A DNA stretch of 64,000 bases from contig DAIDDL010000001.1 in assembly GCA_027309085.1 (NCBI GenBank), positions 62,001-126,000 on the forward strand, in the 5' to 3' direction. A program made the translations under genes and the position numbers. The notes under the pieces were generated by a model. It was not told the DNA's origin. It saw only the letters and a program-made list of their open reading frames with translations, and did not search any database. Shown in pieces: positions 1 to 64,000 of this stretch (within the stretch, counting starts at the first letter, position 1; the number at the start of each line of letters is the position of its first letter). The stretch comes from Sulfobacillus sp. GTDB lineage: Bacteria; Bacillota; Sulfobacillia; Sulfobacillales; Sulfobacillaceae.

Positions 1-1
1 T

Positions 2-184
2 ATCGACCGGTTTTCTATGGCTATCGATGTCATCGACCATGTTCCAGCCTTTGCGGTGCGTGCCGCCGCCGTGAAGGAATGGCTCCAGGACCAGCGGATT
101 GCGCATTTGAATTATGCCCGCAAGGAAGGCATTGACCCCCAGGAGATCCGCGAGTGGACGTGGCCGGGGCGTATGGGCAGCTGA
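2..184 (+). CDS. xfp: Phosphoketolase, C-terminal fragment (partial at window edge)
   Basis: The reading frame is open from the window edge to a TGA at 182-184 and gives about 60 residues. It contains DRFSMAIDVIDHVP, a basic helix, then HLNYARKEGIDPQEI and a terminal EWTWPG. This pattern (DRF..A.DVID.VP, then H..Y.R..G.D..EI..W.W) matches the C-terminal domain of D-xylulose-5-phosphate/fructose-6-phosphate phosphoketolase, which makes acetyl-phosphate from sugar phosphates. The catalytic thiamine-diphosphate domains lie outside the window. It faces a convergent acetate kinase, the usual partner that converts acetyl-phosphate to acetate and ATP. The assignment rests on the C-terminal signature and this neighbour. 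Confidence 0.8.
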   Translation: MDRFSMAIDVIDHVPAFAVRAAAVKEWLQDQRIAHLNYARKEGIDPQEIREWTWPGRMGS

Positions 185-210
185 GCTGTCCTCTTCTATC
201 AGGAACAAAG

Positions 211-240
211 GCACCCGGCTTTCTATGCAAAGCCGGGTGC
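211..240. terminator. Hairpin between convergent xfp and ackA
   Basis: A perfect 12-bp inverted repeat (GCACCCGGCTTT / AAAGCCGGGTGC, loop CTATGC) sits between the two convergent stop codons. It has no long U tract, but its place suggests a shared bidirectional terminator. Confidence 0.6.
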
Positions 241-251
241 GGCCTGGAAAG

Positions 252-1457
252 TCAGGGGGATGGATTTCTTTGCCCAAGCAGGCGGAAGGTGTGGCGGGCA
301 ATGACCAGATCTTCGTCGGTCGGAATCACCGACACTTTCACGCGGCTGCTGGCTGTGGAGATGACCGGGGCATTTTGGGCATTGGCGGCGGGGTCAATCT
401 CGACGGACAGAAAGCCCAGGGATGCGCAGGCTTTTTGGCGCACCGCTACGGCATTCTCCCCGATCCCACCTGTAAAGACGAGCGCGTCGATCCCTCCCAG
501 CGCGGCCGCCATCGCCGCAATGGCCTTGCGCAGGCTATAGGCAAACATCTCCACCGCCATTACCGCGTGGGGGTCATCTGAGCGCAGCAGGGTCTCCATG
601 TCCGAGGTGATGCCCGAAATACCCAGCAGGCCCGAGATGTGGTCAAGAACTCTTTCCAGCTGGCTGCCGTCGTAGCCCTTTTCATTGATGAGATAGACAA
701 TGACGCCGGGATCCAAATCTCCCGTCCGGGTGCCCATAATGACCCCCCCGGTCGGCGTGAGTCCCATGGTGGTGTCGATGGACTGGCCGTTCTGGATAGC
801 TGCCAGGCTGGCCCCGTTGCCCAGATGGGCTACCACTATCCGGTCTGTGGGACTCGGGGGAAGCTGGCTGACGATATACTCGTAGGACAGGCCGTGAAAT
901 CCGTATTTCCTGACGCCTTCATGCCAGAGATTTCGGGGCAGGGGGAGTCTGGCCGCCACTTCAGGAATATGGCGGTGAAACGCGGTATCAAAGCATGCGG
1001 CTTGGGGGATGTCCGGGAAATGCTGCGAGACCGCGTCGACCGCCCGGGCTTCGGCAGGGAGGTGAAGGGGCGCAAACCGGAAGTAGTTGCGGATGTCCGC
1101 CCGGAAAGCCGCGTCAATCAGCTGGTGGTCGATATACTTGGGCCCTCCCGATACGAAGCGGTGGCCTACACCCTGAGGCAGGGGCAGGTGGTAGAGATCC
1201 AGCAAACCGAATAAGGCTTTTACCGCGTCGGCGTGGTGGGCAAACGCTGCGCTCTCATCGTGCAGGGTCGCACGGGGGGTCTTCAGCCAGATGCGTCCGC
1301 TGGGCAGTCCAATGCGTTCGGCTGCCCCGCCAGCAATGAGGTCGGCCTGCGCACTCCCGCCGGCGTCTTGGCGGACTTGGTACAGCGAAAACTTGAGGGA
1401 AGAGGACCCGCTGTTCAGGGCCAGTACAGGCATGCTGGTGGCGGATATGGACTCCAT
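252..1457 (-). CDS. ackA: Acetate kinase
   Basis: This cytoplasmic enzyme interconverts acetyl-phosphate plus ADP with acetate plus ATP. The 401-residue protein starts with the ASKHA-type LALNSGSSSLKFSLY motif and carries CFDTAFHRHIP, KYGFHGLSYEY, HLGNGASLA and the TGGVIMGTRTGDLDPG loop, all typical of AckA, at the usual length. An upstream in-frame ATG at 1475 exists, but the AAGAAGGA ribosome site lies just before the ATG at 1457, so that start is preferred. One oddity: the usual GHRVVHGG segment reads GHRFVSGG, so the His often tied to phosphate binding is Ser. The neighbouring phosphoketolase suggests it draws acetyl-phosphate from the phosphoketolase pathway. Confidence 0.95.
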   Translation of the reverse strand: MESISATSMPVLALNSGSSSLKFSLYQVRQDAGGSAQADLIAGGAAERIGLPSGRIWLKTPRATLHDESAAFAHHADAVKALFGLLDLYHLPLPQGVGHRFVSGGPKYIDHQLIDAAFRADIRNYFRFAPLHLPAEARAVDAVSQHFPDIPQAACFDTAFHRHIPEVAARLPLPRNLWHEGVRKYGFHGLSYEYIVSQLPPSPTDRIVVAHLGNGASLAAIQNGQSIDTTMGLTPTGGVIMGTRTGDLDPGVIVYLINEKGYDGSQLERVLDHISGLLGISGITSDMETLLRSDDPHAVMAVEMFAYSLRKAIAAMAAALGGIDALVFTGGIGENAVAVRQKACASLGFLSVEIDPAANAQNAPVISTASSRVKVSVIPTDEDLVIARHTFRLLGQRNPSP

Positions 1458-1710
1458 GACTATTCCTTCTTTCATATCTCATCAATGGGATGATCCTAGC
1501 TTTTCCTTCACCTTAAGGCTTGGTCCCCCCATTTGTCCAATGCTTTGCATTCTTGTTTTGCCGGAAGGGGCAAAAAGGAGCGTTTGGCAAGGGGCATTAG
1601 TCCATCTGGACCTTACGGGCAGTATTTTACGGACGGTAAAGTGAACATATAAAGCATTCGGAGAGGTTGTCAAACCGGATGTGCGACTGAAGAGAAGAGG
1701 TGAGCAATCC

Positions 1711-2199
1711 ATGCTGAAAACTGTGGCAGTAGCGGTGGACGGCTCTCCAGCCAGTCTTGAGGCGTTGCAGTGGGTCGCCCAGTGGCTGGGAGGGGACGGC
1801 CAGATCATCGCGGTCGATATCAAGGATCCCAGTCTGTTTTACCGCAAGCGCACTCAAGTGGCCCATGGCGCGGACCTGGATGTCGATGAAGCAGATTTTT
1901 TGCGGGAATGGGAGCATAATGCCCAAAAAGTTCAAGAGAAGGCCCTGCAGATCGCAACTCAGGCGGGGGCGCATATGGAGTGGCAGACGGTGCCCGTCTC
2001 CTGGAATCACAATACCCCTGCCGCAGCCTTTTACGATTATGCCTGTCAGCGCCAGGCGGATGCTCTGGCGGTCGGCCGCCACCATGGTTCGGTGCTGGTG
2101 GAAGGGCTGTTCGGCAGCTTCCCCCGCTGGCTTATCACCCATTCGGACCGAGCCGTCATTGTCATCCCGCCGTCGCATTCCCGCTTAGGACAGTCTTGA
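1711..2199 (+). CDS. Universal stress protein (UspA-like)
   Basis: The product is a 162-residue single-domain protein. It opens with MLKTVAVAVDGSPASLEAL, the USP first strand and D-x-S loop. It has an amphipathic middle and a C-terminal VGRHHGSVLVEGLFGS segment, a variant of the G-x2-G-x9-G-S ATP-binding loop, followed by AVIVIPP. The start at 1711 follows AGAGGTGAG; an upstream in-frame codon at 1681 lacks such a site. It is divergent from ackA. A possible promoter is TTTACG at about 1628 with TATAAA near 1650. USPs respond to stress and may bind ATP; the exact role here is unknown. Confidence 0.85.
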   Translation: MLKTVAVAVDGSPASLEALQWVAQWLGGDGQIIAVDIKDPSLFYRKRTQVAHGADLDVDEADFLREWEHNAQKVQEKALQIATQAGAHMEWQTVPVSWNHNTPAAAFYDYACQRQADALAVGRHHGSVLVEGLFGSFPRWLITHSDRAVIVIPPSHSRLGQS

Positions 2200-2207
2200 G
2201 CCTCAAG

Positions 2208-2249
2208 CGCGGCAGCCGGCCCCAGTGGATCGCGGGGCGGGCTGCCGCG
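2208..2249. terminator. Hairpin between convergent usp and pdhC
   Basis: CGCGGCAGCC at 2208-2217 pairs with GGCTGCCGCG at 2240-2249, with an inner CCC/GGG pair. It lies between two convergent stop codons. No U tract follows, so the terminator role is inferred from position. Confidence 0.45.
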
Positions 2250-2277
2250 TGGTGTCACGCGGGCGGGACTCTGGACG

Positions 2278-3492
2278 TCACCACAGACTGTCCGGGGTGG
2301 CCAGCTGGCTGGCCAGATGGGTCAGAAAGTGAGCCGCATCCGCGCCAAAGACGACCCGGTGGTCACAGGTCAGAGTGCATTGTGCGGAGCCGTCCGAATC
2401 CATGGCGGCCACGGCCAAAATGGCGCTGGCTCCTAAAGGCACAACGGCATCGAACTGTCTGACGACGGGGTAAACCCCTAGATTGGACAGATAGAAGGTG
2501 GCGCCGGAATAGTCTTTGGGACCGAGCCGGGCTGACTTCGTCTGGTTAAGGAGATCTTTCCACACACTCTGCAGATCCGCCAGGGATTTGGCGCCTGCGT
2601 CTCGGAGGACCGGCGTAATCAGACTGTCCTGTGCTTCCACCGCAATTCCCACGTCAATCCGGTCCCGGAGAGCTAGCCCCTCGTTGGTCCACACGGCATT
2701 GAAACGGGGATAGGCCTGGATTGTGAGAGCGCAGGCTTTGCTCAGTGCCACGGTCAGGCTGACCTGCCGGCTGGCTGCCTGATGCTGCAGCTCGCGGATG
2801 GGCAGGCGCGCCGTCACCCGGAACGAGGGGGTGGCCGATGCAGCCATCATCGTGCGCGCGACCGCCTCCCGGCTTTTGGTGGGGGATTCCAGACGGTAGG
2901 GCGGCCCATAATTCAGCGGGGGCTGGGCAGGTGCGAGCAGCGCTGCCACAATCTCCGGGGCCTGCACTTTCCCGTCCGGGCCGGGAGCAACCTGAGCAAT
3001 GTCGATGCCCAAATCAAATGCCAGAGCGCGTGCGTAAGGCGAGGCCGCGTGACCTTCCGAAGGTCCGCCCGGAAAAGCTTGTGGAGCCGGTACGGGTTCT
3101 GCCGGGGAGGTGGGACTGGGCTCTGCCGCCGCCGGGGCCGCGGGAATGGGCTCTGTGGGCAGGGAGGGCTTCGGCGGTGGCGACACCGGGGGAACTTCAG
3201 AAGCGGGCACCGGGTCTGCCGGCGCGGTCTGGCCGGTCTGCACGGCCTCTTCGGCCGTGTCAGCCAGGTAGCCGATGACCTGTTTCACAGGAATATCCTG
3301 ATCCACGGGAGCCAGAGGCCCGGCCAGGTAGCCGTCGCTGAAAGCTTCGACTTCCAGGACGGCCTTGTCTGTCTCCACTTCGGCGACAGCGTCTCCTTTG
3401 CTGACTTTGGCACCGATAGATTTGACCCACTGGGTCAGGCGGCCTGTGGCCATGGTGTCTGAGAGGACCGGCATTAAAATGGGGTGCTTCAT
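2278..3492 (-). CDS. pdhC: Dihydrolipoyl acyltransferase (E2) of a 2-oxoacid dehydrogenase
   Basis: This 404-residue E2 transfers the acyl group from E1 through lipoate to CoA. The N-terminal lipoyl domain has the ETDKA site (lysine about residue 43). A Pro/Ala-rich linker of about 80 residues and a peripheral-subunit-binding motif (SPYARALAFDLGID) follow, then the CAT-like catalytic domain. The ATG at 3492 overlaps the E1-beta stop (ATGA) and follows AAAGGAG; the longer open frame upstream is a shadow of E1-beta. The catalytic HxxxDG motif reads HRVVFG, so Asp is replaced by Phe. The substrate (pyruvate, acetoin or a branched oxoacid) cannot be fixed from sequence. Confidence 0.9.
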   Translation of the reverse strand: MKHPILMPVLSDTMATGRLTQWVKSIGAKVSKGDAVAEVETDKAVLEVEAFSDGYLAGPLAPVDQDIPVKQVIGYLADTAEEAVQTGQTAPADPVPASEVPPVSPPPKPSLPTEPIPAAPAAAEPSPTSPAEPVPAPQAFPGGPSEGHAASPYARALAFDLGIDIAQVAPGPDGKVQAPEIVAALLAPAQPPLNYGPPYRLESPTKSREAVARTMMAASATPSFRVTARLPIRELQHQAASRQVSLTVALSKACALTIQAYPRFNAVWTNEGLALRDRIDVGIAVEAQDSLITPVLRDAGAKSLADLQSVWKDLLNQTKSARLGPKDYSGATFYLSNLGVYPVVRQFDAVVPLGASAILAVAAMDSDGSAQCTLTCDHRVVFGADAAHFLTHLASQLATPDSLW

Positions 3493-4484
3493 GAGGTTTG
3501 GCTCCTTTCCAGCAGCATTTTTTTGGCTGCCACGACAATGTCGGCGGCATGCGGGATGGCGGCAGATTCGAGGGCGGCATTGAACGGGATGGGGATGTTC
3601 ATGCCGGCCACCCGGGATACCGGCGCATCCAGGGAGTAGAAGCAGCGTTCCTGCACCGTGGCCGCCAATTCCGCGCCAGCGCCTGCAAAGCCGCTGTCCT
3701 CTTCCGCGATGATCATGTGGTGGGTTTTTTCCACCGACTGCTGCAGGCATTTCCAGTCGATCGGAGAGAGGCTGCGCAAATCAATCACTTCCATAGAAAT
3801 CCCCGATTCTTTCAATGTCTCAGCCGCAGCCAGCGCCTCCGCCACCATGAGCGAATAAGCGGCGCAGGTGATATCTGTCCCTGCGCGGCGCACAATGGCC
3901 CGGTGCATGGGAGGGGCTTGGGCATCCAGATCGACGGCTCCTTTGGAGAAGTAAAGCAGGTCGTGTTCGAGCACGATAATCGGGTCATTGCTGCGGATGG
4001 CCTGGCGCAGCTGCCCATAAGCGTCCTGCGGAGTGAAGGGCACGGCTATGCGCAGGCCGGGCACATTCATCAGGGTATGTTCGAGTCTCTGCGAATGCTG
4101 GGCGCCGAGCTGCTTGGCTACTCCGCCTGGCATCCTAATCGTTAGAGGCACCGGAAACTGTCCCCCCGACATAAAGGGAATCTTGGCGGCGAGGTTGACA
4201 ATGGAGTCTAGTGCCAGAAGAGCAAAGTTTAGGGTCATGATTTCAATCAAGGGCCGGAGTCCCGTCATGGCAGCGCCTACACCCAATCCCGTAAAGCTGT
4301 TTTCGGAGATCGGAGTGTCACGGACTCGCAGTTCCCCGTATTTAGCCATGAGATTTTCTGTCGCACGGTAGGTGCCCCCATACAGGCCCACGTCTTCGCC
4401 CATCACAAACACGTCAGGATCTTCCTCCATCGCGCGGTCTAACGCGATATTGACCGCCTGCCAGTAAAACAGGTTTTCATCCAT
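3489..4484 (-). CDS. pdhB: 2-oxoacid dehydrogenase E1 component, beta subunit
   Basis: A 331-residue transketolase-like pyrimidine-binding subunit. It has MGEDVGLYGGTYRAT near the N terminus, then RVRDTPISENSFTGLGVGAA, EIMTLNF and the C-terminal EVIDLRSLSPID segment, all standard for E1-beta of pyruvate or branched-chain dehydrogenases. The start at 4484 follows an ideal AAGGAGG; an in-frame ATG at 4550 has no such site. It lies between E1-alpha (66-base gap) and E2 (4-base overlap), so the three are one transcription unit. It forms the heterotetrameric E1 with the alpha subunit. Confidence 0.92.
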   Translation of the reverse strand: MDENLFYWQAVNIALDRAMEEDPDVFVMGEDVGLYGGTYRATENLMAKYGELRVRDTPISENSFTGLGVGAAMTGLRPLIEIMTLNFALLALDSIVNLAAKIPFMSGGQFPVPLTIRMPGGVAKQLGAQHSQRLEHTLMNVPGLRIAVPFTPQDAYGQLRQAIRSNDPIIVLEHDLLYFSKGAVDLDAQAPPMHRAIVRRAGTDITCAAYSLMVAEALAAAETLKESGISMEVIDLRSLSPIDWKCLQQSVEKTHHMIIAEEDSGFAGAGAELAATVQERCFYSLDAPVSRVAGMNIPIPFNAALESAAIPHAADIVVAAKKMLLERSQTS

Positions 4485-4549
4485 TTGCCATTCCTCCTTG
4501 CCTTGCGCGGTTCTCGCCGCGGGTTCGTGCAAAAAAAGGCTGGCTTTCA

Positions 4550-5608
4550 TCAGAAGAGGACTTCATGGGCATGATTCTGGTTGGCCAGATAAACCGCATC
4601 ATCCATGGACAAGCTGGGACTGGACTGGGCGAAAGCCACCGCCTCGTCAAGAATCTGCTGGATTTGAGCTTTCATAGTCGCCACATCTTCCTGCTGCCAG
4701 TGGCCCGCGGCAAATCCCTTGTCGATGTGCTGCTGGATCACGTCCATCGCCGGGTCCGAGGCTTGCGCGCTTTTAGAGGGTGGGTTGTGGCGGGCCAGTT
4801 CCCGCGTGGCGAGAAGGATGGGATCTTGCCCGCCAAAGGCGCGCACTTCCGCCGGCGGCCGGTAGGCGCCGGGGTCGGCCATCGAGTGTCCGCGGTAGCG
4901 GTAGGTCTGAAATTCGAGCAAATACGGTCCACCTCCCGCACGGATGCGGTCCAGCGCGCTGTGGGTGTGCGCATAGACTTGCTCGACGTCCATGCCGTCC
5001 ACCTGTTCGGCGGGAATAGCGTAGGACGCAGCCCGCTTGTAAACATCCACGACAGCCGAGTGGCGGTGAATCTCCGTGCCGATTTGGTAGTGATTGTTTT
5101 CACAGATGAATAGGACCGGCAGCTTCCATAAAGCGGCCATATTGAGAGATTCATGAAAAGTGCCCTGATTCACGGCGCCGTCCCCGAAATAGCACAGGAC
5201 CACTTCCGGCAGGTGGCGGTACAAAATAGAATACCCGATGCCTGCCGCGATAGGAAACGTCTCGCCAACGATGGCGTAGCCGCCCATGAAACGGCGCTCC
5301 TTGTCAAACAGGTGCATGGACCCGCCCATTCCACGGCTGACACCTGTGCTCTTGCCGTATAGTTCGGCCATAATTTTTTTGGGTTCAATATCCCGGATCA
5401 GTGCGTGCACATGTTCGCGGTAGGTGCTGACGATATAATCTGAAGGCTCAGCCGCTCGGATGCTGCCCACCGCTACTGCCTCTTCCCCAGGATACAGGTG
5501 CAGGAAGCCTGCAATATGTCCCTGTGTGTATTCTTGGGCGGCCCGTTCCTCAAATGCCCGGGCTAACAGCATGTCGTACAAAAATCCCTGCAGTCGCTCA
5601 TGGTCCAT
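4550..5608 (-). CDS. pdhA: 2-oxoacid dehydrogenase E1 component, alpha subunit
   Basis: This thiamine-diphosphate subunit (352 residues) decarboxylates the 2-oxoacid and reductively acylates the lipoyl group of E2. The thiamine-binding motif GDGAVNQGTFHESLN lies at about residues 142-156, and the YRYRGHSMADPGAYR phosphorylation-loop region is present. The start at 5608 follows AAAGGAG; an upstream ATG lacks a ribosome site. It is the second gene of the operon, 105 bases after the phosphate acyltransferase. No E3 gene lies in this operon; a candidate is at 60598-62001. It could be pyruvate or acetoin dehydrogenase, and the acetyl-phosphate setting favours pyruvate. Confidence 0.92.
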   Translation of the reverse strand: MDHERLQGFLYDMLLARAFEERAAQEYTQGHIAGFLHLYPGEEAVAVGSIRAAEPSDYIVSTYREHVHALIRDIEPKKIMAELYGKSTGVSRGMGGSMHLFDKERRFMGGYAIVGETFPIAAGIGYSILYRHLPEVVLCYFGDGAVNQGTFHESLNMAALWKLPVLFICENNHYQIGTEIHRHSAVVDVYKRAASYAIPAEQVDGMDVEQVYAHTHSALDRIRAGGGPYLLEFQTYRYRGHSMADPGAYRPPAEVRAFGGQDPILLATRELARHNPPSKSAQASDPAMDVIQQHIDKGFAAGHWQQEDVATMKAQIQQILDEAVAFAQSSPSLSMDDAVYLANQNHAHEVLF

Positions 5609-5713
5609 GATGATTCTCCTTTCCATCCCACAGTCTGTGGTGCGGTTATTCACCGGCAGCGTGTGAGGCCTCTAACGGCGGTGCCGGACCCTGCGCTCAC
5701 GTCTGGGAACCTT

Positions 5714-6613
5714 TCAGCGCTGTTGCCGGGCATGCATCAGCACAGCCAGCGCGGCCGATACCAGACGGGCTCTGGGAGGGTCTGAGCGGGACGTGAGGAT
5801 AATCGGCACTTGGCCTCCCAACACGATGCCAGCTAAAGTGGCTTGTGCCAGATACTCCAGGTCTTTGACGAGAATGTTGCCAGACACCAGGTCGGGCACA
5901 AGAAGAATATCCACATCGCCCGCCACTGCGCTGCGGATTCCCTTGATTTGCGCCGCTTTTAAGGAGACGGCATTGTCAAAGGCCAGAGGCCCGTCAACCA
6001 GAGCATGGGCAATTTGCCCACGGTCAGCCATTTTCGACAGACAGGCCGCATCCATGGTGGAGGGGATTTGCGGGTTAATCACTTCGACAGCAGACAAACA
6101 TGCGGCCTTCGGCTCATCTACTCCGAGAAGGCGGAGAAAATCCACGGCATTTTGCAAAATCTGCGCTTTATCCATTAGGGAAGGACTGATATTGATGGCG
6201 GCGTCCGTCACGCAGAGCAGCTTGGGATATGTCGCCAAATCGGCGACAAACACGTGGGACATGCGCTCGCGCGTGCGCAGCCGTGCCAAGATCGGGTGCA
6301 GAAATGCATCGCTGTGGATATGGCCCTTCATCACTGCCTGGGCGCTTCCCGTGGCCACCAGATCCACGCCTTTCTCGGCGGCTTGTCCATCGGTTCCGGC
6401 ATCCACGATCTGGAACTCGGGACACGGCTCCATGGTGGCCAGGATGCTCTCAATCCGCTTGCGGTCCCCAATGAGGATGGGTTCTATTATTTTTCGCTGC
6501 TTGGCCTCGCAAGCCGCTTCCAGGACATATTCCTCAGCGGCGTCCACCACCGCTACTGGCAGGGGCGGCAAGTCATGCACCGCATCCAGCAGTGCGTCAA
6601 AGTTCTTGAACAA
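5714..6613 (-). CDS. Phosphate acetyl/butyryltransferase family protein
   Basis: The enzyme exchanges CoA for phosphate on a short acyl-CoA to give an acyl-phosphate for a kinase. The 299-residue protein has the family pattern: an N-terminal AVVDAAEEYVLEA segment, VDLVATGSAQAVMKGHIHSD, TDAAINISPSL and the C-terminal DILLVPDLVSGNILVKDLEYLA stretch. The frame stays open much further upstream, but AGAGAGGTG lies 8 bases before a TTG at 6613, which gives the usual length of about 300; I choose that TTG. It heads the E1/E2 operon, which suggests acetyl-CoA to acetyl-phosphate. A butyryl or branched substrate is possible, since this subclass is close to Ptb. Confidence 0.85.
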   Translation of the reverse strand: MFKNFDALLDAVHDLPPLPVAVVDAAEEYVLEAACEAKQRKIIEPILIGDRKRIESILATMEPCPEFQIVDAGTDGQAAEKGVDLVATGSAQAVMKGHIHSDAFLHPILARLRTRERMSHVFVADLATYPKLLCVTDAAINISPSLMDKAQILQNAVDFLRLLGVDEPKAACLSAVEVINPQIPSTMDAACLSKMADRGQIAHALVDGPLAFDNAVSLKAAQIKGIRSAVAGDVDILLVPDLVSGNILVKDLEYLAQATLAGIVLGGQVPIILTSRSDPPRARLVSAALAVLMHARQQR

Positions 6614-7064
6614 TGGGTGTGCACCTCTCTTGCCGGTTATCAATAGGGCTGCCAGGCCGGAATGCAGTCTAGCGCCTCCATGAAGGGATACCGCCTCTTC
6701 CCGGGCAAAGCGGGCTGGGCAGAGACCTAGTTGATTAGACACAAGGTCGGTGCGCAGCGGCCTGACACCACTATCATACTCCACTATCCAGTATGGACCG
6801 GGGGTCTGCAGGCGGTTAGGCCCGAATGGACCAAATGGTCCCGCCAGGCCAGACCCTCCAGGGCACACTCTGAAGAGCTGAAGCAGATCCGGGGCGTATG
6901 AAAGGACCCAATAGCGGACAAACCAGGGCCGAATGGCTATGGCGGGCAACAGGGCGGCGGGCTACGCTTGAACTGGACAGGGGAATGTGCGCTATGGCCC
7001 CAACGCAAGGAATGCGGCGAGAGCGATCCTGCTCTTGTAATCTGTGCTCCCGGGGGGAATGATG
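6614..7064. other. Intergenic region between the divergent pta-like operon and a small ORF
   Basis: The minus frame here is open but has no ribosome site and no family-like sequence, so I read it as non-coding leader. It should hold the promoter of the minus-strand operon, but I see no convincing -35/-10 pair. Confidence 0.4.
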
Positions 7065-7289
7065 ATGCGCTATTTTGTCCGTATTCGCCTGGCAGGCGGC
7101 ATGCGTTGGAAAACGGTGGAGGGGATTTCTGCGTCAAGAGTAGCCCATGACGTACTCACCCGCCTGAGCCCGGCCGTTGATGCGGTGATGGTGTGCCGGG
7201 CGGACAGCGTTGAAGACACTTTTTGCGACTGCAACATGGAAGCGGAAGAGTCCCGAACCTATACCCGCGAGGAAGTGGTAAAGCGCTGA
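7065..7289 (+). CDS. Small hypothetical protein
   Basis: A 74-residue ORF beginning MRYFVRIRLAGGMRWKTVEG, with mixed hydrophobic strands and an acidic C-terminal third containing two cysteines (DTFCDCNME). A GGGGGG tract lies 7 bases before the third of three consecutive ATG codons (7059, 7062, 7065), so the exact start is uncertain by two residues. I recognise no family. Balanced composition and a plausible ribosome site favour a real gene; it stands alone upstream of a gene-poor stretch. Confidence 0.45.
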   Translation: MRYFVRIRLAGGMRWKTVEGISASRVAHDVLTRLSPAVDAVMVCRADSVEDTFCDCNMEAEESRTYTREEVVKR

Positions 7290-7852
7290 GACGGGAACGC
7301 ACAATGCTGACCGTGGATTTGGCTCGTTTCCCGGCATCGCAAAAAGAGGTACAGAGGGCAAGCCATTGCAGATTTATGTGCGGGGCGGTCGATGACAGTC
7401 GCCAGCTTTGCAGCAGCGTTCATGCCGCAGTGGACGCGTAACACCGTGAGCTCCTGACTGTCCCCGGATATCGCCCGGGCCTCCATCTTTACAGATCTGA
7501 CACCATTGGGCGAATAGCCAGAGGTGACTCGGTGCCCCCCCCCCCCTTCACCTACCCCGTATGTCGCCAACGGATTCGCTGGCCTTCTCGGTGAGATCAT
7601 TCCTTCGCCCGATTCTCTGATGACCTGTGAAATGTTGACGGTCTAGGCTGTCTGTATCGCCCCCACCAACCGTCTAAATGACGGGGAAACGGCCTGTCTC
7701 CAAAAATAATTGCAGACCCCCTATAAGTAACTAAGTTTTTCTTGTTCCGAGAATAAACTGATATATAATAGGAACATATTGAGAATAGGCCCTTGGAACT
7801 AGTGCTGAGGAATAGCAACGGGCCGCATCATTCCTGTGGGAGGGAAATTGGC
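7290..7852. other. Gene-poor stretch with a 12-base C tract
   Basis: No ORF here has both a ribosome site and protein-like composition. A run of 12 C residues lies at 7533-7544. The last 110 bases are AT-rich and carry the promoter described next. The left part may be decayed coding DNA, but no family is recognisable. Confidence 0.4.
7742..7776 (+). promoter_or_regulatory. Sigma-A-like promoter with flanking inverted repeat
   Basis: TTGTTC at 7742-7747 and a perfect TATAAT at 7764-7769 are 16 bases apart. The same stretch is bounded by TGTTCC (7743-7748) and GGAACA (7771-7776), a possible operator. It points to the small membrane-protein gene at 7853. Confidence 0.6.
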
Positions 7853-8068
7853 ATGGTGATGCTGATCTTGGTCTTGGCTTTTTCTCCAGTGCTCGTTGTC
7901 GTGTTCGGGCGGCATGCGTGGAATGGCTTTTGCCGCGTAGTCTGGGAAGCTCTGGTGCATCCGTCCGAACGTGTTGTCACTTTGCCCGCGGGCTGGCGGA
8001 GAGTGGCTATCCGGTTATTCCGCCCGCCACACAAAGAAGCGCCTGTTCCCCAAAAACACGTCTCTTGA
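7853..8068 (+). CDS. Small single-span membrane protein, unknown function
   Basis: A 71-residue protein with an N-terminal hydrophobic helix (MVMLILVLAFSPVLVVVF) and then a basic, tryptophan-containing cytoplasmic tail (GRHAWNGFCR...GWRRVAIRLFRPPHK). The ATG at 7853 follows GGGAGGGAAA, and a strong promoter lies about 85 bases upstream. I do not recognise a family. The layout of one membrane anchor and a positive tail suits a small regulatory or accessory membrane protein, which is inference only. Confidence 0.5.
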   Translation: MVMLILVLAFSPVLVVVFGRHAWNGFCRVVWEALVHPSERVVTLPAGWRRVAIRLFRPPHKEAPVPQKHVS

Positions 8069-8122
8069 TAGTGCAAGAGAGGCGTCCGCCGGGGAGCCGC
8101 AGGAAGCCTTTTGCCCGAGCAG

Positions 8123-8593
8123 CTATTTAAGCTGAGACCGGGGCACGAAATACACGGTCTGCGTGTAAATGTTGCCGAGAATGGATCGAGGACAGGGTGT
8201 CCCGCGGCCTGGTCATACCACGGATTCCACCCGTATTTGGCAGGGACGGCCATGATGCCCCCAACCACACGCTCGTGCCGGCTCAGAATAATTCGCAGAG
8301 CAGGGCCGTCAGGTCCCCAGATGGACCCAGTGCCAGGAGCGAACTTTTTAATTTGGAAGTACGGGATGACGTGGGTCCCATTGACCTTCTTGAACTGGTC
8401 GAAGCTGCTCAGGTCGGAAGGCACATTGGCGGCCATGGTCGGGGTGATTTGCGCCGGTGGCACGAACATCAGGTGCTGGCTGTATATGGCTCGTCCCGCT
8501 ACAGTCGTAAAGGCTGCCAGCTGGGGCCGTTGCTGGATGCACTGGCGATGCGCTGCGCAGGGCCAGGGCCAGCGCGGTAATCGATGGATTCAT
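8123..8593 (-). pseudogene. Frameshifted exported-protein pseudogene
   Basis: Three minus-strand frames carry consecutive pieces of one apparent protein. An ATG at 8593 starts a hydrophobic leader (MNPSITALALAL). A second frame then reads AIYSQHLMFVPPAQITP through GTHVIPYFQIKKFAPGTGSIWG to WYDQAAGHPVLD. A third frame, one base shifted near 8180, ends ILGNIYTQTVYFVPRSQLK and a TAG at 8123-8125. The ending echoes the N-terminal IYSQ...FVPP..Q motif, which supports joining the pieces. Each single-frame ORF alone looks broken. Function is unknown; an exported protein is likely from the leader. The decay may be linked to the adjacent transposon. Confidence 0.5.
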
Positions 8594-8610
8594 ACAGCGA
8601 GAGCCTGGTT

Positions 8611-8639
8611 AAAAAAACCTAATAATCCATAGTATTAGG
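8611..8639 (-). terminator. Rho-independent terminator downstream of tnpB/omega-RNA region
   Basis: On the minus strand CCTAATA and TATTAGG form a 7-bp stem with an 8-base loop, followed by seven T residues. It would end transcripts coming from tnpB and its 3' RNA. Confidence 0.6.
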
Positions 8640-8910
8640 CCACTACGACAAAAACAATAGCGCGGATCTCACAGGATTCGTCCGCTAGGAGGCTGCTTGC
8701 GCACTAATGAGAGAGGATGGATGCTGTGGACATCCCTCTCTCGCCGAAGAGGAGCCTAATCGGAGGAGGAGTCAGCACTGCACTCGGTGTCCGAAAAGTG
8801 GGACCCTCTTCCCGAGTGTTACTCGGTCCTGTCTGGCAGATATCCCGCGATCCCTTTCACCGTGTGGTAATCACAGGAGGTATTCCCTTTGAACAAAAAC
8901 ACTGGGCGCA
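8640..8910 (-). ncRNA. Candidate TnpB-associated omega RNA / right-end region
   Basis: The 270 bases directly downstream of tnpB hold no gene but are rich in structure on the minus strand. There is a nested hairpin around CCGAGTaacACTCGG inside GGACC...GGGTCC (about 8803-8835), and a strong hairpin at 8709-8742 with stem GGATG/CATCC extended by GAGAG/CTCTC. TnpB guide RNAs come from exactly this 3' position, with the guide read from DNA beyond the element end. That it is expressed is inference. Confidence 0.45.
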
Positions 8911-10419
8911 TTAGTGATCGAGAATGACGTGATGTTGGGCGATCCATTGGGTCATGTACTGTTGATTCTTTTTTAACGCGGTGGTCATCGCTTTTTGAAT
9001 GCGGCTCCACGCACTCCAGTCCGCTTTCCGATAAGCGGTCTCATTCCATTTTTCGTGCCGTTGCATCCACTCGCGCAAGACTTTCGGGACATTTTCTCGC
9101 CGCATTTTGAGACCGCCCCGGCGGCCGATCACTAAAGCCGCCGCATGATGTCCGCTCATTCCATATTGCGGTTGATATTTGAACCGTCCAATAATGGACG
9201 TGTAGGCGGGCTGAACTTCTTGCACTTCCACGCCTTCCCGCGCAGCGTGTCGCTTGAGTGACGTGAGAAAAGCTCGGTAAGTGAACTGGTGGGTTACCCG
9301 ATTCAATTTGGCACTGAGGTCTTTGTCATGTAGGAACTTCAAATTTTCTATGACGAGGCCCGCGCCACGTTCTTTGGCCCATTGCACGGCTTGATGGGTC
9401 AGAGCGCCAATCATGGCCTCGCGTTGCGTCGCCCTGGCATCGTAGCGCCGACGGTCGCCGAAGGTCGTGAAACTTTGCGGATTGCCGTCGGGCTTGATAT
9501 GGCACAGCGCTAAGAAGGGGACGTTCGTGTCCAAACCGACCCACCCGTTTATCGGATAGGTTTGCAGAGGAGCGGGCTTTTCCTCTACGGTAATCCGCAC
9601 CTGATAGCGTCCGTGACGGCGGAGAATTTCCACTTGGTAGGGGTCACCGGAAGCCAGCACCCGGCGCAGTAAGCCTTCATAATCCCGCCCATTAATCTTT
9701 CCGGTTTTGCTATGCACCTTGCGGGCGATGTAAAGCGGCAACAAAAGTTTTTGGTAGCGGATGCCCTTGCTCGACGCATCCCGTTTATCCAAAGAAATTT
9801 CTCCCATCCAATGGTCGGACCCTTCGTGAATACGCAGAAGCGGATTCCCTTTTTTGGTGCGGTCTCCTCGAGCGGACAGGCGCCCACTGCGCCCTTCATC
9901 CCAGCGTTCTTTCCAGACCCGTAGGCGCCGCTCTTCGGCTGCGGGGTCTCTCAGGGTGTGAAACCGTTCTAAGAATAGCTTGCGTGTCCCAAAGATGACC
10001 GGGGGGAACGGTCCGGCGGTGACGTGCTGCTGCTAAACCGCTGCGTGTGCTTGTTGCCGAAGTAATTTGCGTTCTAACCCGAGAATCCGCCGGGAATTTG
10101 GATGGTTTTTCTGGAGGAACGTTAAACGTGCCCGGGTCTTTTCCACGCGACGCTTCCATAACGTCAAGGCATCTTGCATCGCTTGACGACGACCGGTGAT
10201 CAGTTCCTGCGCATCATGGACGGCATCTTTGGCGTAGCGCAAAGGCAACCCCGTTTCACTCGCGCAATGCTTTTCTATCGCGCCGATCTTCATAATGCCT
10301 TCACGGAGCCGCTGAAAGGCAAAGCGCATCATAAACCCATACTCGCACATGAGGCGGCGGAGGGCCGCATTCTGGTCTTCATTCACCTCGAGGATCATGC
10401 CAAACATGGTTGTTTTCAT
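8911..10419 (-). pseudogene. tnpB: TnpB-family RNA-guided nuclease, interrupted by one amber codon
   Basis: A single reading frame of 502 codons runs from the ATG at 10419 to 8911, broken only by TAG at 10033-10035 (codon 129). On both sides the protein reads continuously: N-terminal MKTTMFGMILEVNEDQN, then after the TAG PPVIFGTRKLFLERFH, GLDTNVPFLALC (RuvC-I Asp about codon 297), LVIENLKFL (Glu about codon 358) and YGMSGHHAAALVIGRRG. There are no Cys pairs for the usual zinc ribbon and no Asp in the last motif, as in a divergent TnpB subgroup. The start overlaps the tnpA stop (ATGA). It is either a recent pseudogene or a readthrough/split protein. Confidence 0.8.
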
Positions 10420-11066
10420 ACCGAGTTTCCTTCCTGGGCTAACGTGGCCATCGCTTGCCGTACCGTGGTCCCGATTTTCTTTCCCCCACGCTTCCCGTAA
10501 ATGCGGGCCGAGAACGATGTCGTGATGGCTATCAAATCTTCGACGAGTTCTTGTTGGTCATCTTTGACCTCATGATCCATGACCACCACTTGCACCCCGA
10601 AGGCATGCAGATAGCTTTCGAGGTAATGAAAACCCAACCGAGCTAGCCGGTCTTTATATTCCACCGCGACAATAGCGGCTTGCTTTTCTTGCACGAGAGT
10701 CAAGAGATGCTGAAGCCCTCGCCGTTTTTCATTGAGACCGCTGGCGACATCGGTCAAGGCCGCGACCACTATCCAATGTTGCTCGGCCGCAAATGTGGTC
10801 AGACGCCCGAGTTGGCGGTCAAGATTCCCGGCTTCTTGTTGTTTTTTCGTGGAGACGCGGGCATACAGGAGACATCGTGTATCTCGGGCAACGCCCGTCA
10901 CATCCTCGTGCATCAGAGCGTGTAAGTCTGCGATACGATAACGCCGCTGATTTGTCAAAGTCCGCACGGGAATTAAAATGCCGGCGGCTTCCCATTTACG
11001 TAACCCATCGATACTCATGCCAAGCATCTTGGCGGCTTTGCCAATACTGACAAACTGTTCGTCCAT
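10416..11066 (-). CDS. tnpA: IS607-family serine recombinase (transposase TnpA)
   Basis: A 216-residue recombinase that moves the element by serine chemistry. The N-terminal MerR-like helix-turn-helix reads SIGKAAKMLGMSIDGLRKWEAAG with a NQRRYRIADL wing. The resolvase domain has YARVSTKKQ (catalytic Ser), then DRQLGRL, DVASGLNEKRRGL and YKDRLARLGF. The C terminus has the SFSARIYGKRGGKK segment of IS607 transposases. Length and domain order are typical, and the gene looks intact. It overlaps tnpB by 4 bases. An extended -10 (TGGTATAAT) lies 20-28 bases upstream. Confidence 0.92.
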   Translation of the reverse strand: MDEQFVSIGKAAKMLGMSIDGLRKWEAAGILIPVRTLTNQRRYRIADLHALMHEDVTGVARDTRCLLYARVSTKKQQEAGNLDRQLGRLTTFAAEQHWIVVAALTDVASGLNEKRRGLQHLLTLVQEKQAAIVAVEYKDRLARLGFHYLESYLHAFGVQVVVMDHEVKDDQQELVEDLIAITTSFSARIYGKRGGKKIGTTVRQAMATLAQEGNSV

Positions 11067-11085
11067 ATGTCTTTCACCCGCAAGT

Positions 11086-11094
11086 ATTATACCA
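11086..11094 (-). promoter_or_regulatory. Extended -10 promoter of tnpA
   Basis: The minus strand reads TGGTATAAT, a full extended -10 element, about 20 bases before the tnpA start. No strong -35 is needed for such promoters and none is clear. Confidence 0.55.
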
Positions 11095-11208
11095 TAGAAT
11101 CTGATAGTTTCTCAGCAATTATTGAAGCAGTTACAACCTCCTCACAACAGGATAGGCTCAGTGTGCGCAAGGTCCGCTTTTCTATGCATGTGCCCCTCCG
11201 GAGGGGGG

Positions 11209-11931
11209 TCACGCCGAAGATTTTGTCCATGCAGGCAACTCCAGAGGCACGCCGTGGTTGGGGGGCATCAGCAGGTCCCGGCGCGAGACCTGGGCCGGGA
11301 CGGGGTTGAGAATTAGGTAGCGGGGCGCCCAGCGCTGATCCCACTGCCAAATCCCCACCAGTTCTACCCAGCCCGAAGTTTTACCATGGAGGAGCAGGGC
11401 TAAGACAATCGTTCTGGCCCTGGGCTGCATAGCCATCATGAAGCCGGTGACCGCACCGGCTTTTCCCTGCTCCTGACCCCAGGACCCCGCCGGGGTCACG
11501 GTGACCGATTTCGGCGCTGGACCGTTTTGCTGGAGGCGCCGGCCCCATTCCAGCATGGTCTGCAAGGGGGTAGGCAAAAGAGAGAGCGTGGGGGAATTCA
11601 AAGACGCGGTATCCCACTGGACTCCTCCGGGTGCGCTCTGCCCAAACCACACTTTGTTCCCCTGAAGCAACGGCCAAATCCACCAGCTCTGCTGGGGGGA
11701 CTTGGGGTTGGCCACAATCCACGGGCTCCAGCCCTGACTGTTGTGGAGGGCTTTGGGAATCCCGTCCGCGACCCAAGAAGCAGTCCATGCAGACTGGGCA
11801 TCTGGAGCAAACCCGGCGGCTGCCACCGGTGGTGACAAGCTGGGCGCGTGGCTTGCGGACACGATATGCCAGGACCACACAGCGCCGCCTGCGAGGACCA
11901 CCCCTAGGAGGATTTTTGACCAGGTTTTCAT
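11209..11931 (-). CDS. Exported or membrane-anchored protein, unknown function
   Basis: A 240-residue protein with an N-terminal signal or anchor (MKTWSKILLGVVLAGGAVWSW) and an extracellular, tryptophan-rich body (WIVANPKSPQQSWWIWPLLQG; GWVELVGIWQWDQRW). The start at 11931 follows GGGAGAA. I recognise no domain. Low charge and many Trp, Gln and Pro residues suit a surface protein of an acidophile. It is transcribed alone, with a 396-base gap upstream and the IS607 element just downstream. Confidence 0.7.
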   Translation of the reverse strand: MKTWSKILLGVVLAGGAVWSWHIVSASHAPSLSPPVAAAGFAPDAQSAWTASWVADGIPKALHNSQGWSPWIVANPKSPQQSWWIWPLLQGNKVWFGQSAPGGVQWDTASLNSPTLSLLPTPLQTMLEWGRRLQQNGPAPKSVTVTPAGSWGQEQGKAGAVTGFMMAMQPRARTIVLALLLHGKTSGWVELVGIWQWDQRWAPRYLILNPVPAQVSRRDLLMPPNHGVPLELPAWTKSSA

Positions 11932-12327
11932 CAGCAGTTCTCCCGTTGTCTAAGATGGACAAAAATAGCGATAGTGAACGGACGCCATGCAGATGCTGAG
12001 CCCGGAGTACCGATAAGGATTGTATGTTTTATGATAGCATTTTTATGTGCGCGACTTTGGGCCGCTTCCCGCAGGCACTGGTAAATATATCAGTTAGGCC
12101 CAGGGGGACTGCGGGCGGCCGGCCAGCACCTGAGTCTGTATCCTTCCCTGCAGTCGGTTCCCGCTAAGCCCAGACAGGACAAAGGCCTAACCGCAGGCCG
12201 TGATATTCCAGGCTGCTACCGAAGTTGTTGCACCCAGCCCGGCAGCCACAAGGCGGGGCTGGGTGGTCTGAAGGGGAGGGCCCACCGGTTTGGAGCGTCA
12301 GAGAGGCCGCGCCGGGACCCCGGCGGG
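11932..12327. other. Intergenic region with a GC-rich hairpin
   Basis: No gene is visible. ACCCAGCCC near 12232 pairs with GGGCTGGGT near 12260 around a 20-base loop; it lies downstream of the c-di-AMP receptor gene and may end its transcript, though no U tract follows. An AT-rich patch near 12020-12050 (TACAAT on the minus strand) may be the -10 of the exported-protein gene. Confidence 0.35.
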
Positions 12328-12675
12328 CTAGCCTTGCAGGCGGATATACTGCTCAATGGGCAAGGCAAAAACGGTGGCGCCTCCTATGGTCACGGTGGTT
12401 GGCGAGGCATAAAAGTCGTGATGCAAGGGGACGTGGCCAGAATGGCCCAGAGTTTCTCTCTGATGGCTGTGCTCGTGGACGCATGCCAGGATTTCTGGCA
12501 CCTTCTGCCTGTTGGTGCCGATCATGTAGGTCGTGTTGCCCTGATCTAAAAAGGCGCCGCGGGATGCGAACTGAGTGAAAGCGGCCGGCAGCGCACGCAG
12601 GGCTTTTGAGAGGGCCCGGGCGTCCTGAGACTGAATAATGACGATGAGCAGAGTGTCCACACTGTCGGCAGGCAT
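12328..12675 (-). CDS. darA: Cyclic-di-AMP receptor, DarA/PstA family
   Basis: A 115-residue PII-like protein that binds c-di-AMP in this family and works in nucleotide signalling in the cytoplasm. It begins with LLIVIIQSQDARALSKAL, continues FASRGAFLDQGNTTYMIGTNRQKVPEIL and ends VTIGGATVFALPIEQY; the GGFL..GNTT..IG and GGATVFVL.VEQ blocks are the family hallmarks. The start follows AAGGAGGGG. It lies just upstream of, and in the same direction as, no obvious partner: the ABC exporter genes are transcribed towards it but end 137 bases away. c-di-AMP receptors of this type are typical of Firmicutes. Confidence 0.92.
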   Translation of the reverse strand: MPADSVDTLLIVIIQSQDARALSKALRALPAAFTQFASRGAFLDQGNTTYMIGTNRQKVPEILACVHEHSHQRETLGHSGHVPLHHDFYASPTTVTIGGATVFALPIEQYIRLQG

Positions 12676-12749
12676 AGCGTACCCCTCCTTTTTTTGTATG
12701 TGCCCCTATCATATAGGACATTGGCCCCGAAGAAAACTAGGCAGATGCT

Positions 12750-12812
12750 GAAACGAGGCCGGAAATCCCCGACAAAAATTTCGGCAGGAGAGGGGGATTT
12801 CGGCGGGTCCAG
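12750..12812 (-). terminator. Complex hairpin after the ABC exporter operon
   Basis: CCGGAAATCCCC near 12752 pairs imperfectly with GGGGATTTCGG near 12790. A shorter alternative stem, CCGA/TCGG, encloses a T-rich loop. It lies directly after the exporter stop on the minus strand and may terminate or attenuate. Confidence 0.4.
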
Positions 12813-14603
12813 TCAGTTTGCGCCAAGGCCGGTGCTGCCTTGCTGCAGCAAGAACATGTTGTAGTACAGCCCCTCTTGGGCCAGCAGCTGCTGGTGGGTT
12901 CCCTGTTCGACGATCTCCCCATGGTGCAAAACGAGGATCAGGTCGGCATCTTGAATGGTGGAGAGGCGGTGGGCAATGGCGATGGTGGTGCGCCCGTGGC
13001 GCATTTTCTCCAAGGCCCGCTGGATGGCCTCTTCCGTTTCCGTATCCACACTGGCGGTCGCTTCGTCGAGAACCAGAATGGAGGGGTTCATGGCCATTGT
13101 GCGGGCGAACGAGACGAGCTGGCGCTGGCCCGTGGACAAGGTGGCCCCCCGCTCGCCGATGGGGGCGTGGTAACCCTGGTCCAGGGCCTCGATGAATCCG
13201 TCCGCCTGCACAAAGCGCGCGGCACCCACGACCTCGCTGTCGGAGACAAAGGTGTTGCCAAGGCGGATATTGGAGGTGACGTCGCCAACGAACAAGAAGG
13301 GGTCTTGCAGTACGAGTCCGATTTTCCTGCGCAGTTCATGGTCGGAAAAGTGGCGCAGGTCGGTGCCGTCAATCGTGATCCGCCCCCGCTCCACAGGGTA
13401 GAACCGCATCAGGAGATTGACGGTAGAGCTTTTCCCGCTGCCCGTGTGCCCGACGATGGCCACAGTCTGACCCGGCATCGCCGTAAAACTGATATGCTTC
13501 AGCACATCGGTGCGGCCATCATAGGAGAACGACACATCTTCAAAACAGACACGCCCTTCATGTATCACCGGATGGTCCGTGCCTTCCTGTTGCGGGGCGG
13601 TGTCGGGATTGTCCAAAATTTGGAACACCCGTTCGGAAGAGACCATGGCCTGCTGAAAAAAGTTGAGGCGCTGGAGCATGCTGTTCACCGGCTCGAAGAA
13701 TCGGCTGAGGTAGGTGACAAAGGCGTATAACACACCGATGTTGACCAGGTGCGAGAAGGAGCGCTCGCCGAAGTACCATAAGATCAGCATGAGCGCCAGC
13801 AGGTAGATGCCGTCCATCAAGGGGCGCAGAAGCAGGGCGTTGAGCTGCATGTTGCGGAAGCGCACCCGGCGGTAATCGTTGTTGATTGCTCCAAATTCGC
13901 CCCGCAAGCGCTCTTCCTGACGCATGGCTTGAATGACGGACATCCCCTGCAGGGATTCATTGAGCTTGGCGTTCAGCCAGGAGAGGCGCTGCCGGGCCAT
14001 GTGGAACACGGGGGAGGTCACCTTGCGGTACAGCATCATAATCAAGGCGGTCACCGGCATCAAAACGAGGCAATAGGCTGCCAGCCGGGCGTCAAGCGCA
14101 AACATTGCGATGAGGATCCCCACGAGGACAGTAATGTTTTGCACAAAAGTGGAGAGGACGGTCATGAACATCTCCAATATCGCTTCGGTGTCATTGGTCA
14201 GCCGGGAGACGAGCACCCCGACTGGCGTCCGGTCAAAGAAGGCTAGGGAGAGCGTCTGCACTTTGTCAAACAGTTCCACCCGCAAATTCTGGATAATGTC
14301 CAGAGCCAAAACTTGGAAGAGCAGCAACTGGGCGACATTGAAACCCGCCGTCAGCAAGACCAGCAGCATATAGCCGCCACCCAACAGGATCATGGCCTTT
14401 TGGGGGAAGTGGCGGGGAATCAGGTAGCCATCAATGAAGATCTTGATAAGAATAGGCTGGAACACGTCCGTGGCCGTCGCCAAGAGCAAAATGACGAGGG
14501 AGGCCAGAACTTTCTTGCGATACGGCAGCATATAGCGCAGAAGGCGCCCAAGCGTGCCCTTCTGCCCCGTGCCGGGAGTGAAATCCATGGCTTCCAGGCT
14601 CAT
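12813..14603 (-). CDS. ABC exporter half-transporter (canonical ATPase site subunit)
   Basis: A 596-residue half-transporter with an N-terminal six-helix domain (for example KVLASLVILLLATATDVFQPILIKIF) and a C-terminal ATPase. Walker A reads GHTGSGKSS, the signature LSTGQRQ (a variant of LSGGQ), and Walker B ILVLDEATAS with the catalytic Glu; the H-loop is AIAHRLSTI. The start at 14603 overlaps the upstream subunit's stop (ATGA), so the two are translationally coupled. The pair is a heterodimeric type IV exporter like BmrCD or LmrCD, exporting lipids, drugs or peptides. Substrate unknown. Confidence 0.92.
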   Translation of the reverse strand: MSLEAMDFTPGTGQKGTLGRLLRYMLPYRKKVLASLVILLLATATDVFQPILIKIFIDGYLIPRHFPQKAMILLGGGYMLLVLLTAGFNVAQLLLFQVLALDIIQNLRVELFDKVQTLSLAFFDRTPVGVLVSRLTNDTEAILEMFMTVLSTFVQNITVLVGILIAMFALDARLAAYCLVLMPVTALIMMLYRKVTSPVFHMARQRLSWLNAKLNESLQGMSVIQAMRQEERLRGEFGAINNDYRRVRFRNMQLNALLLRPLMDGIYLLALMLILWYFGERSFSHLVNIGVLYAFVTYLSRFFEPVNSMLQRLNFFQQAMVSSERVFQILDNPDTAPQQEGTDHPVIHEGRVCFEDVSFSYDGRTDVLKHISFTAMPGQTVAIVGHTGSGKSSTVNLLMRFYPVERGRITIDGTDLRHFSDHELRRKIGLVLQDPFLFVGDVTSNIRLGNTFVSDSEVVGAARFVQADGFIEALDQGYHAPIGERGATLSTGQRQLVSFARTMAMNPSILVLDEATASVDTETEEAIQRALEKMRHGRTTIAIAHRLSTIQDADLILVLHHGEIVEQGTHQQLLAQEGLYYNMFLLQQGSTGLGAN

Positions 14604-16357
14604 GCTCTGTCACCGCCCTTTTCCACAAGGGTTTCCAGCTGCTGGCGCTGGTACATCTCCCGGTAGCGCCCACCCAATGCCCACAAACTTTCATGGGTGC
14701 CCCACTCGGCGATGGCTCCATCCTCCAGCACAATGATCTGGTCGGCGTGTTCGACGGTCCGCAGGCGGTGGGTTGCAATCAGGGTGGTTCGGCCCGCGCG
14801 GTTCTGGCGCAGGGCTGCGAGGATATTGGATTCAGTGCGGCCATCCACGGCGGAGAGGGTGTCGTCGAGCAGCAAGATCTCCGCGTCCTGCAGAAGCGCC
14901 CGGGCGATGGAAATTCGCTGTTTCTGCCCTCCCGACAAGGTCGTGCCCCGCTCGCCGATCAGGGTCTGATACCCTTCGGGAAATTTTTCAATATCGTCGG
15001 CGATATTGGCCATGCGGGCCACTCTCTGGATTTCCGGCAGTGTCGCGGTGGGGCGCGCAAATGCGATATTCTCCGCGATAGTGGCGGAAAACAGGAAATC
15101 ATCTTGGGGCGCGTAGGCTAGGCACTGGCGGAGAGCGCTCAGGGTGACGCGGTAAATGGATTGCCCGCCAATCAGGATGTCCCCGCCGCTGACGTCAAAT
15201 TCCCGCAGCAACAGCCGCATCAGGGTGGTTTTTCCTGATCCTGTGCGCCCGACAATGCCCAGAGTCTCTCCTTGTCTAATGTCCAGGCGGATATCGTGCA
15301 GAGCGGGCCGGTCGCTTGACGGGTATTGGAAGACCGAAATGTCGTAGTGGACATCCCCGCTGGGAACCGTAGCAGACGCGCCCGGACGGTCTTGAATCTC
15401 CGGGGTGATATTCAGCAAAGTTTGGACCCGGTCATAGGAGGCTCCTCCGCGCTCAACAATATTGAATAGAAAGCCAAACGCCAGCATCGGCCAGATCAGC
15501 TCCCCCAGATACAGGGTGAATGTGGTCAACTGGCCAATGTTCATCTGGTGGTGGACGATGAAGTCTGCGCCAAAAGCAATGGACAGGAAATAGGAAAGTC
15601 CCACAATGACGGAGATCGTCGGGTCAAAAAGAGAATCGATCCGGGCTACGGACACATTCTTGTCCACGACGTCCCGGGAGAGCGCGACAAAATTTTTTCG
15701 TTCCCATTCCTCTTGCCCGAAGGCCCGCACAACCCGGATCCCCGAGACGTACTCCTGGACCCGGTCGTTAATATCCGAAAAGGCAGCCTGTGCCAGAGAG
15801 AACCGCTGGTGCAGCATCTTGCCGTAGCGGGAGACGGCATAGGCCATAAGGGGCATGGGCACCAGAGCGATGAGCGTCAGCTTCCAGCTGATCGTGGCCG
15901 CCATCGTCGCAATGACCACGGTTCCCGTGGTGATGGAATCCACCAGGGTCAGAACGCCGTCGCCGGCTGTTTCCTGGATGGCCTGCACATCGTTGGTGGA
16001 GTGGGCCATCAAATCGCCAATGCGCTTCTGATGGTAAAACTGCGGGGACATCAGGGTAAAATGTTGATAGAGGCGGGTGCGAAGGTCAGTAGCCAGCTGA
16101 ATGGACCCACCATACAGAAGAATCCGCCACAGATAACGGATGCCGTAGGAGACCACGGCTGAGAGAAAAATTGCGAGCAAGGCATAAAACAGGCGCGTTG
16201 AGGTGAGGGTGCGGTGCGCCAGTTCATTCACGACAATGCCGACGACCTTAGGGGGAATGAGGGCGATGACGGCCACGACAATCAGCAGCGCAATTCCGCC
16301 CAGGTAGCGTTTCCTGTGCTCTTGAAAAAACCACATCAGGTCGGAAAATACACGCAC
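14600..16357 (-). CDS. ABC exporter half-transporter (degenerate ATPase site subunit)
   Basis: A 585-residue half-transporter with N-terminal membrane domain (YLGGIALLIVVAVIALIPPKVVGIVV) and C-terminal ATPase: Walker A GRTGSGKTT, signature LSGGQKQR and Walker B ILLLDDTLSAVD. The residue after Walker B is Asp where the catalytic Glu should be, the mark of the degenerate site in heterodimeric exporters. The partner gene downstream has the normal Glu but an altered signature (LSTGQ), so one full site forms from both. The start is GTG at 16357 after GAGGACG. Confidence 0.92.
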   Translation of the reverse strand: MRVFSDLMWFFQEHRKRYLGGIALLIVVAVIALIPPKVVGIVVNELAHRTLTSTRLFYALLAIFLSAVVSYGIRYLWRILLYGGSIQLATDLRTRLYQHFTLMSPQFYHQKRIGDLMAHSTNDVQAIQETAGDGVLTLVDSITTGTVVIATMAATISWKLTLIALVPMPLMAYAVSRYGKMLHQRFSLAQAAFSDINDRVQEYVSGIRVVRAFGQEEWERKNFVALSRDVVDKNVSVARIDSLFDPTISVIVGLSYFLSIAFGADFIVHHQMNIGQLTTFTLYLGELIWPMLAFGFLFNIVERGGASYDRVQTLLNITPEIQDRPGASATVPSGDVHYDISVFQYPSSDRPALHDIRLDIRQGETLGIVGRTGSGKTTLMRLLLREFDVSGGDILIGGQSIYRVTLSALRQCLAYAPQDDFLFSATIAENIAFARPTATLPEIQRVARMANIADDIEKFPEGYQTLIGERGTTLSGGQKQRISIARALLQDAEILLLDDTLSAVDGRTESNILAALRQNRAGRTTLIATHRLRTVEHADQIIVLEDGAIAEWGTHESLWALGGRYREMYQRQQLETLVEKGGDRA

Positions 16358-16567
16358 AGCATTCGTCCTCTCTTAAATATCGGTGGGAAACGGCGGGACA
16401 CGGCCCGTGAAGTTTACCCAGCAGGCGGGCGCCGGGCAAATGGCGGAGCACTGGACATGGCGTTGGATCTTTTGCGCCCCAGTTTCTCCTGTAAAATTAT
16501 ACCGGAAGCGCGCCATGCGTGTCTGCAGTCTGTGCAGGGGCAGGCAAATCTGTCCGGCCCGCAGTTG

Positions 16568-17260
16568 CTATGGCTTGCGGGCCCAGGCAATTGTGCGGAG
16601 CGCTAAAATATCCGTGGCGCTGAATAGCGCCGCCTGCCGGCGCCACTTGGACTGGGGAAAGATGACGGGGATTTCAGTGCAGGCGAGCAGCAGGGCGGGC
16701 ACTGCGTCGGCCCAGGGCCGTTCGGCTATCTCTAGCAGGGACAGCCCTAGAGTCGTCGGGTCCCCGCCGGCTTTGACACGGCCGATGATGGCCATAATCT
16801 CCGACTGGCTGCGGGGGTCGGGATACACCGGCGCAATCCCCAGCGGCAGCAGGTAGGGGTCATAAAGGTGATATTGCACAGTCGGGGTGGTGGCCAAAAT
16901 GCCCAGCCGCGCAATTCCCTGGGCGGCGGTGGCATGGCTTACCGTGTCCAGCATGTTCAGCCAGGGAAGAGAGACCGCCTGGGACAGATCGGGGTAATAG
17001 GCATGGGTGGTGCTGGACGGCATGACGAGAAAATCGGCGCCAGCCTGCTCCAGTGCGCGCGCTGCCCGCACCAAGGCTGGAACGGGCGAGGGGCCGCGGT
17101 TCTCCAAGTGGGCGATTCGGCTGGGAACCGCAGGTGAAGACAGCAGAATCACGGGGAGATGGTCCCCGTCATCTGCTGCGGGGGTCAATTCGATCAGGCG
17201 CCGGTAAAAGTATGCGCCCGCCAAGGGCCCTAAGCCCCCGATGATGCCAACTGTCCGCAT
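16568..17260 (-). CDS. Aspartate/glutamate racemase family protein with one catalytic Cys replaced
   Basis: A 230-residue protein starting TVGIIGGLGPLAGAYFY, the start motif of Asp/Glu racemases. These enzymes use two cysteines as acid and base. The second lies in LLACTEIPV (Cys about 194), but the first motif, normally PCNTAH, reads PSSTTH, so Ser82 takes its place. A related E. coli racemase with Thr at that site is known to be active on L substrates only, so this protein may be a one-sided racemase, an isomerase of another acid, or inactive. The start at 17260 follows AAGGAGG; the longer frame upstream overlaps the Mrr-like gene. Confidence 0.8.
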   Translation of the reverse strand: MRTVGIIGGLGPLAGAYFYRRLIELTPAADDGDHLPVILLSSPAVPSRIAHLENRGPSPVPALVRAARALEQAGADFLVMPSSTTHAYYPDLSQAVSLPWLNMLDTVSHATAAQGIARLGILATTPTVQYHLYDPYLLPLGIAPVYPDPRSQSEIMAIIGRVKAGGDPTTLGLSLLEIAERPWADAVPALLLACTEIPVIFPQSKWRRQAALFSATDILALRTIAWARKP

Positions 17261-17313
17261 AGCGGTCTTGCCTCCTTCTCTTGACACGGGGGTATTTTTG
17301 ACACTGATGTCAG

Positions 17314-18330
17314 CTATTCCACGGCCGCGCGCACAAAAGCCATATTGTCGGTGAGAGACTTTCCGGTGATCTCGCACGCGGCCCGGGTCACCGCGTTGAT
17401 CGCGGCCAAACGGTCTTGCCCCCGGCGCCGCAGCAGGCCGACGTAGAAGGGGTAATACACCAGAGTCGCCTGGTCGACGCTTAAATTGTCCAGCGGCAGG
17501 GGAATGCCCAATTCTTCCAGCTTTTGCCGCTGGCGGTCTTTGGCTTGGGCGGCGACAAGTTCCTGAAGCTTCTTATTGGCGCCCAGCAGCTGGGCTGTGA
17601 CCATCTTAGGTTTGGTGCGCGGTGGCACAAAGGCAAGAGCGGCGACTTCGCTCAGATCCGGGGCGAGCCCGAGACGCTGAAAAAAGTGTCCGTCCAGCGC
17701 ACTGTAAAGGTTCCAGATTACTGTGACTTTGGTCGTGGCGCGTCTCAAGAAATCTTTGACGACCGTGGAGCAGCGCATCTCGAGCAAGTGATAGGGAATC
17801 CAGACGAGCTCGGCCCATACCACTTCCTCCCGGCTGAACCCTAAGATTCCCTTGCTCTGTGCGGCCAGGAGCTGTTGCAACTGGTCTGGCGAGGCATTGA
17901 CGGTGGCCACCGCCTCCAGCATGCGGGTGTTGGGAGTGTGAAGTTCCGCCACCGAGAGCGCGCCCAAGCGCCTGGCGATGTCTTCCGGGCCCCACAGCTC
18001 CAGTCCGAGCTGGGCGGCTGTCTGCTCAGCTCCCAGCCTCCAGCCTTGCAGGGCGACGATCAGGCCCTTGTTGATCCCGGCATCTTGCACCACCATGGAC
18101 AGCTTGGACACCACGTCTTTTTCAATGGGCTTCTCCCAGGCTTTGCATTCGACCGCAATGACAAATTCCGTGATGCCGTCTGACTTTTTGGCCAGCACGT
18201 CGATCTCATGCCGGGCGCCCGATTTTCCTTCGGCGATAACATTCTGCTGCACATCGTAGCCGTTCAGGCGGAAGTAGGCGCCGATCCTTTCTTCCAGCTG
18301 CGTTCCTTTCATGAGGGGGTCGTGGGTCAT
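17314..18330 (-). CDS. Mrr-like PD-(D/E)XK nuclease-domain protein
   Basis: A 338-residue protein with an N-terminal restriction-endonuclease-like domain: KGTQLEERIGAYFRLNGYDV, then HEIDVLA (Asp about 44) and VIAVECKAW (Glu61-Cys-Lys63), and QDAGINKGLIVA with a final GLELWGPEDIARRLG. This is the order of Mrr-type domains that cut DNA. The C-terminal 200 residues (AELVWIPYHLLEMRCS...LVYYPFYVGLL) fit no family I know. There is no methyltransferase nearby, so it is not an obvious restriction system; defence, repair or regulation are possible. The start follows AAGGAG. Confidence 0.75.
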   Translation of the reverse strand: MTHDPLMKGTQLEERIGAYFRLNGYDVQQNVIAEGKSGARHEIDVLAKKSDGITEFVIAVECKAWEKPIEKDVVSKLSMVVQDAGINKGLIVALQGWRLGAEQTAAQLGLELWGPEDIARRLGALSVAELHTPNTRMLEAVATVNASPDQLQQLLAAQSKGILGFSREEVVWAELVWIPYHLLEMRCSTVVKDFLRRATTKVTVIWNLYSALDGHFFQRLGLAPDLSEVAALAFVPPRTKPKMVTAQLLGANKKLQELVAAQAKDRQRQKLEELGIPLPLDNLSVDQATLVYYPFYVGLLRRRGQDRLAAINAVTRAACEITGKSLTDNMAFVRAAVE

Positions 18331-18382
18331 GACATAGTCTCCTTACAATTTCGGTGTGAACATCATTGCCGCGGGCCCCGCA

Positions 18383-19255
18383 TCAGAATGGGAACACGAC
18401 GGTGCGGTTTCCTGAGACCAGCACCCGGTCGCTGACGTGCCAGTCGACGGCGCGCGCCAGCACCATGCGTTCTACCTGCCGCCCAAGGCGTTTGAGGTCG
18501 TCGAGCTGGTGCCGGTGGTCCACCCGGTGCACATCTTGTTCGATGATGGGACCCGCATCGAGGTCGGCGGTGACATAGTGGGCGGTGGCGCCAATCAGCT
18601 TGACTCCGCGGGCGTAAGCCTGGTGATACGGTTTCGGGCCGACAAAAGCCGGCAGAAACGAGTGGTGGATGTTGATTATCCGCTCGGGAAACGTGGAGAC
18701 AAAATGCTCCGACAGCACCTGCATATAGCGGGCTAGCACAATCGTCTGGGCATCATGTTCCCGAATCGCCCTGATGGCGCGGGCTTCGCTGTCCGCCTTC
18801 GTCTGGGCTGTGACCGGGAAGTGGTAAAAAGGGATGTCAAAACGGTCAGCGAGCGCCTTCAGGTCGCTGTGGTTGCTGATGATGAGCGCAACCGAGGCGG
18901 CGATGTCGCCGCGCTGCGTCTGCCAGAGCAGTTCGTTGAGACAGTGGTCTTCGCGGGAGACAAATACGCACAGGCGCTGGGGACGGCGTGCCAGAGCGAG
19001 TTTCCACTGCATGTCATACGGCTCGGCAATATTTTGGATCTGGGAGGACAGGCGCTCCGGGCCCGTGGCGCCAAGAGCCGCGTCAAATTCCGCCCGCATG
19101 AAAAACATGCCGTCCTCTGACAGGCCTTCGGAATACTGGTCAAAAGCCGTGATGTTGGCCCCTTCGCGCCCCAGGATATCGGAAACGGCGGCAATAATGC
19201 CAGGGCGGTCGGAACATGCAATCAACAGGCGGTAACGGTCGGTGTTTTGTGGCAC
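18383..19255 (-). CDS. purU: Formyltetrahydrofolate deformylase
   Basis: The enzyme hydrolyses 10-formyl-THF to formate and THF, balancing one-carbon pools and feeding purine synthesis. The 290-residue protein has an N-terminal ACT domain (LLIACSDRPGIIAAVSDIL) and a C-terminal formyltransferase fold with ALIISNHSDL, RYMQVLSEHF, INIHHSFLPAFVGPKPYHQAYARGVK and HYVTADLDAGPIIEQD. The His-Asp catalytic pair lies in these motifs. The start is GTG at 19255 after AGAGGAG. It precedes the Mrr-like gene by 52 bases in the same direction. Confidence 0.93.
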   Translation of the reverse strand: MPQNTDRYRLLIACSDRPGIIAAVSDILGREGANITAFDQYSEGLSEDGMFFMRAEFDAALGATGPERLSSQIQNIAEPYDMQWKLALARRPQRLCVFVSREDHCLNELLWQTQRGDIAASVALIISNHSDLKALADRFDIPFYHFPVTAQTKADSEARAIRAIREHDAQTIVLARYMQVLSEHFVSTFPERIINIHHSFLPAFVGPKPYHQAYARGVKLIGATAHYVTADLDAGPIIEQDVHRVDHRHQLDDLKRLGRQVERMVLARAVDWHVSDRVLVSGNRTVVFPF

Positions 19256-19470
19256 AGCGAGTCTCCTCTGCTTGGTTTTAATGGATTTCCCTAGGATTGT
19301 GGCAAGTCCTGTCTCGGGAAGGGCCAGATACCCTATTTTACGGCAAAATCCGTGCTGTTGCTTGGAATTTGACTGAACGAAACAGGAGGACTGCCGTATT
19401 TTGCCTGGCGCGCAGAGATGGCAGGGTGGCCGCAGTCCCGTCCTGGGGTGAATGCAGCCGTGAAACGCTG

Positions 19471-20397
19471 CTATTTCAGGGTGATGGCCGAACTGGAGCC
19501 TATGATAGCTGTGCCCGGGACATTTTGGTAAATCACCCGCACTGTGCCGGTCTCGCCTTTGATTGCCGGGGAATATTGGAACCGGTACGTAGGAGGGAGG
19601 CCGTGAGCGCTAAACCCGGTGCCGCGTCCCGGATGCTGTCCCCTGCCTTCGGCTTGGGGCCCCGTGCTGACGACCGCTGTTCCCTGGGTGGGGAGCCATT
19701 CCAATTCTGCCAGCTGGTATCCGGGCGGAGGTGCTGTCACCACAAACGTGAAGAAGCTGCCGGCACTTCCCGGTTCAGTTTTCACCGTTATGGAAGGGTT
19801 GGGAAAGTTCTGGGCCATCAAGTCCACAGTGCCTCGGGGCCACACCACATCGGCATGACTTACGGTGCGGTCTGATCCGGAAAATACCCATAACAGCTGG
19901 TAGCTTGCTCCTGCGGGATATAGGTCAATGGTGGTTCCGTCCGCCCTTCGCACCAGTCCGGGTGAGCCTAGCACAGACTCAATGTCTTGGAGAGTGATGT
20001 TCTTGAGAGGCGCGGCAAAAGACCGGACGTCAAAAATTTGATCGCCCACGTTGGTGCCAAAAGCGGCGTGATGCTTGTCGTAGGTAAAGTAAAACCCGGC
20101 CCCGGCGCCATTCTGGCTGCTGGCCTTGCCCCATGCTTGTTGCACCTGGCCGATGTTTTGGCGGTCGGCGAACAAGACGCCCACCGCTCTCCCGACTTCA
20201 GCGGCTTGCATCCATTGCCGCACGCTCGCCGCCGCATCTCGCGAAGCGGCTGACGGGGAGTGCAGTCCCTTGGGGGCTCCCGTGTTGCTCCTGGCGCTCG
20301 GGTGACTGGGGGTGGTGAGATGCCCGTTAGTTCCACAACCGGCCAGCAGAGCGCTGCAAAGCAGTGCGCAAGGGCCCCAAGCGCGGTAGTGTGTCAT
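19471..20397 (-). CDS. Putative lipoprotein, unknown function
   Basis: A 308-residue exported protein with a signal peptide ending in the lipobox LLAGC (Cys about 21), so it should be lipid-anchored on the outer face of the membrane. A Ser/Thr-rich linker follows, then a globular part with VGVLFADRQNIGQVQQAWG, DVRSFAAPLKNITLQDIESVLGSPG and a C-terminal beta-rich half ending RVIYQNVPGTAIIG. The DVRSF...VLG.P segment resembles small beta domains of Bacillus exported proteins (DUF4309-like), which is only a suggestion. The start follows GGAAGGGAG. Confidence 0.75.
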   Translation of the reverse strand: MTHYRAWGPCALLCSALLAGCGTNGHLTTPSHPSARSNTGAPKGLHSPSAASRDAAASVRQWMQAAEVGRAVGVLFADRQNIGQVQQAWGKASSQNGAGAGFYFTYDKHHAAFGTNVGDQIFDVRSFAAPLKNITLQDIESVLGSPGLVRRADGTTIDLYPAGASYQLLWVFSGSDRTVSHADVVWPRGTVDLMAQNFPNPSITVKTEPGSAGSFFTFVVTAPPPGYQLAELEWLPTQGTAVVSTGPQAEGRGQHPGRGTGFSAHGLPPTYRFQYSPAIKGETGTVRVIYQNVPGTAIIGSSSAITLK

Positions 20398-20645
20398 GAT
20401 GGCGGCTCCCTTCCTGAACCTTTAATGTCGGCAAGCGTACTGCGCTAATATTACTGAAAAACTCTGGGGATGGCCAAACTGGCCAGCGCCTGCTTCTTTG
20501 TCGTCAACCGCGGAATGCATTTGCCACCCAGGCCGCGCGCCTGCGGAGCGCGGTTCAAGGAAAGAAGGGGAGGGTGAAGAACAGGGCAAGCCCGTGATGA
20601 TAGAATAGGCAGAAGGCAGAAGAGGAATTCTGCACCCTTAAGGAG

Positions 20646-21605
20646 ATGGTGGAAATACAGGCGATGGTTATCAACCAGTACGGTGAGCCCGATGTTTTTC
20701 ATGCAGCAGAAATTGCGCATATGCCGCTAGGACTGACCGATGTCCTGGTGAAAAATTATGCCACATCCGTCAATCCGGTAGATTGGAAAATCCGCAGGGG
20801 CTTTCTGGCAGAGCGGATGCCGTTGGACTTTCCGGCGATTCTGGGATGGGACAGCGCGGGGATTGTTGAAGAAGTGGGAGAGGGTGTGACAAACTTTCGC
20901 CCAGGCGACAAGGTGTTCAGCCGCCCAGCTACGGAACGGCCCGGAACATATAGTGACTATGTGGTTATCGATCAGGCGCTGTTAGCCCCCAAGCCGGCGG
21001 CGCTGACCTTCCTGGAGGCGGCCAGCATCCCATTGGCGGGGCTCACGGCATGGGAGGCGCTGATAGAGATCGCCAAGATCCAGCCGGGACAGCGGGTGCT
21101 GGTCCATGGGGGAGCCGGCGGAGTCGGAGGCTATGCCATTCAGCTTGCGAAGTCCCAGGGGGCTTTTGTGGCGACAACGGCCCGGGGGGTAAACCGGGAC
21201 TACGTCACGGATTTAGGAGCTGACATGGTGATTGATTACGAACAGAGCGCGTTTGAGCGGGAAGTGGAGGATTTCGACGCGGTGCTGGATACGATGGGGG
21301 GCGGGGTGCAGGAGAAGAGCTTTGGGGTGCTGAAAGCCGGCGGGGTTCTAGTGTCCATTGCACAGGCGCCGGATCCAGACAAGGCGCAGGCCCACCACGT
21401 GCGCGCGCACTGGTTTTTCCTGCAGCCGGACGGCCGTAAGCTCGCGGCTTTGGCCCAACTGTTTGAACTAGGCAAGATGCGGCCCACGGTGGGGCAGGTA
21501 TTTCCCCTCGGCAATATTGCGGACGCCCACCGCCTGAGCGAGACCGGCCACAGCCGCGGGAAGATCGCAATTGTGGTGGATCAGGCGCAAGCGTACCGGA
21601 AGTAG
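20646..21605 (+). CDS. Zinc-free MDR-family NAD(P)H:quinone oxidoreductase
   Basis: A 319-residue medium-chain reductase: GroES-like N-terminal half (VINQYGEPDVFHAAEI, NPVDWKIRRGFLAERMP, PAILGWDSAGIVEEVGEG) and Rossmann half with the nucleotide loop HGGAGGVGGYAIQLAKSQGA. No catalytic-zinc ligands are visible, as in quinone or enoyl reductases. The start is unclear: ATG at 20646 touches AAGGAG, GTG at 20649 has short spacing, and ATG at 20664 gives the family's normal N terminus (MVINQYG). It is monocistronic, with a hairpin plus T5 just after it. Confidence 0.88.
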   Translation: MVEIQAMVINQYGEPDVFHAAEIAHMPLGLTDVLVKNYATSVNPVDWKIRRGFLAERMPLDFPAILGWDSAGIVEEVGEGVTNFRPGDKVFSRPATERPGTYSDYVVIDQALLAPKPAALTFLEAASIPLAGLTAWEALIEIAKIQPGQRVLVHGGAGGVGGYAIQLAKSQGAFVATTARGVNRDYVTDLGADMVIDYEQSAFEREVEDFDAVLDTMGGGVQEKSFGVLKAGGVLVSIAQAPDPDKAQAHHVRAHWFFLQPDGRKLAALAQLFELGKMRPTVGQVFPLGNIADAHRLSETGHSRGKIAIVVDQAQAYRK

Positions 21606-21623
21606 CCATTCGAGAAATCTCCC

Positions 21624-21663
21624 GCGCGGCTCGGGCCATGCAAGCCGAGTGCGCAACCTTTTT
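21624..21663 (+). terminator. Terminator after the quinone oxidoreductase gene
   Basis: GCGC-GG-CTCGG pairs with CCGAG-T-GCGC (one small bulge) around a short loop, with TTTTT at 21659-21663. Confidence 0.6.
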
Positions 21664-21840
21664 GGGGGTTCGTGGGACTCTTATGGGGACTCACGGACCC
21701 GCTTGGACGGGACTGTCTGCTTCTGTGTCACGATACTGCCTGTGAGGGTCTTGTTTCGGGTGGCGCAGAAACAATTTTTGTCTGGGCCTACGCGGTGGCC
21801 GGGGGCATAAAATAGAGGCGCAGAAGCAAGGGGGGCTGAT

Positions 21841-22566
21841 GTGAAACCACTGATTGTATTCGATCTGGACAACACATTGTACCGGGGAGACGACCCCTTC
21901 CGCTACTATGCCGCAGCGGTGTCGCGCAAGATGGCCCCTAAGGACGCACGGGCGTACCGGGAAGCCGTAGAGTCCCACCTTTCCGGGGTGGCAGGGATTG
22001 TGGAGGGGGACAACTGGGAAGCCGTGGTCGTGCTGGCCAGGAAATACCTGAGAGATGACCCTGTGTTGATAGAGGCATTCCATGATGTTCGGGACTATAT
22101 CCTGAGTCCCCAATGCCTTTTGGAAGTGCCGCCGGGGCTGCGGGATTTCCTCCACGGTTGGCAAGAGTGGGCGGCATTCGTCTGTGTATCCAACAGCCCG
22201 CAAAATTCGGCGGTGCCGGTTCTGGAAAAACTTGGGCTGCTCTGGGCGTTCGAGAAGGTCTTCGCCCATGCCCGCAAGCCGGAAGGGCTTGCCGCTATTA
22301 CCGCGACCCTGCTCGAGGGAAACGAGTCCGGTGGGGATGTTCTGAGCGTAGGCGACCATTACCTGAATGATATCGCCCCTGCTCTGAAAAAGGGGTGGGC
22401 CACCGCCCATATCAGCCCCCGCGGATATTTTCCGGGACCCAGCACCTATCAGGGACGCACCATGGAAGACGTGCTGCCGGGCATTCAGCACTGGTTGGCT
22501 GCCAGGCTGGAACAGACCGATTATGGTCAATCGACACCAGCGGGGATGCCGCGGCCGATGCGCTAG
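21841..22566 (+). CDS. HAD-superfamily hydrolase
   Basis: A 241-residue haloacid-dehalogenase fold protein. Motif I is FDLDNTLYRG (nucleophile Asp plus acid/base Asp), motif II is CVSNSPQN, motif III lies around the Lys of HARKPEGL, and motif IV is VGDHYLNDI. A helical cap of about 70 residues sits after motif I. It is likely a phosphatase with unknown substrate. It starts with GTG at 21841 after a GGGGGG tract. A terminator follows at 22778-22815. Confidence 0.88.
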   Translation: MKPLIVFDLDNTLYRGDDPFRYYAAAVSRKMAPKDARAYREAVESHLSGVAGIVEGDNWEAVVVLARKYLRDDPVLIEAFHDVRDYILSPQCLLEVPPGLRDFLHGWQEWAAFVCVSNSPQNSAVPVLEKLGLLWAFEKVFAHARKPEGLAAITATLLEGNESGGDVLSVGDHYLNDIAPALKKGWATAHISPRGYFPGPSTYQGRTMEDVLPGIQHWLAARLEQTDYGQSTPAGMPRPMR

Positions 22567-22929
22567 CCTGCCTGGCGGCCTGGTGCGCCCCGATATTCTG
22601 GTGCCGCTCCATTCCCAGGGGCCTGACAGATTCCTTGGCCTAGCGGGACAGACGGCCAAGCGTGACTCACTCAGCCAGACGGCATCCCTTTACCACCCGC
22701 ACCCATGCGGGCCCCTTTCTAGTGCGTTCCTGTCCATTTTGAGCAAAATGTCCGGCGGGGCTTGGCCCTTCTCGCCGGCCCAAGGCTGCCGGTGCTCGGC
22801 GCCTTGGGCTTTTTTGCGAATTCATTTCACCCCAATCTCGAAAAAATGCTATGGTGATAGGAAAAAGCTCGTAGACGGCTCCACAAGTCGGGCAAGCCCG
22901 GGACCGCCCTCAGCGGGGAGAAAGAGGCG
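22567..22929. other. Intergenic region, no gene
   Basis: No protein-like ORF is present. The stretch holds the strong terminator at 22778-22815; downstream AT-rich DNA (22815-22865) probably holds the promoter of the Nudix gene. Confidence 0.4.
22778..22815 (+). terminator. Rho-independent terminator after the HAD gene
   Basis: GCCCAAGGC (22778-22786) pairs with GCCTTGGGC (22801-22809), followed by TTTTTT. This is one of the clearest terminators in the window. Confidence 0.85.
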
Positions 22930-23664
22930 ATGGCAATGAATATTGGACGTGCCGCAAGCATTATTGTCTACCGGCAGAACGGGGGCCGGCCAGAAGTTTT
23001 TCTAACCCGCCGCTCCCGGCGGGTCAAATCTTTTCCAGGATTTTGGGTGTTTCCTGGAGGGAAGCAGGACGCGGGCGATATTGCGGTGGCCCACTCCCTT
23101 CCTCCCCAAGTTTTCAATCCCGGCTTTATCTTTCAGCCCGTCTTTCAAGAGGCGATGGCAGAGGAGTTCCAGCAGATGCTGGGAACCCAGCCAGACTTGG
23201 AAATCCGCCCGGCATTTTCCGATTTCGAGTGGCTGTCTCTAGCTGTGACCGCCGCCCGGGAATTATGGGAGGAGACGGGGATGGCATTAAGCCGCCCAGC
23301 TTTGGATGAGGCCTCGTCGGCGGCTGTGCAAGCGCGCCTGCTGGAGCAGGCAGACGGGCTGCAAGACCTGCTGGCCCAGTTCGCATTCGCCCTCGACCTG
23401 TCTGCTGTGGAAGTCGCCGGACGCATCACCACGCCGGACCTGGGCCCACACACACGCCGGTTTGACACGGCCTTCTTCATGGTGCCGTGGCCGGACAAAA
23501 GGGTTCGCGGGGCATTGTCCAAAGAGGTCGAGGCAGGGGAGTGGCTTTCACCTGAAGAGGCGTTGCGGCAGTTTGCTCCCGAGCAGCTGGCGATTCCCAC
23601 GCAGTATATTCTGCGGACTTTGCACGAGCGCTGGGCTCCACAGAACATGGAAGGCAGGGGGTGA
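22930..23664 (+). CDS. Nudix hydrolase with an insertion inside the Nudix box
   Basis: A 244-residue Nudix protein. The box is split: the Gly part reads FPGGKQDAGD near residue 40, while the catalytic part reads AARELWEETGM near residue 110, so about 60 residues are inserted. Such a split box is known in the NUDT19-like (CoA or acyl-CoA diphosphatase) branch. The N terminus RAASIIVYRQNGGRPEVFLTRR is the usual first strand pair. The start follows GGGGAGAAAGAGG; ATG at 22930 and 22936 are both possible. It sits 4 bases before the metallo-hydrolase gene, so the two probably form an operon. Confidence 0.85.
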   Translation: MAMNIGRAASIIVYRQNGGRPEVFLTRRSRRVKSFPGFWVFPGGKQDAGDIAVAHSLPPQVFNPGFIFQPVFQEAMAEEFQQMLGTQPDLEIRPAFSDFEWLSLAVTAARELWEETGMALSRPALDEASSAAVQARLLEQADGLQDLLAQFAFALDLSAVEVAGRITTPDLGPHTRRFDTAFFMVPWPDKRVRGALSKEVEAGEWLSPEEALRQFAPEQLAIPTQYILRTLHERWAPQNMEGRG

Positions 23665-23668
23665 TGGA

Positions 23669-24505
23669 ATGGCAGAACGGCTGAAGCAGCTGGCGGAGGG
23701 GTTGTGGCAGACGGAGGTGCCAGCAGCCACCATCCCTCCCTACACGCATACCCATTGCTACTGGATTCAGGGCACAGCGGGACTGGTTCTGATTGACACC
23801 GCAGATGGCGGTCCGGCTGGAACGGCTGTGTTGCGGCAGGCATGGAATGAGCTGGGCCAAGAGCCGCTAGCAGGGGTATATATGACCCACGGCCACCCTG
23901 ACCATGTGGGGGGAGCCCGGTGGGCATTTGAGACGTGGGGCTGTGATTTGTGGCTGCATCCCTTGGATTATGACCTGCTTCCGGAGTCCTTGCGGGTTCT
24001 GCCCGCATGGCGCTCCATTGCGCCGGAGGGCGACCGCAGTCCTCTGGCTCCCGGAATTGACATTCTGGATGCTCCCGGGCACACTCCGGGGCAGGTGAAT
24101 ATCTATCTGAAAGAGCATGGCATTCTTTTGGCCGGGGACAATCTGCTGGGCAACAGCACCAGTGTGATTATTCCGCCCCACGGACACCTGCGCACGTACT
24201 TGGCGACCCTGGAGCGGCTGGGAGCCCTCAATCTGCGTTTGGCGGCGCCAGCTCACGGCGATCTCATCGAGGACCCCCGGGGCTATATCGCCATGTACCG
24301 CGAACACCGAGCAGAACGCCTGGACCAGGTGCTCCAGGCACTGCGGGCAGCGCCCCTGTCCGCTGCGGAATTAGCCAGCCGCATTTACCCGGCGCCTCTG
24401 CAGCAAATTGGGAAGCTCATGGTGGAGTCCCACCTGGAATACCTTGTGGAAGACCAAAAGATTGAGACCGTGGCGAACGGCCGGTTTGCCCGCGCAGGAG
24501 CGTAA
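23669..24505 (+). CDS. Metallo-beta-lactamase-fold hydrolase
   Basis: A 278-residue two-domain protein. The MBL domain has LIDTADGG, the metal motif THGHPDHVGG (HxHxDH variant HGHPDH), DAPGHTPGQVNIY, LLAGDNLLG and PAHGD. A C-terminal winged-helix-like part (LSAAELASRIYP...MVESHLEYLVEDQKI) follows. This is the LACTB2/hydrolase architecture, seen in thioesterase or RNase-like enzymes. It starts 4 bases after the Nudix stop with GGGGGTG before it. Substrate unknown; joint work with the Nudix protein on CoA compounds is possible but unproven. Confidence 0.88.
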   Translation: MAERLKQLAEGLWQTEVPAATIPPYTHTHCYWIQGTAGLVLIDTADGGPAGTAVLRQAWNELGQEPLAGVYMTHGHPDHVGGARWAFETWGCDLWLHPLDYDLLPESLRVLPAWRSIAPEGDRSPLAPGIDILDAPGHTPGQVNIYLKEHGILLAGDNLLGNSTSVIIPPHGHLRTYLATLERLGALNLRLAAPAHGDLIEDPRGYIAMYREHRAERLDQVLQALRAAPLSAAELASRIYPAPLQQIGKLMVESHLEYLVEDQKIETVANGRFARAGA

Positions 24506-24616
24506 GAGTCTCTCCATTTCAGAAGGCATGGGCATGGAAAGAGGGCCGGGTTTGGCGCCTGACACTCGGCAGGCTGGGCCCAGGGCCAACAGCCGTCTCG
24601 AGGCTCAAGGACTCTT

Positions 24617-25198
24617 TCAGCTCTGGGCTGAAATCCACTGCTGCCAGTCAGCCGTCTGCTGTCCGGGGACCCACAAGATGACGGCGGTCCAGCCTAGGGG
24701 ACCGTCCTGGCTCTGGCGCAGCAGCGCCGCCCGGCATTGCCATGAGCGCTGGGGTCCCTGCAGGTTTACGGTGAGGTCTTGCTGTTCTGCCAGGGCCTGC
24801 GCCACATGGCACCGGCATCCTGCCACGGATAGGTCCTCGGTCATGCCTTTGGTCCGGCGGTGGGGCCACAGACCCCACCGGATGCGCACCGGCCACTGCC
24901 AGGCGAAGCGCCGCATCCGCCGCTGCTCAAAAGGGCGGGGAGCGCTCAACAGCTGCCCGACCACAAATCGGTCATCCATGGGCATCGTCTGCAGTTCTAC
25001 GGACAGCTGCCAGATCAGGGGCGAGCTTTGCCACTGGACCGTAGCCATCTGGGGCGTGTTAAACAGCGGGGGTGCAGGGTCTGCCAATTCAAAGTATATT
25101 TGGTCAGGCAGCCGCACACGGACAACCGCATCCCACTCTTGAGATCCCACAGTCAATTGCACCGCCAATCCTGGAGATAAGACCGAATAGTTCGCCAT
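24617..25198 (-). CDS. PilZ-domain protein (c-di-GMP effector candidate)
   Basis: A 193-residue protein with a YcgR-like N-terminal beta half and a C-terminal PilZ domain. The c-di-GMP-binding signatures are present: RRMRRFAWQWPVRI (RxxxR) and EDLSVAGCRC (DxSxxG). Such proteins tie c-di-GMP to motility, surface growth or polymer synthesis. No flagellar or cellulose gene lies nearby. The start follows AAGAGGAC. Its leader region contains a very strong double hairpin (25231-25319), which might affect its expression. Confidence 0.8.
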   Translation of the reverse strand: MANYSVLSPGLAVQLTVGSQEWDAVVRVRLPDQIYFELADPAPPLFNTPQMATVQWQSSPLIWQLSVELQTMPMDDRFVVGQLLSAPRPFEQRRMRRFAWQWPVRIRWGLWPHRRTKGMTEDLSVAGCRCHVAQALAEQQDLTVNLQGPQRSWQCRAALLRQSQDGPLGWTAVILWVPGQQTADWQQWISAQS

Positions 25199-25498
25199 CA
25201 GTGTCCTCTTTTGTTGTTAGATTGGACCAGAGTCCTTAGGCGCACAAAAACTGTGCGCCTAAGGACTCGGACTCCCCGGCCCGCGTACGTGGCACCAGCC
25301 CGTGAACGGGCCGGGGAGTACGGAACATACCGCGTTCTATTGTACGTCTTGCTGTGCGGCAGGGAGTAGCAGATGGCAGAAAATCTATCCCTATGGGGGT
25401 GTTGGGGGAACACCGCGGGTGGCCGGGTACACGGAGCTTAGCCATTTGGAAGGATGCGCCCAAAAGGCGGCGCTTTCTGGCGGCCCCTTTCAGGTTCT
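25199..25498. other. Intergenic region with strong double hairpin
   Basis: There is no gene here. The left 120 bases are the structured repeat described separately. A small GGTGTT/AACACC hairpin lies near 25400. The right side is the 3' flank of the membrane operon. Confidence 0.4.
25231..25319. repeat. Tandem perfect inverted repeats (16 bp and 13 bp)
   Basis: AGTCCTTAGGCGCACA (25231-25246) pairs perfectly with its complement at 25252-25267 around AAAAC. Four bases on, ACTCCCCGGCCCG (25271-25283) pairs with 25307-25319, with a nested GCCCGT/ACGGGC hairpin in the loop. No T tract follows on either strand. It may be a structured leader of the PilZ gene, a transposon remnant or a termination site. 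Confidence 0.7.
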
Positions 25499-26053
25499 CT
25501 AACACCAGGCATGCCGGGTCAAGGTATTGGCGAGGACGATATAAGTCATGAAAATGGAAATGCCCACTCCCAACCACGCCCAGCGGGGCCACAAGGTGCG
25601 CCAAGCCGTGCCGCCGGCCAGACCCATTGCCATGATCAGCACGTCAGATTCGGTGCGCAGCGGGCGGTGCAGGTCGACAAACAGGTCCAGGCGGGGGCTT
25701 GTCCAGATGAGGCCGGCCAGGGCGTTGCCGATTAAGAAAGCGGCGGCCAGGGTGCGTGCGATTTGCCAGCGCAAGGCGCTGGACTGGTGGGGGAGAAATG
25801 CGGCCATCACTCCCTGCACCAAGCGCTCGACGGTGGGGACAAGCACCAGGGCTGCGCCCATGCCCAGCACTCCCATGGCCCACGCCGTCACAATGTGCGG
25901 GCCCAGGCACCCGTGGCGGTCAGAGGAGACAATGTCCCGCGTAATCCAGTGCGAGACGCTCACGGCGTAGCCCAGGGCGAGTGCGGCGATGGCAGTGGCT
26001 TTAAAGAGAACCGGCCAGATGTTTTGGCGCATGCCGTTATACTTCTCCTTCAT
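25499..26053 (-). CDS. Four-helix membrane protein, unknown
   Basis: A 184-residue protein with about four membrane helices (LFKATAIAALALGYAVSVSHW; VTAWAMGVLGMGAALVLV; IARTLAAAFLIGNALAGLIW; WLGVGISIFMTYIVLANTL). It has histidines next to the first two helices (SHW, RHG, PHI) but no family I know. The ATG at 26053 overlaps the previous stop (ATGA), which argues for that start; a second ATG 7 codons later has a better ribosome site. It is the last gene of the SCO/membrane operon, so a role in the same membrane process is likely. Confidence 0.65.
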   Translation of the reverse strand: MKEKYNGMRQNIWPVLFKATAIAALALGYAVSVSHWITRDIVSSDRHGCLGPHIVTAWAMGVLGMGAALVLVPTVERLVQGVMAAFLPHQSSALRWQIARTLAAAFLIGNALAGLIWTSPRLDLFVDLHRPLRTESDVLIMAMGLAGGTAWRTLWPRWAWLGVGISIFMTYIVLANTLTRHAWC

Positions 26054-27042
26054 GCTCTTGTGCCGGGCGTCTGGCCCACAGCGCTTGCCTTCCCGCGGCT
26101 AAGGCGCGCGGATGCCGGGGGTGACTGGACGCCGCGCCGGGCCAGTTCGATTAACACAAGCCAGGGGCCGATCATGCCGGGTGTGGGCGCGACATGCGTC
26201 CACAAGGCGCCAAAGGCCTGGGGGATGGCCCACAGCCACAGCACCCACAAGAGTGTGGCGAGCGGAGCGTGGCGCCAGTTTACAAGCCAGGCGACTCCTA
26301 CTCCCAGCATGATCAGAACGAGCAATGCGTTGGCTAAGACGGGGTCATGGAAACTGGCCATCACGCTTTGGCTGATGGTGCGCTGCAGCCAGGCGGGCTC
26401 TGAGCCATTCATCGTCACCAGGCCAAAAAGCTCAGCGAGCCGGGCGCCTTGCCAGAACCCCGCCCCGGGCAGCGCTTGAAGTCCTGCCATCATGATCCAC
26501 ATCCAGGCTACCGCTTGCCGGACCCTGTATGTTACTGAGCCATCAGCCCAGGACTGCGGGGGGATCAGCAGCAAGGCCGTGCACGCCCCGTAAAGCAGGG
26601 CCGTGCCCGGTGTTCCGTCCAGAACACTCCCCGTGCCATTGAACAAGTTGCCAAACCCTTCTCCCATTACCCAGACCACAAGACTCCACGCTGTCAAACC
26701 GTAAGCGGCGCCGCGGAAAGTCCGGGGAGCGTGTTTGGGATTCCACCAAATCACGGCGCCCCCGGCCAATTCCACGGCTCCAATGGCTAGCGGCCAGATG
26801 CGGGGTGAGATGAGCCACCAGGAGTTGCCGGCATGCAAGAGGCTGCGGAGGGCGAATGGCTGCCATGCCTCTGCCACAGGAGCTAACACATCCGTAAAAA
26901 ACAGCGGGCTGCGGATCAGCGGCTGAAACATCAAGAGACCGGAAATAATCCATAATGCGCCAATACCGAGCCGAACCCGCTCGGACCACTGTCGGGGCAG
27001 TCCCATGTCTGCTGGCGGGGCCTCCTTTCGTGTTGTACCCAT
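26050..27042 (-). CDS. Polytopic membrane protein, paralogue of the first gene of its operon
   Basis: A 330-residue protein with about 8 membrane helices. Blocks GALWIISGLLMFQPLI, WSLVVWVMGEGFGNLF and LDGTPGTALLYG match ALWLLDGLLQAQPLM, WGLVVWTGGEAFGSLF and LAGTPGSVLLYM in the protein at 28752-29822, so the two are clear paralogues. Conserved Glu and Gln inside helices could bind a metal or quinone; this is speculation. Its ATG follows the SCO stop directly (TAAATG). No known family was recognised. Confidence 0.75.
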   Translation of the reverse strand: MGTTRKEAPPADMGLPRQWSERVRLGIGALWIISGLLMFQPLIRSPLFFTDVLAPVAEAWQPFALRSLLHAGNSWWLISPRIWPLAIGAVELAGGAVIWWNPKHAPRTFRGAAYGLTAWSLVVWVMGEGFGNLFNGTGSVLDGTPGTALLYGACTALLLIPPQSWADGSVTYRVRQAVAWMWIMMAGLQALPGAGFWQGARLAELFGLVTMNGSEPAWLQRTISQSVMASFHDPVLANALLVLIMLGVGVAWLVNWRHAPLATLLWVLWLWAIPQAFGALWTHVAPTPGMIGPWLVLIELARRGVQSPPASARLSRGKASAVGQTPGTRA

Positions 27043-28755
27043 TTAGACGGGTCCGGACTTTGACCAGGATGCGCCCCCATTGGTGCTGGTCCATACGATC
27101 GGTACAGAGCCGGCCTTGCTCATGACCCACAGGCTGCCGGCGGAATTTACTGCCAACGCCACGTCTGTCCCCTCCGGCAAGAGGGAGCCGGAGGCACTCC
27201 ACTGCCGCTGACCCTGGCGCCACTGAACGACCCGGGTGCGGCCCGCGGTCGGGCTCAGGGCATAGACCGTATTGCCACGGATGCTGACGGCAGCCGCGGG
27301 GTTGCCCGTGATGGTCACGGGCGGAGAGGAAGTCTGCCACGAGCGCCCGCCGTTTTGCGTGGTATCCCAGACGAGTGATTCGCGTCCATGGTCCTCTTGC
27401 ACGATGCTGACCCCACCCTGTAGCGGTCCTGCCCACTGGGGAGCGCCGACAGTGACCTGGCGCCCCTTCCAGTCGGCGGGGACGGGGACCGGCACCGACT
27501 GCCCTCCGTGTCCTGCCGTAAAGTGCCACAGTGAAGCTGTGCGGTGTGCGGCAAGCTCTCCGGCGGCCCACAGCGACGACGGATTTTGGGCGGACAAGGT
27601 GGCATTTTTGAGCCATGGAACGGTGGAGGACACGCTTGTCCACTGCGCTCCTCCTGTCGTGGTCTCCATGAGTGCGTGATTGGCGAGAACCCATGCCTTG
27701 GTGGCGGAGGTGGCCGCTAACGGGTGAATGGCTAGCGGCGGGATGGCGCCCGGGACCGGCCAGGGCGCTCCCCAACTTTTCCCGCCGTTTGCCGTCACCC
27801 GGACCATGGGGTCGAGTTGCAGGCCATAGGCCCCGATCATCGTCCAGGCCGCAGATGGGCCAATGGGGTCGATCTCCATGCCGCCGCGGTCAGACATCGC
27901 GGCGGGGGTTGCAGACGTCCAGACACTGCCGCCGCTGCCGGTCCAGGCCAGTCCCCTATACCCCTGATACGGGTATAGGGCCCAGCCTTCCGACGCGCTG
28001 TGCGCGCTTAAGGCGTACGATAAGCCCATGGGCTGCCAGATCCCGCGTCCCAGACCAGCGACCTTGGGAAGTGTGGCCGGAAGAGACTGGTGCAGCATCC
28101 TGGCCACATAAGTGGCCAGGAGCTGGGAAGTGCCTCCGAGGTAGCGGGTATGTGCGCTCGGGTCGCTGAGCCACGCTTCCTGTCCCTTGGGAGTAATGAG
28201 CCAAAAGACCTCGGTGTGCTGGATCATGCCGAACTTGGGGGCATGAACATATTCAAAATATTTATGCCAGACCTGCTGGAGCGTCGCGACCGACGGGGAG
28301 GTGGCATAGGTCCAGTTGGGCACATGAGTCAGCCCATGCTCCTCGTCAAATGCCTCCACGTCTGCCACGCTGTGGTACTGAGGGTTGGCCACGATGCCAA
28401 TCAGCGCGACGCGAGAAGACAGTTTAGGTCCCAGAATCTTGTTCATGTCCACCATTTCCTGAGCTTCGAGCGGGCAGTCCAACCAGCAGACCGGATCCAA
28501 AAAGGTGATGACCACGGCCTTGCCGCGGAACTGGCTTAAGCTGACCGGCTGTCCCTTTTGATTCACTAAGTGGAAATTGGGAGCAGGATCGTGATTGACT
28601 GAGGTCATACCGTCCACCGCCAAAGCTTGTGCGGCGGACGCGGACAGCTGGTGAGTAGGGGAATTCACCCACAAGCGGCCTGCAGCCAATCCTACGAGAA
28701 TGGCCACCGGGACGGCGGCCCATGGCCATAGCGGCCTTTTTGCTGGCTTGCTCAT
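27043..28755 (-). CDS. SCO1/SenC-like redox protein fused to a C-terminal beta-propeller-like domain
   Basis: A 570-residue membrane-anchored protein. Residues 1-30 hold one helix. Residues about 55-215 are an SCO/thioredoxin-fold domain with NFHLVNQKGQPVSLSQFRGK, the copper motif CWLDC (Cys90 and Cys94) and the distant His (IQHTEVFWLI, His180). SCO proteins deliver Cu to the CuA site of cytochrome oxidase or act as thiol reductases. The remaining 350 residues repeat TxNGGxSWxxxxP units (GGKSWGAPWPVPG; NGGRSWQTSSPP; NGGASWSKSGPV), like BNR/YCF48 propellers. This fusion is uncommon. Start overlaps the previous stop. Confidence 0.85.
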   Translation of the reverse strand: MSKPAKRPLWPWAAVPVAILVGLAAGRLWVNSPTHQLSASAAQALAVDGMTSVNHDPAPNFHLVNQKGQPVSLSQFRGKAVVITFLDPVCWLDCPLEAQEMVDMNKILGPKLSSRVALIGIVANPQYHSVADVEAFDEEHGLTHVPNWTYATSPSVATLQQVWHKYFEYVHAPKFGMIQHTEVFWLITPKGQEAWLSDPSAHTRYLGGTSQLLATYVARMLHQSLPATLPKVAGLGRGIWQPMGLSYALSAHSASEGWALYPYQGYRGLAWTGSGGSVWTSATPAAMSDRGGMEIDPIGPSAAWTMIGAYGLQLDPMVRVTANGGKSWGAPWPVPGAIPPLAIHPLAATSATKAWVLANHALMETTTGGAQWTSVSSTVPWLKNATLSAQNPSSLWAAGELAAHRTASLWHFTAGHGGQSVPVPVPADWKGRQVTVGAPQWAGPLQGGVSIVQEDHGRESLVWDTTQNGGRSWQTSSPPVTITGNPAAAVSIRGNTVYALSPTAGRTRVVQWRQGQRQWSASGSLLPEGTDVALAVNSAGSLWVMSKAGSVPIVWTSTNGGASWSKSGPV

Positions 28756-29822
28756 AACGCCGAATGCTCCATGACGGCGTGGCGCCGTGAAAGCCAGCCC
28801 ATGACCGGAAGGTCAGCCAGCTGGGCGTACGCGGTCAGACCGACCAACACGACGACGCCGCTGTTGGGGTCGGTCCCCATCCCGCCCAGCACCCCAAAAT
28901 CCTGTCCCAGCCACCAGGTGGCGAAGGTCACAATGGCGGTCAGCCACCAAGTCCATGTTGACCGCGGCTTCACTGCCCAGAGCACCGCGAGCGCAACGAA
29001 GACTGCGACGAGAATTCCGTTCCACAGCCCAGGCTGCTGGCTCAGGAGCTTGGCCCATGCAAGCAGAGGAGCGGAAAATACGGCGGGCTGGGGCATTGCG
29101 CCCATGCTGGTGACATATGCGGAGAGGGTTTGGCCGTGCCACCAGCCGGAAGCGGGCCATGCCTGCAGGAAGGCAGCCAGTGCCCACAGGCTGAACATCG
29201 CTGCCCGCAAGGCTTTGGCGGCGCGTGGAGAATTCCAGTAGCTGGCCGGGGCCAGAAGAAGCACGGCGGCCAGCATGTACAGTAAAACGGATCCCGGAGT
29301 GCCCGCCAGCCAGGTGCCGCCGACAAACAAGCTGCCGAAGGCTTCTCCCCCAGTCCAGACGACCAAACCCCAGCCTAGAGACGCCCACAGCCCCACGCGG
29401 CGCCAGACCGTGCCGGCGCCGAACAGCATGGCCAGTCCAATGCCGATTTGCATCCAAGTGGCAAATTCGTTCCAGATCACGGGATTGATGCCCCAGAACC
29501 GGATGCTGAAATTCATCAGCGCCTCGACCAGGGCAGGCTGACCCTGCAGCATGGGCGCAAGGAAACCGCCGATGAAACGTGTGGTCATGAGCGGTTGGGC
29601 CTGCAGTAGACCGTCTAGCAGCCACAGGGCCCCTACCGCGCGCGCCAGCCACTCATAGGCGTGAGGATAGGCCGGAGACTCGTCCAAGGACTCGGTGCGT
29701 GCTCGGCGGGCCCTCACTCCTAATACAATTCCACCCGCCAAAACAATTAACAAGATGGCGAAAAAAGTGTGGTAAAAATCGGCTTCGGCAAAAGCTGGCG
29801 GCAATGGGGAACCCATGTTCAT
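28752..29822 (-). CDS. Polytopic membrane protein, unknown (first gene of SCO operon)
   Basis: A 356-residue protein with about 9 membrane helices: HTFFAILLIVLAGGIVLG first, then ALWLLDGLLQAQPLM, MQIGIGLAMLFGAG, WGLVVWTGGEAFGSLF, LLYMLAAVLLLAP and a Trp-rich helix (TWWLTAIVTFATWWLGQD). It is paralogous to the protein at 26050-27042. It starts at 29822 after GAGAGGTG and overlaps the SCO gene by 4 bases, so the four genes form one tight operon. No family was recognised; a role in copper handling or a respiratory membrane complex is suggested only by the SCO neighbour. Confidence 0.75.
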   Translation of the reverse strand: MNMGSPLPPAFAEADFYHTFFAILLIVLAGGIVLGVRARRARTESLDESPAYPHAYEWLARAVGALWLLDGLLQAQPLMTTRFIGGFLAPMLQGQPALVEALMNFSIRFWGINPVIWNEFATWMQIGIGLAMLFGAGTVWRRVGLWASLGWGLVVWTGGEAFGSLFVGGTWLAGTPGSVLLYMLAAVLLLAPASYWNSPRAAKALRAAMFSLWALAAFLQAWPASGWWHGQTLSAYVTSMGAMPQPAVFSAPLLAWAKLLSQQPGLWNGILVAVFVALAVLWAVKPRSTWTWWLTAIVTFATWWLGQDFGVLGGMGTDPNSGVVVLVGLTAYAQLADLPVMGWLSRRHAVMEHSAL

Positions 29823-30065
29823 AATTTGACACCTCTCATTATGTAGTTATTTTACGTTAGTCCTATCGTAGCACACCAACTGAGCGCATAACACGGTTAA
29901 ATCTGGCTATTATGGGATCCGAAAGGAAGGGTATCGTGGTGATGGTCAGAGGAAGCGGCATTTTGTAAGTGGTCTCCTACTCCCCTGCCGCCCGTGAAAT
30001 TGGAGCCGCCGGAAGGGGTATGATTGCCAATTCAGCGAAGGACAGGGTGACCGGTATGCTGCGGA

Positions 30066-30533
30066 CTACGTCTTCCTCGTCACGCCCCCCATCCCGGACG
30101 CCGCGATTACGACGCTGACGATGACGGTCGAGTTCGAGTCGCGTCCGTTGCGCCGCAACGGCCCAGCAGAGTCTGCCTCGATCAACGTCTCCGCAAGGGT
30201 GGTACCGTCGGGACGGTCCGGAATGCCTTTTCGGGGACCGCTATACCACCCAAACGGCTCACCCCAGACCGCGTAGCGGCCATCATCGGCGACGGCGACC
30301 ACGATATAAAGCCGCTTAGACCGCACGTACTCGGGATACTGTCCCTTCCACGCGAATGTACCGTAAGGCGACACCTCTACGCGTCCCATGTGGACCAGGT
30401 CCGAATGGTCATACGTGGCCTTCTGGACATTCGTTCGGCCCCGGTGGCCGTCATACAAGCCTTCAGAAGGCGCTGGGCGGAAATAAAGGTCCACGTCCCG
30501 GTAGGCGCTCCAATCGCCGGTAGACTCGACCAC
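30066..30533 (-). pseudogene. Probable truncated hypothetical gene
   Basis: A 155-residue minus-strand frame reads like a folded beta-rich domain (DVDLYFRPAPSEGLYDGHRG; VSPYGTFAWKGQYPEY; LYIVVAVADDGRYAVWGEPFGW). The same frame continues upstream without a good start (IQTRAAFIKGRPVVVE) and then meets TAG just after an ATG-rich leader around 30600, so the true 5' end seems lost. Base use is richer in CGG, ACG and GTC than nearby genes. GTG at 30533 could be a start. I cannot name a family. Confidence 0.4.
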
Positions 30534-30989
30534 AACCGGACGGCCTTTGATGAAGGCTGCACGCGTCTGAATGGAACACAGCGGCGGATGATGCTACATG
30601 ACGCCGTTGATAGAGAGGCACAGCGGGCTGTCCATGCCCATCATCTCCTCCGGAGCATTCGTCTTTCTATGACCGTACGCCTGCACGCTCCAGCAAAGGT
30701 GCTAGCCTTGTTGGACATCCGCCCCCCATAATCTTATAGAAATTCCACTCAAGCGTCCGCAGTCCACTGGCATTGACGCAAAATGGAGTGCGATGTCCCC
30801 ACGGCGAGCCCGTGGGGCATGGCACCGCCGTGTAAACGGCGGACCCTTCACAAATCCCGCGTCCCCCTCTAAAATGGGGGGGACGAGTTGAGTTCATTTT
30901 AAGCGGCGCTCGCAATTTTGGGAATGGGAAACTGTGCCGCATTGAATGCAGTGCGGGCGTCCCGGTCAGGAAAGGACGGATGATGGTTC
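30534..30989. other. Intergenic region with three tandem hairpins
   Basis: No intact gene is seen. The right half holds the hairpin cluster at 30797-30884. The left part is the decayed 5' region of the ORF at 30066. Confidence 0.4.
30797..30884. repeat. Cluster of three tandem hairpins, possible transposon end or structured RNA
   Basis: Three perfect stems follow each other: CCCCACGG/CCGTGGGG (30797-30817), CCGCCGT/ACGGCGG (30825-30842, GTAA loop) and GTCCCCC/GGGGGAC (30861-30884). Stacked short hairpins of this sort occur at the ends of IS200/IS605-type elements and in omega RNAs, but no tnpA, tnpB or iscB is adjacent, so this may be a remnant or a non-autonomous unit. Confidence 0.5.
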
Positions 30990-31379
30990 ATGGTGATTGC
31001 TTATACCAAAGAAACGGCCGGCAGCGTGGGGGATGCCCTCGAGAAAGTGGCCAAGGCGGTTGAGTCTCAAGGCTTCAAGGTGCTGAATCAGTTGAACCTT
31101 GGGCAGATACTGGCTTCAAAAGGACTCGACCGCGACCCCATTATCCAATTCGAAGTCTGCCATGCACCATCTGCTTTTGCCGTACTCAATAGCAATGTGG
31201 ACATCGGGCTGTTATTGCCCTGCAAAATCAACGTCTATCAAGAGGGTCAGAAAACATATATTTCGGCACTCGACCCCAATGTGATGAAGGTGTTCTTTAC
31301 GGAGCCAGACATCCAGCGGGTAGCGGATGAAGTCCGTGTCAGTCTGAAAAATATCGTGGACCAAGCTGCTCGTTCATAA
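30990..31379 (+). CDS. DUF302-family protein
   Basis: A 129-residue single-domain protein: IAYTKETAGSVGDALEKVAKAVESQGFKVL, NLGQILASKG, IIQFEVCHAPSAFAVLNSNVDIGLLLPCKINVYQEG, then ISALDPNVM. The pattern of a swapped-hairpin fold with a central E.CxP..A...L..... LLPC.I.V motif is that of DUF302, a cytoplasmic family often found in sulfur-oxidising or acid-living microbes; biochemical role unknown. The two conserved Cys (one in FEVCHA, one in LLPCKI) are present. A terminator follows at 31441. Confidence 0.85.
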   Translation: MVIAYTKETAGSVGDALEKVAKAVESQGFKVLNQLNLGQILASKGLDRDPIIQFEVCHAPSAFAVLNSNVDIGLLLPCKINVYQEGQKTYISALDPNVMKVFFTEPDIQRVADEVRVSLKNIVDQAARS

Positions 31380-31440
31380 GCCCGCGAGTTCTGGCCGTCA
31401 GTCTTTCCGGTGTGATAGATTTGAAGGACGGGAATGAAAT

Positions 31441-31470
31441 GCGCGCCTGTTTAAGTCCCAGGCGCGCTTT
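31441..31470 (+). terminator. Terminator after the DUF302 gene
   Basis: GCGCGCCTG (31441-31449) pairs with CAGGCGCGC (31459-31467), followed by TTT. Confidence 0.65.
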
Positions 31471-31714
31471 CCGTAAGGAAACCCACCGCACCGGAGCCTG
31501 TGCGGCGGAAGATTGTGGCGGTCTTTGTGCATGGCCTGTCCTACAGCGCAATTGCGTTTGCGTTGCCGTTTGAACCTCCGGATGGCACTCGCCTTGGCTA
31601 CCGCCCATTTTCTTGATGCCCGAGACAAGAACACACTGATCCCCATGATTTCCTTTACCTTCCCCACCTCCAGACGCCGCCGCGTGCCTGCCAAGAATAC
31701 ATCCGAACATCTGT

Positions 31715-31745
31715 TTGATTATTGTCCCTATTTAGCGTATATGCT
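31715..31745 (+). promoter_or_regulatory. Candidate promoter of the cox cluster
   Basis: TTGATT at 31715-31720 is 17 bases from TATATG (31738-31743) or 19 from TATGCT (31740-31745). It lies about 55 bases before coxS, the first gene of the cluster. Confidence 0.4.
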
Positions 31746-31799
31746 AGGATCTGACTAGTCGTACTAATCTGATACAAAAATGGGGCAGGGGGGATCTTT

Positions 31800-32315
31800 A
31801 TGGAGGACAGCCGGGTGGTGCCTGTGACGCTGACGGTCAATGGGAAGGCCATCGCGCGGGAGGTGGAGCCGCGCACGCTCTTGGTGCATTTTCTGCGGGA
31901 TGATGCAGGGTTGACGGGCACGCATGTGGGGTGCGACACCTCGCAGTGCGGAGTGTGCACAGTGCTGTTGAACGGCGAGGCGGTCAAGTCCTGCACCGTT
32001 TTGGCCGTGCAGGCCGATGGAGCCGATGTGCTGACTATTGAAGGAATGGAAGAAGAGATTTTGCATCCTGTGCAGCAGGGATTTTGGGAGAAGCATGGGT
32101 TGCAGTGTGGGTTTTGCACTCCGGGCGCGATGTTGACGGCGTCGTACCTGCTGTCCACTCATCCGCACCCTTCTGAGCAGGAAATCCGCGAAAGTCTCGA
32201 TGGCCTTTTGTGCCGGTGCACGGGATATGAAACGATTGTCCGCTCGGTCCAGCGCGCCCAGGAGATCATGGATGAGCGCCGGGAGTCCGCAGACCGTGAG
32301 ACCCGCGCAATCTAA
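31800..32315 (+). CDS. coxS: Molybdenum hydroxylase small [2Fe-2S] subunit (CoxS-like)
   Basis: A 171-residue electron-transfer subunit. The plant-type ferredoxin cluster is bound by GCDTSQCGVCTVLLNG plus a later Cys (KSCTV), and the helical domain cluster by CGFCTPG and CRCTGY, as in all xanthine-oxidase-family small subunits. Electrons pass from the Mo site of CoxL through these clusters to FAD in CoxM. The start follows GGGGGGATC. It is the first gene of the cox cluster, 20-odd bases before coxL. Confidence 0.95.
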   Translation: MEDSRVVPVTLTVNGKAIAREVEPRTLLVHFLRDDAGLTGTHVGCDTSQCGVCTVLLNGEAVKSCTVLAVQADGADVLTIEGMEEEILHPVQQGFWEKHGLQCGFCTPGAMLTASYLLSTHPHPSEQEIRESLDGLLCRCTGYETIVRSVQRAQEIMDERRESADRETRAI

Positions 32316-32344
32316 CTAATGGATGGCAGGAGGGAGTGGCTGAA

Positions 32345-34693
32345 ATGGCTGACGTTATTGGGAGTGCGCTGAAGCGGCATGAAGATATCCGCCTCATCCG
32401 CGGCAAGGGCCAGTACACTGATGATATGAAGATTCCGGGAATGGTCTATGCTTCGATGGTGAGAAGTCCCTATGCCCATGCCCGCATTGTTGCCGTCGAC
32501 ACGGCTGAGGCCAGGCGAGTGCCGGGGGTGCAGGCGGTCTTTACCGGACGGGACCTGAAAGATGAAGTGGGCATGGTGCCCACGGCTTGGATTCCCCCCG
32601 ACTCGGATATGAAGATGACTCCTCACCCCGCTTTGGCCTACGACTTTGTCCGTTACGCAGGGGACGCCGTGGCCGTGGTTATCGCAGACACTCCCTATAT
32701 TGCCCAGGACGCCGCGGATTTGGTGCGGGTGGAATATGACGCGATGCCGGCCGTGACCAATCCCCGCGATGCCGCGAAAGAAGGGGCGCCCCTGGTTCAT
32801 GAGGATATCGCCGGCAACGTCGCCTTCCACTGGAAGGCCGGTGTGAGCGTGGACGAGGTGTTCAACAAGGCGGAAGTGGTGGTCCGCCATGAATTCCGCC
32901 AGCAGCGGCTGGTTCCCAGCGCCATGGAGCCGCGGGCAGCTGTCGCCCAGTGGAACGCCGCCACAGATGAGCTGACGGTGTGGGTGACAACCCAAAATCC
33001 TCACATTCACCGATTGCTGATGTCCGGCATGCTGGGAATCCCTGAACATAAGCTGCGGGTCGTGGCGATCGACGTGGGCGGGGCTTTCGGCAGCAAAATT
33101 GCCTGCTATCCGGATGAGGTGGTTGTCTCCTGGGCGGCACGCAAGTTGAATCGGCCGGTCAAATGGACCGAGACCCGCTCCGAAAACTTTACGGTGACGA
33201 CCCATGGCCGTGACCATGTGGAGGAAGTGGAGGTCGCGGGGACCAAAGACGGGCACATTCAGGCAATACGGGTCAAAGCTTACGCCAATCTTGGCGCCTA
33301 CCTGTCGACCGCCGCCCCGGGCGTGCCGACAATTCTTTTTGGACTTATTGTCAATGGGGCGTATGCGATTCCCCATGCATCCGCCGAAGTGTTCGGAATG
33401 CTGACCCACACGACCCCTGTGGATGCGTACCGGGGAGCGGGACGCCCTGAAGCCACGTTTCTGGTCGAGCGCATGGTTGACTTATACTCCGAGGCAGTCG
33501 GCATGGACCCGCTAGCCGTCAGGAAAATCAATTTGATTCCCGCGGACGCCTTCCCCTACACCAATCCTTTCACCCTGCAGTATGACAGCGGCAACTATCA
33601 GGGCGCTCTGGCCAAAGCACTGGAGATGGTGGATTACCAGCAATTCCGCAAGGAGCAGGACAACTTGCGAAAACAGGGCAAGTATGTGGGCATCGGATTC
33701 AGCACTTATGTGGAAATGTGCGGACTCGGACCCTCAGAAGTGGCAGGCGCCGTGGGATTTCAAGGAGGACTGTGGGAGAGCGCGACCGTGCGCGTGCACC
33801 CGACAGGCAAGGTCACCGTGTTTACCGGAGCCTCTCCCCACGGCCAGGGAGAAGAAACGACCTTTGCCCAAATTGTGGCTCAGGAATTGGGCCTGCCCCC
33901 GGAGGACATTGAAGTGGTTCACGGCGACACCGCCAAAATTGCTATGGGCTGGGGAACCTACGGGTCGCGGACCACAGTCGTGGGGGGCGCCGCCATTCAC
34001 ATGGCGGACCAAAAAGTGATTGAAAAGGCGCGTAAGATTGCTGCCCACAAGCTGGAGGTGGGGGAAGATGATGTCGCTTTCGAGCAAGGCCTCTTTTCCG
34101 TCAAGGGCCTCCCGGCGCGCACGGTCACCTTTCAGGAAGCCGCGCTTGATGCGTACTTGGCGTGGAGTTTGCCTAAAGGGATGGAACCCGCTCTGGAAGG
34201 CACGGCCTTTTATAATCCGGAGAACTTCACCTACCCGTTTGGCACGCATATTGCCATGGTGTCGGTGGATCCAGAGACTGGGGACATTGAACTGATGCGG
34301 TATGTTGCCGTGGATGATGTCGGGATCGTGATCAACCCGATGCTTGTGGAAGGGCAGATTCACGGGGGCCTCGTGCAGGGAATCGGGCAGGCCTTGTATG
34401 AGGGCGCCGAGTACGATGACCAGGGCCAGCTCCTGACCGGGTCCTTTTTGGACTATGCGATGCCCAAAGCCCGCTTCTTCCCGAAATTTGAAACAGCGCA
34501 TACGGTCACGCCCTCCCCCCACAATCCGCTGGGAGTCAAAGGGGTGGGGGAGACCGGGGCAATTGCCTCGACACCGGCTATAGTCAACGCGGTGATGGAT
34601 GCGCTGGCGCCGTTTGGCATTCATGATCTGCCAATGCCGCTGACGCCGCGCAAGGTCTGGCAGGCGATTGCGGCGAAGGGAGGGACTCACTGA
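32345..34693 (+). CDS. coxL: Molybdenum hydroxylase large subunit, form II CoxL
   Basis: The catalytic subunit (782 residues) that binds molybdopterin cytosine dinucleotide. It begins DVIGSALKRHEDIRLIRGKGQYTDDM and has the late GVKGVGETGAIASTPA motif with the catalytic Glu. The active-site loop reads AYRGAGR (about residues 361-367), the mark of form II; true CO dehydrogenase (form I) has AYRCSFR with the Cu-binding Cys. So CO oxidation is uncertain and the substrate may be another aldehyde or heterocycle. GTG at 32336 abuts the ribosome site, so ATG at 32345 is preferred. Overlaps coxM by one base. Confidence 0.93.
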   Translation: MADVIGSALKRHEDIRLIRGKGQYTDDMKIPGMVYASMVRSPYAHARIVAVDTAEARRVPGVQAVFTGRDLKDEVGMVPTAWIPPDSDMKMTPHPALAYDFVRYAGDAVAVVIADTPYIAQDAADLVRVEYDAMPAVTNPRDAAKEGAPLVHEDIAGNVAFHWKAGVSVDEVFNKAEVVVRHEFRQQRLVPSAMEPRAAVAQWNAATDELTVWVTTQNPHIHRLLMSGMLGIPEHKLRVVAIDVGGAFGSKIACYPDEVVVSWAARKLNRPVKWTETRSENFTVTTHGRDHVEEVEVAGTKDGHIQAIRVKAYANLGAYLSTAAPGVPTILFGLIVNGAYAIPHASAEVFGMLTHTTPVDAYRGAGRPEATFLVERMVDLYSEAVGMDPLAVRKINLIPADAFPYTNPFTLQYDSGNYQGALAKALEMVDYQQFRKEQDNLRKQGKYVGIGFSTYVEMCGLGPSEVAGAVGFQGGLWESATVRVHPTGKVTVFTGASPHGQGEETTFAQIVAQELGLPPEDIEVVHGDTAKIAMGWGTYGSRTTVVGGAAIHMADQKVIEKARKIAAHKLEVGEDDVAFEQGLFSVKGLPARTVTFQEAALDAYLAWSLPKGMEPALEGTAFYNPENFTYPFGTHIAMVSVDPETGDIELMRYVAVDDVGIVINPMLVEGQIHGGLVQGIGQALYEGAEYDDQGQLLTGSFLDYAMPKARFFPKFETAHTVTPSPHNPLGVKGVGETGAIASTPAIVNAVMDALAPFGIHDLPMPLTPRKVWQAIAAKGGTH

Positions 34694-35547
34694 TGTATAC
34701 GGCACCGTTTGACTACCGCCGTGCCCATGATACGCAAGAAGTGGTCACATGGCTTCAAGAAGATCCGGACAACACTAAAATTATCGCGGGCGGCCACAGT
34801 CTGCTGCCTTTAATGAAGCTGCGCCTGGCATCCGTGGCCCGGCTGGTGGATATCAGTCAGGTAGCCGAACTGCAGGGAATCCGGGAAGACATGGGAGGCC
34901 TGCGCATTGGGGCGTTTACGCGCCATGCCCAGCTGGCCAAAGATCCGGCCGTGCGGGAGGCGGCCCCCCTTCTGGCTAGCGCTGCCGCCGTGATTGGCGA
35001 TATGCAGGTAAGGAACCGCGGCACTATTGGCGGGAGTTTATGCCATGCGGACCCGGCGGCTGACTTGCCCGCCGCCCTCCTGGCGCTGAACGCGGAGCTG
35101 GTTATTGCCGGTCCGGGAACAGAACGCCGGGAAAGCCTCGACGCCTTCTTCCTAGCGCCGTTTATCACCACTCTGGCAGCGGATGAGGTGCTCACGGCGA
35201 TTGTCGTGCCGCGCATGGTTCCAGGCGCCAAGAGCACATATCTCAAGCGGCCTCACCCAGCGTCTGGATATCCAGTGATTGGGGTGGCGGCGTGGGTATC
35301 CGTCTCCGGGGGGCGGGTCGAGGACTGCCGGATTGCCCTGACGGGGATCGGGCCGGTGCCGTTTCGGGCTGCAAGGTCTGAGCAAGTGCTGACAGGGCGT
35401 GCCTTCAGCCGGGAGGCTATTGCCGAAGCGGCGCGGGAGGCCGCGGGCAGCGGCACGCTCGAGGATGACGAGGACGGCTACAAGAGCCAGTTATGCCAGG
35501 TCTATGTATCGCGTGCCCTGGGCGATATCGCCCAGGGGGCTGGCTAG
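34693..35547 (+). CDS. coxM: Molybdenum hydroxylase FAD subunit (CoxM-like)
   Basis: The 284-residue flavoprotein passes electrons from the iron-sulfur subunit to a quinone or other acceptor. FAD-binding motifs are AGGHSLLPLMKLRLA near residue 33 and TIGGSLCHADPAADLPAALLAL near 110. The C-terminal CO_deh_flav domain includes YLKRPHPASGYPVIGVAAW and ALTGIGPVPFRA. The start shares its A with the coxL stop (TGATG). Length and order coxS-coxL-coxM match type II clusters. Confidence 0.93.
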   Translation: MYTAPFDYRRAHDTQEVVTWLQEDPDNTKIIAGGHSLLPLMKLRLASVARLVDISQVAELQGIREDMGGLRIGAFTRHAQLAKDPAVREAAPLLASAAAVIGDMQVRNRGTIGGSLCHADPAADLPAALLALNAELVIAGPGTERRESLDAFFLAPFITTLAADEVLTAIVVPRMVPGAKSTYLKRPHPASGYPVIGVAAWVSVSGGRVEDCRIALTGIGPVPFRAARSEQVLTGRAFSREAIAEAAREAAGSGTLEDDEDGYKSQLCQVYVSRALGDIAQGAG

Positions 35548-35555
35548 AGGCAGAA

Positions 35556-36455
35556 ATGAGGCGACCAGAGAGCGTAGGTGCGGTCATTGCCGGATTGCAG
35601 GCGCACCACTATCTGGCCGGACCTGCTCTGGGCACGGCCGTCTTCCTGAGTTTGAAACTGGAGCGCCCTCTGTTGTTGGAAGGGGAGCCCGGGGTGGGGA
35701 AGACGGCGCTGGCTCAGGCGCTGGCCCAGATGCTGCATGTGCCGCTGATCCGCTTGCAGTGCTATGAGGGCATTGACCGGGAAAGCGCGCTGTATGAATG
35801 GAATTATCCGCGCCAGCTGCTGCATATACGGCTGCGCGAACTGAGTGGGGAAGACCCGCAGTTTACGGAACAGTCTCTGTACCGCGAGGAATTTTTACTC
35901 AAGCGCCCGTTATACGAGGCGATCCGGCCCGAGGGCGACCCGCCCGTGCTGCTCATTGACGAGATTGACCGCAGCGACGATGAATTTGAGGCATTTCTCC
36001 TGGAGGTGCTCTCCGAGTTTCAGATCAGCATTCCCGAGATCGGAACTCTAAAGGCGACCCAGCGTCCCGTGGTGATCCTGACGTCCAACCGGACCCGCGA
36101 CGTCCACGACGCACTCAAGAGACGGTGCCTGTACCAGTGGCTGGACTACCCCTCCTACGCGCGCGAACGGGAAATACTGCGCGAGCGCATGCCTCAGATG
36201 GACCCGTCTCTATCCACGCAGATTGTCCATTTTGTGCAGAACCTGCGCCAGCGGCCGCTTGAGAAAGTGCCGGGGCTTTCCGAGACGCTGGACTGGGCTG
36301 CGGCGCTTGAGGCTTTAGGGGTGCTAGCGCTGTCGGAGCAGGTAGTGGAGCAGACCTTGGGATGTGTGCTCAAATACCGCGATGATATTATGAGCATGGG
36401 CGCACCTCAAGTGGTATCCCAAATACTCGGGGAGATCGCCGCCGGTGGAGGATAG
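35556..36455 (+). CDS. coxD: MoxR-type AAA+ ATPase (CoxD-like maturation factor)
   Basis: A 299-residue AAA+ ATPase. Walker A is GEPGVGKTAL, Walker B is VLLIDEIDRSD, sensor 1 is ILTSNRTRDVHDALKRRC, and LRERMPQ starts the lid. In Oligotropha, CoxD helps assemble the metal centre of CO dehydrogenase together with the VWA protein CoxE; the same job is likely here. The ATG at 35556 follows AGAGGCAG; the open frame continues upstream into coxM in another reading, so I do not extend it. It overlaps coxE by 11 bases. Confidence 0.9.
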   Translation: MRRPESVGAVIAGLQAHHYLAGPALGTAVFLSLKLERPLLLEGEPGVGKTALAQALAQMLHVPLIRLQCYEGIDRESALYEWNYPRQLLHIRLRELSGEDPQFTEQSLYREEFLLKRPLYEAIRPEGDPPVLLIDEIDRSDDEFEAFLLEVLSEFQISIPEIGTLKATQRPVVILTSNRTRDVHDALKRRCLYQWLDYPSYAREREILRERMPQMDPSLSTQIVHFVQNLRQRPLEKVPGLSETLDWAAALEALGVLALSEQVVEQTLGCVLKYRDDIMSMGAPQVVSQILGEIAAGGG

Positions 36456-37566
36456 GGCGGCCGAAAATCTGTGGATTCTGGCCCGCGCCCTGAGAACCTT
36501 GGGATTTTCCTTAAGCATCCAGGATGCGGTATTGGCGGCCCGCTCGGTGGCCCTGACCCAGGATCTGTCGCTTACGGGCGTGCACGACGTGCTGGCCGCC
36601 TTGTGGGTGTCTTCCCACGAACAGCGGGTGCTGTTCGACCAGGCGTACGCCTATTTTGCCAGTCTCCTGGCGGGCGCGCTCGACTCTAACATTCCGCAAG
36701 GAGCAGGACCGTGGCTGTCGGGACTTGGCCTGCCCCAAAGCGGCAGGACCTGGGTCAGCTGGATTGACACGGCGAAATCTTCGCAATTCCGGACATCGGA
36801 CCGGACCGTTTACAGCCACAGCGGCCGCGCCAGCAGCGAAGAAGTGCTGGCAGGCAGTCAGAGCGGGCACAGTCCGGCGGAACTCCCATGGGTCCGCAGG
36901 CTGGATTCCCTGCCTGCCCACCAGGTGCGGGGGTACAGAAGGCAGGATGTGCGCCGCGGCAAGCTGTGGAATTTGTCCAGGGTCCTGCGCCGGAACCGGG
37001 GGCGGGCGGAAATTACTGCGCTCTGGCGCCAAAAAAGGCGGAACACCCTGCGGCCTTCGCTGTTTTTATGGGATGCGAGCCGTTCTATGGACGGGTTTTT
37101 GTCCATGTATTTTCAGTTTTTGCACCGCCTGGTGCACACTAAAAACGCGGTGGAGGTGTGGACGTTCAGCACCCGGCTGACGGATGTTACCGCGGAGTTG
37201 CGCACTGTGGACCCTAAGCAGGCGTACCGCAGCGTGTTTGAGAAAGCCCGGGACTTGCGCGGGGGCACCCTCCTCGCCAGTGTGGCTGAGGCCCTGACAG
37301 CGCGCACGGGCAACCGCCTGTCCACCAAGAGCGATATCGTGCTCATCACCGACGGCTATGATGCAGGATCGCCGGAAGACTTGGCGAATATACTATCTAA
37401 GATGGGCAGGCGTTCGCACCGCCTGATTTGGTGGAATCCCTGGCTTGGCCGCAAGGGGTATGAGATTGCTACGCCGGCCGGGAGAATTCTGGCCAAGCAT
37501 TGCGACCGTGTGGACGCGTCGGGAACGCTGGCCGACTGTGTGGCGGCGTGGCAGCGTCTGGCCTGA
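36445..37566 (+). CDS. coxE: VWA-domain protein (CoxE-like)
   Basis: A 373-residue partner of the MoxR ATPase. The N-terminal helical part (LARALRTLGFSLSIQDAVLAARSVAL) is followed by a basic centre (RGYRRQDVRRGKLWNLSRVLRRN) and a von Willebrand A domain with the metal site DASRSM (DxSxS), LRGGTLLASVAEALTAR and IVLITDGYDAG. MoxR/VWA pairs act as chaperones. It starts with GTG at 36445 inside coxD. The IscB element lies just after its stop. Confidence 0.9.
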   Translation: MEDRAAENLWILARALRTLGFSLSIQDAVLAARSVALTQDLSLTGVHDVLAALWVSSHEQRVLFDQAYAYFASLLAGALDSNIPQGAGPWLSGLGLPQSGRTWVSWIDTAKSSQFRTSDRTVYSHSGRASSEEVLAGSQSGHSPAELPWVRRLDSLPAHQVRGYRRQDVRRGKLWNLSRVLRRNRGRAEITALWRQKRRNTLRPSLFLWDASRSMDGFLSMYFQFLHRLVHTKNAVEVWTFSTRLTDVTAELRTVDPKQAYRSVFEKARDLRGGTLLASVAEALTARTGNRLSTKSDIVLITDGYDAGSPEDLANILSKMGRRSHRLIWWNPWLGRKGYEIATPAGRILAKHCDRVDASGTLADCVAAWQRLA

Positions 37567-37592
37567 GACACACGGCCAAGAGAGGAGAAGGC

Positions 37593-37879
37593 CCGTCAAC
37601 TACCCCGCCCTGAAGGGCGGAGCTTGGAGCGATCCTAGCTGGGTTGACCAGGGACAGCGGTAACCAACCCGCTACGTTTGCAACAGGTCGGTCAGACGCA
37701 CCGGCGAATGCTTCCTCAGTCCGCCGCTCTGCAAGGCGGGAATCATGTGGGCGAAAGGTCAAGCGCCGAAGGTTCCTGCCGTCACCGCAAGGTGAGAGCC
37801 GGTTGCAGACATTCCCGAGGGGAGCCGAGCCGCAAGGCTCGTGTCACAAGACCCGTAAGGGGGAAGGAGAAAGTAAACA
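37593..37879 (+). ncRNA. Candidate IscB omega RNA
   Basis: The 290 bases before iscB hold no gene but many paired segments: the end hairpin CCGCCCtgaaGGGCGG (37605-37620), CCGCAAGG-type short stems, and a GAGCCGCAAGGCTC hairpin near 37825. IscB guide RNAs are encoded at this place, directly 5' of the gene, with the guide read from the host DNA just left of the element. Here the guide would be the last bases of the coxE-coxG spacer (about 37580-37600). Expression would come from the cox transcript. Fold and activity are inferred. Confidence 0.65.
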
Positions 37880-39291
37880 ATGGCGGTATTTGTCTTGGAC
37901 ACACGCAAGAAACCGCTCATGCCGTGCTCGGAAAAACGGGCGCGGCTGCTATTGAAACGTGGGCGAGCCCGGGTACATCGGATGGTGCCCTTCACGATTC
38001 GGCTGGTGGATCGTCGGGTGGAGGATTCCGCCTTGCAGCCCCTGCGGCTGAAACTGGACCCCGGCAGTCAGAAGACAGGACTGGCGCTCGTGCGCGAAGT
38101 GGAAACAGTGGATGTCGAGACTGGCGAAGTTTCGCATTCTGCGGCAGTCTTGATGTTGCTAGAACTCAAGCATCGGGGCCAAGGCATCCGCAATGCCTTA
38201 AGGCAGCGACAGGGGCATCGGCGGTTTCGTCGATCCCGACGGCGTTATCGTCCCGAACGTTTTAGTAATCGCCGTAGGCCAGGTGGCTGGCTCGCACCGA
38301 GCCTGCAACATCGAGTAGACACGACCATGACGTGGGTGAAAAGACTGAGGCGGTGGGCACCCGTGACCGCGATTTCTCAAGAACTGGTGCGCTTCGACAT
38401 GCAGCAGATACAAAATCCAGAAATATCCGGTGCAGAGTACCAGCAGGGGACATTGCAGGGATATGAGGTCCGGGAGTATTTGCTGGAGAAATGGGGGCGG
38501 AAATGTGCCTACTGCGGGGCGCAAAATGTGCCGCTGGAGATCGAGCATATGCATTCCAAAGCCAGAGGAGGATCCGATCGGGTCGGCAATCTCACCCTCG
38601 CCTGTCACCCATGTAATCAACGCAAGGACACGCAAACCGTGGCCGAGTTCCGGGCGCACGATCCCGGTCTTGTCCGCTCATTATTGGCGCAAGCACAAGC
38701 GCCCCTGCGGGATGCGGCGGCGGTGAACAGTACCCGTTGGACCTTGTTCCAGCGGCTCAAAGCGACGGGCCTAGACGTGGAAGTCGGTACAGGCGGCAGA
38801 ACGAAGTGGAATCGTCACCAGCTCCAAGTGCCGAAAGCCCACTGTCTGGATGCCGCCTGCGTGAGACATGTCGATGCCATTGAAAACTGGCAACAGCCCG
38901 TTCTCCGCATCAACGCTACGGGACGCGGCAGTTATCAGCGCACACGCCTAATGAAGCATGGCTTTCCGCGGGGATATCTGACCCGGAGCAAAAGCGCATT
39001 CGGTTTTCAGACCGGGGACCTGGTGAAAGCCATCGTCCCTACGGGCAAGAAAGTCGGGAGTTACCTGGGCCGTGTCGCGATACGGGCCAGCGGCAGCTTC
39101 AACATCAAAACGACCTCAGGACTCGTTCAAGGGCTCTCCCATCGTTTCTGCGCTCTCATTCAGAGAGCGGATGGCTATGGGTATTCGTGGACCACGATCA
39201 CTCTGCAAACGAAAGGAGGAGCGGGAATGGGCCAGGCAGAACCTGCCGCGCTATCCCTCACCGGCCTGAAGGCCGAGGTTTCCCGCGCAAC
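37601..39291 (+). mobile_element. IscB element (IS200/IS605-like, no transposase) inserted between coxE and coxG
   Basis: Both ends carry a short palindrome with a TGAA loop: CCGCCCtgaaGGGCGG at the left and CGGCCtgaaGGCCG followed by AGGTTTCCCGC at the right (39262-39285), as at IS200/IS605 ends. The left flank ends GTCAAC and the right end finishes GCAAC, which may be the target and cleavage copies, so I set the limits there. No tyrosine transposase is inside; it would need one in trans. Confidence 0.7.
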
Positions 39292-39298
39292 TGGATGA
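37880..39298 (+). CDS. iscB: IscB RNA-guided nuclease (RuvC + HNH)
   Basis: A 472-residue IscB, the family from which Cas9 arose. In order: PLMP domain (KKPLMPCSEKRARLLLKRGRA, residues 11-30), RuvC-I KLDPGSQKTG (Asp60), RuvC-II LLELKHRG (Glu95), arginine-rich bridge helix (about 113-133), HNH domain with CAYC, IEHMHSKARGG (His223) and CHPC (Cys242 and Cys245), and RuvC-III KAHCLDAACV (His321, Asp324). All catalytic residues are present, so it looks functional. The start follows AAGGAGAAAG. The frame crosses the element's right end and stops at TGA overlapping the coxG ATG. It is adjacent to its omega RNA. Confidence 0.93.
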   Translation: MAVFVLDTRKKPLMPCSEKRARLLLKRGRARVHRMVPFTIRLVDRRVEDSALQPLRLKLDPGSQKTGLALVREVETVDVETGEVSHSAAVLMLLELKHRGQGIRNALRQRQGHRRFRRSRRRYRPERFSNRRRPGGWLAPSLQHRVDTTMTWVKRLRRWAPVTAISQELVRFDMQQIQNPEISGAEYQQGTLQGYEVREYLLEKWGRKCAYCGAQNVPLEIEHMHSKARGGSDRVGNLTLACHPCNQRKDTQTVAEFRAHDPGLVRSLLAQAQAPLRDAAAVNSTRWTLFQRLKATGLDVEVGTGGRTKWNRHQLQVPKAHCLDAACVRHVDAIENWQQPVLRINATGRGSYQRTRLMKHGFPRGYLTRSKSAFGFQTGDLVKAIVPTGKKVGSYLGRVAIRASGSFNIKTTSGLVQGLSHRFCALIQRADGYGYSWTTITLQTKGGAGMGQAEPAALSLTGLKAEVSRATG

Positions 39299-39747
39299 AA
39301 ATCGAAGGCCATAAGCTGATTGAAGCCCGTCCCGAGGAAGCGTACCGGTTATTGACAGATCCGTCCGTTCTGGTTCGGACCATGCCGGGCCTGAAGGCGC
39401 TGGTGCCGGATGGGGAAGGGTCCTACGCGGCCGAAATGGAAATGGGAGTGGCCTCCATTAAGGGAAAATATCAAGGCCGCATGGAAATTGTGGACCAGAT
39501 TGTGGCCCAGTCTTACCGTCTGGTAATGAATGGCCAGGGGCCGGGCGGATTTGTGACGGTCAGCATGCAGGTGGCATTCGACCCGCAGGAGCAGGGCACA
39601 GAGGTGACGTACGCTGGCGAGGCGCAGGTGGGAGGCACTGTGGCGGGAGTGGGCCAGCGGATGCTTTCCGGGGTGGCCAGCTACATTGTGAAGCAGTTCT
39701 TCGCGGCTATCGCCAAAGAGGCGGCTGCTGAGAACAAGGAGGCCTAA
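39295..39747 (+). CDS. coxG: CoxG-like SRPBCC-fold protein
   Basis: A 150-residue START/SRPBCC protein: IEGHKLIEARPEEAYRLLTDP, MPGLKALVPDG, YAAEMEMGVASIKGKYQGRMEI, and a C-terminal amphipathic helix (MLSGVASYIVKQFFAAIAKEAA). CoxG proteins are thought to anchor CO-dehydrogenase-type enzymes to the membrane. Its ATG overlaps the iscB TGA (ATGA). The bases before the ATG now come from the transposon end and contain no good ribosome site, while an orphan GAGAGGAGAAGG site lies at about 37580, left of the element. coxF follows after 2 bases. Confidence 0.9.
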   Translation: MKIEGHKLIEARPEEAYRLLTDPSVLVRTMPGLKALVPDGEGSYAAEMEMGVASIKGKYQGRMEIVDQIVAQSYRLVMNGQGPGGFVTVSMQVAFDPQEQGTEVTYAGEAQVGGTVAGVGQRMLSGVASYIVKQFFAAIAKEAAAENKEA

Positions 39748-39749
39748 AA

Positions 39750-40781
39750 ATGTCCTCTCTTCGGGAGGCGAGAAATATTTGGCAGGTCATGCAAGACGCG
39801 CAGGGAGCGGGACACCGCGTGTGTCTGGCCATGATCACCCAGGTTCAGGGATCCGCGTACCGCCGTCCCGGCGCGAAAATGATGATGGCAGACAGCGGGC
39901 AGATGGCAGGCACCTTAAGTGGGGGATGCCTGGAAGGCGATTTGTACATGTATGCCCAAGATGTGATGAAGAGCCAGCAGGCCACCACCCGCCATTACGA
40001 TCTCACAGAAGACGACATGTGGGGGTTGGGCATTGGCTGCAAGGGACAGATTGACGTCATCATTGAGCCGGTGGATGTGACCCATCCATTCTGGGAGGCC
40101 TATGGTGCGGCTCTGGAGGCGGACCAGCCTTTCTGCCTGGGAATGGACCTCGCTCAGGGGGAACGCTTTATCCGCCGCGGCACCAAGGTGACCACCTACT
40201 CCGGCCACCCGGTGGGGCCGGTGGCGGAAGAGGTTTACGGCCAGACGGTGGTGCGCGGCCACATGATTCTGGATCACCTGACGCCGCCCGAGAGACTGGT
40301 GGTGGCAGGGGCGGGCCATGATGCCAAGCCGCTGGCCGCCCTGGCGCACCAGGCGGGCTTCGAGGTCAGCATTGTCGACCCCCGCAAGATGTTAAACAAT
40401 CCCCAGATGTTTCCGTCTGCGGTCGAGTGGGTGGACACGAACGCGCAGGACATTGAAGCGGACCGGTGGCCGCATGCGTATTGGGCCATCATGAACCACC
40501 AGCAGGACCGCGATGAAAAGGCTCTGCAGCTGGCGCTCCGCTCATCCCCCCAGTACGTGGGGGTGCTCGGGCCGCGGAGCCGGACACAGGAGATGCTGCG
40601 CCACATTGGCGTGACCGGGGAAGACCTGGCACGACTGCCGGTGTTTTCGCCTGTGGGTCTCGACTTGGGGGCGGAGACGCCGGAGGAAGTGGCCATCAGC
40701 ATGGTGGCGGAGATGATGGCCGTGCGGAACCATTGTGCCGGGGGCAACTTGAATGGGAGGGAAAGGATTCACCAGGCATAA
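39750..40781 (+). CDS. coxF: XdhC/CoxF-family maturation protein
   Basis: A 343-residue protein. The N-terminal XdhC domain has ITQVQGSAYRRPGAKMMMADSGQMAGTLSGGCLEGDL with the conserved Cys, and the C-terminal Rossmann part has RLVVAGAGHDAKPLAALA and SPQYVGVLGPRSRTQEML. XdhC proteins bring the sulfurated molybdenum cofactor to xanthine-oxidase-family enzymes. Its place at the end of the cox cluster fits this. It is followed by a terminator. Confidence 0.92.
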   Translation: MSSLREARNIWQVMQDAQGAGHRVCLAMITQVQGSAYRRPGAKMMMADSGQMAGTLSGGCLEGDLYMYAQDVMKSQQATTRHYDLTEDDMWGLGIGCKGQIDVIIEPVDVTHPFWEAYGAALEADQPFCLGMDLAQGERFIRRGTKVTTYSGHPVGPVAEEVYGQTVVRGHMILDHLTPPERLVVAGAGHDAKPLAALAHQAGFEVSIVDPRKMLNNPQMFPSAVEWVDTNAQDIEADRWPHAYWAIMNHQQDRDEKALQLALRSSPQYVGVLGPRSRTQEMLRHIGVTGEDLARLPVFSPVGLDLGAETPEEVAISMVAEMMAVRNHCAGGNLNGRERIHQA

Positions 40782-40783
40782 GA

Positions 40784-40820
40784 CGCTCACAGGCCGCCTG
40801 AATGGCTGTGAGCGCCTTCT
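40784..40820 (+). terminator. Terminator of the cox cluster
   Basis: CGCTCACAG (40784-40792) pairs with CTGTGAGCG (40806-40814), followed by CCTTCTTT. It lies between the convergent coxF and glycosyltransferase genes and may work both ways. Confidence 0.7.
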
Positions 40821-40821
40821 T

Positions 40822-42858
40822 TCAGCGCGCCTCCTCGCTGACCCTGGTGGCCCAGCCAGGATTGTCCATCAGATATTGCGGGCCGTTGGCGTTCAGCAGC
40901 AAGATCAGTTCTCTCTGATATTGGGCGTACAGGTCAGGGTTTTTGTCCATGACCCATTGATAGAGCAAATTGAGGTTGTCGGCGTTGAATCCGCGGGACA
41001 TAGAATCGGCACGGGTCCGGTAGAGAAAGTACGGTTCCGGAATGACAACGCCCTGACACCCCCGCGACAGCAGCCGGATCATGCTCTCATAGTCTTCCAT
41101 CCCGTATTCCATCTCCGGGTCATTCAGCCCGTATTCGAGAAAGTGGTCGGTGCGGCAGATGAGGCTGCTGGTGTTTAGAGGATTGTGGTACAGAGCATAG
41201 GGCGGTTCCGGATTCCAGGTAGGCCATAATGCCGAGCTCTCCCCGAAGTACTGGGTCCAGGCCCCGACAAAGCTGACATTGTCATAGGCGTTGAGAATGT
41301 CCAGGGCCCGCCGGTAGTAGCGGGGATCGACTTTGTCGTCCGCATCCAAAAATGCCAGAAAAGCCCCGCGTACTCGGCGCGCCCCGTAATTTCTGGCGGC
41401 GGCCAGACCCTCGTGGGATTTGCGGAGAATTTCAATCTGTGGGTAGCGCTGTTTGACTTGATGCAGAGCCGCAATGCTCATCGCCTCAGTGCTGCCGTCG
41501 TCCACCACCAGAATTTCCAGGGCCGGGTCTTGAATCTGCGCCAAGCTCTCTATTGTGTCGAACAGGTAGGTGCCCAGATTGTAGAAGGGCACGACGATGC
41601 TGACAAGAGAGTTGCTCTGGGACGGCGCCATCGGAGTGGGTCCGAGGGGTCTGATGAACGGGAACTGGCGAGACTTGCGGCCGCTTTCCCGGACCCGCTC
41701 GAAATATGCCATTTTGCGTTGGTAGACGGATTCCGGGTCCGTGTGCCGGGCCACATCCTTCCCCGCGCGCGCCACCATCTGCTGGCGCCGGGCGGGAGAC
41801 ATCGCCACCGCTTTGAGCAGCTGGGATTCCAGGCTGGTTTCGTCGAACAGGTAGCCATTTTCACCGTCGGTGATGATCTCCTGCTGCCCGCCGTGTTCTG
41901 AGGCGAGAACGACTGCTCCCGACGCCATGGCTTCGATGACTACATAGGGAAAATTTTCGAAAAGAGACGGCACGATAACCGCCTGCGCCTGGCGGTAGGC
42001 GGCGGGCAGCCTGCTCGGCGGCACAGGGCCGTGGATGTGGAGCAAACCCCGGCGGATATAGGGCTCGTAGCGCTGTTCGACATACTTTTTCATGGACATG
42101 TTGCGCGGATGGTAGTGGCTGTCCCCGCCGATCATGTCGAGAGGCCAGGCGAATCCCCGGTCCCACATATTCGCCAGGGTTTCGAGGAGCACCAGAGTGC
42201 CTTTAAGGTACTGCATGCGCCCGACATACAAAAGTCTGGGCACCAGATTGCCGGAACTGGGCTTTGGCGCAATGTACGGGTTGGGGATCACTTCCGGATT
42301 GATCATGCTAAGCTCCTGCATCAGGCACTTTCGCAGATAGCGGCTGGGCACAATCACTCCGTCTGCAGCACTCAGGGAAAACCTCTCCATCTCGCCTACC
42401 CAGTACTCGGGAAAACGGTAAAGGGGGGCCCGCTCAACGCTGTCGAGCAGGAACTTGGGGCTGTGGGACGTGACAATGACCGGGACGTCCGCAAACAGCG
42501 GGTCGAGGGTGCGCTTGCGCTGCAAAAGGTGCGCGGCGATGCCGGAAAAGTCTTGGCTTTCAATAATGTCGGGCGGGCCCTCCCGGGCAATCATGGCAGC
42601 GGCGTGCAGGGCATAATGGTAGCTGAGGCGGGGAGCGTAGCCCAAGTTTTCCAGGTGAGGTCCGGATGCATTGGGAAAACGCACGATCCGCAAGTTCTGC
42701 TCCATCTGCACGTGCACGTCCGGCACGTGGTTGTCCGCGACAAATACAGTGACCTCGTGATGCCGGCTTTGCAAAAGCTCTGAGGTCATATGGCTGTAGG
42801 TTGCGATTCCCCCGCCAAAGTAGGGGGGATATTCGGTGGTGAGTAACCAAATTTTCAT
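40822..42858 (-). CDS. Bifunctional glycosyltransferase (GT4 + GT2 fusion)
   Basis: A 678-residue cytoplasmic protein with two transferase modules. Residues 1-400 are GT4: LTTEYPPYFGGGIATYSHM, LLYVGRMQYLKG and the EMASG-type loop (NFPYVVIEAMASGAVVLAS). Residues about 415-678 are GT2: SIVVPFYNLGTYLFDTI, EILVVDDGSTE and the metal site FLDADDKVDP. Such fusions make surface polysaccharide or glycoprotein glycans, adding two sugars in turn. The start follows AAGGACG. It is monocistronic, so no pathway can be named. Confidence 0.88.
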   Translation of the reverse strand: MKIWLLTTEYPPYFGGGIATYSHMTSELLQSRHHEVTVFVADNHVPDVHVQMEQNLRIVRFPNASGPHLENLGYAPRLSYHYALHAAAMIAREGPPDIIESQDFSGIAAHLLQRKRTLDPLFADVPVIVTSHSPKFLLDSVERAPLYRFPEYWVGEMERFSLSAADGVIVPSRYLRKCLMQELSMINPEVIPNPYIAPKPSSGNLVPRLLYVGRMQYLKGTLVLLETLANMWDRGFAWPLDMIGGDSHYHPRNMSMKKYVEQRYEPYIRRGLLHIHGPVPPSRLPAAYRQAQAVIVPSLFENFPYVVIEAMASGAVVLASEHGGQQEIITDGENGYLFDETSLESQLLKAVAMSPARRQQMVARAGKDVARHTDPESVYQRKMAYFERVRESGRKSRQFPFIRPLGPTPMAPSQSNSLVSIVVPFYNLGTYLFDTIESLAQIQDPALEILVVDDGSTEAMSIAALHQVKQRYPQIEILRKSHEGLAAARNYGARRVRGAFLAFLDADDKVDPRYYRRALDILNAYDNVSFVGAWTQYFGESSALWPTWNPEPPYALYHNPLNTSSLICRTDHFLEYGLNDPEMEYGMEDYESMIRLLSRGCQGVVIPEPYFLYRTRADSMSRGFNADNLNLLYQWVMDKNPDLYAQYQRELILLLNANGPQYLMDNPGWATRVSEEAR

Positions 42859-42910
42859 GGCAACGTCCTTAGATTCGTTAGTAGGCTAGCTGACTTTTGT
42901 GTTTAGACTA

Positions 42911-43930
42911 TCATATTCCGCGGCCTGGCTTAAGCCCGGATGCGGGCCGCGAGGCATCCGGGAGCAGAGCCCGGGGCCTCAGCACCGGCAGGACAGCCGG
43001 GACCACCCGGCAGACAATATGGTCCACCTGCAGGTCCTCCCCGTCCATATCCAGGGGCATGAGAGCGGGGGCGGTGATCTCCACCTCTGCGGACGTCATG
43101 ACGCTGACCCCCTTGAGCTGAGTGTGGCGGCCCTGGTAGACCTCGATAAAGTGGCGCAGAAAGAACGACCGGGGCACATTGTCGACAAGAACCAGGGTGA
43201 GCAGGCCATCGTCGAAGCGGGCGGGGGGAGCGATCCACATGCCGCCGCCAAAATACCCGCCATTGGCCATGATGACAGCCAGGGGGGAAATTTGGGACGT
43301 CGTGCCGTTCACGGTCAAGACTAGGGGCTGGGGGTGAAAGGTGGCATAGGCTTCCAGCGCCCCTGCTACAAAAGACATGCGCCCGCCCAGAAACTTGGTG
43401 CGCCGGTTGACGATGCGGGCGGTGAGACCTCCCAGCCCGACATCCGCCACATTGGCGAAGTAACGCTGGACTGTGCCCTTGGGCCCGTGCAGGGTGAGGT
43501 GCCCAATATCAATGAATTCTTCGGGCCAGGCCAGCACGTGGCTCCAGAAGCGCTGGGGGTCCGCCAGTGCAGGGCATTTGGGGTAGAGCGTCCGGCTGAA
43601 ATCCGAGCCCGTCCCCACCGGCACCAAAATGGTGACGGGCAAAGAGCTAGCCTTGAGGCCCATCAGGCCGTTCACCACTTCATTCATGGTCCCGTCGCCG
43701 CCAATGACAAACACGGCCGAGGCGTTTACGCTGAGGGCTTTCTGGCTTAGTGCCGTGGCATGCAAAGGGCTTTGGGTATGCCATGTCTCAATACGCAACC
43801 CAAAAGCAGCCGCTGCGGCCTGGGTGGCGTTCCACTTTTTTGCGGCGCGGCCGGATCCCGCGCGGGGATTGACGATCGCAATCAGTGGGCCTTGGGCCCA
43901 CATGGGTAGATTATTGGTGGATGAGAGCAT
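42911..43930 (-). CDS. Diacylglycerol/lipid kinase family protein (YegS/DgkB-like)
   Basis: A 339-residue lipid kinase. The catalytic core has PLIAIVNPRAGSGRAAKKW, VFVIGGDGTMNEVVNGLMG (GGDGT nucleotide site), PVTILVPVGTGSDFSRTL and the C-terminal VMANGGYFGGGMWIAPPARFDDG. The family phosphorylates diacylglycerol or related lipids to recycle them at the membrane. The start at 43930 follows GGGGTTAAG. It lies upstream of the glycosyltransferase in the same direction with a 52-base gap, so co-transcription is possible. Confidence 0.9.
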   Translation of the reverse strand: MLSSTNNLPMWAQGPLIAIVNPRAGSGRAAKKWNATQAAAAAFGLRIETWHTQSPLHATALSQKALSVNASAVFVIGGDGTMNEVVNGLMGLKASSLPVTILVPVGTGSDFSRTLYPKCPALADPQRFWSHVLAWPEEFIDIGHLTLHGPKGTVQRYFANVADVGLGGLTARIVNRRTKFLGGRMSFVAGALEAYATFHPQPLVLTVNGTTSQISPLAVIMANGGYFGGGMWIAPPARFDDGLLTLVLVDNVPRSFFLRHFIEVYQGRHTQLKGVSVMTSAEVEITAPALMPLDMDGEDLQVDHIVCRVVPAVLPVLRPRALLPDASRPASGLKPGRGI

Positions 43931-44267
43931 CGCTTAACCCCTGGCTCTGCCGGATTGTCGGGTTGAGAAAAAATTTGGCGCGATAGGGTTTCACAAAAAT
44001 GCGCGCCCTCCCAACAAGCATCTGTCTGTCTACGGGCCATTGTACCACGCAAGGTGCCCAAGCAGGCGCAAATTTGACCGCAGGCCAGCAATCCCGGTAA
44101 TGCGGAGGATCTGCTGGCACACAGGGATTTCCGTCAGGCGGTATCTCTGGGGGGCTAAGTGCGGTAAGGTAGAACAAGGGGATTTATAGGGGATGTTTGT
44201 GGACTGCTTCATGCAAGACTCTCAGGGGACCCGGTCTGGGAGCGGCATTGGGAAGGGAGAGCTGTGT
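43931..44267. other. Divergent intergenic region
   Basis: No gene. It must hold two divergent promoters. A weak candidate for the plus strand is TTGACC (44074-44079) with TAATGC 18 bases on. An in-frame ATG at 44193 could extend the GH15 gene by 25 codons, but has no good ribosome site. Confidence 0.3.
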
Positions 44268-46043
44268 ATGGCGCATCCGCTTTTTTACGGATTCTTGTCC
44301 AACAGTTACACCTCGGCGTTAATTTCGCCGGATGGGGTTGTCGAGTGGCTGCCTTGCCCGAGGTTTGACAGTCAGGCGGTTTTTTGCCGGCTCCTGGATA
44401 AAACCCGCGGCGGCTTTTTCAGTATCCAGCCGGAAGAGGACTTCGAAAGCCAGCAGCAATACGATGATGATACCAATATTGTTGTCACAACTTTTCACAC
44501 GGCAAAAGGAACCGCGCAGGTGCGTGACTTTCTCCCCATCGGCCGGGTTGCGCTGTGGCGGGTTGTGGAGGCCGATATTCCCATGACTCTAGTCTGCCGG
44601 CCCACCTTTTCATTCGGGGCGGCCGTGTCTGCCTATGACATTACAGACCATGGCGCCATTTTCACCCACCCCTCTGGGAATGAGGCGGTGGTGCTGACCA
44701 TTCAGGGGACGATGAAGAAATTGTCCGGGCGTGATCATTGGGAAATTGGGCCGGGCAAGGTTGTGGTGGTGCTCCGCTATGCGCAGGATTATGAACGCGA
44801 CCGCGCAAAGCTGGATGAACCCTTGGCTGACCCCGAGGTGATGGAGGAGGGAACCAGGAAGTTCTGGCACCGTAGTCTGCTGCCGTATGAGGGCGCTCAC
44901 CCGGAGTCTTTTAACCGGAGCCTGTTGGTAATCCGGGGATTGACCTACCGGACTAACGGGGCGCTGCTGGCGGCCGCGACGACGTCCCTTCCTGAGGCCG
45001 TGGGAGAGGCGAGACAGTGGGACTACCGCTTTGTGTGGGTGCGCGATGCCTCGTACGCGGCGGAAGCCTTGCTGGTTGCGGGCGACCCGGTGGCCTGCCG
45101 CCGGGTCATCGAGTTTATGCTGAACACTGTGGATCTGGCCGGGAAGCCTTTTGCCGCGCCCTTTTATCACGTGGACGGCACCAGAAGCCAGGGGGAGAGG
45201 GACCTGCTGTGGCTTGCCGGCTATAAGAATTCCCGCCCAGTGCGTGTCGGCAATGCCGCCAGCGACCAGATTCAGATGGATGTCGAGGGGGACCTGCTCT
45301 GGGTTGTTCTCCTCCACTGGCGCCAGACGCATGATGACACTTTTATCAAAGAGTACTGGTGGGCGGTGCTCACGCTGGTGACATGGGTGGCTCAGAATTG
45401 GCAGACGCCGGATGCTTCCTTGTGGGAATTCCGCGATGATGATGACATCTATACCCACTCCCAGCTGATGTGCTGGGTGGCGCTGAAAGTGGGGCAGACG
45501 CTGGCCCGTGAGGCCATGCACGACGAAGAGACAGCCCACGGCTGGGGCAAGGTGGCCGACCTCGTGGCCAAGGGCATTATGGACGACCTCAAAGCGAGCG
45601 GCCTGCCCTACTTTACCCAGGGTCACCACCACCGCCATGTCGATGCGGCGCTGCTGACGATGCCGCTCTACGGATTCCTGCCCGTGGACGACCCGGTTTT
45701 TCAAAGAACCCTTCAGCACATCGAAGAGGTCCTCGTGCACAATGACTTTGTTTACCGCTACCGGGAAGACAATATGGGGCCTGCGCTCTACCCGTTTACC
45801 TTAGCGGGGTTCTGGCTGGCCCGCAACTATCTGCGGCAGGGAAATCTGGAACGCGCGGATGAGCTGATTGGCGCCCAGTTGCGCTGCGTCACGGATATGG
45901 GCCTGTTCGCCGAACACGTCGATCCGGAAACATTTGAACCGCACGGAAATTTTCCCCAGCTGTTTCCCCACGCCGCCTTAATCACGACATTGACGGAGCG
46001 CAAGCAGGCCCAGCAAGGATTTGTGTCCCCGTACACCGCGTGA
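44268..46043 (+). CDS. Glycoside hydrolase family 15 protein (glucoamylase/trehalase type)
   Basis: A 591-residue protein without a signal peptide. The N-terminal beta domain begins FYGFLSNSYTSALISPDGVVEWLPCPRFDS, typical of GH15 enzymes annotated as glucoamylase or trehalase in actinobacteria and Firmicutes. The (alpha/alpha)6 barrel follows with QWDYRFVWVRDASYAAEALL, NAASDQIQMDVEG and YTHSQLMCWVAL. The likely job is release of glucose from trehalose or alpha-glucan in the cytoplasm. The ATG at 44268 follows GGGAAGGGAG. It is 54 bases before zwf, so the glucose would feed the next step. Confidence 0.9.
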   Translation: MAHPLFYGFLSNSYTSALISPDGVVEWLPCPRFDSQAVFCRLLDKTRGGFFSIQPEEDFESQQQYDDDTNIVVTTFHTAKGTAQVRDFLPIGRVALWRVVEADIPMTLVCRPTFSFGAAVSAYDITDHGAIFTHPSGNEAVVLTIQGTMKKLSGRDHWEIGPGKVVVVLRYAQDYERDRAKLDEPLADPEVMEEGTRKFWHRSLLPYEGAHPESFNRSLLVIRGLTYRTNGALLAAATTSLPEAVGEARQWDYRFVWVRDASYAAEALLVAGDPVACRRVIEFMLNTVDLAGKPFAAPFYHVDGTRSQGERDLLWLAGYKNSRPVRVGNAASDQIQMDVEGDLLWVVLLHWRQTHDDTFIKEYWWAVLTLVTWVAQNWQTPDASLWEFRDDDDIYTHSQLMCWVALKVGQTLAREAMHDEETAHGWGKVADLVAKGIMDDLKASGLPYFTQGHHHRHVDAALLTMPLYGFLPVDDPVFQRTLQHIEEVLVHNDFVYRYREDNMGPALYPFTLAGFWLARNYLRQGNLERADELIGAQLRCVTDMGLFAEHVDPETFEPHGNFPQLFPHAALITTLTERKQAQQGFVSPYTA

Positions 46044-46097
46044 GCGAGGCGGCCGGGGGCCCGCCGGGATTTGCCCAATGCAAAGGAGGCCGCATCT

Positions 46098-47522
46098 ATG
46101 GATGACAAGAAAATGTCCGTCGTAATTTTTGGGGCGACGGGAGACTTGACCCGCAGACTCCTGTTTCCTGCGATCTACCGTCTGTATGCACACGGAGAAT
46201 GGGTGCCCACCCGCGTCATCGGCTATGCTATGGAGGATTGGAGCCAGGAGAAATTCTGTGGCCACATTGAGGAGAATCTGAAGAATTTCGTTGCAGAATT
46301 CGACCCCGCCGTATGGGGCAAGCTGAAGCAATTCGTGTCCTACCAGTCGGGAGATCTGCAGGTAAAGAGCCTGGCCCGCCTGAAAAGCCAGGTGCAGGGT
46401 CCAGCGGTTTTCTACCTCGGCCTTCCTCCCCAGCTTTTTTCTCAGGCAGCTTCGGGCTTGGGACAGGCGGGTCTCAATGAGGAAGCCTCAGGGTGGCGGC
46501 GTCTCGTGATTGAAAAGCCGTTTGGCTGGGATTTCGATTCCGCCGAGGCGTTGGGCAAGGCGCTTGAACCGTGGTGGAAAGAGGACCAAATTTTCCGCAT
46601 TGACCACTTTCTGGGAAAGGACACGGCCCAAAATGTGCTGGTATTCCGGTTTGTCAACCGTCTGATGGAATCGGTCTGGAATGGGGCGCATATTGCCCAG
46701 GTGCAGATTACCTATGCGGAGACCCTCGGCCTCGAGGGGCGGTGGCAGTATTATGACAAGGCGGGGGCCCTGCGCGATATGCTGCAGAACCACCTGATCC
46801 AGCTGTTTGCGCTGGTGGCGATGGAACCGCCCAGCGAGTGGGATTCGACGGATTTACACAATCACAAGGCGGAAGTTCTCAGATCCGTGCGCCAAATCCC
46901 CGAGGGCAAGGTGGGGGAGTTTGCCGTAGCAGGACAGTACGGCCCGGGGAGCATCCAAGATGCGGCGGTTCCGGGATATGTGGAAGAAGGCGGCATTGCC
47001 TCGGCATCCCATACGGAAACCTTCGCGGCCCTGAAGTTTTATGTAGACAACTGGCGCTGGCACGGGGTCCCCTTCTACCTGCGCAGTGGCAAGCGGATGG
47101 CAGCGGATTATGCGGAAATCGCTGTGCAGCTGAAACCCGTGCCGCCCAAGCTGTTCGGCGAGGGACTGGCGGACTGGCTGGTGTTCCGCATGAAGCCCGA
47201 CGAGGCGATTGACCTGGTGATGTGGGCGAAAAAGCCGGGGCTGGAGCAGGAAACAAAGCAAGTGATTTTGAGCGCGCCATACAAGAAAGCGGGCGAAAAT
47301 GACTACTCGGCCTATGAGCAACTCCTGCTGGATGTGCTTAAGGGGGACCAGAGCGCATTCCCCCGTTTCGATGAGGTGGAACAGGCATGGAAAATAGTCG
47401 ACCCGGTTCTGAAGGCGTGGGCTGGCCGGGCCCCGGAAGTCTATGCAGCTGGAACCCAAGGTCCAGAGGGCCAAGAGCGGCTGATGGATCCGGGGCTCAG
47501 CTGGCGCCCGCTGGGGGATTAG
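46098..47522 (+). CDS. zwf: Glucose-6-phosphate 1-dehydrogenase
   Basis: The enzyme oxidises glucose-6-phosphate to 6-phosphogluconolactone with NADP or NAD. The 474-residue protein has the nucleotide motif IFGATGDLTRRLLFPAI, RLVIEKPFGWD and the active-site RIDHFLGKD (normally RIDHYLGKE), followed by AQNVLVFRF, and DMLQNHLIQLFALVAME. The start at 46098 follows AAAGGAGG; an upstream in-frame ATG does not. The bidirectional terminator lies just after. With the GH15 enzyme and phosphoketolase it points to sugar use by the pentose-phosphate route. Confidence 0.95.
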   Translation: MDDKKMSVVIFGATGDLTRRLLFPAIYRLYAHGEWVPTRVIGYAMEDWSQEKFCGHIEENLKNFVAEFDPAVWGKLKQFVSYQSGDLQVKSLARLKSQVQGPAVFYLGLPPQLFSQAASGLGQAGLNEEASGWRRLVIEKPFGWDFDSAEALGKALEPWWKEDQIFRIDHFLGKDTAQNVLVFRFVNRLMESVWNGAHIAQVQITYAETLGLEGRWQYYDKAGALRDMLQNHLIQLFALVAMEPPSEWDSTDLHNHKAEVLRSVRQIPEGKVGEFAVAGQYGPGSIQDAAVPGYVEEGGIASASHTETFAALKFYVDNWRWHGVPFYLRSGKRMAADYAEIAVQLKPVPPKLFGEGLADWLVFRMKPDEAIDLVMWAKKPGLEQETKQVILSAPYKKAGENDYSAYEQLLLDVLKGDQSAFPRFDEVEQAWKIVDPVLKAWAGRAPEVYAAGTQGPEGQERLMDPGLSWRPLGD

Positions 47523-47550
47523 GACGGGGTGCGAGACGGGGCCGGACGGA

Positions 47551-47588
47551 AATAAAGGCGAGGGGGATTTTCCCTCGCCTTTATTTTG
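47551..47588. terminator. Bidirectional terminator between zwf and the S53 protease
   Basis: A perfect 14-bp stem, AATAAAGGCGAGGG (47551-47564) with CCCTCGCCTTTATT (47572-47585), followed by TTT on the plus strand and A/T-rich on both sides. It separates convergent genes. Confidence 0.85.
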
Positions 47589-47599
47589 GCCTCGTGTGT

Positions 47600-50500
47600 T
47601 CACTGCACGGTGATAGTATTTGTCGCCGTCACGGCGTAGTCCGCGGTGGCGGGCGCGTACGGATCTTTGGCATACACTGTTGCGGTGTATGTGCCTTGCG
47701 ACACCGGAGTGAAGGTGTAGGGGACATGGCCGTAGGCCCCGCTGGAACTCCATGTCCCCGAAGGTGACTGGATCCAGAACTGATAGACGGGGTCTGTGAG
47801 CCCGGTGGCCTGTGCGGACACAGTCAAGGGCTGCCCCGCTGTCCCCGTCTGCGGCGCCGAGAGGGTGACGTGGCTGCCCACGTTAATCACGGACGTAGAG
47901 TAAAATGCCTGGGAGAAGTCGCGGTGCTGGTACTGATGGGAATCGAGCGCATACACGGCGACCACATAGGAGCCGGACTGCAGATTTCCCAGTGTCCATG
48001 CACTTTTTTCGGAAAAGTTCTGGACCATGGCCCATCCACCATGGGGGGCGCGCACCCAGAACTGGTATACCGGCGTGCCCCCGGTGTCTGTGGCCTGCGC
48101 GTGGAAGGTGACAGACTGCCCGGCCTCCTGGAAGATGGCGGGTGCGTTGACGCTCAGCGCTGAAACCATCGGCTCCCCGGCTGGAGCGGCCACAACCAAG
48201 GCTTGGGACACTGACAGCGGAGATTCGCTCAGCCCCCGGACATACACCTTGACCTGATACGCTCCGGGAACGGCCGGGGTGAAGCGGAACTGGCTGCTGG
48301 TGGAGTATGCTCCCTGCGGAGCGCTCCAAAGGCCGGTCTGGGGATTGCGGAGCCAAAACTGGTAGCGCAGCGAGTCACTCGGCGCTGCGCCTTGAGCAGT
48401 GACAGTCACCACATGGCCCACGGTCGGGGCAGAAGACGTGCTGACGGTGACCGGGGCTTGGACAGAAACGGGGGAGGACGTGGCGCTCCACTGCGGATTC
48501 TGTACGGACGTGGCGGTGAGTGTCTGGTTGCCCACCGTGCCGAATGTTACGGGAAACTGGGCTTGGCCTTCGACCAGGTCAACAGATGCCGGCAGCGTGG
48601 CCAGGGGATCGGAACTGGTCAGGGTGACGGGGCCGGAAAAGGTTGCGGTGGGATTCCCCTCGGCATCGACGGCGCTGAGGGTCCAGGAAACGCTGCTTCC
48701 CAGGGTAGCCTGGGCGGGGGCATGGGTCCAGTGCAGACCGGCTGCGGGACTCGGCTGCTGCCAGGCTTGGGCGATTTGGTCCCACTTGGGCGCCCCCAGG
48801 CCGGTGACGGGATTCCACGTGCCGGGGGTGGAACTGGTCACCTGGTAAAAACCGTTGCTGCCCCACAGTGCCTGCAAGAAGTCCTGCGGGTGGGACTGGG
48901 CAGTCTGGAAGAGGAGAGGATTGATGTTGCCCAGACCTTGATGTTGGACCCCGTCAGCGCTTTCCATGTCATCGACCCATCCGGCGGTCAGGGGCGCAGC
49001 CAGACTCGTCCCCCCCAGGTCGGCCGCGGTGCCACCGATGACGCCTTGGAACGAGGGCAGGCCCGCTAGGGAGGCAATATCCGGTGTGCCCAGACCTGTC
49101 GCCTGCGCCGGCATCAGCGGAGCTTGCCAGCTGGGGACGGGGGAGGAGCCAAAACCGCCGGTCGATGCGTTGTTTTCGGCCAAGAATGCCTCCAGGGTGG
49201 GGGTAGGCAGGCCGTCCAGGTAATCTCCGCCCCAGGCTTTGAGCACGGCGGGCCCGCTCAGGCCCGCCATGTTGCCATTGTTGTCGAACGTGGCGGAGGC
49301 GGCCATGTTGAGTCCTCCGACGGTGACAGCGGCCGGGTCGCTATCGGGTGCCGGCAATCCGGGGCTGGTCCCCGCAGCGCTCGCATAAGCGCCCTCGTCG
49401 CCGCTGGCGAAAAAGACTGTGATTCCCTCGGCGGTGCAGGCGTTCATCAAGGTGCTGAGAGCTGTGGCGTTTTCCCCATAGAACCCGTAGCTGACCGTGG
49501 CGATTTTTTGCGCGTCTTTCTGGGCCAAGAGGGCCAGAAAAGCGGTCAGGGGGTCAGCCGGGTCACTGGATGAGTAGACATAGTCCGCGATGGGGGCGCC
49601 CGGTGCGGAAGACGCCACCGCTTGCAGGTCGAGATTGGATTCGAGGCCGGTCGGGGCGGATGAGGACGGCGCCGTCCCTGTTGGGGAGGAGCCGGTGTCC
49701 GGGAACGCCACCTCTGGGGTGGGGAGAGATTCCTGGTTCATCAGCGCCGACAGGTCGGACAGGCTGGGAGTGGTGCCCACGGTCAGGATGGCCACTGGCC
49801 CGGGAGGTGAGCTGAGGGCGTCCTGGTATAAGTTCTGGGCGCCCAGGAGCTGGCTTAACTGCGCCCCGTCCAGCGGGAAGAGGGCGGTCGCCGACCCGGT
49901 AAAGTCCGGCAGGGTGAAGGAGACCGTCTCCGTGGTGCCGTCAGTCAGTGTCACAGCGGCGGTCAGGGTATCGGGCTGGGAACTGGCGCCGAAGGCGGCC
50001 AGTTCCAACTGCCACAGCGTGTTGCTGCTGGCGGGGAAGGCCTGGCCGCTGCCATATGACCCGATATTGTTTTGCGTGTCCGCGATGTTGGACACGGACT
50101 GAATTGCCAGCGGCTGGCCAGTTGCCGTCTGGGCGGACAGGACAATATTGAACGGCAGTCCGGCCGGGAGTGCGGACGTGACGGCGGGATTGAAGCTCAT
50201 GGCGGTGAAGATGTCCCCGTTCGCGGACGTCACCCTTTGCGCCAGTGCGGGGGGGCGGGCTAGGCCATATGGAGCCAGGTATGCGGAAGACACCGTCAAA
50301 GCTGGCCGCACGGTAGCGTCGTCTCGGGGCAGCCGGCGCAGCGGGGAGGACGCGGACGCCTGGGGGACGGTGATGTGCACAGCTGACAACCCGTCTACGG
50401 CGTACAGGGCCGGGGCCACGGGAATTTCTGCCCGGGCGCCGGCTGCCGGCACTTCCGCTGTGACCGTCAGCGCCGTATGGCCCAGCACCCGCCACCCCGC

Positions 50501-50872
50501 CGCCTGCAGAGCCTGGCGGACCTGCTTGGCGGCAGCGGGTGTCGGGCCGAATTTCCGGACCAGCGCTTGAGGACTCAGAAAGTGGTGGTACAGGGGCGAG
50601 CCGGGGGTGCTCACCTGGGATGCGTACTGTTTGAGAAGGGCTGCGCGGCCCGGTGTATCGACGACCACGGTCACCTGCCGGGCCCCGGTGGATCGGTCCA
50701 AGGCAGGCAATTCCGTCTGGTAAAAGGGAGTGGGCGGCAAACTGGCCTGGCGCAAAGCATGCACCGGGACAGCATAGGCTGCGGGCAGGGATTGAGCGCG
50801 GCTGATCCCCGCGCTCAACAGCGGCAGTCCCAGCGAGGCGGACAGCATAACGGACATAAGGCGGATATTCAC
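47600..50872 (-). CDS. Secreted S53-family acid peptidase (sedolisin/kumamolisin type) with C-terminal repeats
   Basis: A 1090-residue exported serine-carboxyl peptidase that works at low pH outside the cell. A signal peptide (to about residue 26) is followed by a pro-domain (SPLYHHFLSPQALVRKFGPT). The catalytic part has the Glu/Asp pair ESNLDLQ, the oxyanion Asp in FFASGDEGAYAS and the Ser in GGTSLAAP (SGTS in most members). From about residue 700 come four or more repeats of a beta-sandwich type with YQFWxRxPxxGxW cores. The start is GTG at 50872 after AAAGGAG. The extra repeats may bind the cell wall or a substrate. Confidence 0.9.
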   Translation of the reverse strand: MNIRLMSVMLSASLGLPLLSAGISRAQSLPAAYAVPVHALRQASLPPTPFYQTELPALDRSTGARQVTVVVDTPGRAALLKQYASQVSTPGSPLYHHFLSPQALVRKFGPTPAAAKQVRQALQAAGWRVLGHTALTVTAEVPAAGARAEIPVAPALYAVDGLSAVHITVPQASASSPLRRLPRDDATVRPALTVSSAYLAPYGLARPPALAQRVTSANGDIFTAMSFNPAVTSALPAGLPFNIVLSAQTATGQPLAIQSVSNIADTQNNIGSYGSGQAFPASSNTLWQLELAAFGASSQPDTLTAAVTLTDGTTETVSFTLPDFTGSATALFPLDGAQLSQLLGAQNLYQDALSSPPGPVAILTVGTTPSLSDLSALMNQESLPTPEVAFPDTGSSPTGTAPSSSAPTGLESNLDLQAVASSAPGAPIADYVYSSSDPADPLTAFLALLAQKDAQKIATVSYGFYGENATALSTLMNACTAEGITVFFASGDEGAYASAAGTSPGLPAPDSDPAAVTVGGLNMAASATFDNNGNMAGLSGPAVLKAWGGDYLDGLPTPTLEAFLAENNASTGGFGSSPVPSWQAPLMPAQATGLGTPDIASLAGLPSFQGVIGGTAADLGGTSLAAPLTAGWVDDMESADGVQHQGLGNINPLLFQTAQSHPQDFLQALWGSNGFYQVTSSTPGTWNPVTGLGAPKWDQIAQAWQQPSPAAGLHWTHAPAQATLGSSVSWTLSAVDAEGNPTATFSGPVTLTSSDPLATLPASVDLVEGQAQFPVTFGTVGNQTLTATSVQNPQWSATSSPVSVQAPVTVSTSSAPTVGHVVTVTAQGAAPSDSLRYQFWLRNPQTGLWSAPQGAYSTSSQFRFTPAVPGAYQVKVYVRGLSESPLSVSQALVVAAPAGEPMVSALSVNAPAIFQEAGQSVTFHAQATDTGGTPVYQFWVRAPHGGWAMVQNFSEKSAWTLGNLQSGSYVVAVYALDSHQYQHRDFSQAFYSTSVINVGSHVTLSAPQTGTAGQPLTVSAQATGLTDPVYQFWIQSPSGTWSSSGAYGHVPYTFTPVSQGTYTATVYAKDPYAPATADYAVTATNTITVQ

Positions 50873-51177
50873 GGGCGTGCTCCTTTGCTAGCCATGGCAT
50901 CATAATCTCTTAAAGAAAATTCGCCGTAGCGGCGAAAAATCCTTCTCAGATTGTGCGGCAACTGCTTAAAGCTGAAAGGAGCCGTAGCACCGGGGTGAAT
51001 CCGCTCGGTGGGCTGCGGGGTTAGGGGGTCTCAAGATTTTGCAGCAGTCGGATGCTGGGCGGATATGCTCTGCAGATGGTGCCTGGGAGTCTATTTCACG
51101 CCAGTCCCAAGGGGCCCGCAGTGACCGGAAAAAATCCGGCCTAATAGAGGACCGAAGTGGGGCCTGGCGGGCCTGCG
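50873..51177. other. Intergenic region upstream of the S53 protease
   Basis: It holds the terminator at 50920-50940 and presumably the protease promoter. No gene was seen. Confidence 0.35.
50916..50936 (-). terminator. Terminator after the methyltransferase gene
   Basis: On the minus strand TTCGCCG pairs with CGGCGAA around CTA, followed by TTTTCTTT. It lies 240 bases after the methyltransferase stop. Confidence 0.6.
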
Positions 51178-52314
51178 TCAGGAGGACGGAGGTTTGCGGG
51201 TGCGCAGGACGATCTTGCGCACTCCTTGCAGCACTGGGCCTGCGGCCCGCGAGTCCATCAGGTGCCAGTAGCGCTGAATGGCCCGCCATGACCGGGAATT
51301 GTGGACCACGTCCAGCTGCTGCTGCAAAGATGCATTGGCCTGCCTCAGCCATTCGGTTTCTTCGGCGAGGGGCTCAAGTTGTTCAAGCCGCTCCAGACGT
51401 TCCTGGTAAGAGGCATGGATGGCCAGCAGATCCTCCGACATGACGAGAATGTCGTGCTCAGCCTGGTCAAGCTCAGCCTGCAAGCGCTTCTCGGTCTCTT
51501 GGGCTTCAGCTATTTTCCTCGTCTGGCGCTCGGTTTCCTCGGCGGCGGTTCTCAGGCGCCATTCGGCATTGCCGATATGATCCCAAAGCTCTGTCAGAAT
51601 GCGCCGCTCACTCTCCACACAAAATCCGGCCAAAGAGGCTGTTAGAGGCGCTGCACTGCTCTGGGTGATGAGGGTGAGGCGTTTGTTCTGGCTGACAGGC
51701 GCCGGATGGGAGCCGGACTCGCCAACGTCTACTCCATATCCCGCAAAGGAGTGGTCATTGGGCTTCCATATAATGCTGGCGGCGTTGATTTCCTGGGAGT
51801 ACAGTTCGGTATAGGCAAAAGAGGAGGCCAGAAGGCTGCGCAGCTCCGGTTCAGTCATCTCCCCGATGTGATAGGGATTCTCTTCTGCAAAGTCCTTGGT
51901 GCGGTCATGGTCAGGGGTAGACATCAAAAAAATTCCTCCGGGTTTGAGGACGCGGGAAATCTCTTCGATGAGTGCTGGCTGCTCATCTTTGGACACGTGT
52001 TCCAGGACCTCAAACATGATGACAGCATCAAAAGACGCATCCTCAAAATGGTGGCTCTTCAGATCACCCAGCAAAAATGTCAAGTTGGGTGCGGGGTAGA
52101 GATCCGCAGCATTTTGAACCGCCCACGGATCCACATCAATTCCGGTCAGGCTGTCGACGATGTCCGACAGGTAAGCGGCTCCGTAGGCGGTTCCAATACC
52201 CACTTCCAGTACCTTGAGATCCTTGAGCAGGGCGGCTGCGGTCTGGTAGCGGTGCCAGTGAAAAAGCAGTTCCACATAATCATGGGATGCTGCGGACAAT
52301 CTTTCTTCTGCCAT
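51178..52314 (-). CDS. SAM-dependent methyltransferase with C-terminal coiled coil
   Basis: A 378-residue protein. Residues about 20-190 are a class I methyltransferase: VLEVGIGTAYGAAYLS (SAM loop), GIDVDPWAV, ASFDAVIMFEVLEHVSKDEQP and LKPGGIFLMSTPD. Residues about 245-350 are a long coiled coil (EETERQTRKIAEAQETEKRLQAELD), and the end has NSRSWRAIQRYWHLMD, a motif common in surface-glycan enzymes. It may methylate a glycan end and set chain length, which is inference. The start at 52314 follows GGAAAGGAAGAG. Confidence 0.85.
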   Translation of the reverse strand: MAEERLSAASHDYVELLFHWHRYQTAAALLKDLKVLEVGIGTAYGAAYLSDIVDSLTGIDVDPWAVQNAADLYPAPNLTFLLGDLKSHHFEDASFDAVIMFEVLEHVSKDEQPALIEEISRVLKPGGIFLMSTPDHDRTKDFAEENPYHIGEMTEPELRSLLASSFAYTELYSQEINAASIIWKPNDHSFAGYGVDVGESGSHPAPVSQNKRLTLITQSSAAPLTASLAGFCVESERRILTELWDHIGNAEWRLRTAAEETERQTRKIAEAQETEKRLQAELDQAEHDILVMSEDLLAIHASYQERLERLEQLEPLAEETEWLRQANASLQQQLDVVHNSRSWRAIQRYWHLMDSRAAGPVLQGVRKIVLRTRKPPSS

Positions 52315-52876
52315 ACGCTCTTCCTTTCCCATTCTCTTGTCGGACGCACGCTGTCCGGAACATGCCAGCCGGGGACCCGATACCGCTGGCGATCAGGACC
52401 GCCGCACTTTAAAAGTGGTACCATGGCTCATCTGAGCCATGGTACCACACGAAGCTGGCACAAGGGAAGGAGGTCTGGATTGACAAGATGTGAAGACGGG
52501 GCGGGCATGTGATTTAACCCCGCGGTACGGTCAGGTGGAAGGGGCCGAGCGGATTTTCGGAAACGCCAGGGCCATGGCCAGGGCCGCTCCTGCCAGAATT
52601 CCGTACACCAGCACCCGGTGGTGGTGGGATAGTGCCCATGCTCTTAGCCCGGCAGCGAGGATTGGCGCTTCTACGAAAGCAGGTGCCCCAGGTGCCGGGA
52701 AGAGACAATGAACTCAGGGCATAGAAGTCCCTGAGAGGATTCCATGCGGTATCGTTCCCGGCAGGAAAATCTTATGCCGCGGCGTGTCAGCATCCCGGTC
52801 ACCTCTTTCTAGTGTGATTGTGCCACTCTATTAAACAGCGGAGATTCCTTCAAGGGCTTTTGGCCCAGACATGGCA
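52315..52876. other. Gene-poor region with a perfect 34-base palindrome
   Basis: Apart from the palindrome at 52415-52448, only small frames are present. One minus-strand frame near 52560-52620 encodes a hydrophobic stretch (VLVYGILAGAALAMALAF) without a good start, so a tiny membrane protein is possible but not called. Confidence 0.35.
52415..52448. repeat. Perfect 16-bp inverted repeat with 2-base loop
   Basis: GTGGTACCATGGCTCA and its exact complement are separated by TC. A stem this tight without a T tract, about 100 bases upstream of the methyltransferase start, suits a protein-binding operator or cruciform more than a terminator. Confidence 0.7.
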
Positions 52877-53884
52877 TCAAACGGGTGTCCCGCCTGAACG
52901 GGTCGGGCTGACCACGAGGAGGACTTTCCCGGTGCTCTGCCGATTTTCCACCCACTCTTGGGCGGCTCTGGCCTCGGACAAGGGAAATGTCCGGCCGACA
53001 GTCATCTTCAAGTGTCCTGTCGCAAGGTAATCCATGACATGCTCGGCCGTGTCTTGCAGCAACTCAGGCCGCTCGTTGCGAGTCGTGCCTAAGCTGAAGC
53101 CCAGCACGGCCCGGCAACTGGCATGCAAGTCAGTTGTGTGGACAACACCAGGCTGGCCGCTGGCATTGCCAAACACGACGAGTCGGCCGTACGGAGCCAG
53201 ACATTGCAGGCTTTGTCCCGTCACAGAACCGGCGATGGAATCCAAGATCACGTCGGCTCCGCGGCCGTGCGTGAGGTCGTTGACTTGGTCAGAGAAATTG
53301 CCGCTGGTGCAGCAGAAGGCATGATCGGCACCGGCGCTGAGGCTGACGGGGATTTTGGACGGATCTCCCACTGCGCCGATCACCAGCCCTGCTCCCAGAA
53401 TCTTGGCCAATTGCGTGGCGGTGGTGCCAATGCCGCCTGCGGCGGCATGCACTAAAACGGTTTCTCCCGGCGCGAGCCGGGCTACGTCATGAAGCAGCTT
53501 ATAAGAGGTAAAACTGACGAGAGGGCACGCGGCCGCCGTGTCCCAGTCGATCTCCGGCGGCAGGGCAAAGGTGAGGGCGGCGTCCGCGCAGACGTATTCC
53601 GCATACGACCCATTTTTAGGGAAGACGATCACCTTCTGGCCGGGGTGCCACTGGGTGACGTTGGAACCTACGGTTTCCACAACGCCTGCCGCGTCCAGCC
53701 CAGGAACGAAGGGAGGCTGGCTGGCTCCGTGATACTGGCCGTAGCGGGATTTGATGTCAGCAAAATTCACGCTGGTCGCATGGACCTTGATCAGCACCTG
53801 GTCTGGTCCAATGGCAGGGATCGGAATGTCAGCCATTTTTAAAACCTCTGGTCCTCCGAATTTCGTCACGATTACCGCCTTCAT
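52877..53884 (-). CDS. Zinc-free MDR-family quinone oxidoreductase
   Basis: A 335-residue NADPH:quinone reductase-like enzyme: MKAVIVTKFGGPEVLKMADIP, NFADIKSRYGQYH, PGLDAAGVVETVGSNV, then the nucleotide loop HAAAGGIGTTATQLAKILGA and GADVILDSIAG. No zinc ligands are visible. Related only distantly to the enzyme at 20646. The start follows AGGAGGG. A redox or detoxification role is likely; substrate unknown. Confidence 0.9.
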   Translation of the reverse strand: MKAVIVTKFGGPEVLKMADIPIPAIGPDQVLIKVHATSVNFADIKSRYGQYHGASQPPFVPGLDAAGVVETVGSNVTQWHPGQKVIVFPKNGSYAEYVCADAALTFALPPEIDWDTAAACPLVSFTSYKLLHDVARLAPGETVLVHAAAGGIGTTATQLAKILGAGLVIGAVGDPSKIPVSLSAGADHAFCCTSGNFSDQVNDLTHGRGADVILDSIAGSVTGQSLQCLAPYGRLVVFGNASGQPGVVHTTDLHASCRAVLGFSLGTTRNERPELLQDTAEHVMDYLATGHLKMTVGRTFPLSEARAAQEWVENRQSTGKVLLVVSPTRSGGTPV

Positions 53885-53989
53885 TGGCTTCCCTCCTAAT
53901 TCTCCTTAATTTATGGCGCGGGTCCGCTCTATGATCTCACACCGCGCCCAGACGGGCCAGCGCCGGCAGCGGCCCTTGGAGACTACTGT

Positions 53990-54802
53990 CTACCGGAGCA
54001 CAATCAGCGCACAGCCCAGCACAATGGCCGCGGACACGAACACAGACCGTACTTGCCACGATTCTTTCAGGACAATCCAACCGGCGAAGGGCGCAAAGGC
54101 GATGGCGATTTGCCGCAGGGCCAGGACAGGGGCGACCGCTGCGCGCTGGTAGGCATACAGTACCAACAGGTAGGAGATTACACTGCCAATGCCCGACAGG
54201 GCCGCGGGGCCAGCAGGACTGCGCTGGCCAGAACCTAGAGCCCAGGGAGCCAGCACAAGGGCGGTGCCAAGATATTGAGCAGAAATATACGGCCACGGGG
54301 AGATGAAGTGCACACTATGGCTGTCGATGGCAGAGTACAAGGCGATCAGTGCCGCGACACTGAGAACCCACCCCAGTGTCGCCAGATTCCCCCCAGACCG
54401 CAGCGAAGGGATGATCACGGCAACTGCAATGAGGCAGGCGCCGGTGACAGCATACACTCCAGGAACCTGGTGGAACAAGATCAGGGCTAAGGGAATGCTG
54501 AACAGAATCCCGCCGCCCCGAGCCGCCGGGTAGACGTCGCGCAAGGCGCCCTTCCGGTAGCTTTGGGCCAGGGATGCGAAATACAGGGAGTGGACGGCGA
54601 CCGTGGCCAGGACCCACGGCCATACTGGCCCGAAATTCCAGGGAATTCCTAAAACCATGGTGCCGGCAGCGGCAAAGAGGCCGCCCGTCAGCACCAGAAG
54701 CCAGACAAAGCGCAAATTTCCTGATGTGGAGCGCATAGCTGTGTTCCAGCCAAGGTGCAGGAAGGATGACGCGCTCACCAGTCCTGCCGCAAGTAGATTC
54801 AT
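53990..54802 (-). CDS. EamA/DMT-family transporter
   Basis: A 270-residue membrane protein with about ten helices in two similar halves (FVWLLVLTGGLFAAAGTMVLG; ILFSIPLALILFHQVPGVYAVTGACLIAVAVIIPSL; then SGIGSVISYLLVLYAYQRAAVAPVLALRQIAIAFAPFAGWIVLKE). This is the drug/metabolite transporter pattern of two EamA repeats; the substrate is unknown. ATG at 54802 follows AGGAGGG, so the longer frame is not used. About 100 bases lie between it and the quinone oxidoreductase start. Confidence 0.85.
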   Translation of the reverse strand: MNLLAAGLVSASSFLHLGWNTAMRSTSGNLRFVWLLVLTGGLFAAAGTMVLGIPWNFGPVWPWVLATVAVHSLYFASLAQSYRKGALRDVYPAARGGGILFSIPLALILFHQVPGVYAVTGACLIAVAVIIPSLRSGGNLATLGWVLSVAALIALYSAIDSHSVHFISPWPYISAQYLGTALVLAPWALGSGQRSPAGPAALSGIGSVISYLLVLYAYQRAAVAPVLALRQIAIAFAPFAGWIVLKESWQVRSVFVSAAIVLGCALIVLR

Positions 54803-55052
54803 CTGCCACCCTCCTGCAACCCTATAATAATACACCGCCAGCTGGCTATTCCCCTACGGGGCGCCTGGTACAAGCCATGATTTTTGGGAAGGGGGAAAGG
54901 CGGTGTGCCGCCTGCTGAAATCTTCCGGACAGCCTTGGTGCTGGGCGAAACTGTCAGGGTGCAGTAAGATGGCATCAAGCGGCAGGGACAAGTCTCCGGG
55001 ATGGTTTCGGTCAGCGCGAAGAGAACCTTATTTTTAAAACAAGGAGGATATT

Positions 55053-55859
55053 ATGGCGAAGGGTCATAAAAAACACAAAGATGGAGCGCCCAGCGTGGCT
55101 GAGGTGAAGAGTGCTTACGAGAAGGACCTGCGGGGTTTGCAGGTGGAGCTCCTCAAAGTGCAGATGCATGTCACCTCGCACAGCAGCAAGATTCTCGTGA
55201 TTTTTGAAGGGCGGGATGCAGCGGGGAAGGACGGCACGATCCGCCGCTTTGCCAAGCACATGAATCCCCGCCAGACGCACGTGGTGGCTTTGGACAAACC
55301 ATCGCCGCGGCAATCGACCCAGTGGTATTTTCAGCGCTATGTCCCCCACTTGCCCTCAGGCGGGGAAATTGTCCTGTTTAACCGGAGCTGGTACAACCGG
55401 GCAGGCGTCGAGCGTGTGATGGATTTTTGCACCCCTGAGCAATATGAGGAGTTTATGACAACGGTGCCCTATTTTGAGCAGATGCTGCGGCACTCCGGCA
55501 TTCAGATCTTCAAATACTATCTGGACATTCACAAAGATGAGCAGAAGGCCCGTCTCGATTCGCGGCAGGAAGACCCGCTGAAGCGGTGGAAAATGAGTCC
55601 GATGGATGCCAAGGCGTTAAAACGCTGGGATGACTACAGTTTGGCGCGCAACCAGATGTTTACCCGCACCAGCAGTCCGGAAAGTCCCTGGATAGTAGTC
55701 AGGGCGGATGACAAGCGCGAGTCGCGCCTGCAGGTGATGCAACACTTTTTAAGCGCCGTGGACTATGACGGCAAAGATGAGACAATCCTTCACCCGGACC
55801 CCGAAATGGTGTTCCCGTTTACTGATGAAGACCTGCGCAACGGACGCATTGCGCCCTGA
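55053..55859 (+). CDS. ppk2: Polyphosphate kinase 2
   Basis: The enzyme moves phosphate between polyphosphate and nucleotides. The 268-residue protein has Walker A GRDAAGKDGTIRRF, the QSTQWYFQRYVPHLPSGGEIVLFNRSWYNRAGVERVM block with Walker B, and the lid region RQEDPLKRWKMSPMDAKALKRWDDY. This is the single-domain PPK2 form, about 230-300 residues long. The start follows CAAGGAGG. It is monocistronic. Polyphosphate helps metal and acid stress in acidophiles, but that is background. Confidence 0.93.
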   Translation: MAKGHKKHKDGAPSVAEVKSAYEKDLRGLQVELLKVQMHVTSHSSKILVIFEGRDAAGKDGTIRRFAKHMNPRQTHVVALDKPSPRQSTQWYFQRYVPHLPSGGEIVLFNRSWYNRAGVERVMDFCTPEQYEEFMTTVPYFEQMLRHSGIQIFKYYLDIHKDEQKARLDSRQEDPLKRWKMSPMDAKALKRWDDYSLARNQMFTRTSSPESPWIVVRADDKRESRLQVMQHFLSAVDYDGKDETILHPDPEMVFPFTDEDLRNGRIAP

Positions 55860-55913
55860 GCCTTGTCCAAGGTCTCCCGTTTGCCATGCTCCGCAAGACA
55901 TACCGGCTCCCGT

Positions 55914-56171
55914 TCAGGCGTTGACAGCCGGACGGGTGTCATAATATGGGAGCAGTCCCTTGATAGTGGTAAGCTGTTCTTCGACTTGCCGGAAGTCTTC
56001 GTCCGTTTTGGCCAGAGAGACCATGCCGTGAAACAGCCCGACATGAAATGCTACCAGCTGTCTCTGGTACACGGTGCCGGATTTGCCCAGGCCATCCGTT
56101 TGGATGGGCTGGATGGAAGAGTACTCGGCAATCAGTTCCCTGCGCCGCCGTTCCGCTTGCTGAGAGGACAT
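55914..56171 (-). CDS. Small hypothetical protein
   Basis: An 85-residue helical protein (SSQQAERRRRELIAEYSSIQ; VAFHVGLFHGMVSLAKTDEDFRQVEEQLTTIKGLL). The start at 56171 follows TCAGGAGGC; the upstream in-frame ATG at 56204 does not. No family recognised. It is convergent with ppk2 (54-base gap). Confidence 0.6.
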   Translation of the reverse strand: MSSQQAERRRRELIAEYSSIQPIQTDGLGKSGTVYQRQLVAFHVGLFHGMVSLAKTDEDFRQVEEQLTTIKGLLPYYDTRPAVNA

Positions 56172-56453
56172 TGGGAAGCCTCCTGAGATAGAATTTATGA
56201 CCATGTGATAGTATTATATCCTAAATTCATGAGCGTAGACTATTTTTCTCAGTAAAATTTACCGGATGAGCAACTTGATGAACCTGCCTTCCCCCAAGCT
56301 CTGTTGTTGGGCGGGGCAAAGCGCACACTGCCTGGCGTCCGCGGGAGCCGCGCAGCCGCCACAAACTCCTCCGGTTGCCTTGCCCGTTCCGGGGGGAATT
56401 CTTCAGCCTGATATAGAAATTGGAGGTAATCTGCCGCGTGCTTCCCGATCTTC

Positions 56454-56495
56454 AGTTTTCGTCTCCCGGCCATGACTTGGCGGGAGACGAAAACT
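56454..56495. repeat. Perfect 15-bp inverted repeat
   Basis: AGTTTTCGTCTCCCG (56454-56468) pairs with CGGGAGACGAAAACT (56481-56495) around a 12-base loop. It lies just after the Zn-ribbon gene stop on the minus strand; the T run inside the left arm suggests a terminator in the minus direction. Confidence 0.65.
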
Positions 56496-56518
56496 TCTGC
56501 CCAGGCTTGGCCCGCTGG

Positions 56519-56806
56519 CTAGAATCCGCGCCGCGGATCATTTACCATCTCTAGACGGCCACATTCGGGGCACACGAAGACATGTACAATGACGTTCTTT
56601 TCCGTCATCTGGTCAAACATGGTTTCGTCGCGAGCTCCCAGCAGCATGTCGGCGGCTACACCCCAGCCGCGGTTCATGCCGCCGGTGCGAAGAGCGTGGG
56701 GCCCGTGGTACTGCATGGCGACATTGCAGCTCTGGCACAGGTGATCCGGCATGTTTTGGGCAGGTTGTCCCTCGGCCATGTTCTTGAGCGACTTGAAAAA
56801 GCTCAT
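56519..56806 (-). CDS. Small two-CxxC (zinc-ribbon-like) protein
   Basis: A 95-residue protein with CQSC near residue 25 and CPEC near residue 80 (VHVFVCPECGRLEMV), probably four zinc ligands in one ribbon. The middle holds GMNRGWGVAADMLLG. The ATG at 56806 follows AAAGGGG with 9-base spacing; an upstream ATG is too close to it. No family recognised; DNA, RNA or protein binding are all possible. Confidence 0.65.
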   Translation of the reverse strand: MSFFKSLKNMAEGQPAQNMPDHLCQSCNVAMQYHGPHALRTGGMNRGWGVAADMLLGARDETMFDQMTEKNVIVHVFVCPECGRLEMVNDPRRGF

Positions 56807-56880
56807 CTGAATCATCCCCTTTGGAGAAAAAGTTTCTCCTGGATTTTAGCATAGTCTGCAGGTGGGATCAGGGCGGCGCC

Positions 56881-57357
56881 CTATTTTGTGCGCTCCGGAA
56901 CGGGCGTGCGGCCACCCACCGACCGGCCAAACCCTTCGAGAAAACTTAAGAGGGTGCGGAGGCCCTGCGCGGTATCAGGATTTTTCAGAGCGCCCAACAG
57001 CTGGAATATGCCCATGCCTTCTCCTGGCCGGGACGGCTTCGTGCGCGCCATGCTCTCCAGACCGTTTCCTAAGGCGTGCAGTGCCATATCCCAGCTGTCT
57101 TGGGACATCGAGCCCATAAAGGCTGCCAACTGCTCGAGGTTGTTGATCGCGTGCTTGACGCCGGCCTGATTCATTTGCCCCACTGTGATGTGGAGAACCG
57201 GATCTTTTTGCTCCAGCAGTCCAGTCAGGAAGTCGAGAATTCCCGCGCTGCGTAGAGCGCGGACAAATCGGAGGAGGTCCTCTGTTGTGGCCATGTCTTC
57301 TGCCGGCAGTGCTTGCTCCCCGGAACTTGTGAGAATGTTAGTGGTGGGATGGGCCAT
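56881..57357 (-). CDS. DUF1641-family protein, formate-dehydrogenase partner
   Basis: A 158-residue helical protein: LLRFVRALRSAGILDFLTGLLEQKDPVLHITVGQMNQAG, then GMGIFQLLGALKNPDTAQGLRTLLSFLEGFG. The last block is the DUF1641 signature. In Bacillus the same family sits next to an FdhF-like gene (YjgD-YjgC, YrhD-YrhE), and here it overlaps the end of that gene by 20 bases with its ribosome site (GGAGGAC) inside it. It may help assemble the enzyme or link it to the membrane. Confidence 0.9.
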   Translation of the reverse strand: MAHPTTNILTSSGEQALPAEDMATTEDLLRFVRALRSAGILDFLTGLLEQKDPVLHITVGQMNQAGVKHAINNLEQLAAFMGSMSQDSWDMALHALGNGLESMARTKPSRPGEGMGIFQLLGALKNPDTAQGLRTLLSFLEGFGRSVGGRTPVPERTK

Positions 57358-60328
57358 GGGTGGTGTCCTCCGCTCCTCGGTGTTGTTGGGCCGTTACAAG
57401 AGGGATGTAGTCCGGCCGTGCCCATTTGCGGGCTACCTCGACCCCTTTTTGCGGGTGGCGTTGTTTGAACCGCCAATTGCTGCGGGGCAAGGGGGAGCCC
57501 TGAGGCTGTTCTTCGACAATTTCCATGTAGGCCTGAGTGTCTTTGTAGGCAGGAGTGTGAGTCTGGGTATCAACCCCTGTGCCTGTAATGTCATTGACGG
57601 CGCCGGGACCTTGCGAATTCATAGGCAGGTAAAGATTGTGCCCGTTCACCCGCCCGGTTACCAGCACGGGGACCTTCAGGGACCCGGTGGGAGAGACCAG
57701 ACGGACCACGGTGCCGTCGTGCAGGTGCCGCTCCCGGGCCAGTTCAGGGCTGACCTCCACAAAAACCTCAGGAACCAAATGGCGGATACCTTCGGACCGG
57801 TAGGTCATGTTGCCTTCGTGAAAGTGTTCCAAAAGCTGCCCGTTGTTGATGTGCAAGTCGAATTTCTGGTCCTGCGCGGTGGGCCCCGACAGTGTTAAGG
57901 GAACCAGACGGGCTTTCCCATCGGGATGGCTAAACCGCTCGGTATACAGCAGCGGCGAGTCGGTGCCGTCTAGCTGGACCGGCCACTGCAGTGTGTGGTA
58001 CCCGTCCAGACGGTCGTAGCTGACCCCAGCCAAAAGAGGCGTCAGCCTGGCCGCTTCGTCCATAATATCGCGGGGGTGGGGGTAGGGCGGCCAGTGGGCA
58101 TTCAATTGAGCGGCGACGTCTTGTAGAATCACCCAGTCGGGTCGGCTGCCCTCCAGTGGGGCCAAGGCCTGGTAAAAGCGCTGGACCCGCCGTTCCGTAT
58201 TGACGAAGGTGCCCTCCTTTTCCAGTGATGGCGAAGCCGGGAGAATGACGTCGGCGTACTGCGCTGTCTTGGTCAGAAACAGGTCCTGCACGACCATGAA
58301 GTCGAGCTGCTCGAAGGCCTGCCGGGCTTCTTGGGCATTGGCATCCACTAGTGCGGTGTCTTCGCCGACGACGTAGAGCATTTTGATCCGACCCTGCAAG
58401 ATGGCGCCGGCAAGTTCCTGATTATTGATTCCGCCGGTCTTTGGCAGATCAGTCCCCCATTCTTTTTTAAAGCGTTCCCGGACTTCGGGGTCCGCCAGGT
58501 CCTGGTATCCTGGCAAATAGCTGGGTTTGGCGCCGAAATCGGATGCGCCCTGCACATTGTTGTGACCTCGCAGAGGATATGCGCCCGTGCCAGCCCGACC
58601 GAAATTTCCGGTGAGCAGCAGCAGGTTGGCAATCGCAAGGGATGTTTCAGAACCGTCCTGCTGCTGTGTGACGCCCATCGCCCAGAGAATGGCCACAGAC
58701 CGGACGCTGTGGATCATCCGGGCTACCTGCATGGTAGTTTCTTCAGGTATGCCTGTGACAGTGTGGGTGTGGGCGAGAGTATACGGTGCCAAAAATTCGA
58801 GGTACTCACCGAGTCCGTCCACATGGGCTTGCAAAAACTCCTGGTCAATCCATTGCTGGTCGGCCAAATACTTGGACAGCCCGAGAATCCACGTACCGTC
58901 GGTTCCGGGGTTTGGCTGCACAAACAGGTCAGCCCGCTCCGCCATTTCATGTTGGCGGATATCCACGACCACAAGTTTCTGCCCATGGAGCTTCTGTGCG
59001 CGCTTAACCCGGGTCGCCACCACTGGGTGCGATTCAGCAGTGTTGGAGCCGACAATGATGACCAGTTCGGCCTGGCCGATGTCGTTCATCGAACCGCTGT
59101 CCGCTCCGTAGCCGACAGTCTGGCGGAGGCCGTAGGTAGCAGGGTCCTGGCAGTATGTCGAATCATTGTCGACGTTGTTCGTGCCGATCGCCTGCCGCGC
59201 AAGTTTCTGCACCAGGAAGGCTTCTTCGTTGGAGGCTTTCGAGGACGCGATGAACATGAAGCTGTCGGGACCGTGCTGGTCTTTAACGCGAGTCATCCGC
59301 TCGCCGATGACTCGGTATGCTTCGTCCCATGTTGATTCATAGAAAGCGTCTCCATGGCGGATGAGGGGGTGTGTCAGCCTGTCGGGACTGTTGACAAAGT
59401 CCCATCCGAACTTGCCTTTAATGCAGGTCGAAATGCCGTTGACGGGGGCCTCGGGAGTCGGCTCGACTTTGAGAATGGTGCGACCCTTGGTCCAGATGTC
59501 GAAGGAGCACCCCACGCCGCAATACGTGCAGACCGTCTTAGTCATTTTTATGCGGCTTTTACGCATGGCCGACTCGATATCGGAAAGGGCGAAGACCGGG
59601 GGCAAACTGGGTTCAACGTCCTCAACCCACTCGATCATCGGCTGCAGTGTGTCAGGAGGGAGGTTGGTCAGGTAACCGGCCTCGCCGATCATGCTCTTTT
59701 CCATGAGGGCGTTGCAGGGGCAGACTGTGACACAGTGGCCGCAGGAAACGCATGAAGACTCGCCAATGCTGACCCCGTCATCCCAAATGACGCGGGGGCT
59801 GTCCAAGCTCCAGTCAATCGAAAGGGTCTCATTGACTTCGAGGTCCTGGCAGGCTTCTACACAGCGGCCACAGAGAATGCACTGGTCCACATCATACCGG
59901 TAGAAGGGATTGGTGGCATCGATTCTTGCGTAGGGCTTGGGTTCAAAAGGATATTTTTGATGGGTCAGCCCTACCTGTTTAGTCGTGTTGTGGACCACGC
60001 AATTGCCGTTGTTGTTGTCGCACACGGTGCAATAGAGCTGGTGGTTGCGCAAGAGGCGATTCATGGCTTCTTCCCGGGCCTCGCGCGCACCCGGGGCCAC
60101 AGTGCTCAGCACCATGTCCGGGGTGATTTTTTCCTGGCACGCCCGCACCAGGTTGCCGTCTGTTTCCACGATGCAGGTGTCGCAGGTTTGGATCGGACCT
60201 AAATCAGGATGATAGCAAACATGGGGAATATCCCGCTGGTGGTGCAGCATGACTTCGAGAATGGTTTCGCCGCGGACGCCTGCGAGGATCTGGCCGTCAA
60301 TGGTAACTTTCCATGGATCCTGACTCAA
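57338..60328 (-). CDS. FdhF-type molybdopterin oxidoreductase, formate-dehydrogenase-like alpha subunit
   Basis: A 996-residue cytoplasmic enzyme with an N-terminal [2Fe-2S] domain (HVCYHPDLGPIQTCDTC), a NuoG-like histidine/Cys segment (LYCTVCDNNNGNC), two [4Fe-4S] sets (CILCGRCVEAC; CVSCGHCVTVCPCNA), then the Mo-bisMGD domain whose own [4Fe-4S] set starts CTYCGVGCSFD. Molybdenum is bound by Cys (about 393) in NVDNDSTYCQDPATYG. True formate dehydrogenases have Sec or Cys followed by His; here it is Gln, so the substrate may differ. It starts with TTG at 60328, since the in-frame GTG at 60337 lies inside the AGGAGG site. Confidence 0.88.
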   Translation of the reverse strand: MSQDPWKVTIDGQILAGVRGETILEVMLHHQRDIPHVCYHPDLGPIQTCDTCIVETDGNLVRACQEKITPDMVLSTVAPGAREAREEAMNRLLRNHQLYCTVCDNNNGNCVVHNTTKQVGLTHQKYPFEPKPYARIDATNPFYRYDVDQCILCGRCVEACQDLEVNETLSIDWSLDSPRVIWDDGVSIGESSCVSCGHCVTVCPCNALMEKSMIGEAGYLTNLPPDTLQPMIEWVEDVEPSLPPVFALSDIESAMRKSRIKMTKTVCTYCGVGCSFDIWTKGRTILKVEPTPEAPVNGISTCIKGKFGWDFVNSPDRLTHPLIRHGDAFYESTWDEAYRVIGERMTRVKDQHGPDSFMFIASSKASNEEAFLVQKLARQAIGTNNVDNDSTYCQDPATYGLRQTVGYGADSGSMNDIGQAELVIIVGSNTAESHPVVATRVKRAQKLHGQKLVVVDIRQHEMAERADLFVQPNPGTDGTWILGLSKYLADQQWIDQEFLQAHVDGLGEYLEFLAPYTLAHTHTVTGIPEETTMQVARMIHSVRSVAILWAMGVTQQQDGSETSLAIANLLLLTGNFGRAGTGAYPLRGHNNVQGASDFGAKPSYLPGYQDLADPEVRERFKKEWGTDLPKTGGINNQELAGAILQGRIKMLYVVGEDTALVDANAQEARQAFEQLDFMVVQDLFLTKTAQYADVILPASPSLEKEGTFVNTERRVQRFYQALAPLEGSRPDWVILQDVAAQLNAHWPPYPHPRDIMDEAARLTPLLAGVSYDRLDGYHTLQWPVQLDGTDSPLLYTERFSHPDGKARLVPLTLSGPTAQDQKFDLHINNGQLLEHFHEGNMTYRSEGIRHLVPEVFVEVSPELARERHLHDGTVVRLVSPTGSLKVPVLVTGRVNGHNLYLPMNSQGPGAVNDITGTGVDTQTHTPAYKDTQAYMEIVEEQPQGSPLPRSNWRFKQRHPQKGVEVARKWARPDYIPLVTAQQHRGAEDTTHGPSHH

Positions 60329-60597
60329 GTGGCGCACCTCCTGAACGTGAGTCGCCCTTAGGTGAGGGCAACCTCTTTGAACAGTTCATTGTGTGTGGTG
60401 CCTAGATTTTTATTCTGGGAAATTGCTCCACAAAGAGCACTGGTGGGGTACGGAGGGAATAATTGCGGCCAAGCGGCTGTCAATAAAAGGGCCATTGTGT
60501 CCTGTTGGAACCGTGTGCTATTGGCTATCCTGAGCTTAGGATGTGTTGAGAAAAAGTGTCATCGGGGTAGTTTGAGTAATGAAATGGAGGGCGACTG

Positions 60598-62001
60598 ATG
60601 GAAAACCACTATGATCTTATTGTCATTGGAGCAGGCGGCGGGGGCTATCCTGCGGCGTTCCGCGTGGCCAAGAGCGGGCGGAAGGTTTTAATGGTGGATG
60701 AGAAGGGGAATTTAGGCGGAAATTGTCTGTATGAGGGGTGTGTGCCGTCGAAATCCGTGCGGGAAGCTTCGGTGATCTGGCATCAGATTGCCGGTGTCGG
60801 ATTTTTTGGCATGGAAGCTCAGGGAACGCAAGCCGACTGGTCAAAAATTCGCGATTACAAAGACGGGGTGCAGGCGAGAAGATATGAGCAGCACAGCAAG
60901 GAAATTGCTGGAGCCGCTAATCTTACGTTTATTCGGGGCCAAGCTCACTTGCAGGATGCCAGCCATGTGGCTGTGGATGACTGGGACAGGCAAAGCAGTT
61001 TTACGGTGTCCGCCAGTAATATTTTGATAGCCACGGGGTCGGAAGCCGAGAATATTCCCATCCCCGGATTTGACCAAACCTGGAATCATCACGATTTGTT
61101 TGCATGGAAAGACACCCAGCCTGCTATGCCGGAAGATATTGTGATCCTGGGAGGAGGATATATCGGTGTGGAGAGCGCATCCATGCTGTCGGATCTGGGT
61201 GTAAAGGTGACCGTGATAGAAATGGCGCCAGCGATTTTGACAGGAATGGACCAGGATTTGGTCCGTGCGGTTGCGGATAGTCTTGGAAAGCGGGTGAAAA
61301 TTGTCACAGGAGTGCAGGTGGACGCCATCACCCCAAATAGCGGACACCAGTACGTGGTCAAGGGCCACTCCCTGGCGGATGGGGGTTCCGAGGAGTTCTT
61401 GGCGAGCCGGGTACTGGCGGCTGTCGGGCGCCAGCCCAGCCTGCCTAAAAATCTGAATCTGGACCAGGTGGGAATTGAATACAGCCGCCACGGGATTGTG
61501 GCGGATAGGCGCATGCATACCAATATTCCCCACATCTACGCCGCCGGTGATGTCAACGGCCAGTCCATGCTGTTCCACTCTGCTGTGCGCATGAGCGAAA
61601 TTGTGGCGCAGGATATTTTACTGGGAGAGGCCATGGATGACTTCTTCAATCCGTGGGAAATGCCGACCACGGTGTTCTCCCGTCCGGAAGGCCTCGCGGT
61701 GGGGATGACGCGTGAACATGCCGCAGCCCGGGGCATTGCTGTCACCGAGCACACCCGTGACATGGGCAGTGAAGCCTGGGCGCAAATTGCGGGAGAGCTG
61801 GAAGGATTTATCAAACTGGTGATCAGCCGGTCAAGCGGCCGGATAGTGGGGGTGCACGGGGTGGGCGTTGATGCCTCGGCGCTGTCGGCCGCCGCTCATA
61901 TGGCTGTGCGCATGGGCCTGACACCAGCCGAGCTCGGCCGGATGACATTCCCGCACCCGACCCAGTTCGAAATTCTTGACCGTTTGGCCCGCTCGGTCTA
62001 A
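60598..62001 (+). CDS. lpdA: Dihydrolipoyl dehydrogenase (E3-like)
   Basis: A 467-residue flavoprotein disulfide reductase. FAD motif VIGAGGGGYPAAFRVAKSG, redox pair CLYEGCVPSK (Cys43, Cys48; most E3 have CLNVGCIPSK), NAD motif ILGGGYIGVESASMLSDLG, YAAGDVNG and the C-terminal FPHPTQFE acid-base motif (His453-Glu458). It would reoxidise lipoyl groups of the E2 at 2278-3492, which has no linked E3; a glycine-cleavage role is also possible. The start follows GGAGGG. It is divergent from the FdhF-like gene. Confidence 0.9.
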   Translation: MENHYDLIVIGAGGGGYPAAFRVAKSGRKVLMVDEKGNLGGNCLYEGCVPSKSVREASVIWHQIAGVGFFGMEAQGTQADWSKIRDYKDGVQARRYEQHSKEIAGAANLTFIRGQAHLQDASHVAVDDWDRQSSFTVSASNILIATGSEAENIPIPGFDQTWNHHDLFAWKDTQPAMPEDIVILGGGYIGVESASMLSDLGVKVTVIEMAPAILTGMDQDLVRAVADSLGKRVKIVTGVQVDAITPNSGHQYVVKGHSLADGGSEEFLASRVLAAVGRQPSLPKNLNLDQVGIEYSRHGIVADRRMHTNIPHIYAAGDVNGQSMLFHSAVRMSEIVAQDILLGEAMDDFFNPWEMPTTVFSRPEGLAVGMTREHAAARGIAVTEHTRDMGSEAWAQIAGELEGFIKLVISRSSGRIVGVHGVGVDASALSAAAHMAVRMGLTPAELGRMTFPHPTQFEILDRLARSV

Positions 62002-62447
62002 ATTCTCATGGGGCGGGAGCATCATCCAACCTGAGCCTTTAAGCGCAGCAGCCACGCGGGATGTCAGCCAATCCGCTGGCTGCTCGCTTATTCGCCAAAC
62101 CCGAGGCTTGCAGGAATTTGGTGGGTTTGGAACGGGAGGGCTGGCTTGCTGCGCGATGGTGAAGTCCGATATATTCAGCCTCGGGTGGGCAAGAGAGATC
62201 CTGTCTGGAGAATTTCTGCACAGAGCAGTCACAGTATTTTTGTGATCTGGTGCAGCAGGATTTTATCAATGGGTGACGAATCATTATGCTGTAGCTAGCG
62301 CGTAAATTTGGCAGGCCCTCCAACTCCCATCAGCATTCGTGGCAAACGGCATTCCCACCCGTTCTTTTGTCGCAATTGTGGGTCTATGAGATTTTTCCAG
62401 CGCGAGCATCTATTGCATTGAAATCCAAACTCAAGGAGGCCCGTCTT
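62002..62447. other. Intergenic region, no gene recognised
   Basis: AGCAGCCA (about 62046) can pair with TGGCTGCT (about 62080) after lpdA, a weak terminator candidate. The rest should hold the promoter of the MFS gene, but no clear -35/-10 pair was found. Confidence 0.35.
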
Positions 62448-63671
62448 ATGTCAACCCAGCCCCGCTCTGATTCCGCGCCTATGGTGACGGTGCGTTCCGT
62501 CGCGGGACGCAGTCCAGCCATGTTTGCGCTGATCGTGATTATTTCCGCTATCCCTGCCTTTTTAGAAGGATTCGATACGAACCTGTACACGTTTGGATCC
62601 CCATTTGTGGTGCACAATGTACACGGCACGGTGGCGCTCTTGGGCGAGGTGTCCACGGGATACGCACTGGGAATCGCCATATTCAGCATGGTGGGCGGCT
62701 ACCTGTTTGACCGCTTTTCCGTGAAATATACTATTATGGCGTCCGTTGTCATCTTTGCGGTATTCACTGTCTGGACGGGGTATGTCACGAGCCCGGCCGG
62801 CCTGTTTGCAGCCCGGTTGGGAGTGGGCATTGGCGTCGGGATCTTTCAGCCGGCTATTGTGGCGCTGCTGGGAGATATTTTCTTTGAAACAAGGGGGCGC
62901 GCCGTGTCGGCTTTCGCCGTATTCTTTGGGTTGGGGCTCTTTATTGGCCCGAACCTCATGAATCCTTTTCTGCCTCACTACCGAACTCCTTTTATTTTGT
63001 CAGGGCTGGCCGCTGTCATCTCTCTGCTCCTATTTTATTTTGTGATTCCGAAGACCTATAAGAAACCGGAACGCCGCGGGATCGGATTTTCTGGCATCTT
63101 TCACCGCAATGTTGCCGTGCTGTCGGTCGCTATTTTCCTCTTTGGCATTGCGCTATTCGGGTTTCTCGGATATTACTCGGATTATCTGCTGAAAGGGATT
63201 GCCCTGTCGTCCGCTCATGCCGCGGAGGTGGTCTCGATGGGAGGGCTGGGCGGCTTCATCTGCGCATTTCCTATCGGCTATATGGCGGATAAGCTGGGAC
63301 GCAAACGGGTCGTGTCATTTGCCGCCCTGTTGATTGCCATTGGCTGCCTGGGGATGTTCAGCGTGGGCAGCATCACCGCCTTGCTGGTGCTCACCTTTGC
63401 TTTCGGAGCTGGCTGGGGCATCTTTGTGGATTTGGTCGCGACGATGGGGCAGGACTCGGTGGATGACTCGATAGCGGGCACCGTGACAGGCTGGCTGTTC
63501 TTGGTGTTCAATGTAGGCGCGCTTCTGGGCGGGCCGCTGTTTGCCTCTTTGCTTCCGGAGGGGTTTGAGACCGCTGGCCTGATTACCTTGGGCCTCTCCA
63601 GCGTCTTGGCGCTGGCGTTTACCCTGATGACCCGGCCCATCGAGCAAAGCAACATCGCTTTGGCGGAATAG
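62448..63671 (+). CDS. MFS transporter (sugar or metabolite:proton symporter type)
   Basis: A 407-residue, 12-helix protein. The first helix contains AIPAFLEGFDTNLYTF (a GFD motif as in the AHS and sugar symporter branches), loop 2-3 reads GGYLFDRFSVKY (the MFS G-x-L-x-D-R motif), and the second half has the repeat GYMADKLGRKRV. The Asp in helix 1 suits proton coupling. Substrate unknown; organic acid or aromatic acid are likely for this branch. ATG at 62448 follows CAAGGAGG. Confidence 0.88.
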   Translation: MSTQPRSDSAPMVTVRSVAGRSPAMFALIVIISAIPAFLEGFDTNLYTFGSPFVVHNVHGTVALLGEVSTGYALGIAIFSMVGGYLFDRFSVKYTIMASVVIFAVFTVWTGYVTSPAGLFAARLGVGIGVGIFQPAIVALLGDIFFETRGRAVSAFAVFFGLGLFIGPNLMNPFLPHYRTPFILSGLAAVISLLLFYFVIPKTYKKPERRGIGFSGIFHRNVAVLSVAIFLFGIALFGFLGYYSDYLLKGIALSSAHAAEVVSMGGLGGFICAFPIGYMADKLGRKRVVSFAALLIAIGCLGMFSVGSITALLVLTFAFGAGWGIFVDLVATMGQDSVDDSIAGTVTGWLFLVFNVGALLGGPLFASLLPEGFETAGLITLGLSSVLALAFTLMTRPIEQSNIALAE

Positions 63672-63681
63672 GCGGATCACC

Positions 63682-63725
63682 ATGCACAAAGGCGGGCCAG
63701 CCTCTTGCGGCCCGCCTTTGTGCAT
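63682..63725 (+). terminator. Terminator after the MFS gene
   Basis: A perfect 17-bp stem, ATGCACAAAGGCGGGCC (63682-63698) with GGCCCGCCTTTGTGCAT (63709-63725). It lies 11 bases after the stop codon. Confidence 0.75.
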
Positions 63726-63769
63726 AGTCTACAATATGAGGGCGGGATTAGATGAAGGGAGAGCACGAG

Positions 63770-63955
63770 ATGAAGAACGTGGAATTTTCCGTGGAGGATG
63801 GCATTTTGACGATACGGGTTGACCTGTCACAGGAATTTGGACGCTCCGGGTCCGGCAAATCGGTGATTATCGCTTCCACTGAGGGCAATGCGGTGCTGCC
63901 TGACCGTGATGAGCGGGTCGGTCTCAATGTGTATAAGCTGGTCAAAAAACCTTGA
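63770..63955 (+). CDS. Small conserved-looking protein, unknown function
   Basis: A 61-residue ORF: MKNVEFSVEDGILTIRVDLSQ, then FGRSGSGKSVIIASTEGNAVL and VGLNVYKLVKK. The balanced strand pattern and the ATG at 63770, 8 bases after AAGGGAG, support a real gene. GRSGSGKS looks like a P-loop, but the protein is too short to be an ATPase. I recall similar small ORFs in thermophilic Firmicutes but cannot name a family. An in-frame ATG at 63752 is possible. Confidence 0.6.
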   Translation: MKNVEFSVEDGILTIRVDLSQEFGRSGSGKSVIIASTEGNAVLPDRDERVGLNVYKLVKKP

Positions 63956-64000
63956 GAGCGCAAAGCCCGAGAAAAGGGGACCGGGAGCAGACCATTTAGG

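What the first reader, a model, noticed from the sequence alone, without database searches (positions are those of the whole stretch)
37593..39298. Intact IscB nuclease with its own omega-RNA region inside a CO-dehydrogenase-type operon
The 472-residue protein keeps the PLMP domain, all RuvC residues (Asp60, Glu95, His321, Asp324), the bridge helix and a complete HNH with zinc Cys pairs. The preceding 290 bases are gene-free and full of hairpins, at the place known for IscB guide RNAs. Being inside the cox transcript, its RNA and protein would be made when cox is on. The guide would come from the coxE 3' spacer.
Basis: partly seen in the sequence, partly recalled or inferred. Interest (0 to 1): 0.85.

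Follow-up and report, generated by a model that had tools for sequence, protein, structure and literature searches.

The report
IscB element at a start codon
A complete IscB gene and its guide RNA, a small jumping-gene relative of CRISPR-Cas9, sits exactly between the ribosome-binding site and the start codon of a bacterial gene; many relatives of it sit in the same position in front of other genes, some of them housekeeping genes, apparently without silencing them.

Summary
37880-39298 encodes an intact IscB (NCBIfam guided_IscB 443 bits, cut-off 175), and 37595-37830 matches the Rfam omega RNA HEARO (105 bits, cut-off 83). It is one copy of a multicopy mobile family: 12 HEARO and about 10 IscB pieces in this genome. 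The element runs from 37595 to 39294 and lies between the Shine-Dalgarno (AGGAG, 37583-37587) and the start codon (39295) of coxG. The adjacent target/TAM is ATGA, the coxG start codon plus A, and iscB takes its stop codon from it. The guide would be the coxG leader, aimed at the empty site.

Start-codon placement is general. In an independent set of IscB loci, 53 of 66 right ends abut an open frame of at least 60 codons (44 of at least 150), against 16% start-like among sites an insertion could tolerate. Genes hit include obgE, purM, ruvA, leuB and proC. The right end often supplies a Shine-Dalgarno-like AAAGGAGG and a hairpin; 27 of 66 iscB stops overlap the next start. I infer that the element keeps the split gene translated. 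Nuclease activity, transposition and this translation are untested. The copy is an ordinary family member; I found the placement rule in no paper I could read.

The parts
37578..37594 (+). Predicted omega-RNA guide (AAGAGAGGAGAAGGCCC); contains the AGGAG Shine-Dalgarno of coxG (37583-37587)
   Evidence: Directly 5' of HEARO model position 1; left end shared by 9 copies; unique in the genome at <=2 mismatches
37595..37830 (+). omega RNA (HEARO) scaffold; 37595 is the first base of the element
   Evidence: RF02033 105 bits; homology of copies starts here
37880..39298 (+). iscB, 472 aa; RuvC D60/E168/H321/D324, HNH H223, Zn cysteines 209/212 and 242/245; stop TGA comes from the target site
39212..39219 (+). 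Shine-Dalgarno-like AAAGGAGG at the 5' foot of the right-end hairpin
39221..39286 (+). Right-end hairpin; outer stem GCGGGAA (39221-39227) with TTCCCGC (39280-39286)
   Evidence: Fold; covarying in relatives
39287..39294 (+). 8-nt spacer GCAACTGG and right end of the element
   Evidence: Copies share the sequence up to the following ATGA
39295..39298 (+). ATGA: target site / presumed TAM; coxG start codon overlapping the iscB stop codon
   Evidence: Shared right-end motif of copies; uninterrupted comparator in a same-genus genome
39295..39747 (+). coxG, 150 aa, gene split from its Shine-Dalgarno
   Evidence: PF06240
36445..37566 (+). coxE, upstream neighbour
   Evidence: PF05762

Best explanation
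This is a non-autonomous IS200/IS605-type IscB (ISC/OMEGA) element inserted exactly between the Shine-Dalgarno and the start codon of coxG. Shown by sequence: the ends, the intact nuclease, the omega RNA, the ATGA junction, and a family-wide preference for start codons. Inferred: a transposase supplied in trans places the element 5' of RTGA; read-through transcription makes an omega RNA whose 5' guide is the coxG leader; the IscB complex recognises leader plus ATGA in any chromosome copy that lacks the element and cuts it, which favours copying the element back and punishes its loss. Inferred: the split gene stays translated because the right end carries a Shine-Dalgarno-like AAAGGAGG, a hairpin that loops out so that the effective spacing is about 9 nt, and an iscB stop codon that overlaps the gene's start codon (termination-reinitiation).
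For: Element ends by alignment of own-genome copies. Reading the two flanks together gives AGAGGAGAAGGCCC|ATGAAAATC, and the nearest same-genus cox operon without an insertion reads AAGGGAGATTATG|ATGAAAATC. Discovery set: 11 of 14 right ends of this type are followed by an ORF of at least 60 codons, 10 of 14 also have a Shine-Dalgarno to the left, against 11.5% of ATGA sites with both (p 2.5e-7). Independent set: 53 of 66 (at least 60 codons) and 44 of 66 (at least 150) against 39% and 19% (p 5e-12, 6e-17); against tolerated sites only, 16% start-like, p 6e-30 for the 53. True starts confirmed by profiles that align from the first residues for obgE, purM, ruvA, rsmE, xthA, proC, leuB, hisH, galE, pyrC, more. 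The right-end foot has a Shine-Dalgarno match of 6 or more bases in 30 of 66 against 0.8% of random 14-mers. 27 of 66 iscB stops overlap the next start; such overlaps were strictly coupled in 13 of 14 tested gene pairs (PMC6728339). The C-terminal tail that the right end encodes, residues 443-472, is predicted disordered. dN/dS about 0.06-0.13 among the three closest intact copies. The related IsrB uses NTGA TAMs (PMC9581776).
Against: No RNA or protein data. No transposase is carried, and none of the five Y1 transposase loci in the genome shows these ends. The AAAGGAGG and hairpin could be there only for transposase recognition of single-stranded DNA. In the independent set the foot motif is only weakly associated with start placement (p 0.05), and the left Shine-Dalgarno excess is modest (31 of 61, p 0.005). 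Copies are related, so sites are not fully independent. The AUG of coxG is partly paired in the predicted fold.
Confidence: 0.72

Rival explanations
1. Ordinary IscB element; the start-codon position only reflects that RTGA is the target and that insertions inside genes are lost.
For: ATGA/GTGA is the fixed right-hand junction; some copies are not at starts, e.g. most GTGA-type copies.
Against: Among sites an insertion could tolerate, only about 16% are start-like, against 53 of 66 and 11 of 14 observed (gene calling there is approximate). Genes such as obgE and purM are split from their leaders yet have intact frames.
Confidence: 0.35
2. The right-end AAAGGAGG and hairpin serve only transposase binding, and the split gene is expressed only by reinitiation after iscB or not at all.
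For: Hairpin ends are typical of IS200/IS605 elements (own knowledge); the foot motif is also present at some non-start insertions.
Against: Copies with broken iscB still sit at starts with the foot motif kept (C139b, C126, G021_C301). Among GTGA-type copies with the GCGGGC stem or its like, the two at real starts (C83, G022_C36) are the ones with a Shine-Dalgarno foot.
Confidence: 0.3
3. IscB at coxG is a domesticated regulator of the cox operon.
For: Intact nuclease and omega RNA inside the operon.
Against: The same-genus cox operons read at the coxE-coxG junction lack the element; multicopy family with unrelated insertion sites.
Confidence: 0.04

Closest known systems
IscB / ISC elements of the OMEGA systems (OgeuIscB, AwaIscB)
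   Same: PLMP, RuvC, bridge helix, HNH and upstream HEARO omega RNA; guide 5' of the scaffold; TAM 3' of the target. An Allochromatium warmingii IscB locus (L354) shows the same ATGA junction.
   Different: OgeuIscB uses an NNRR TAM (PMC9640706). Exact start-codon placement and the stop/start overlap are not described in the papers I could read.
HEARO RNA (Rfam RF02033)
   Same: Full-length match above the gathering score.
   Different: Nothing tested differs. ATGA/GTGA integration may have been noted in the original HEARO description (from memory; that paper was not available).
IsrB (DtIsrB)
   Same: NTGA/TTGA/ATGA TAM (PMC9581776) and omega RNA upstream.
   Different: IsrB lacks the HNH domain, which is present here.
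Overlapping ATGA/TGATG gene pairs with termination-reinitiation (PMC6728339)
   Same: Same stop/start overlap as iscB-coxG.
   Different: Here the overlap is created by a transposon insertion rather than by ordinary operon structure.

Membership tests
IscB nuclease (OMEGA) | Curated family profile above cut-off | tested here: met
   NF040563 443 bits, cut-off 175
IscB nuclease (OMEGA) | RuvC D/E/H/D and HNH His present | tested here: met
   D60, E168, H321, D324, H223 correspond to OgeuIscB D61, E193, H340, D343, H247
IscB nuclease (OMEGA) | PLMP domain and arginine-rich bridge helix | tested here: met
   PLMP 12-15; PF14239 full length; helix 100-118
IscB nuclease (OMEGA) | omega RNA directly upstream | tested here: met
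   RF02033 105 bits
IscB nuclease (OMEGA) | RNA-guided DNA cleavage | not testable with these tools
   Needs the purified complex or plasmid interference
IS200/IS605-type ISC element | Subterminal hairpins and fixed adjacent target sequence | tested here: met
IS200/IS605-type ISC element | Y1 transposase TnpA carried by the element | tested here: not met
   No transposase among the ORFs of 37595-39294 and no Y1 match there; a non-autonomous copy, as is common for IscB elements (PMC9755519)
IS200/IS605-type ISC element | TnpA available in trans with matching ends | tested here: inconclusive
   Five Y1 loci in the genome, none with these ends

The most novel reading that the evidence does not exclude
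IscB elements are start-codon transposons: their TAM/target RTGA doubles as a start codon, their guide is the gene's own ribosome-binding leader, and their right end carries a portable ribosome-binding site plus a stop/start overlap, so that they can sit in front of essential genes, be expressed with them, and be hard to lose.
Probability: 0.5. Interest if true: 0.8.

Novelty: new member of a known kind. Interest (0 to 1): 0.6.

Why it matters
It would explain how an RNA-guided nuclease element can settle in housekeeping operons without killing its host, and why IscB TAMs resemble start codons. It also gives a testable reason for retention of the element: the guide targets the restored leader plus AUG, and the gene depends on the element for translation. 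For Cas9 ancestry it suggests that the natural guides of these elements are often drawn from ribosome-binding regions.

Tried and rejected
A CoxE query in genome contigs found no relatives. A search for the element's ends near the five Y1 transposase genes found none. A sigma-70 scan found no promoter inside the element. Rfam gives no real match for the right end. Tests of accessibility of the AUG were mixed, so I do not claim an open start site. A domesticated cox regulator was rejected because relatives lack the element. The phylum-wide HEARO set had few readable right ends (3 of 7 at starts) and was supplemented by the larger IscB set. Kapitonov 2016, Altae-Tran 2021 and the original HEARO paper were not held.

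Full report
WHAT IS THERE. The window holds an aerobic CO-dehydrogenase-like operon: coxS 31800-32315, coxL 32336, coxM 34693, coxD 35493, coxE 36445-37566, coxG 39295-39747 and coxI/xdhC 39750-40781. Between coxE and coxG lies an IscB gene, 37880-39298, preceded by a full-length HEARO RNA, 37595-37830, 105 bits against a gathering score of 83. The protein passes the curated IscB model (443 bits, cut-off 175), keeps D60, E168, H321, D324 and HNH H223 (reference residues from PMC9640706), and its predicted structure matches solved IscB complexes best. The three most similar intact copies have dN/dS of about 0.06-0.13, so the protein has been under purifying selection.

IT IS A MOBILE FAMILY. 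The same genome has 12 HEARO matches, about 10 IscB pieces and 5 Y1 transposases. Aligning copies fixes the left end at 37595 (GTCAAC) and the right end at 39294, followed by ATGA in nearly all copies of this type, or GTGA in a second type. The element carries no transposase, and none of the five Y1 loci shows these ends.

WHERE IT SITS. Reading the two flanks together gives CCAAGAGAGGAGAAGGCCC|ATGAAAATCGAAGGCC: a Shine-Dalgarno, 7 nt, then the coxG start. The closest uninterrupted relative (same genus, coxE 59% identical) has AGAAGGGAGATTATG|ATGAAAATCGATGG at this place. So the element separates coxG from its ribosome-binding site, and the ATGA junction is the coxG start codon. The predicted guide is therefore the coxG leader; it has no other match in the genome within 2 mismatches.

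IS THE START-CODON POSITION CHANCE? In the discovery family I defined 45 right ends. Of 14 ends of the window type, 11 are followed by an ORF of at least 60 codons, and 10 have both such an ORF and a Shine-Dalgarno left of the element, against 11.5% of ATGA sites (p 2.5e-7). Profile searches confirm genuine starts: UspA, EtfB, GDSL, LeuA-like, CobQ, SDR, FdhD, TyrA, CoxM-like and others. I then tested an independent set: 80 IscB loci from named genomes, mostly Proteobacteria (one of them, L290, repeats a discovery-set locus). Of 66 with a readable right end, 65 end at ATGA and one at TTGA; 53 have an ORF of at least 60 codons and 44 of at least 150, against 39% and 19% of control ATGA sites (p 5e-12 and 6e-17). 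Restricting the control to sites that an insertion could tolerate (intergenic or start-like), 16% are start-like (p 6e-30 for the 53, p 5e-7 for the 11 of 14; gene calling there is approximate). NCBIfam models align from their first positions for obgE, purM, ruvA, rsmE, xthA, proC, leuB, hisH, galE and pyrC. The right-end boundary in this set was found by a motif search that itself requires NTGA, so the ATGA count is partly built in and a few ends may be misplaced; the ORF test is not affected by that requirement because the controls are ATGA sites too.

HOW THE SPLIT GENE COULD STAY ON. In the window the right end reads AAAGGAGG-A-[GCGGGAA...TTCCCGC]-GCAACTGG-ATG: with the hairpin looped out, the Shine-Dalgarno is 9 nt from the start codon. 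In the discovery family all 21 start insertions have such a foot motif of at least 5 nt at effective spacing 8-13, against 12 of 23 other insertions (p 1.8e-4). In the independent set 41 of 66 feet have 5 or more matching bases, against 4.9% of random 14-mers (6 or more: 30 of 66 against 0.8%), but association with start placement is borderline (p 0.05). The hairpin shows two-sided changes in 9 of 10 consensus pairs, which fits either an RNA or a single-stranded DNA role. Second, the iscB frame runs through the right end and takes its stop from the target: ATGA here, and ATGA or TGATG in 27 of 66 independent loci. Such overlaps were strictly coupled in 13 of 14 tested gene pairs (PMC6728339). 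The tail this adds (443-472) is predicted disordered, consistent with no role in the nuclease fold. Copies with broken iscB at starts keep the foot motif.

STATUS OF EACH STEP. Shown by sequence: nuclease, omega RNA, ends, junction, start-codon enrichment, stop/start overlap. Inferred: mobilisation in trans, guide use, cleavage of the empty site, translation through the foot motif or reinitiation. Known before: IscB, omega RNA, and NTGA-type TAMs in the related IsrB (PMC9581776). Not found in the papers available: start-codon placement or a ribosome-binding right end. The key older papers were not held, so priority is uncertain.

Noticed in passing
G000 C83 and C139a (L057, L060): Two sister GTGA-type copies: the one at the tyrA-like start has AGGAG at the right-end foot, the one not directly at a start has AGCGG. 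Could be selection for a Shine-Dalgarno.
   Followed up: partly
L301, L357; L292, L299; L146, L150; L199, L203: Elements in different taxa stand at the start of the same genes: xthA twice, galE-like twice, a DsrE-family gene twice, and three cox-type operon genes (coxG here, coxD in L199, coxM-like in L203). Left flanks of the xthA pair differ.
   Followed up: no
window 32336-34693: The large subunit has AYRGAGR, not the active-site motif of form I CO dehydrogenase, and scores below the curated cut-off; the substrate may not be CO.
   Followed up: partly
L354: IscB locus of Allochromatium warmingii DSM 173 (probably the source of AwaIscB, from memory) also ends at ATGA in front of a 340-codon frame.
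   Followed up: no
G000 C96, C150, C139b: Deleted IscB copies remain at gene starts; in C96 the shortened frame still runs in phase into the ATGA stop/start overlap.
   Followed up: partly
L304: An IscB element stands directly before obgE, normally an essential gene, with AAGGA left of the element but no clear foot motif in its right end.
   Followed up: no
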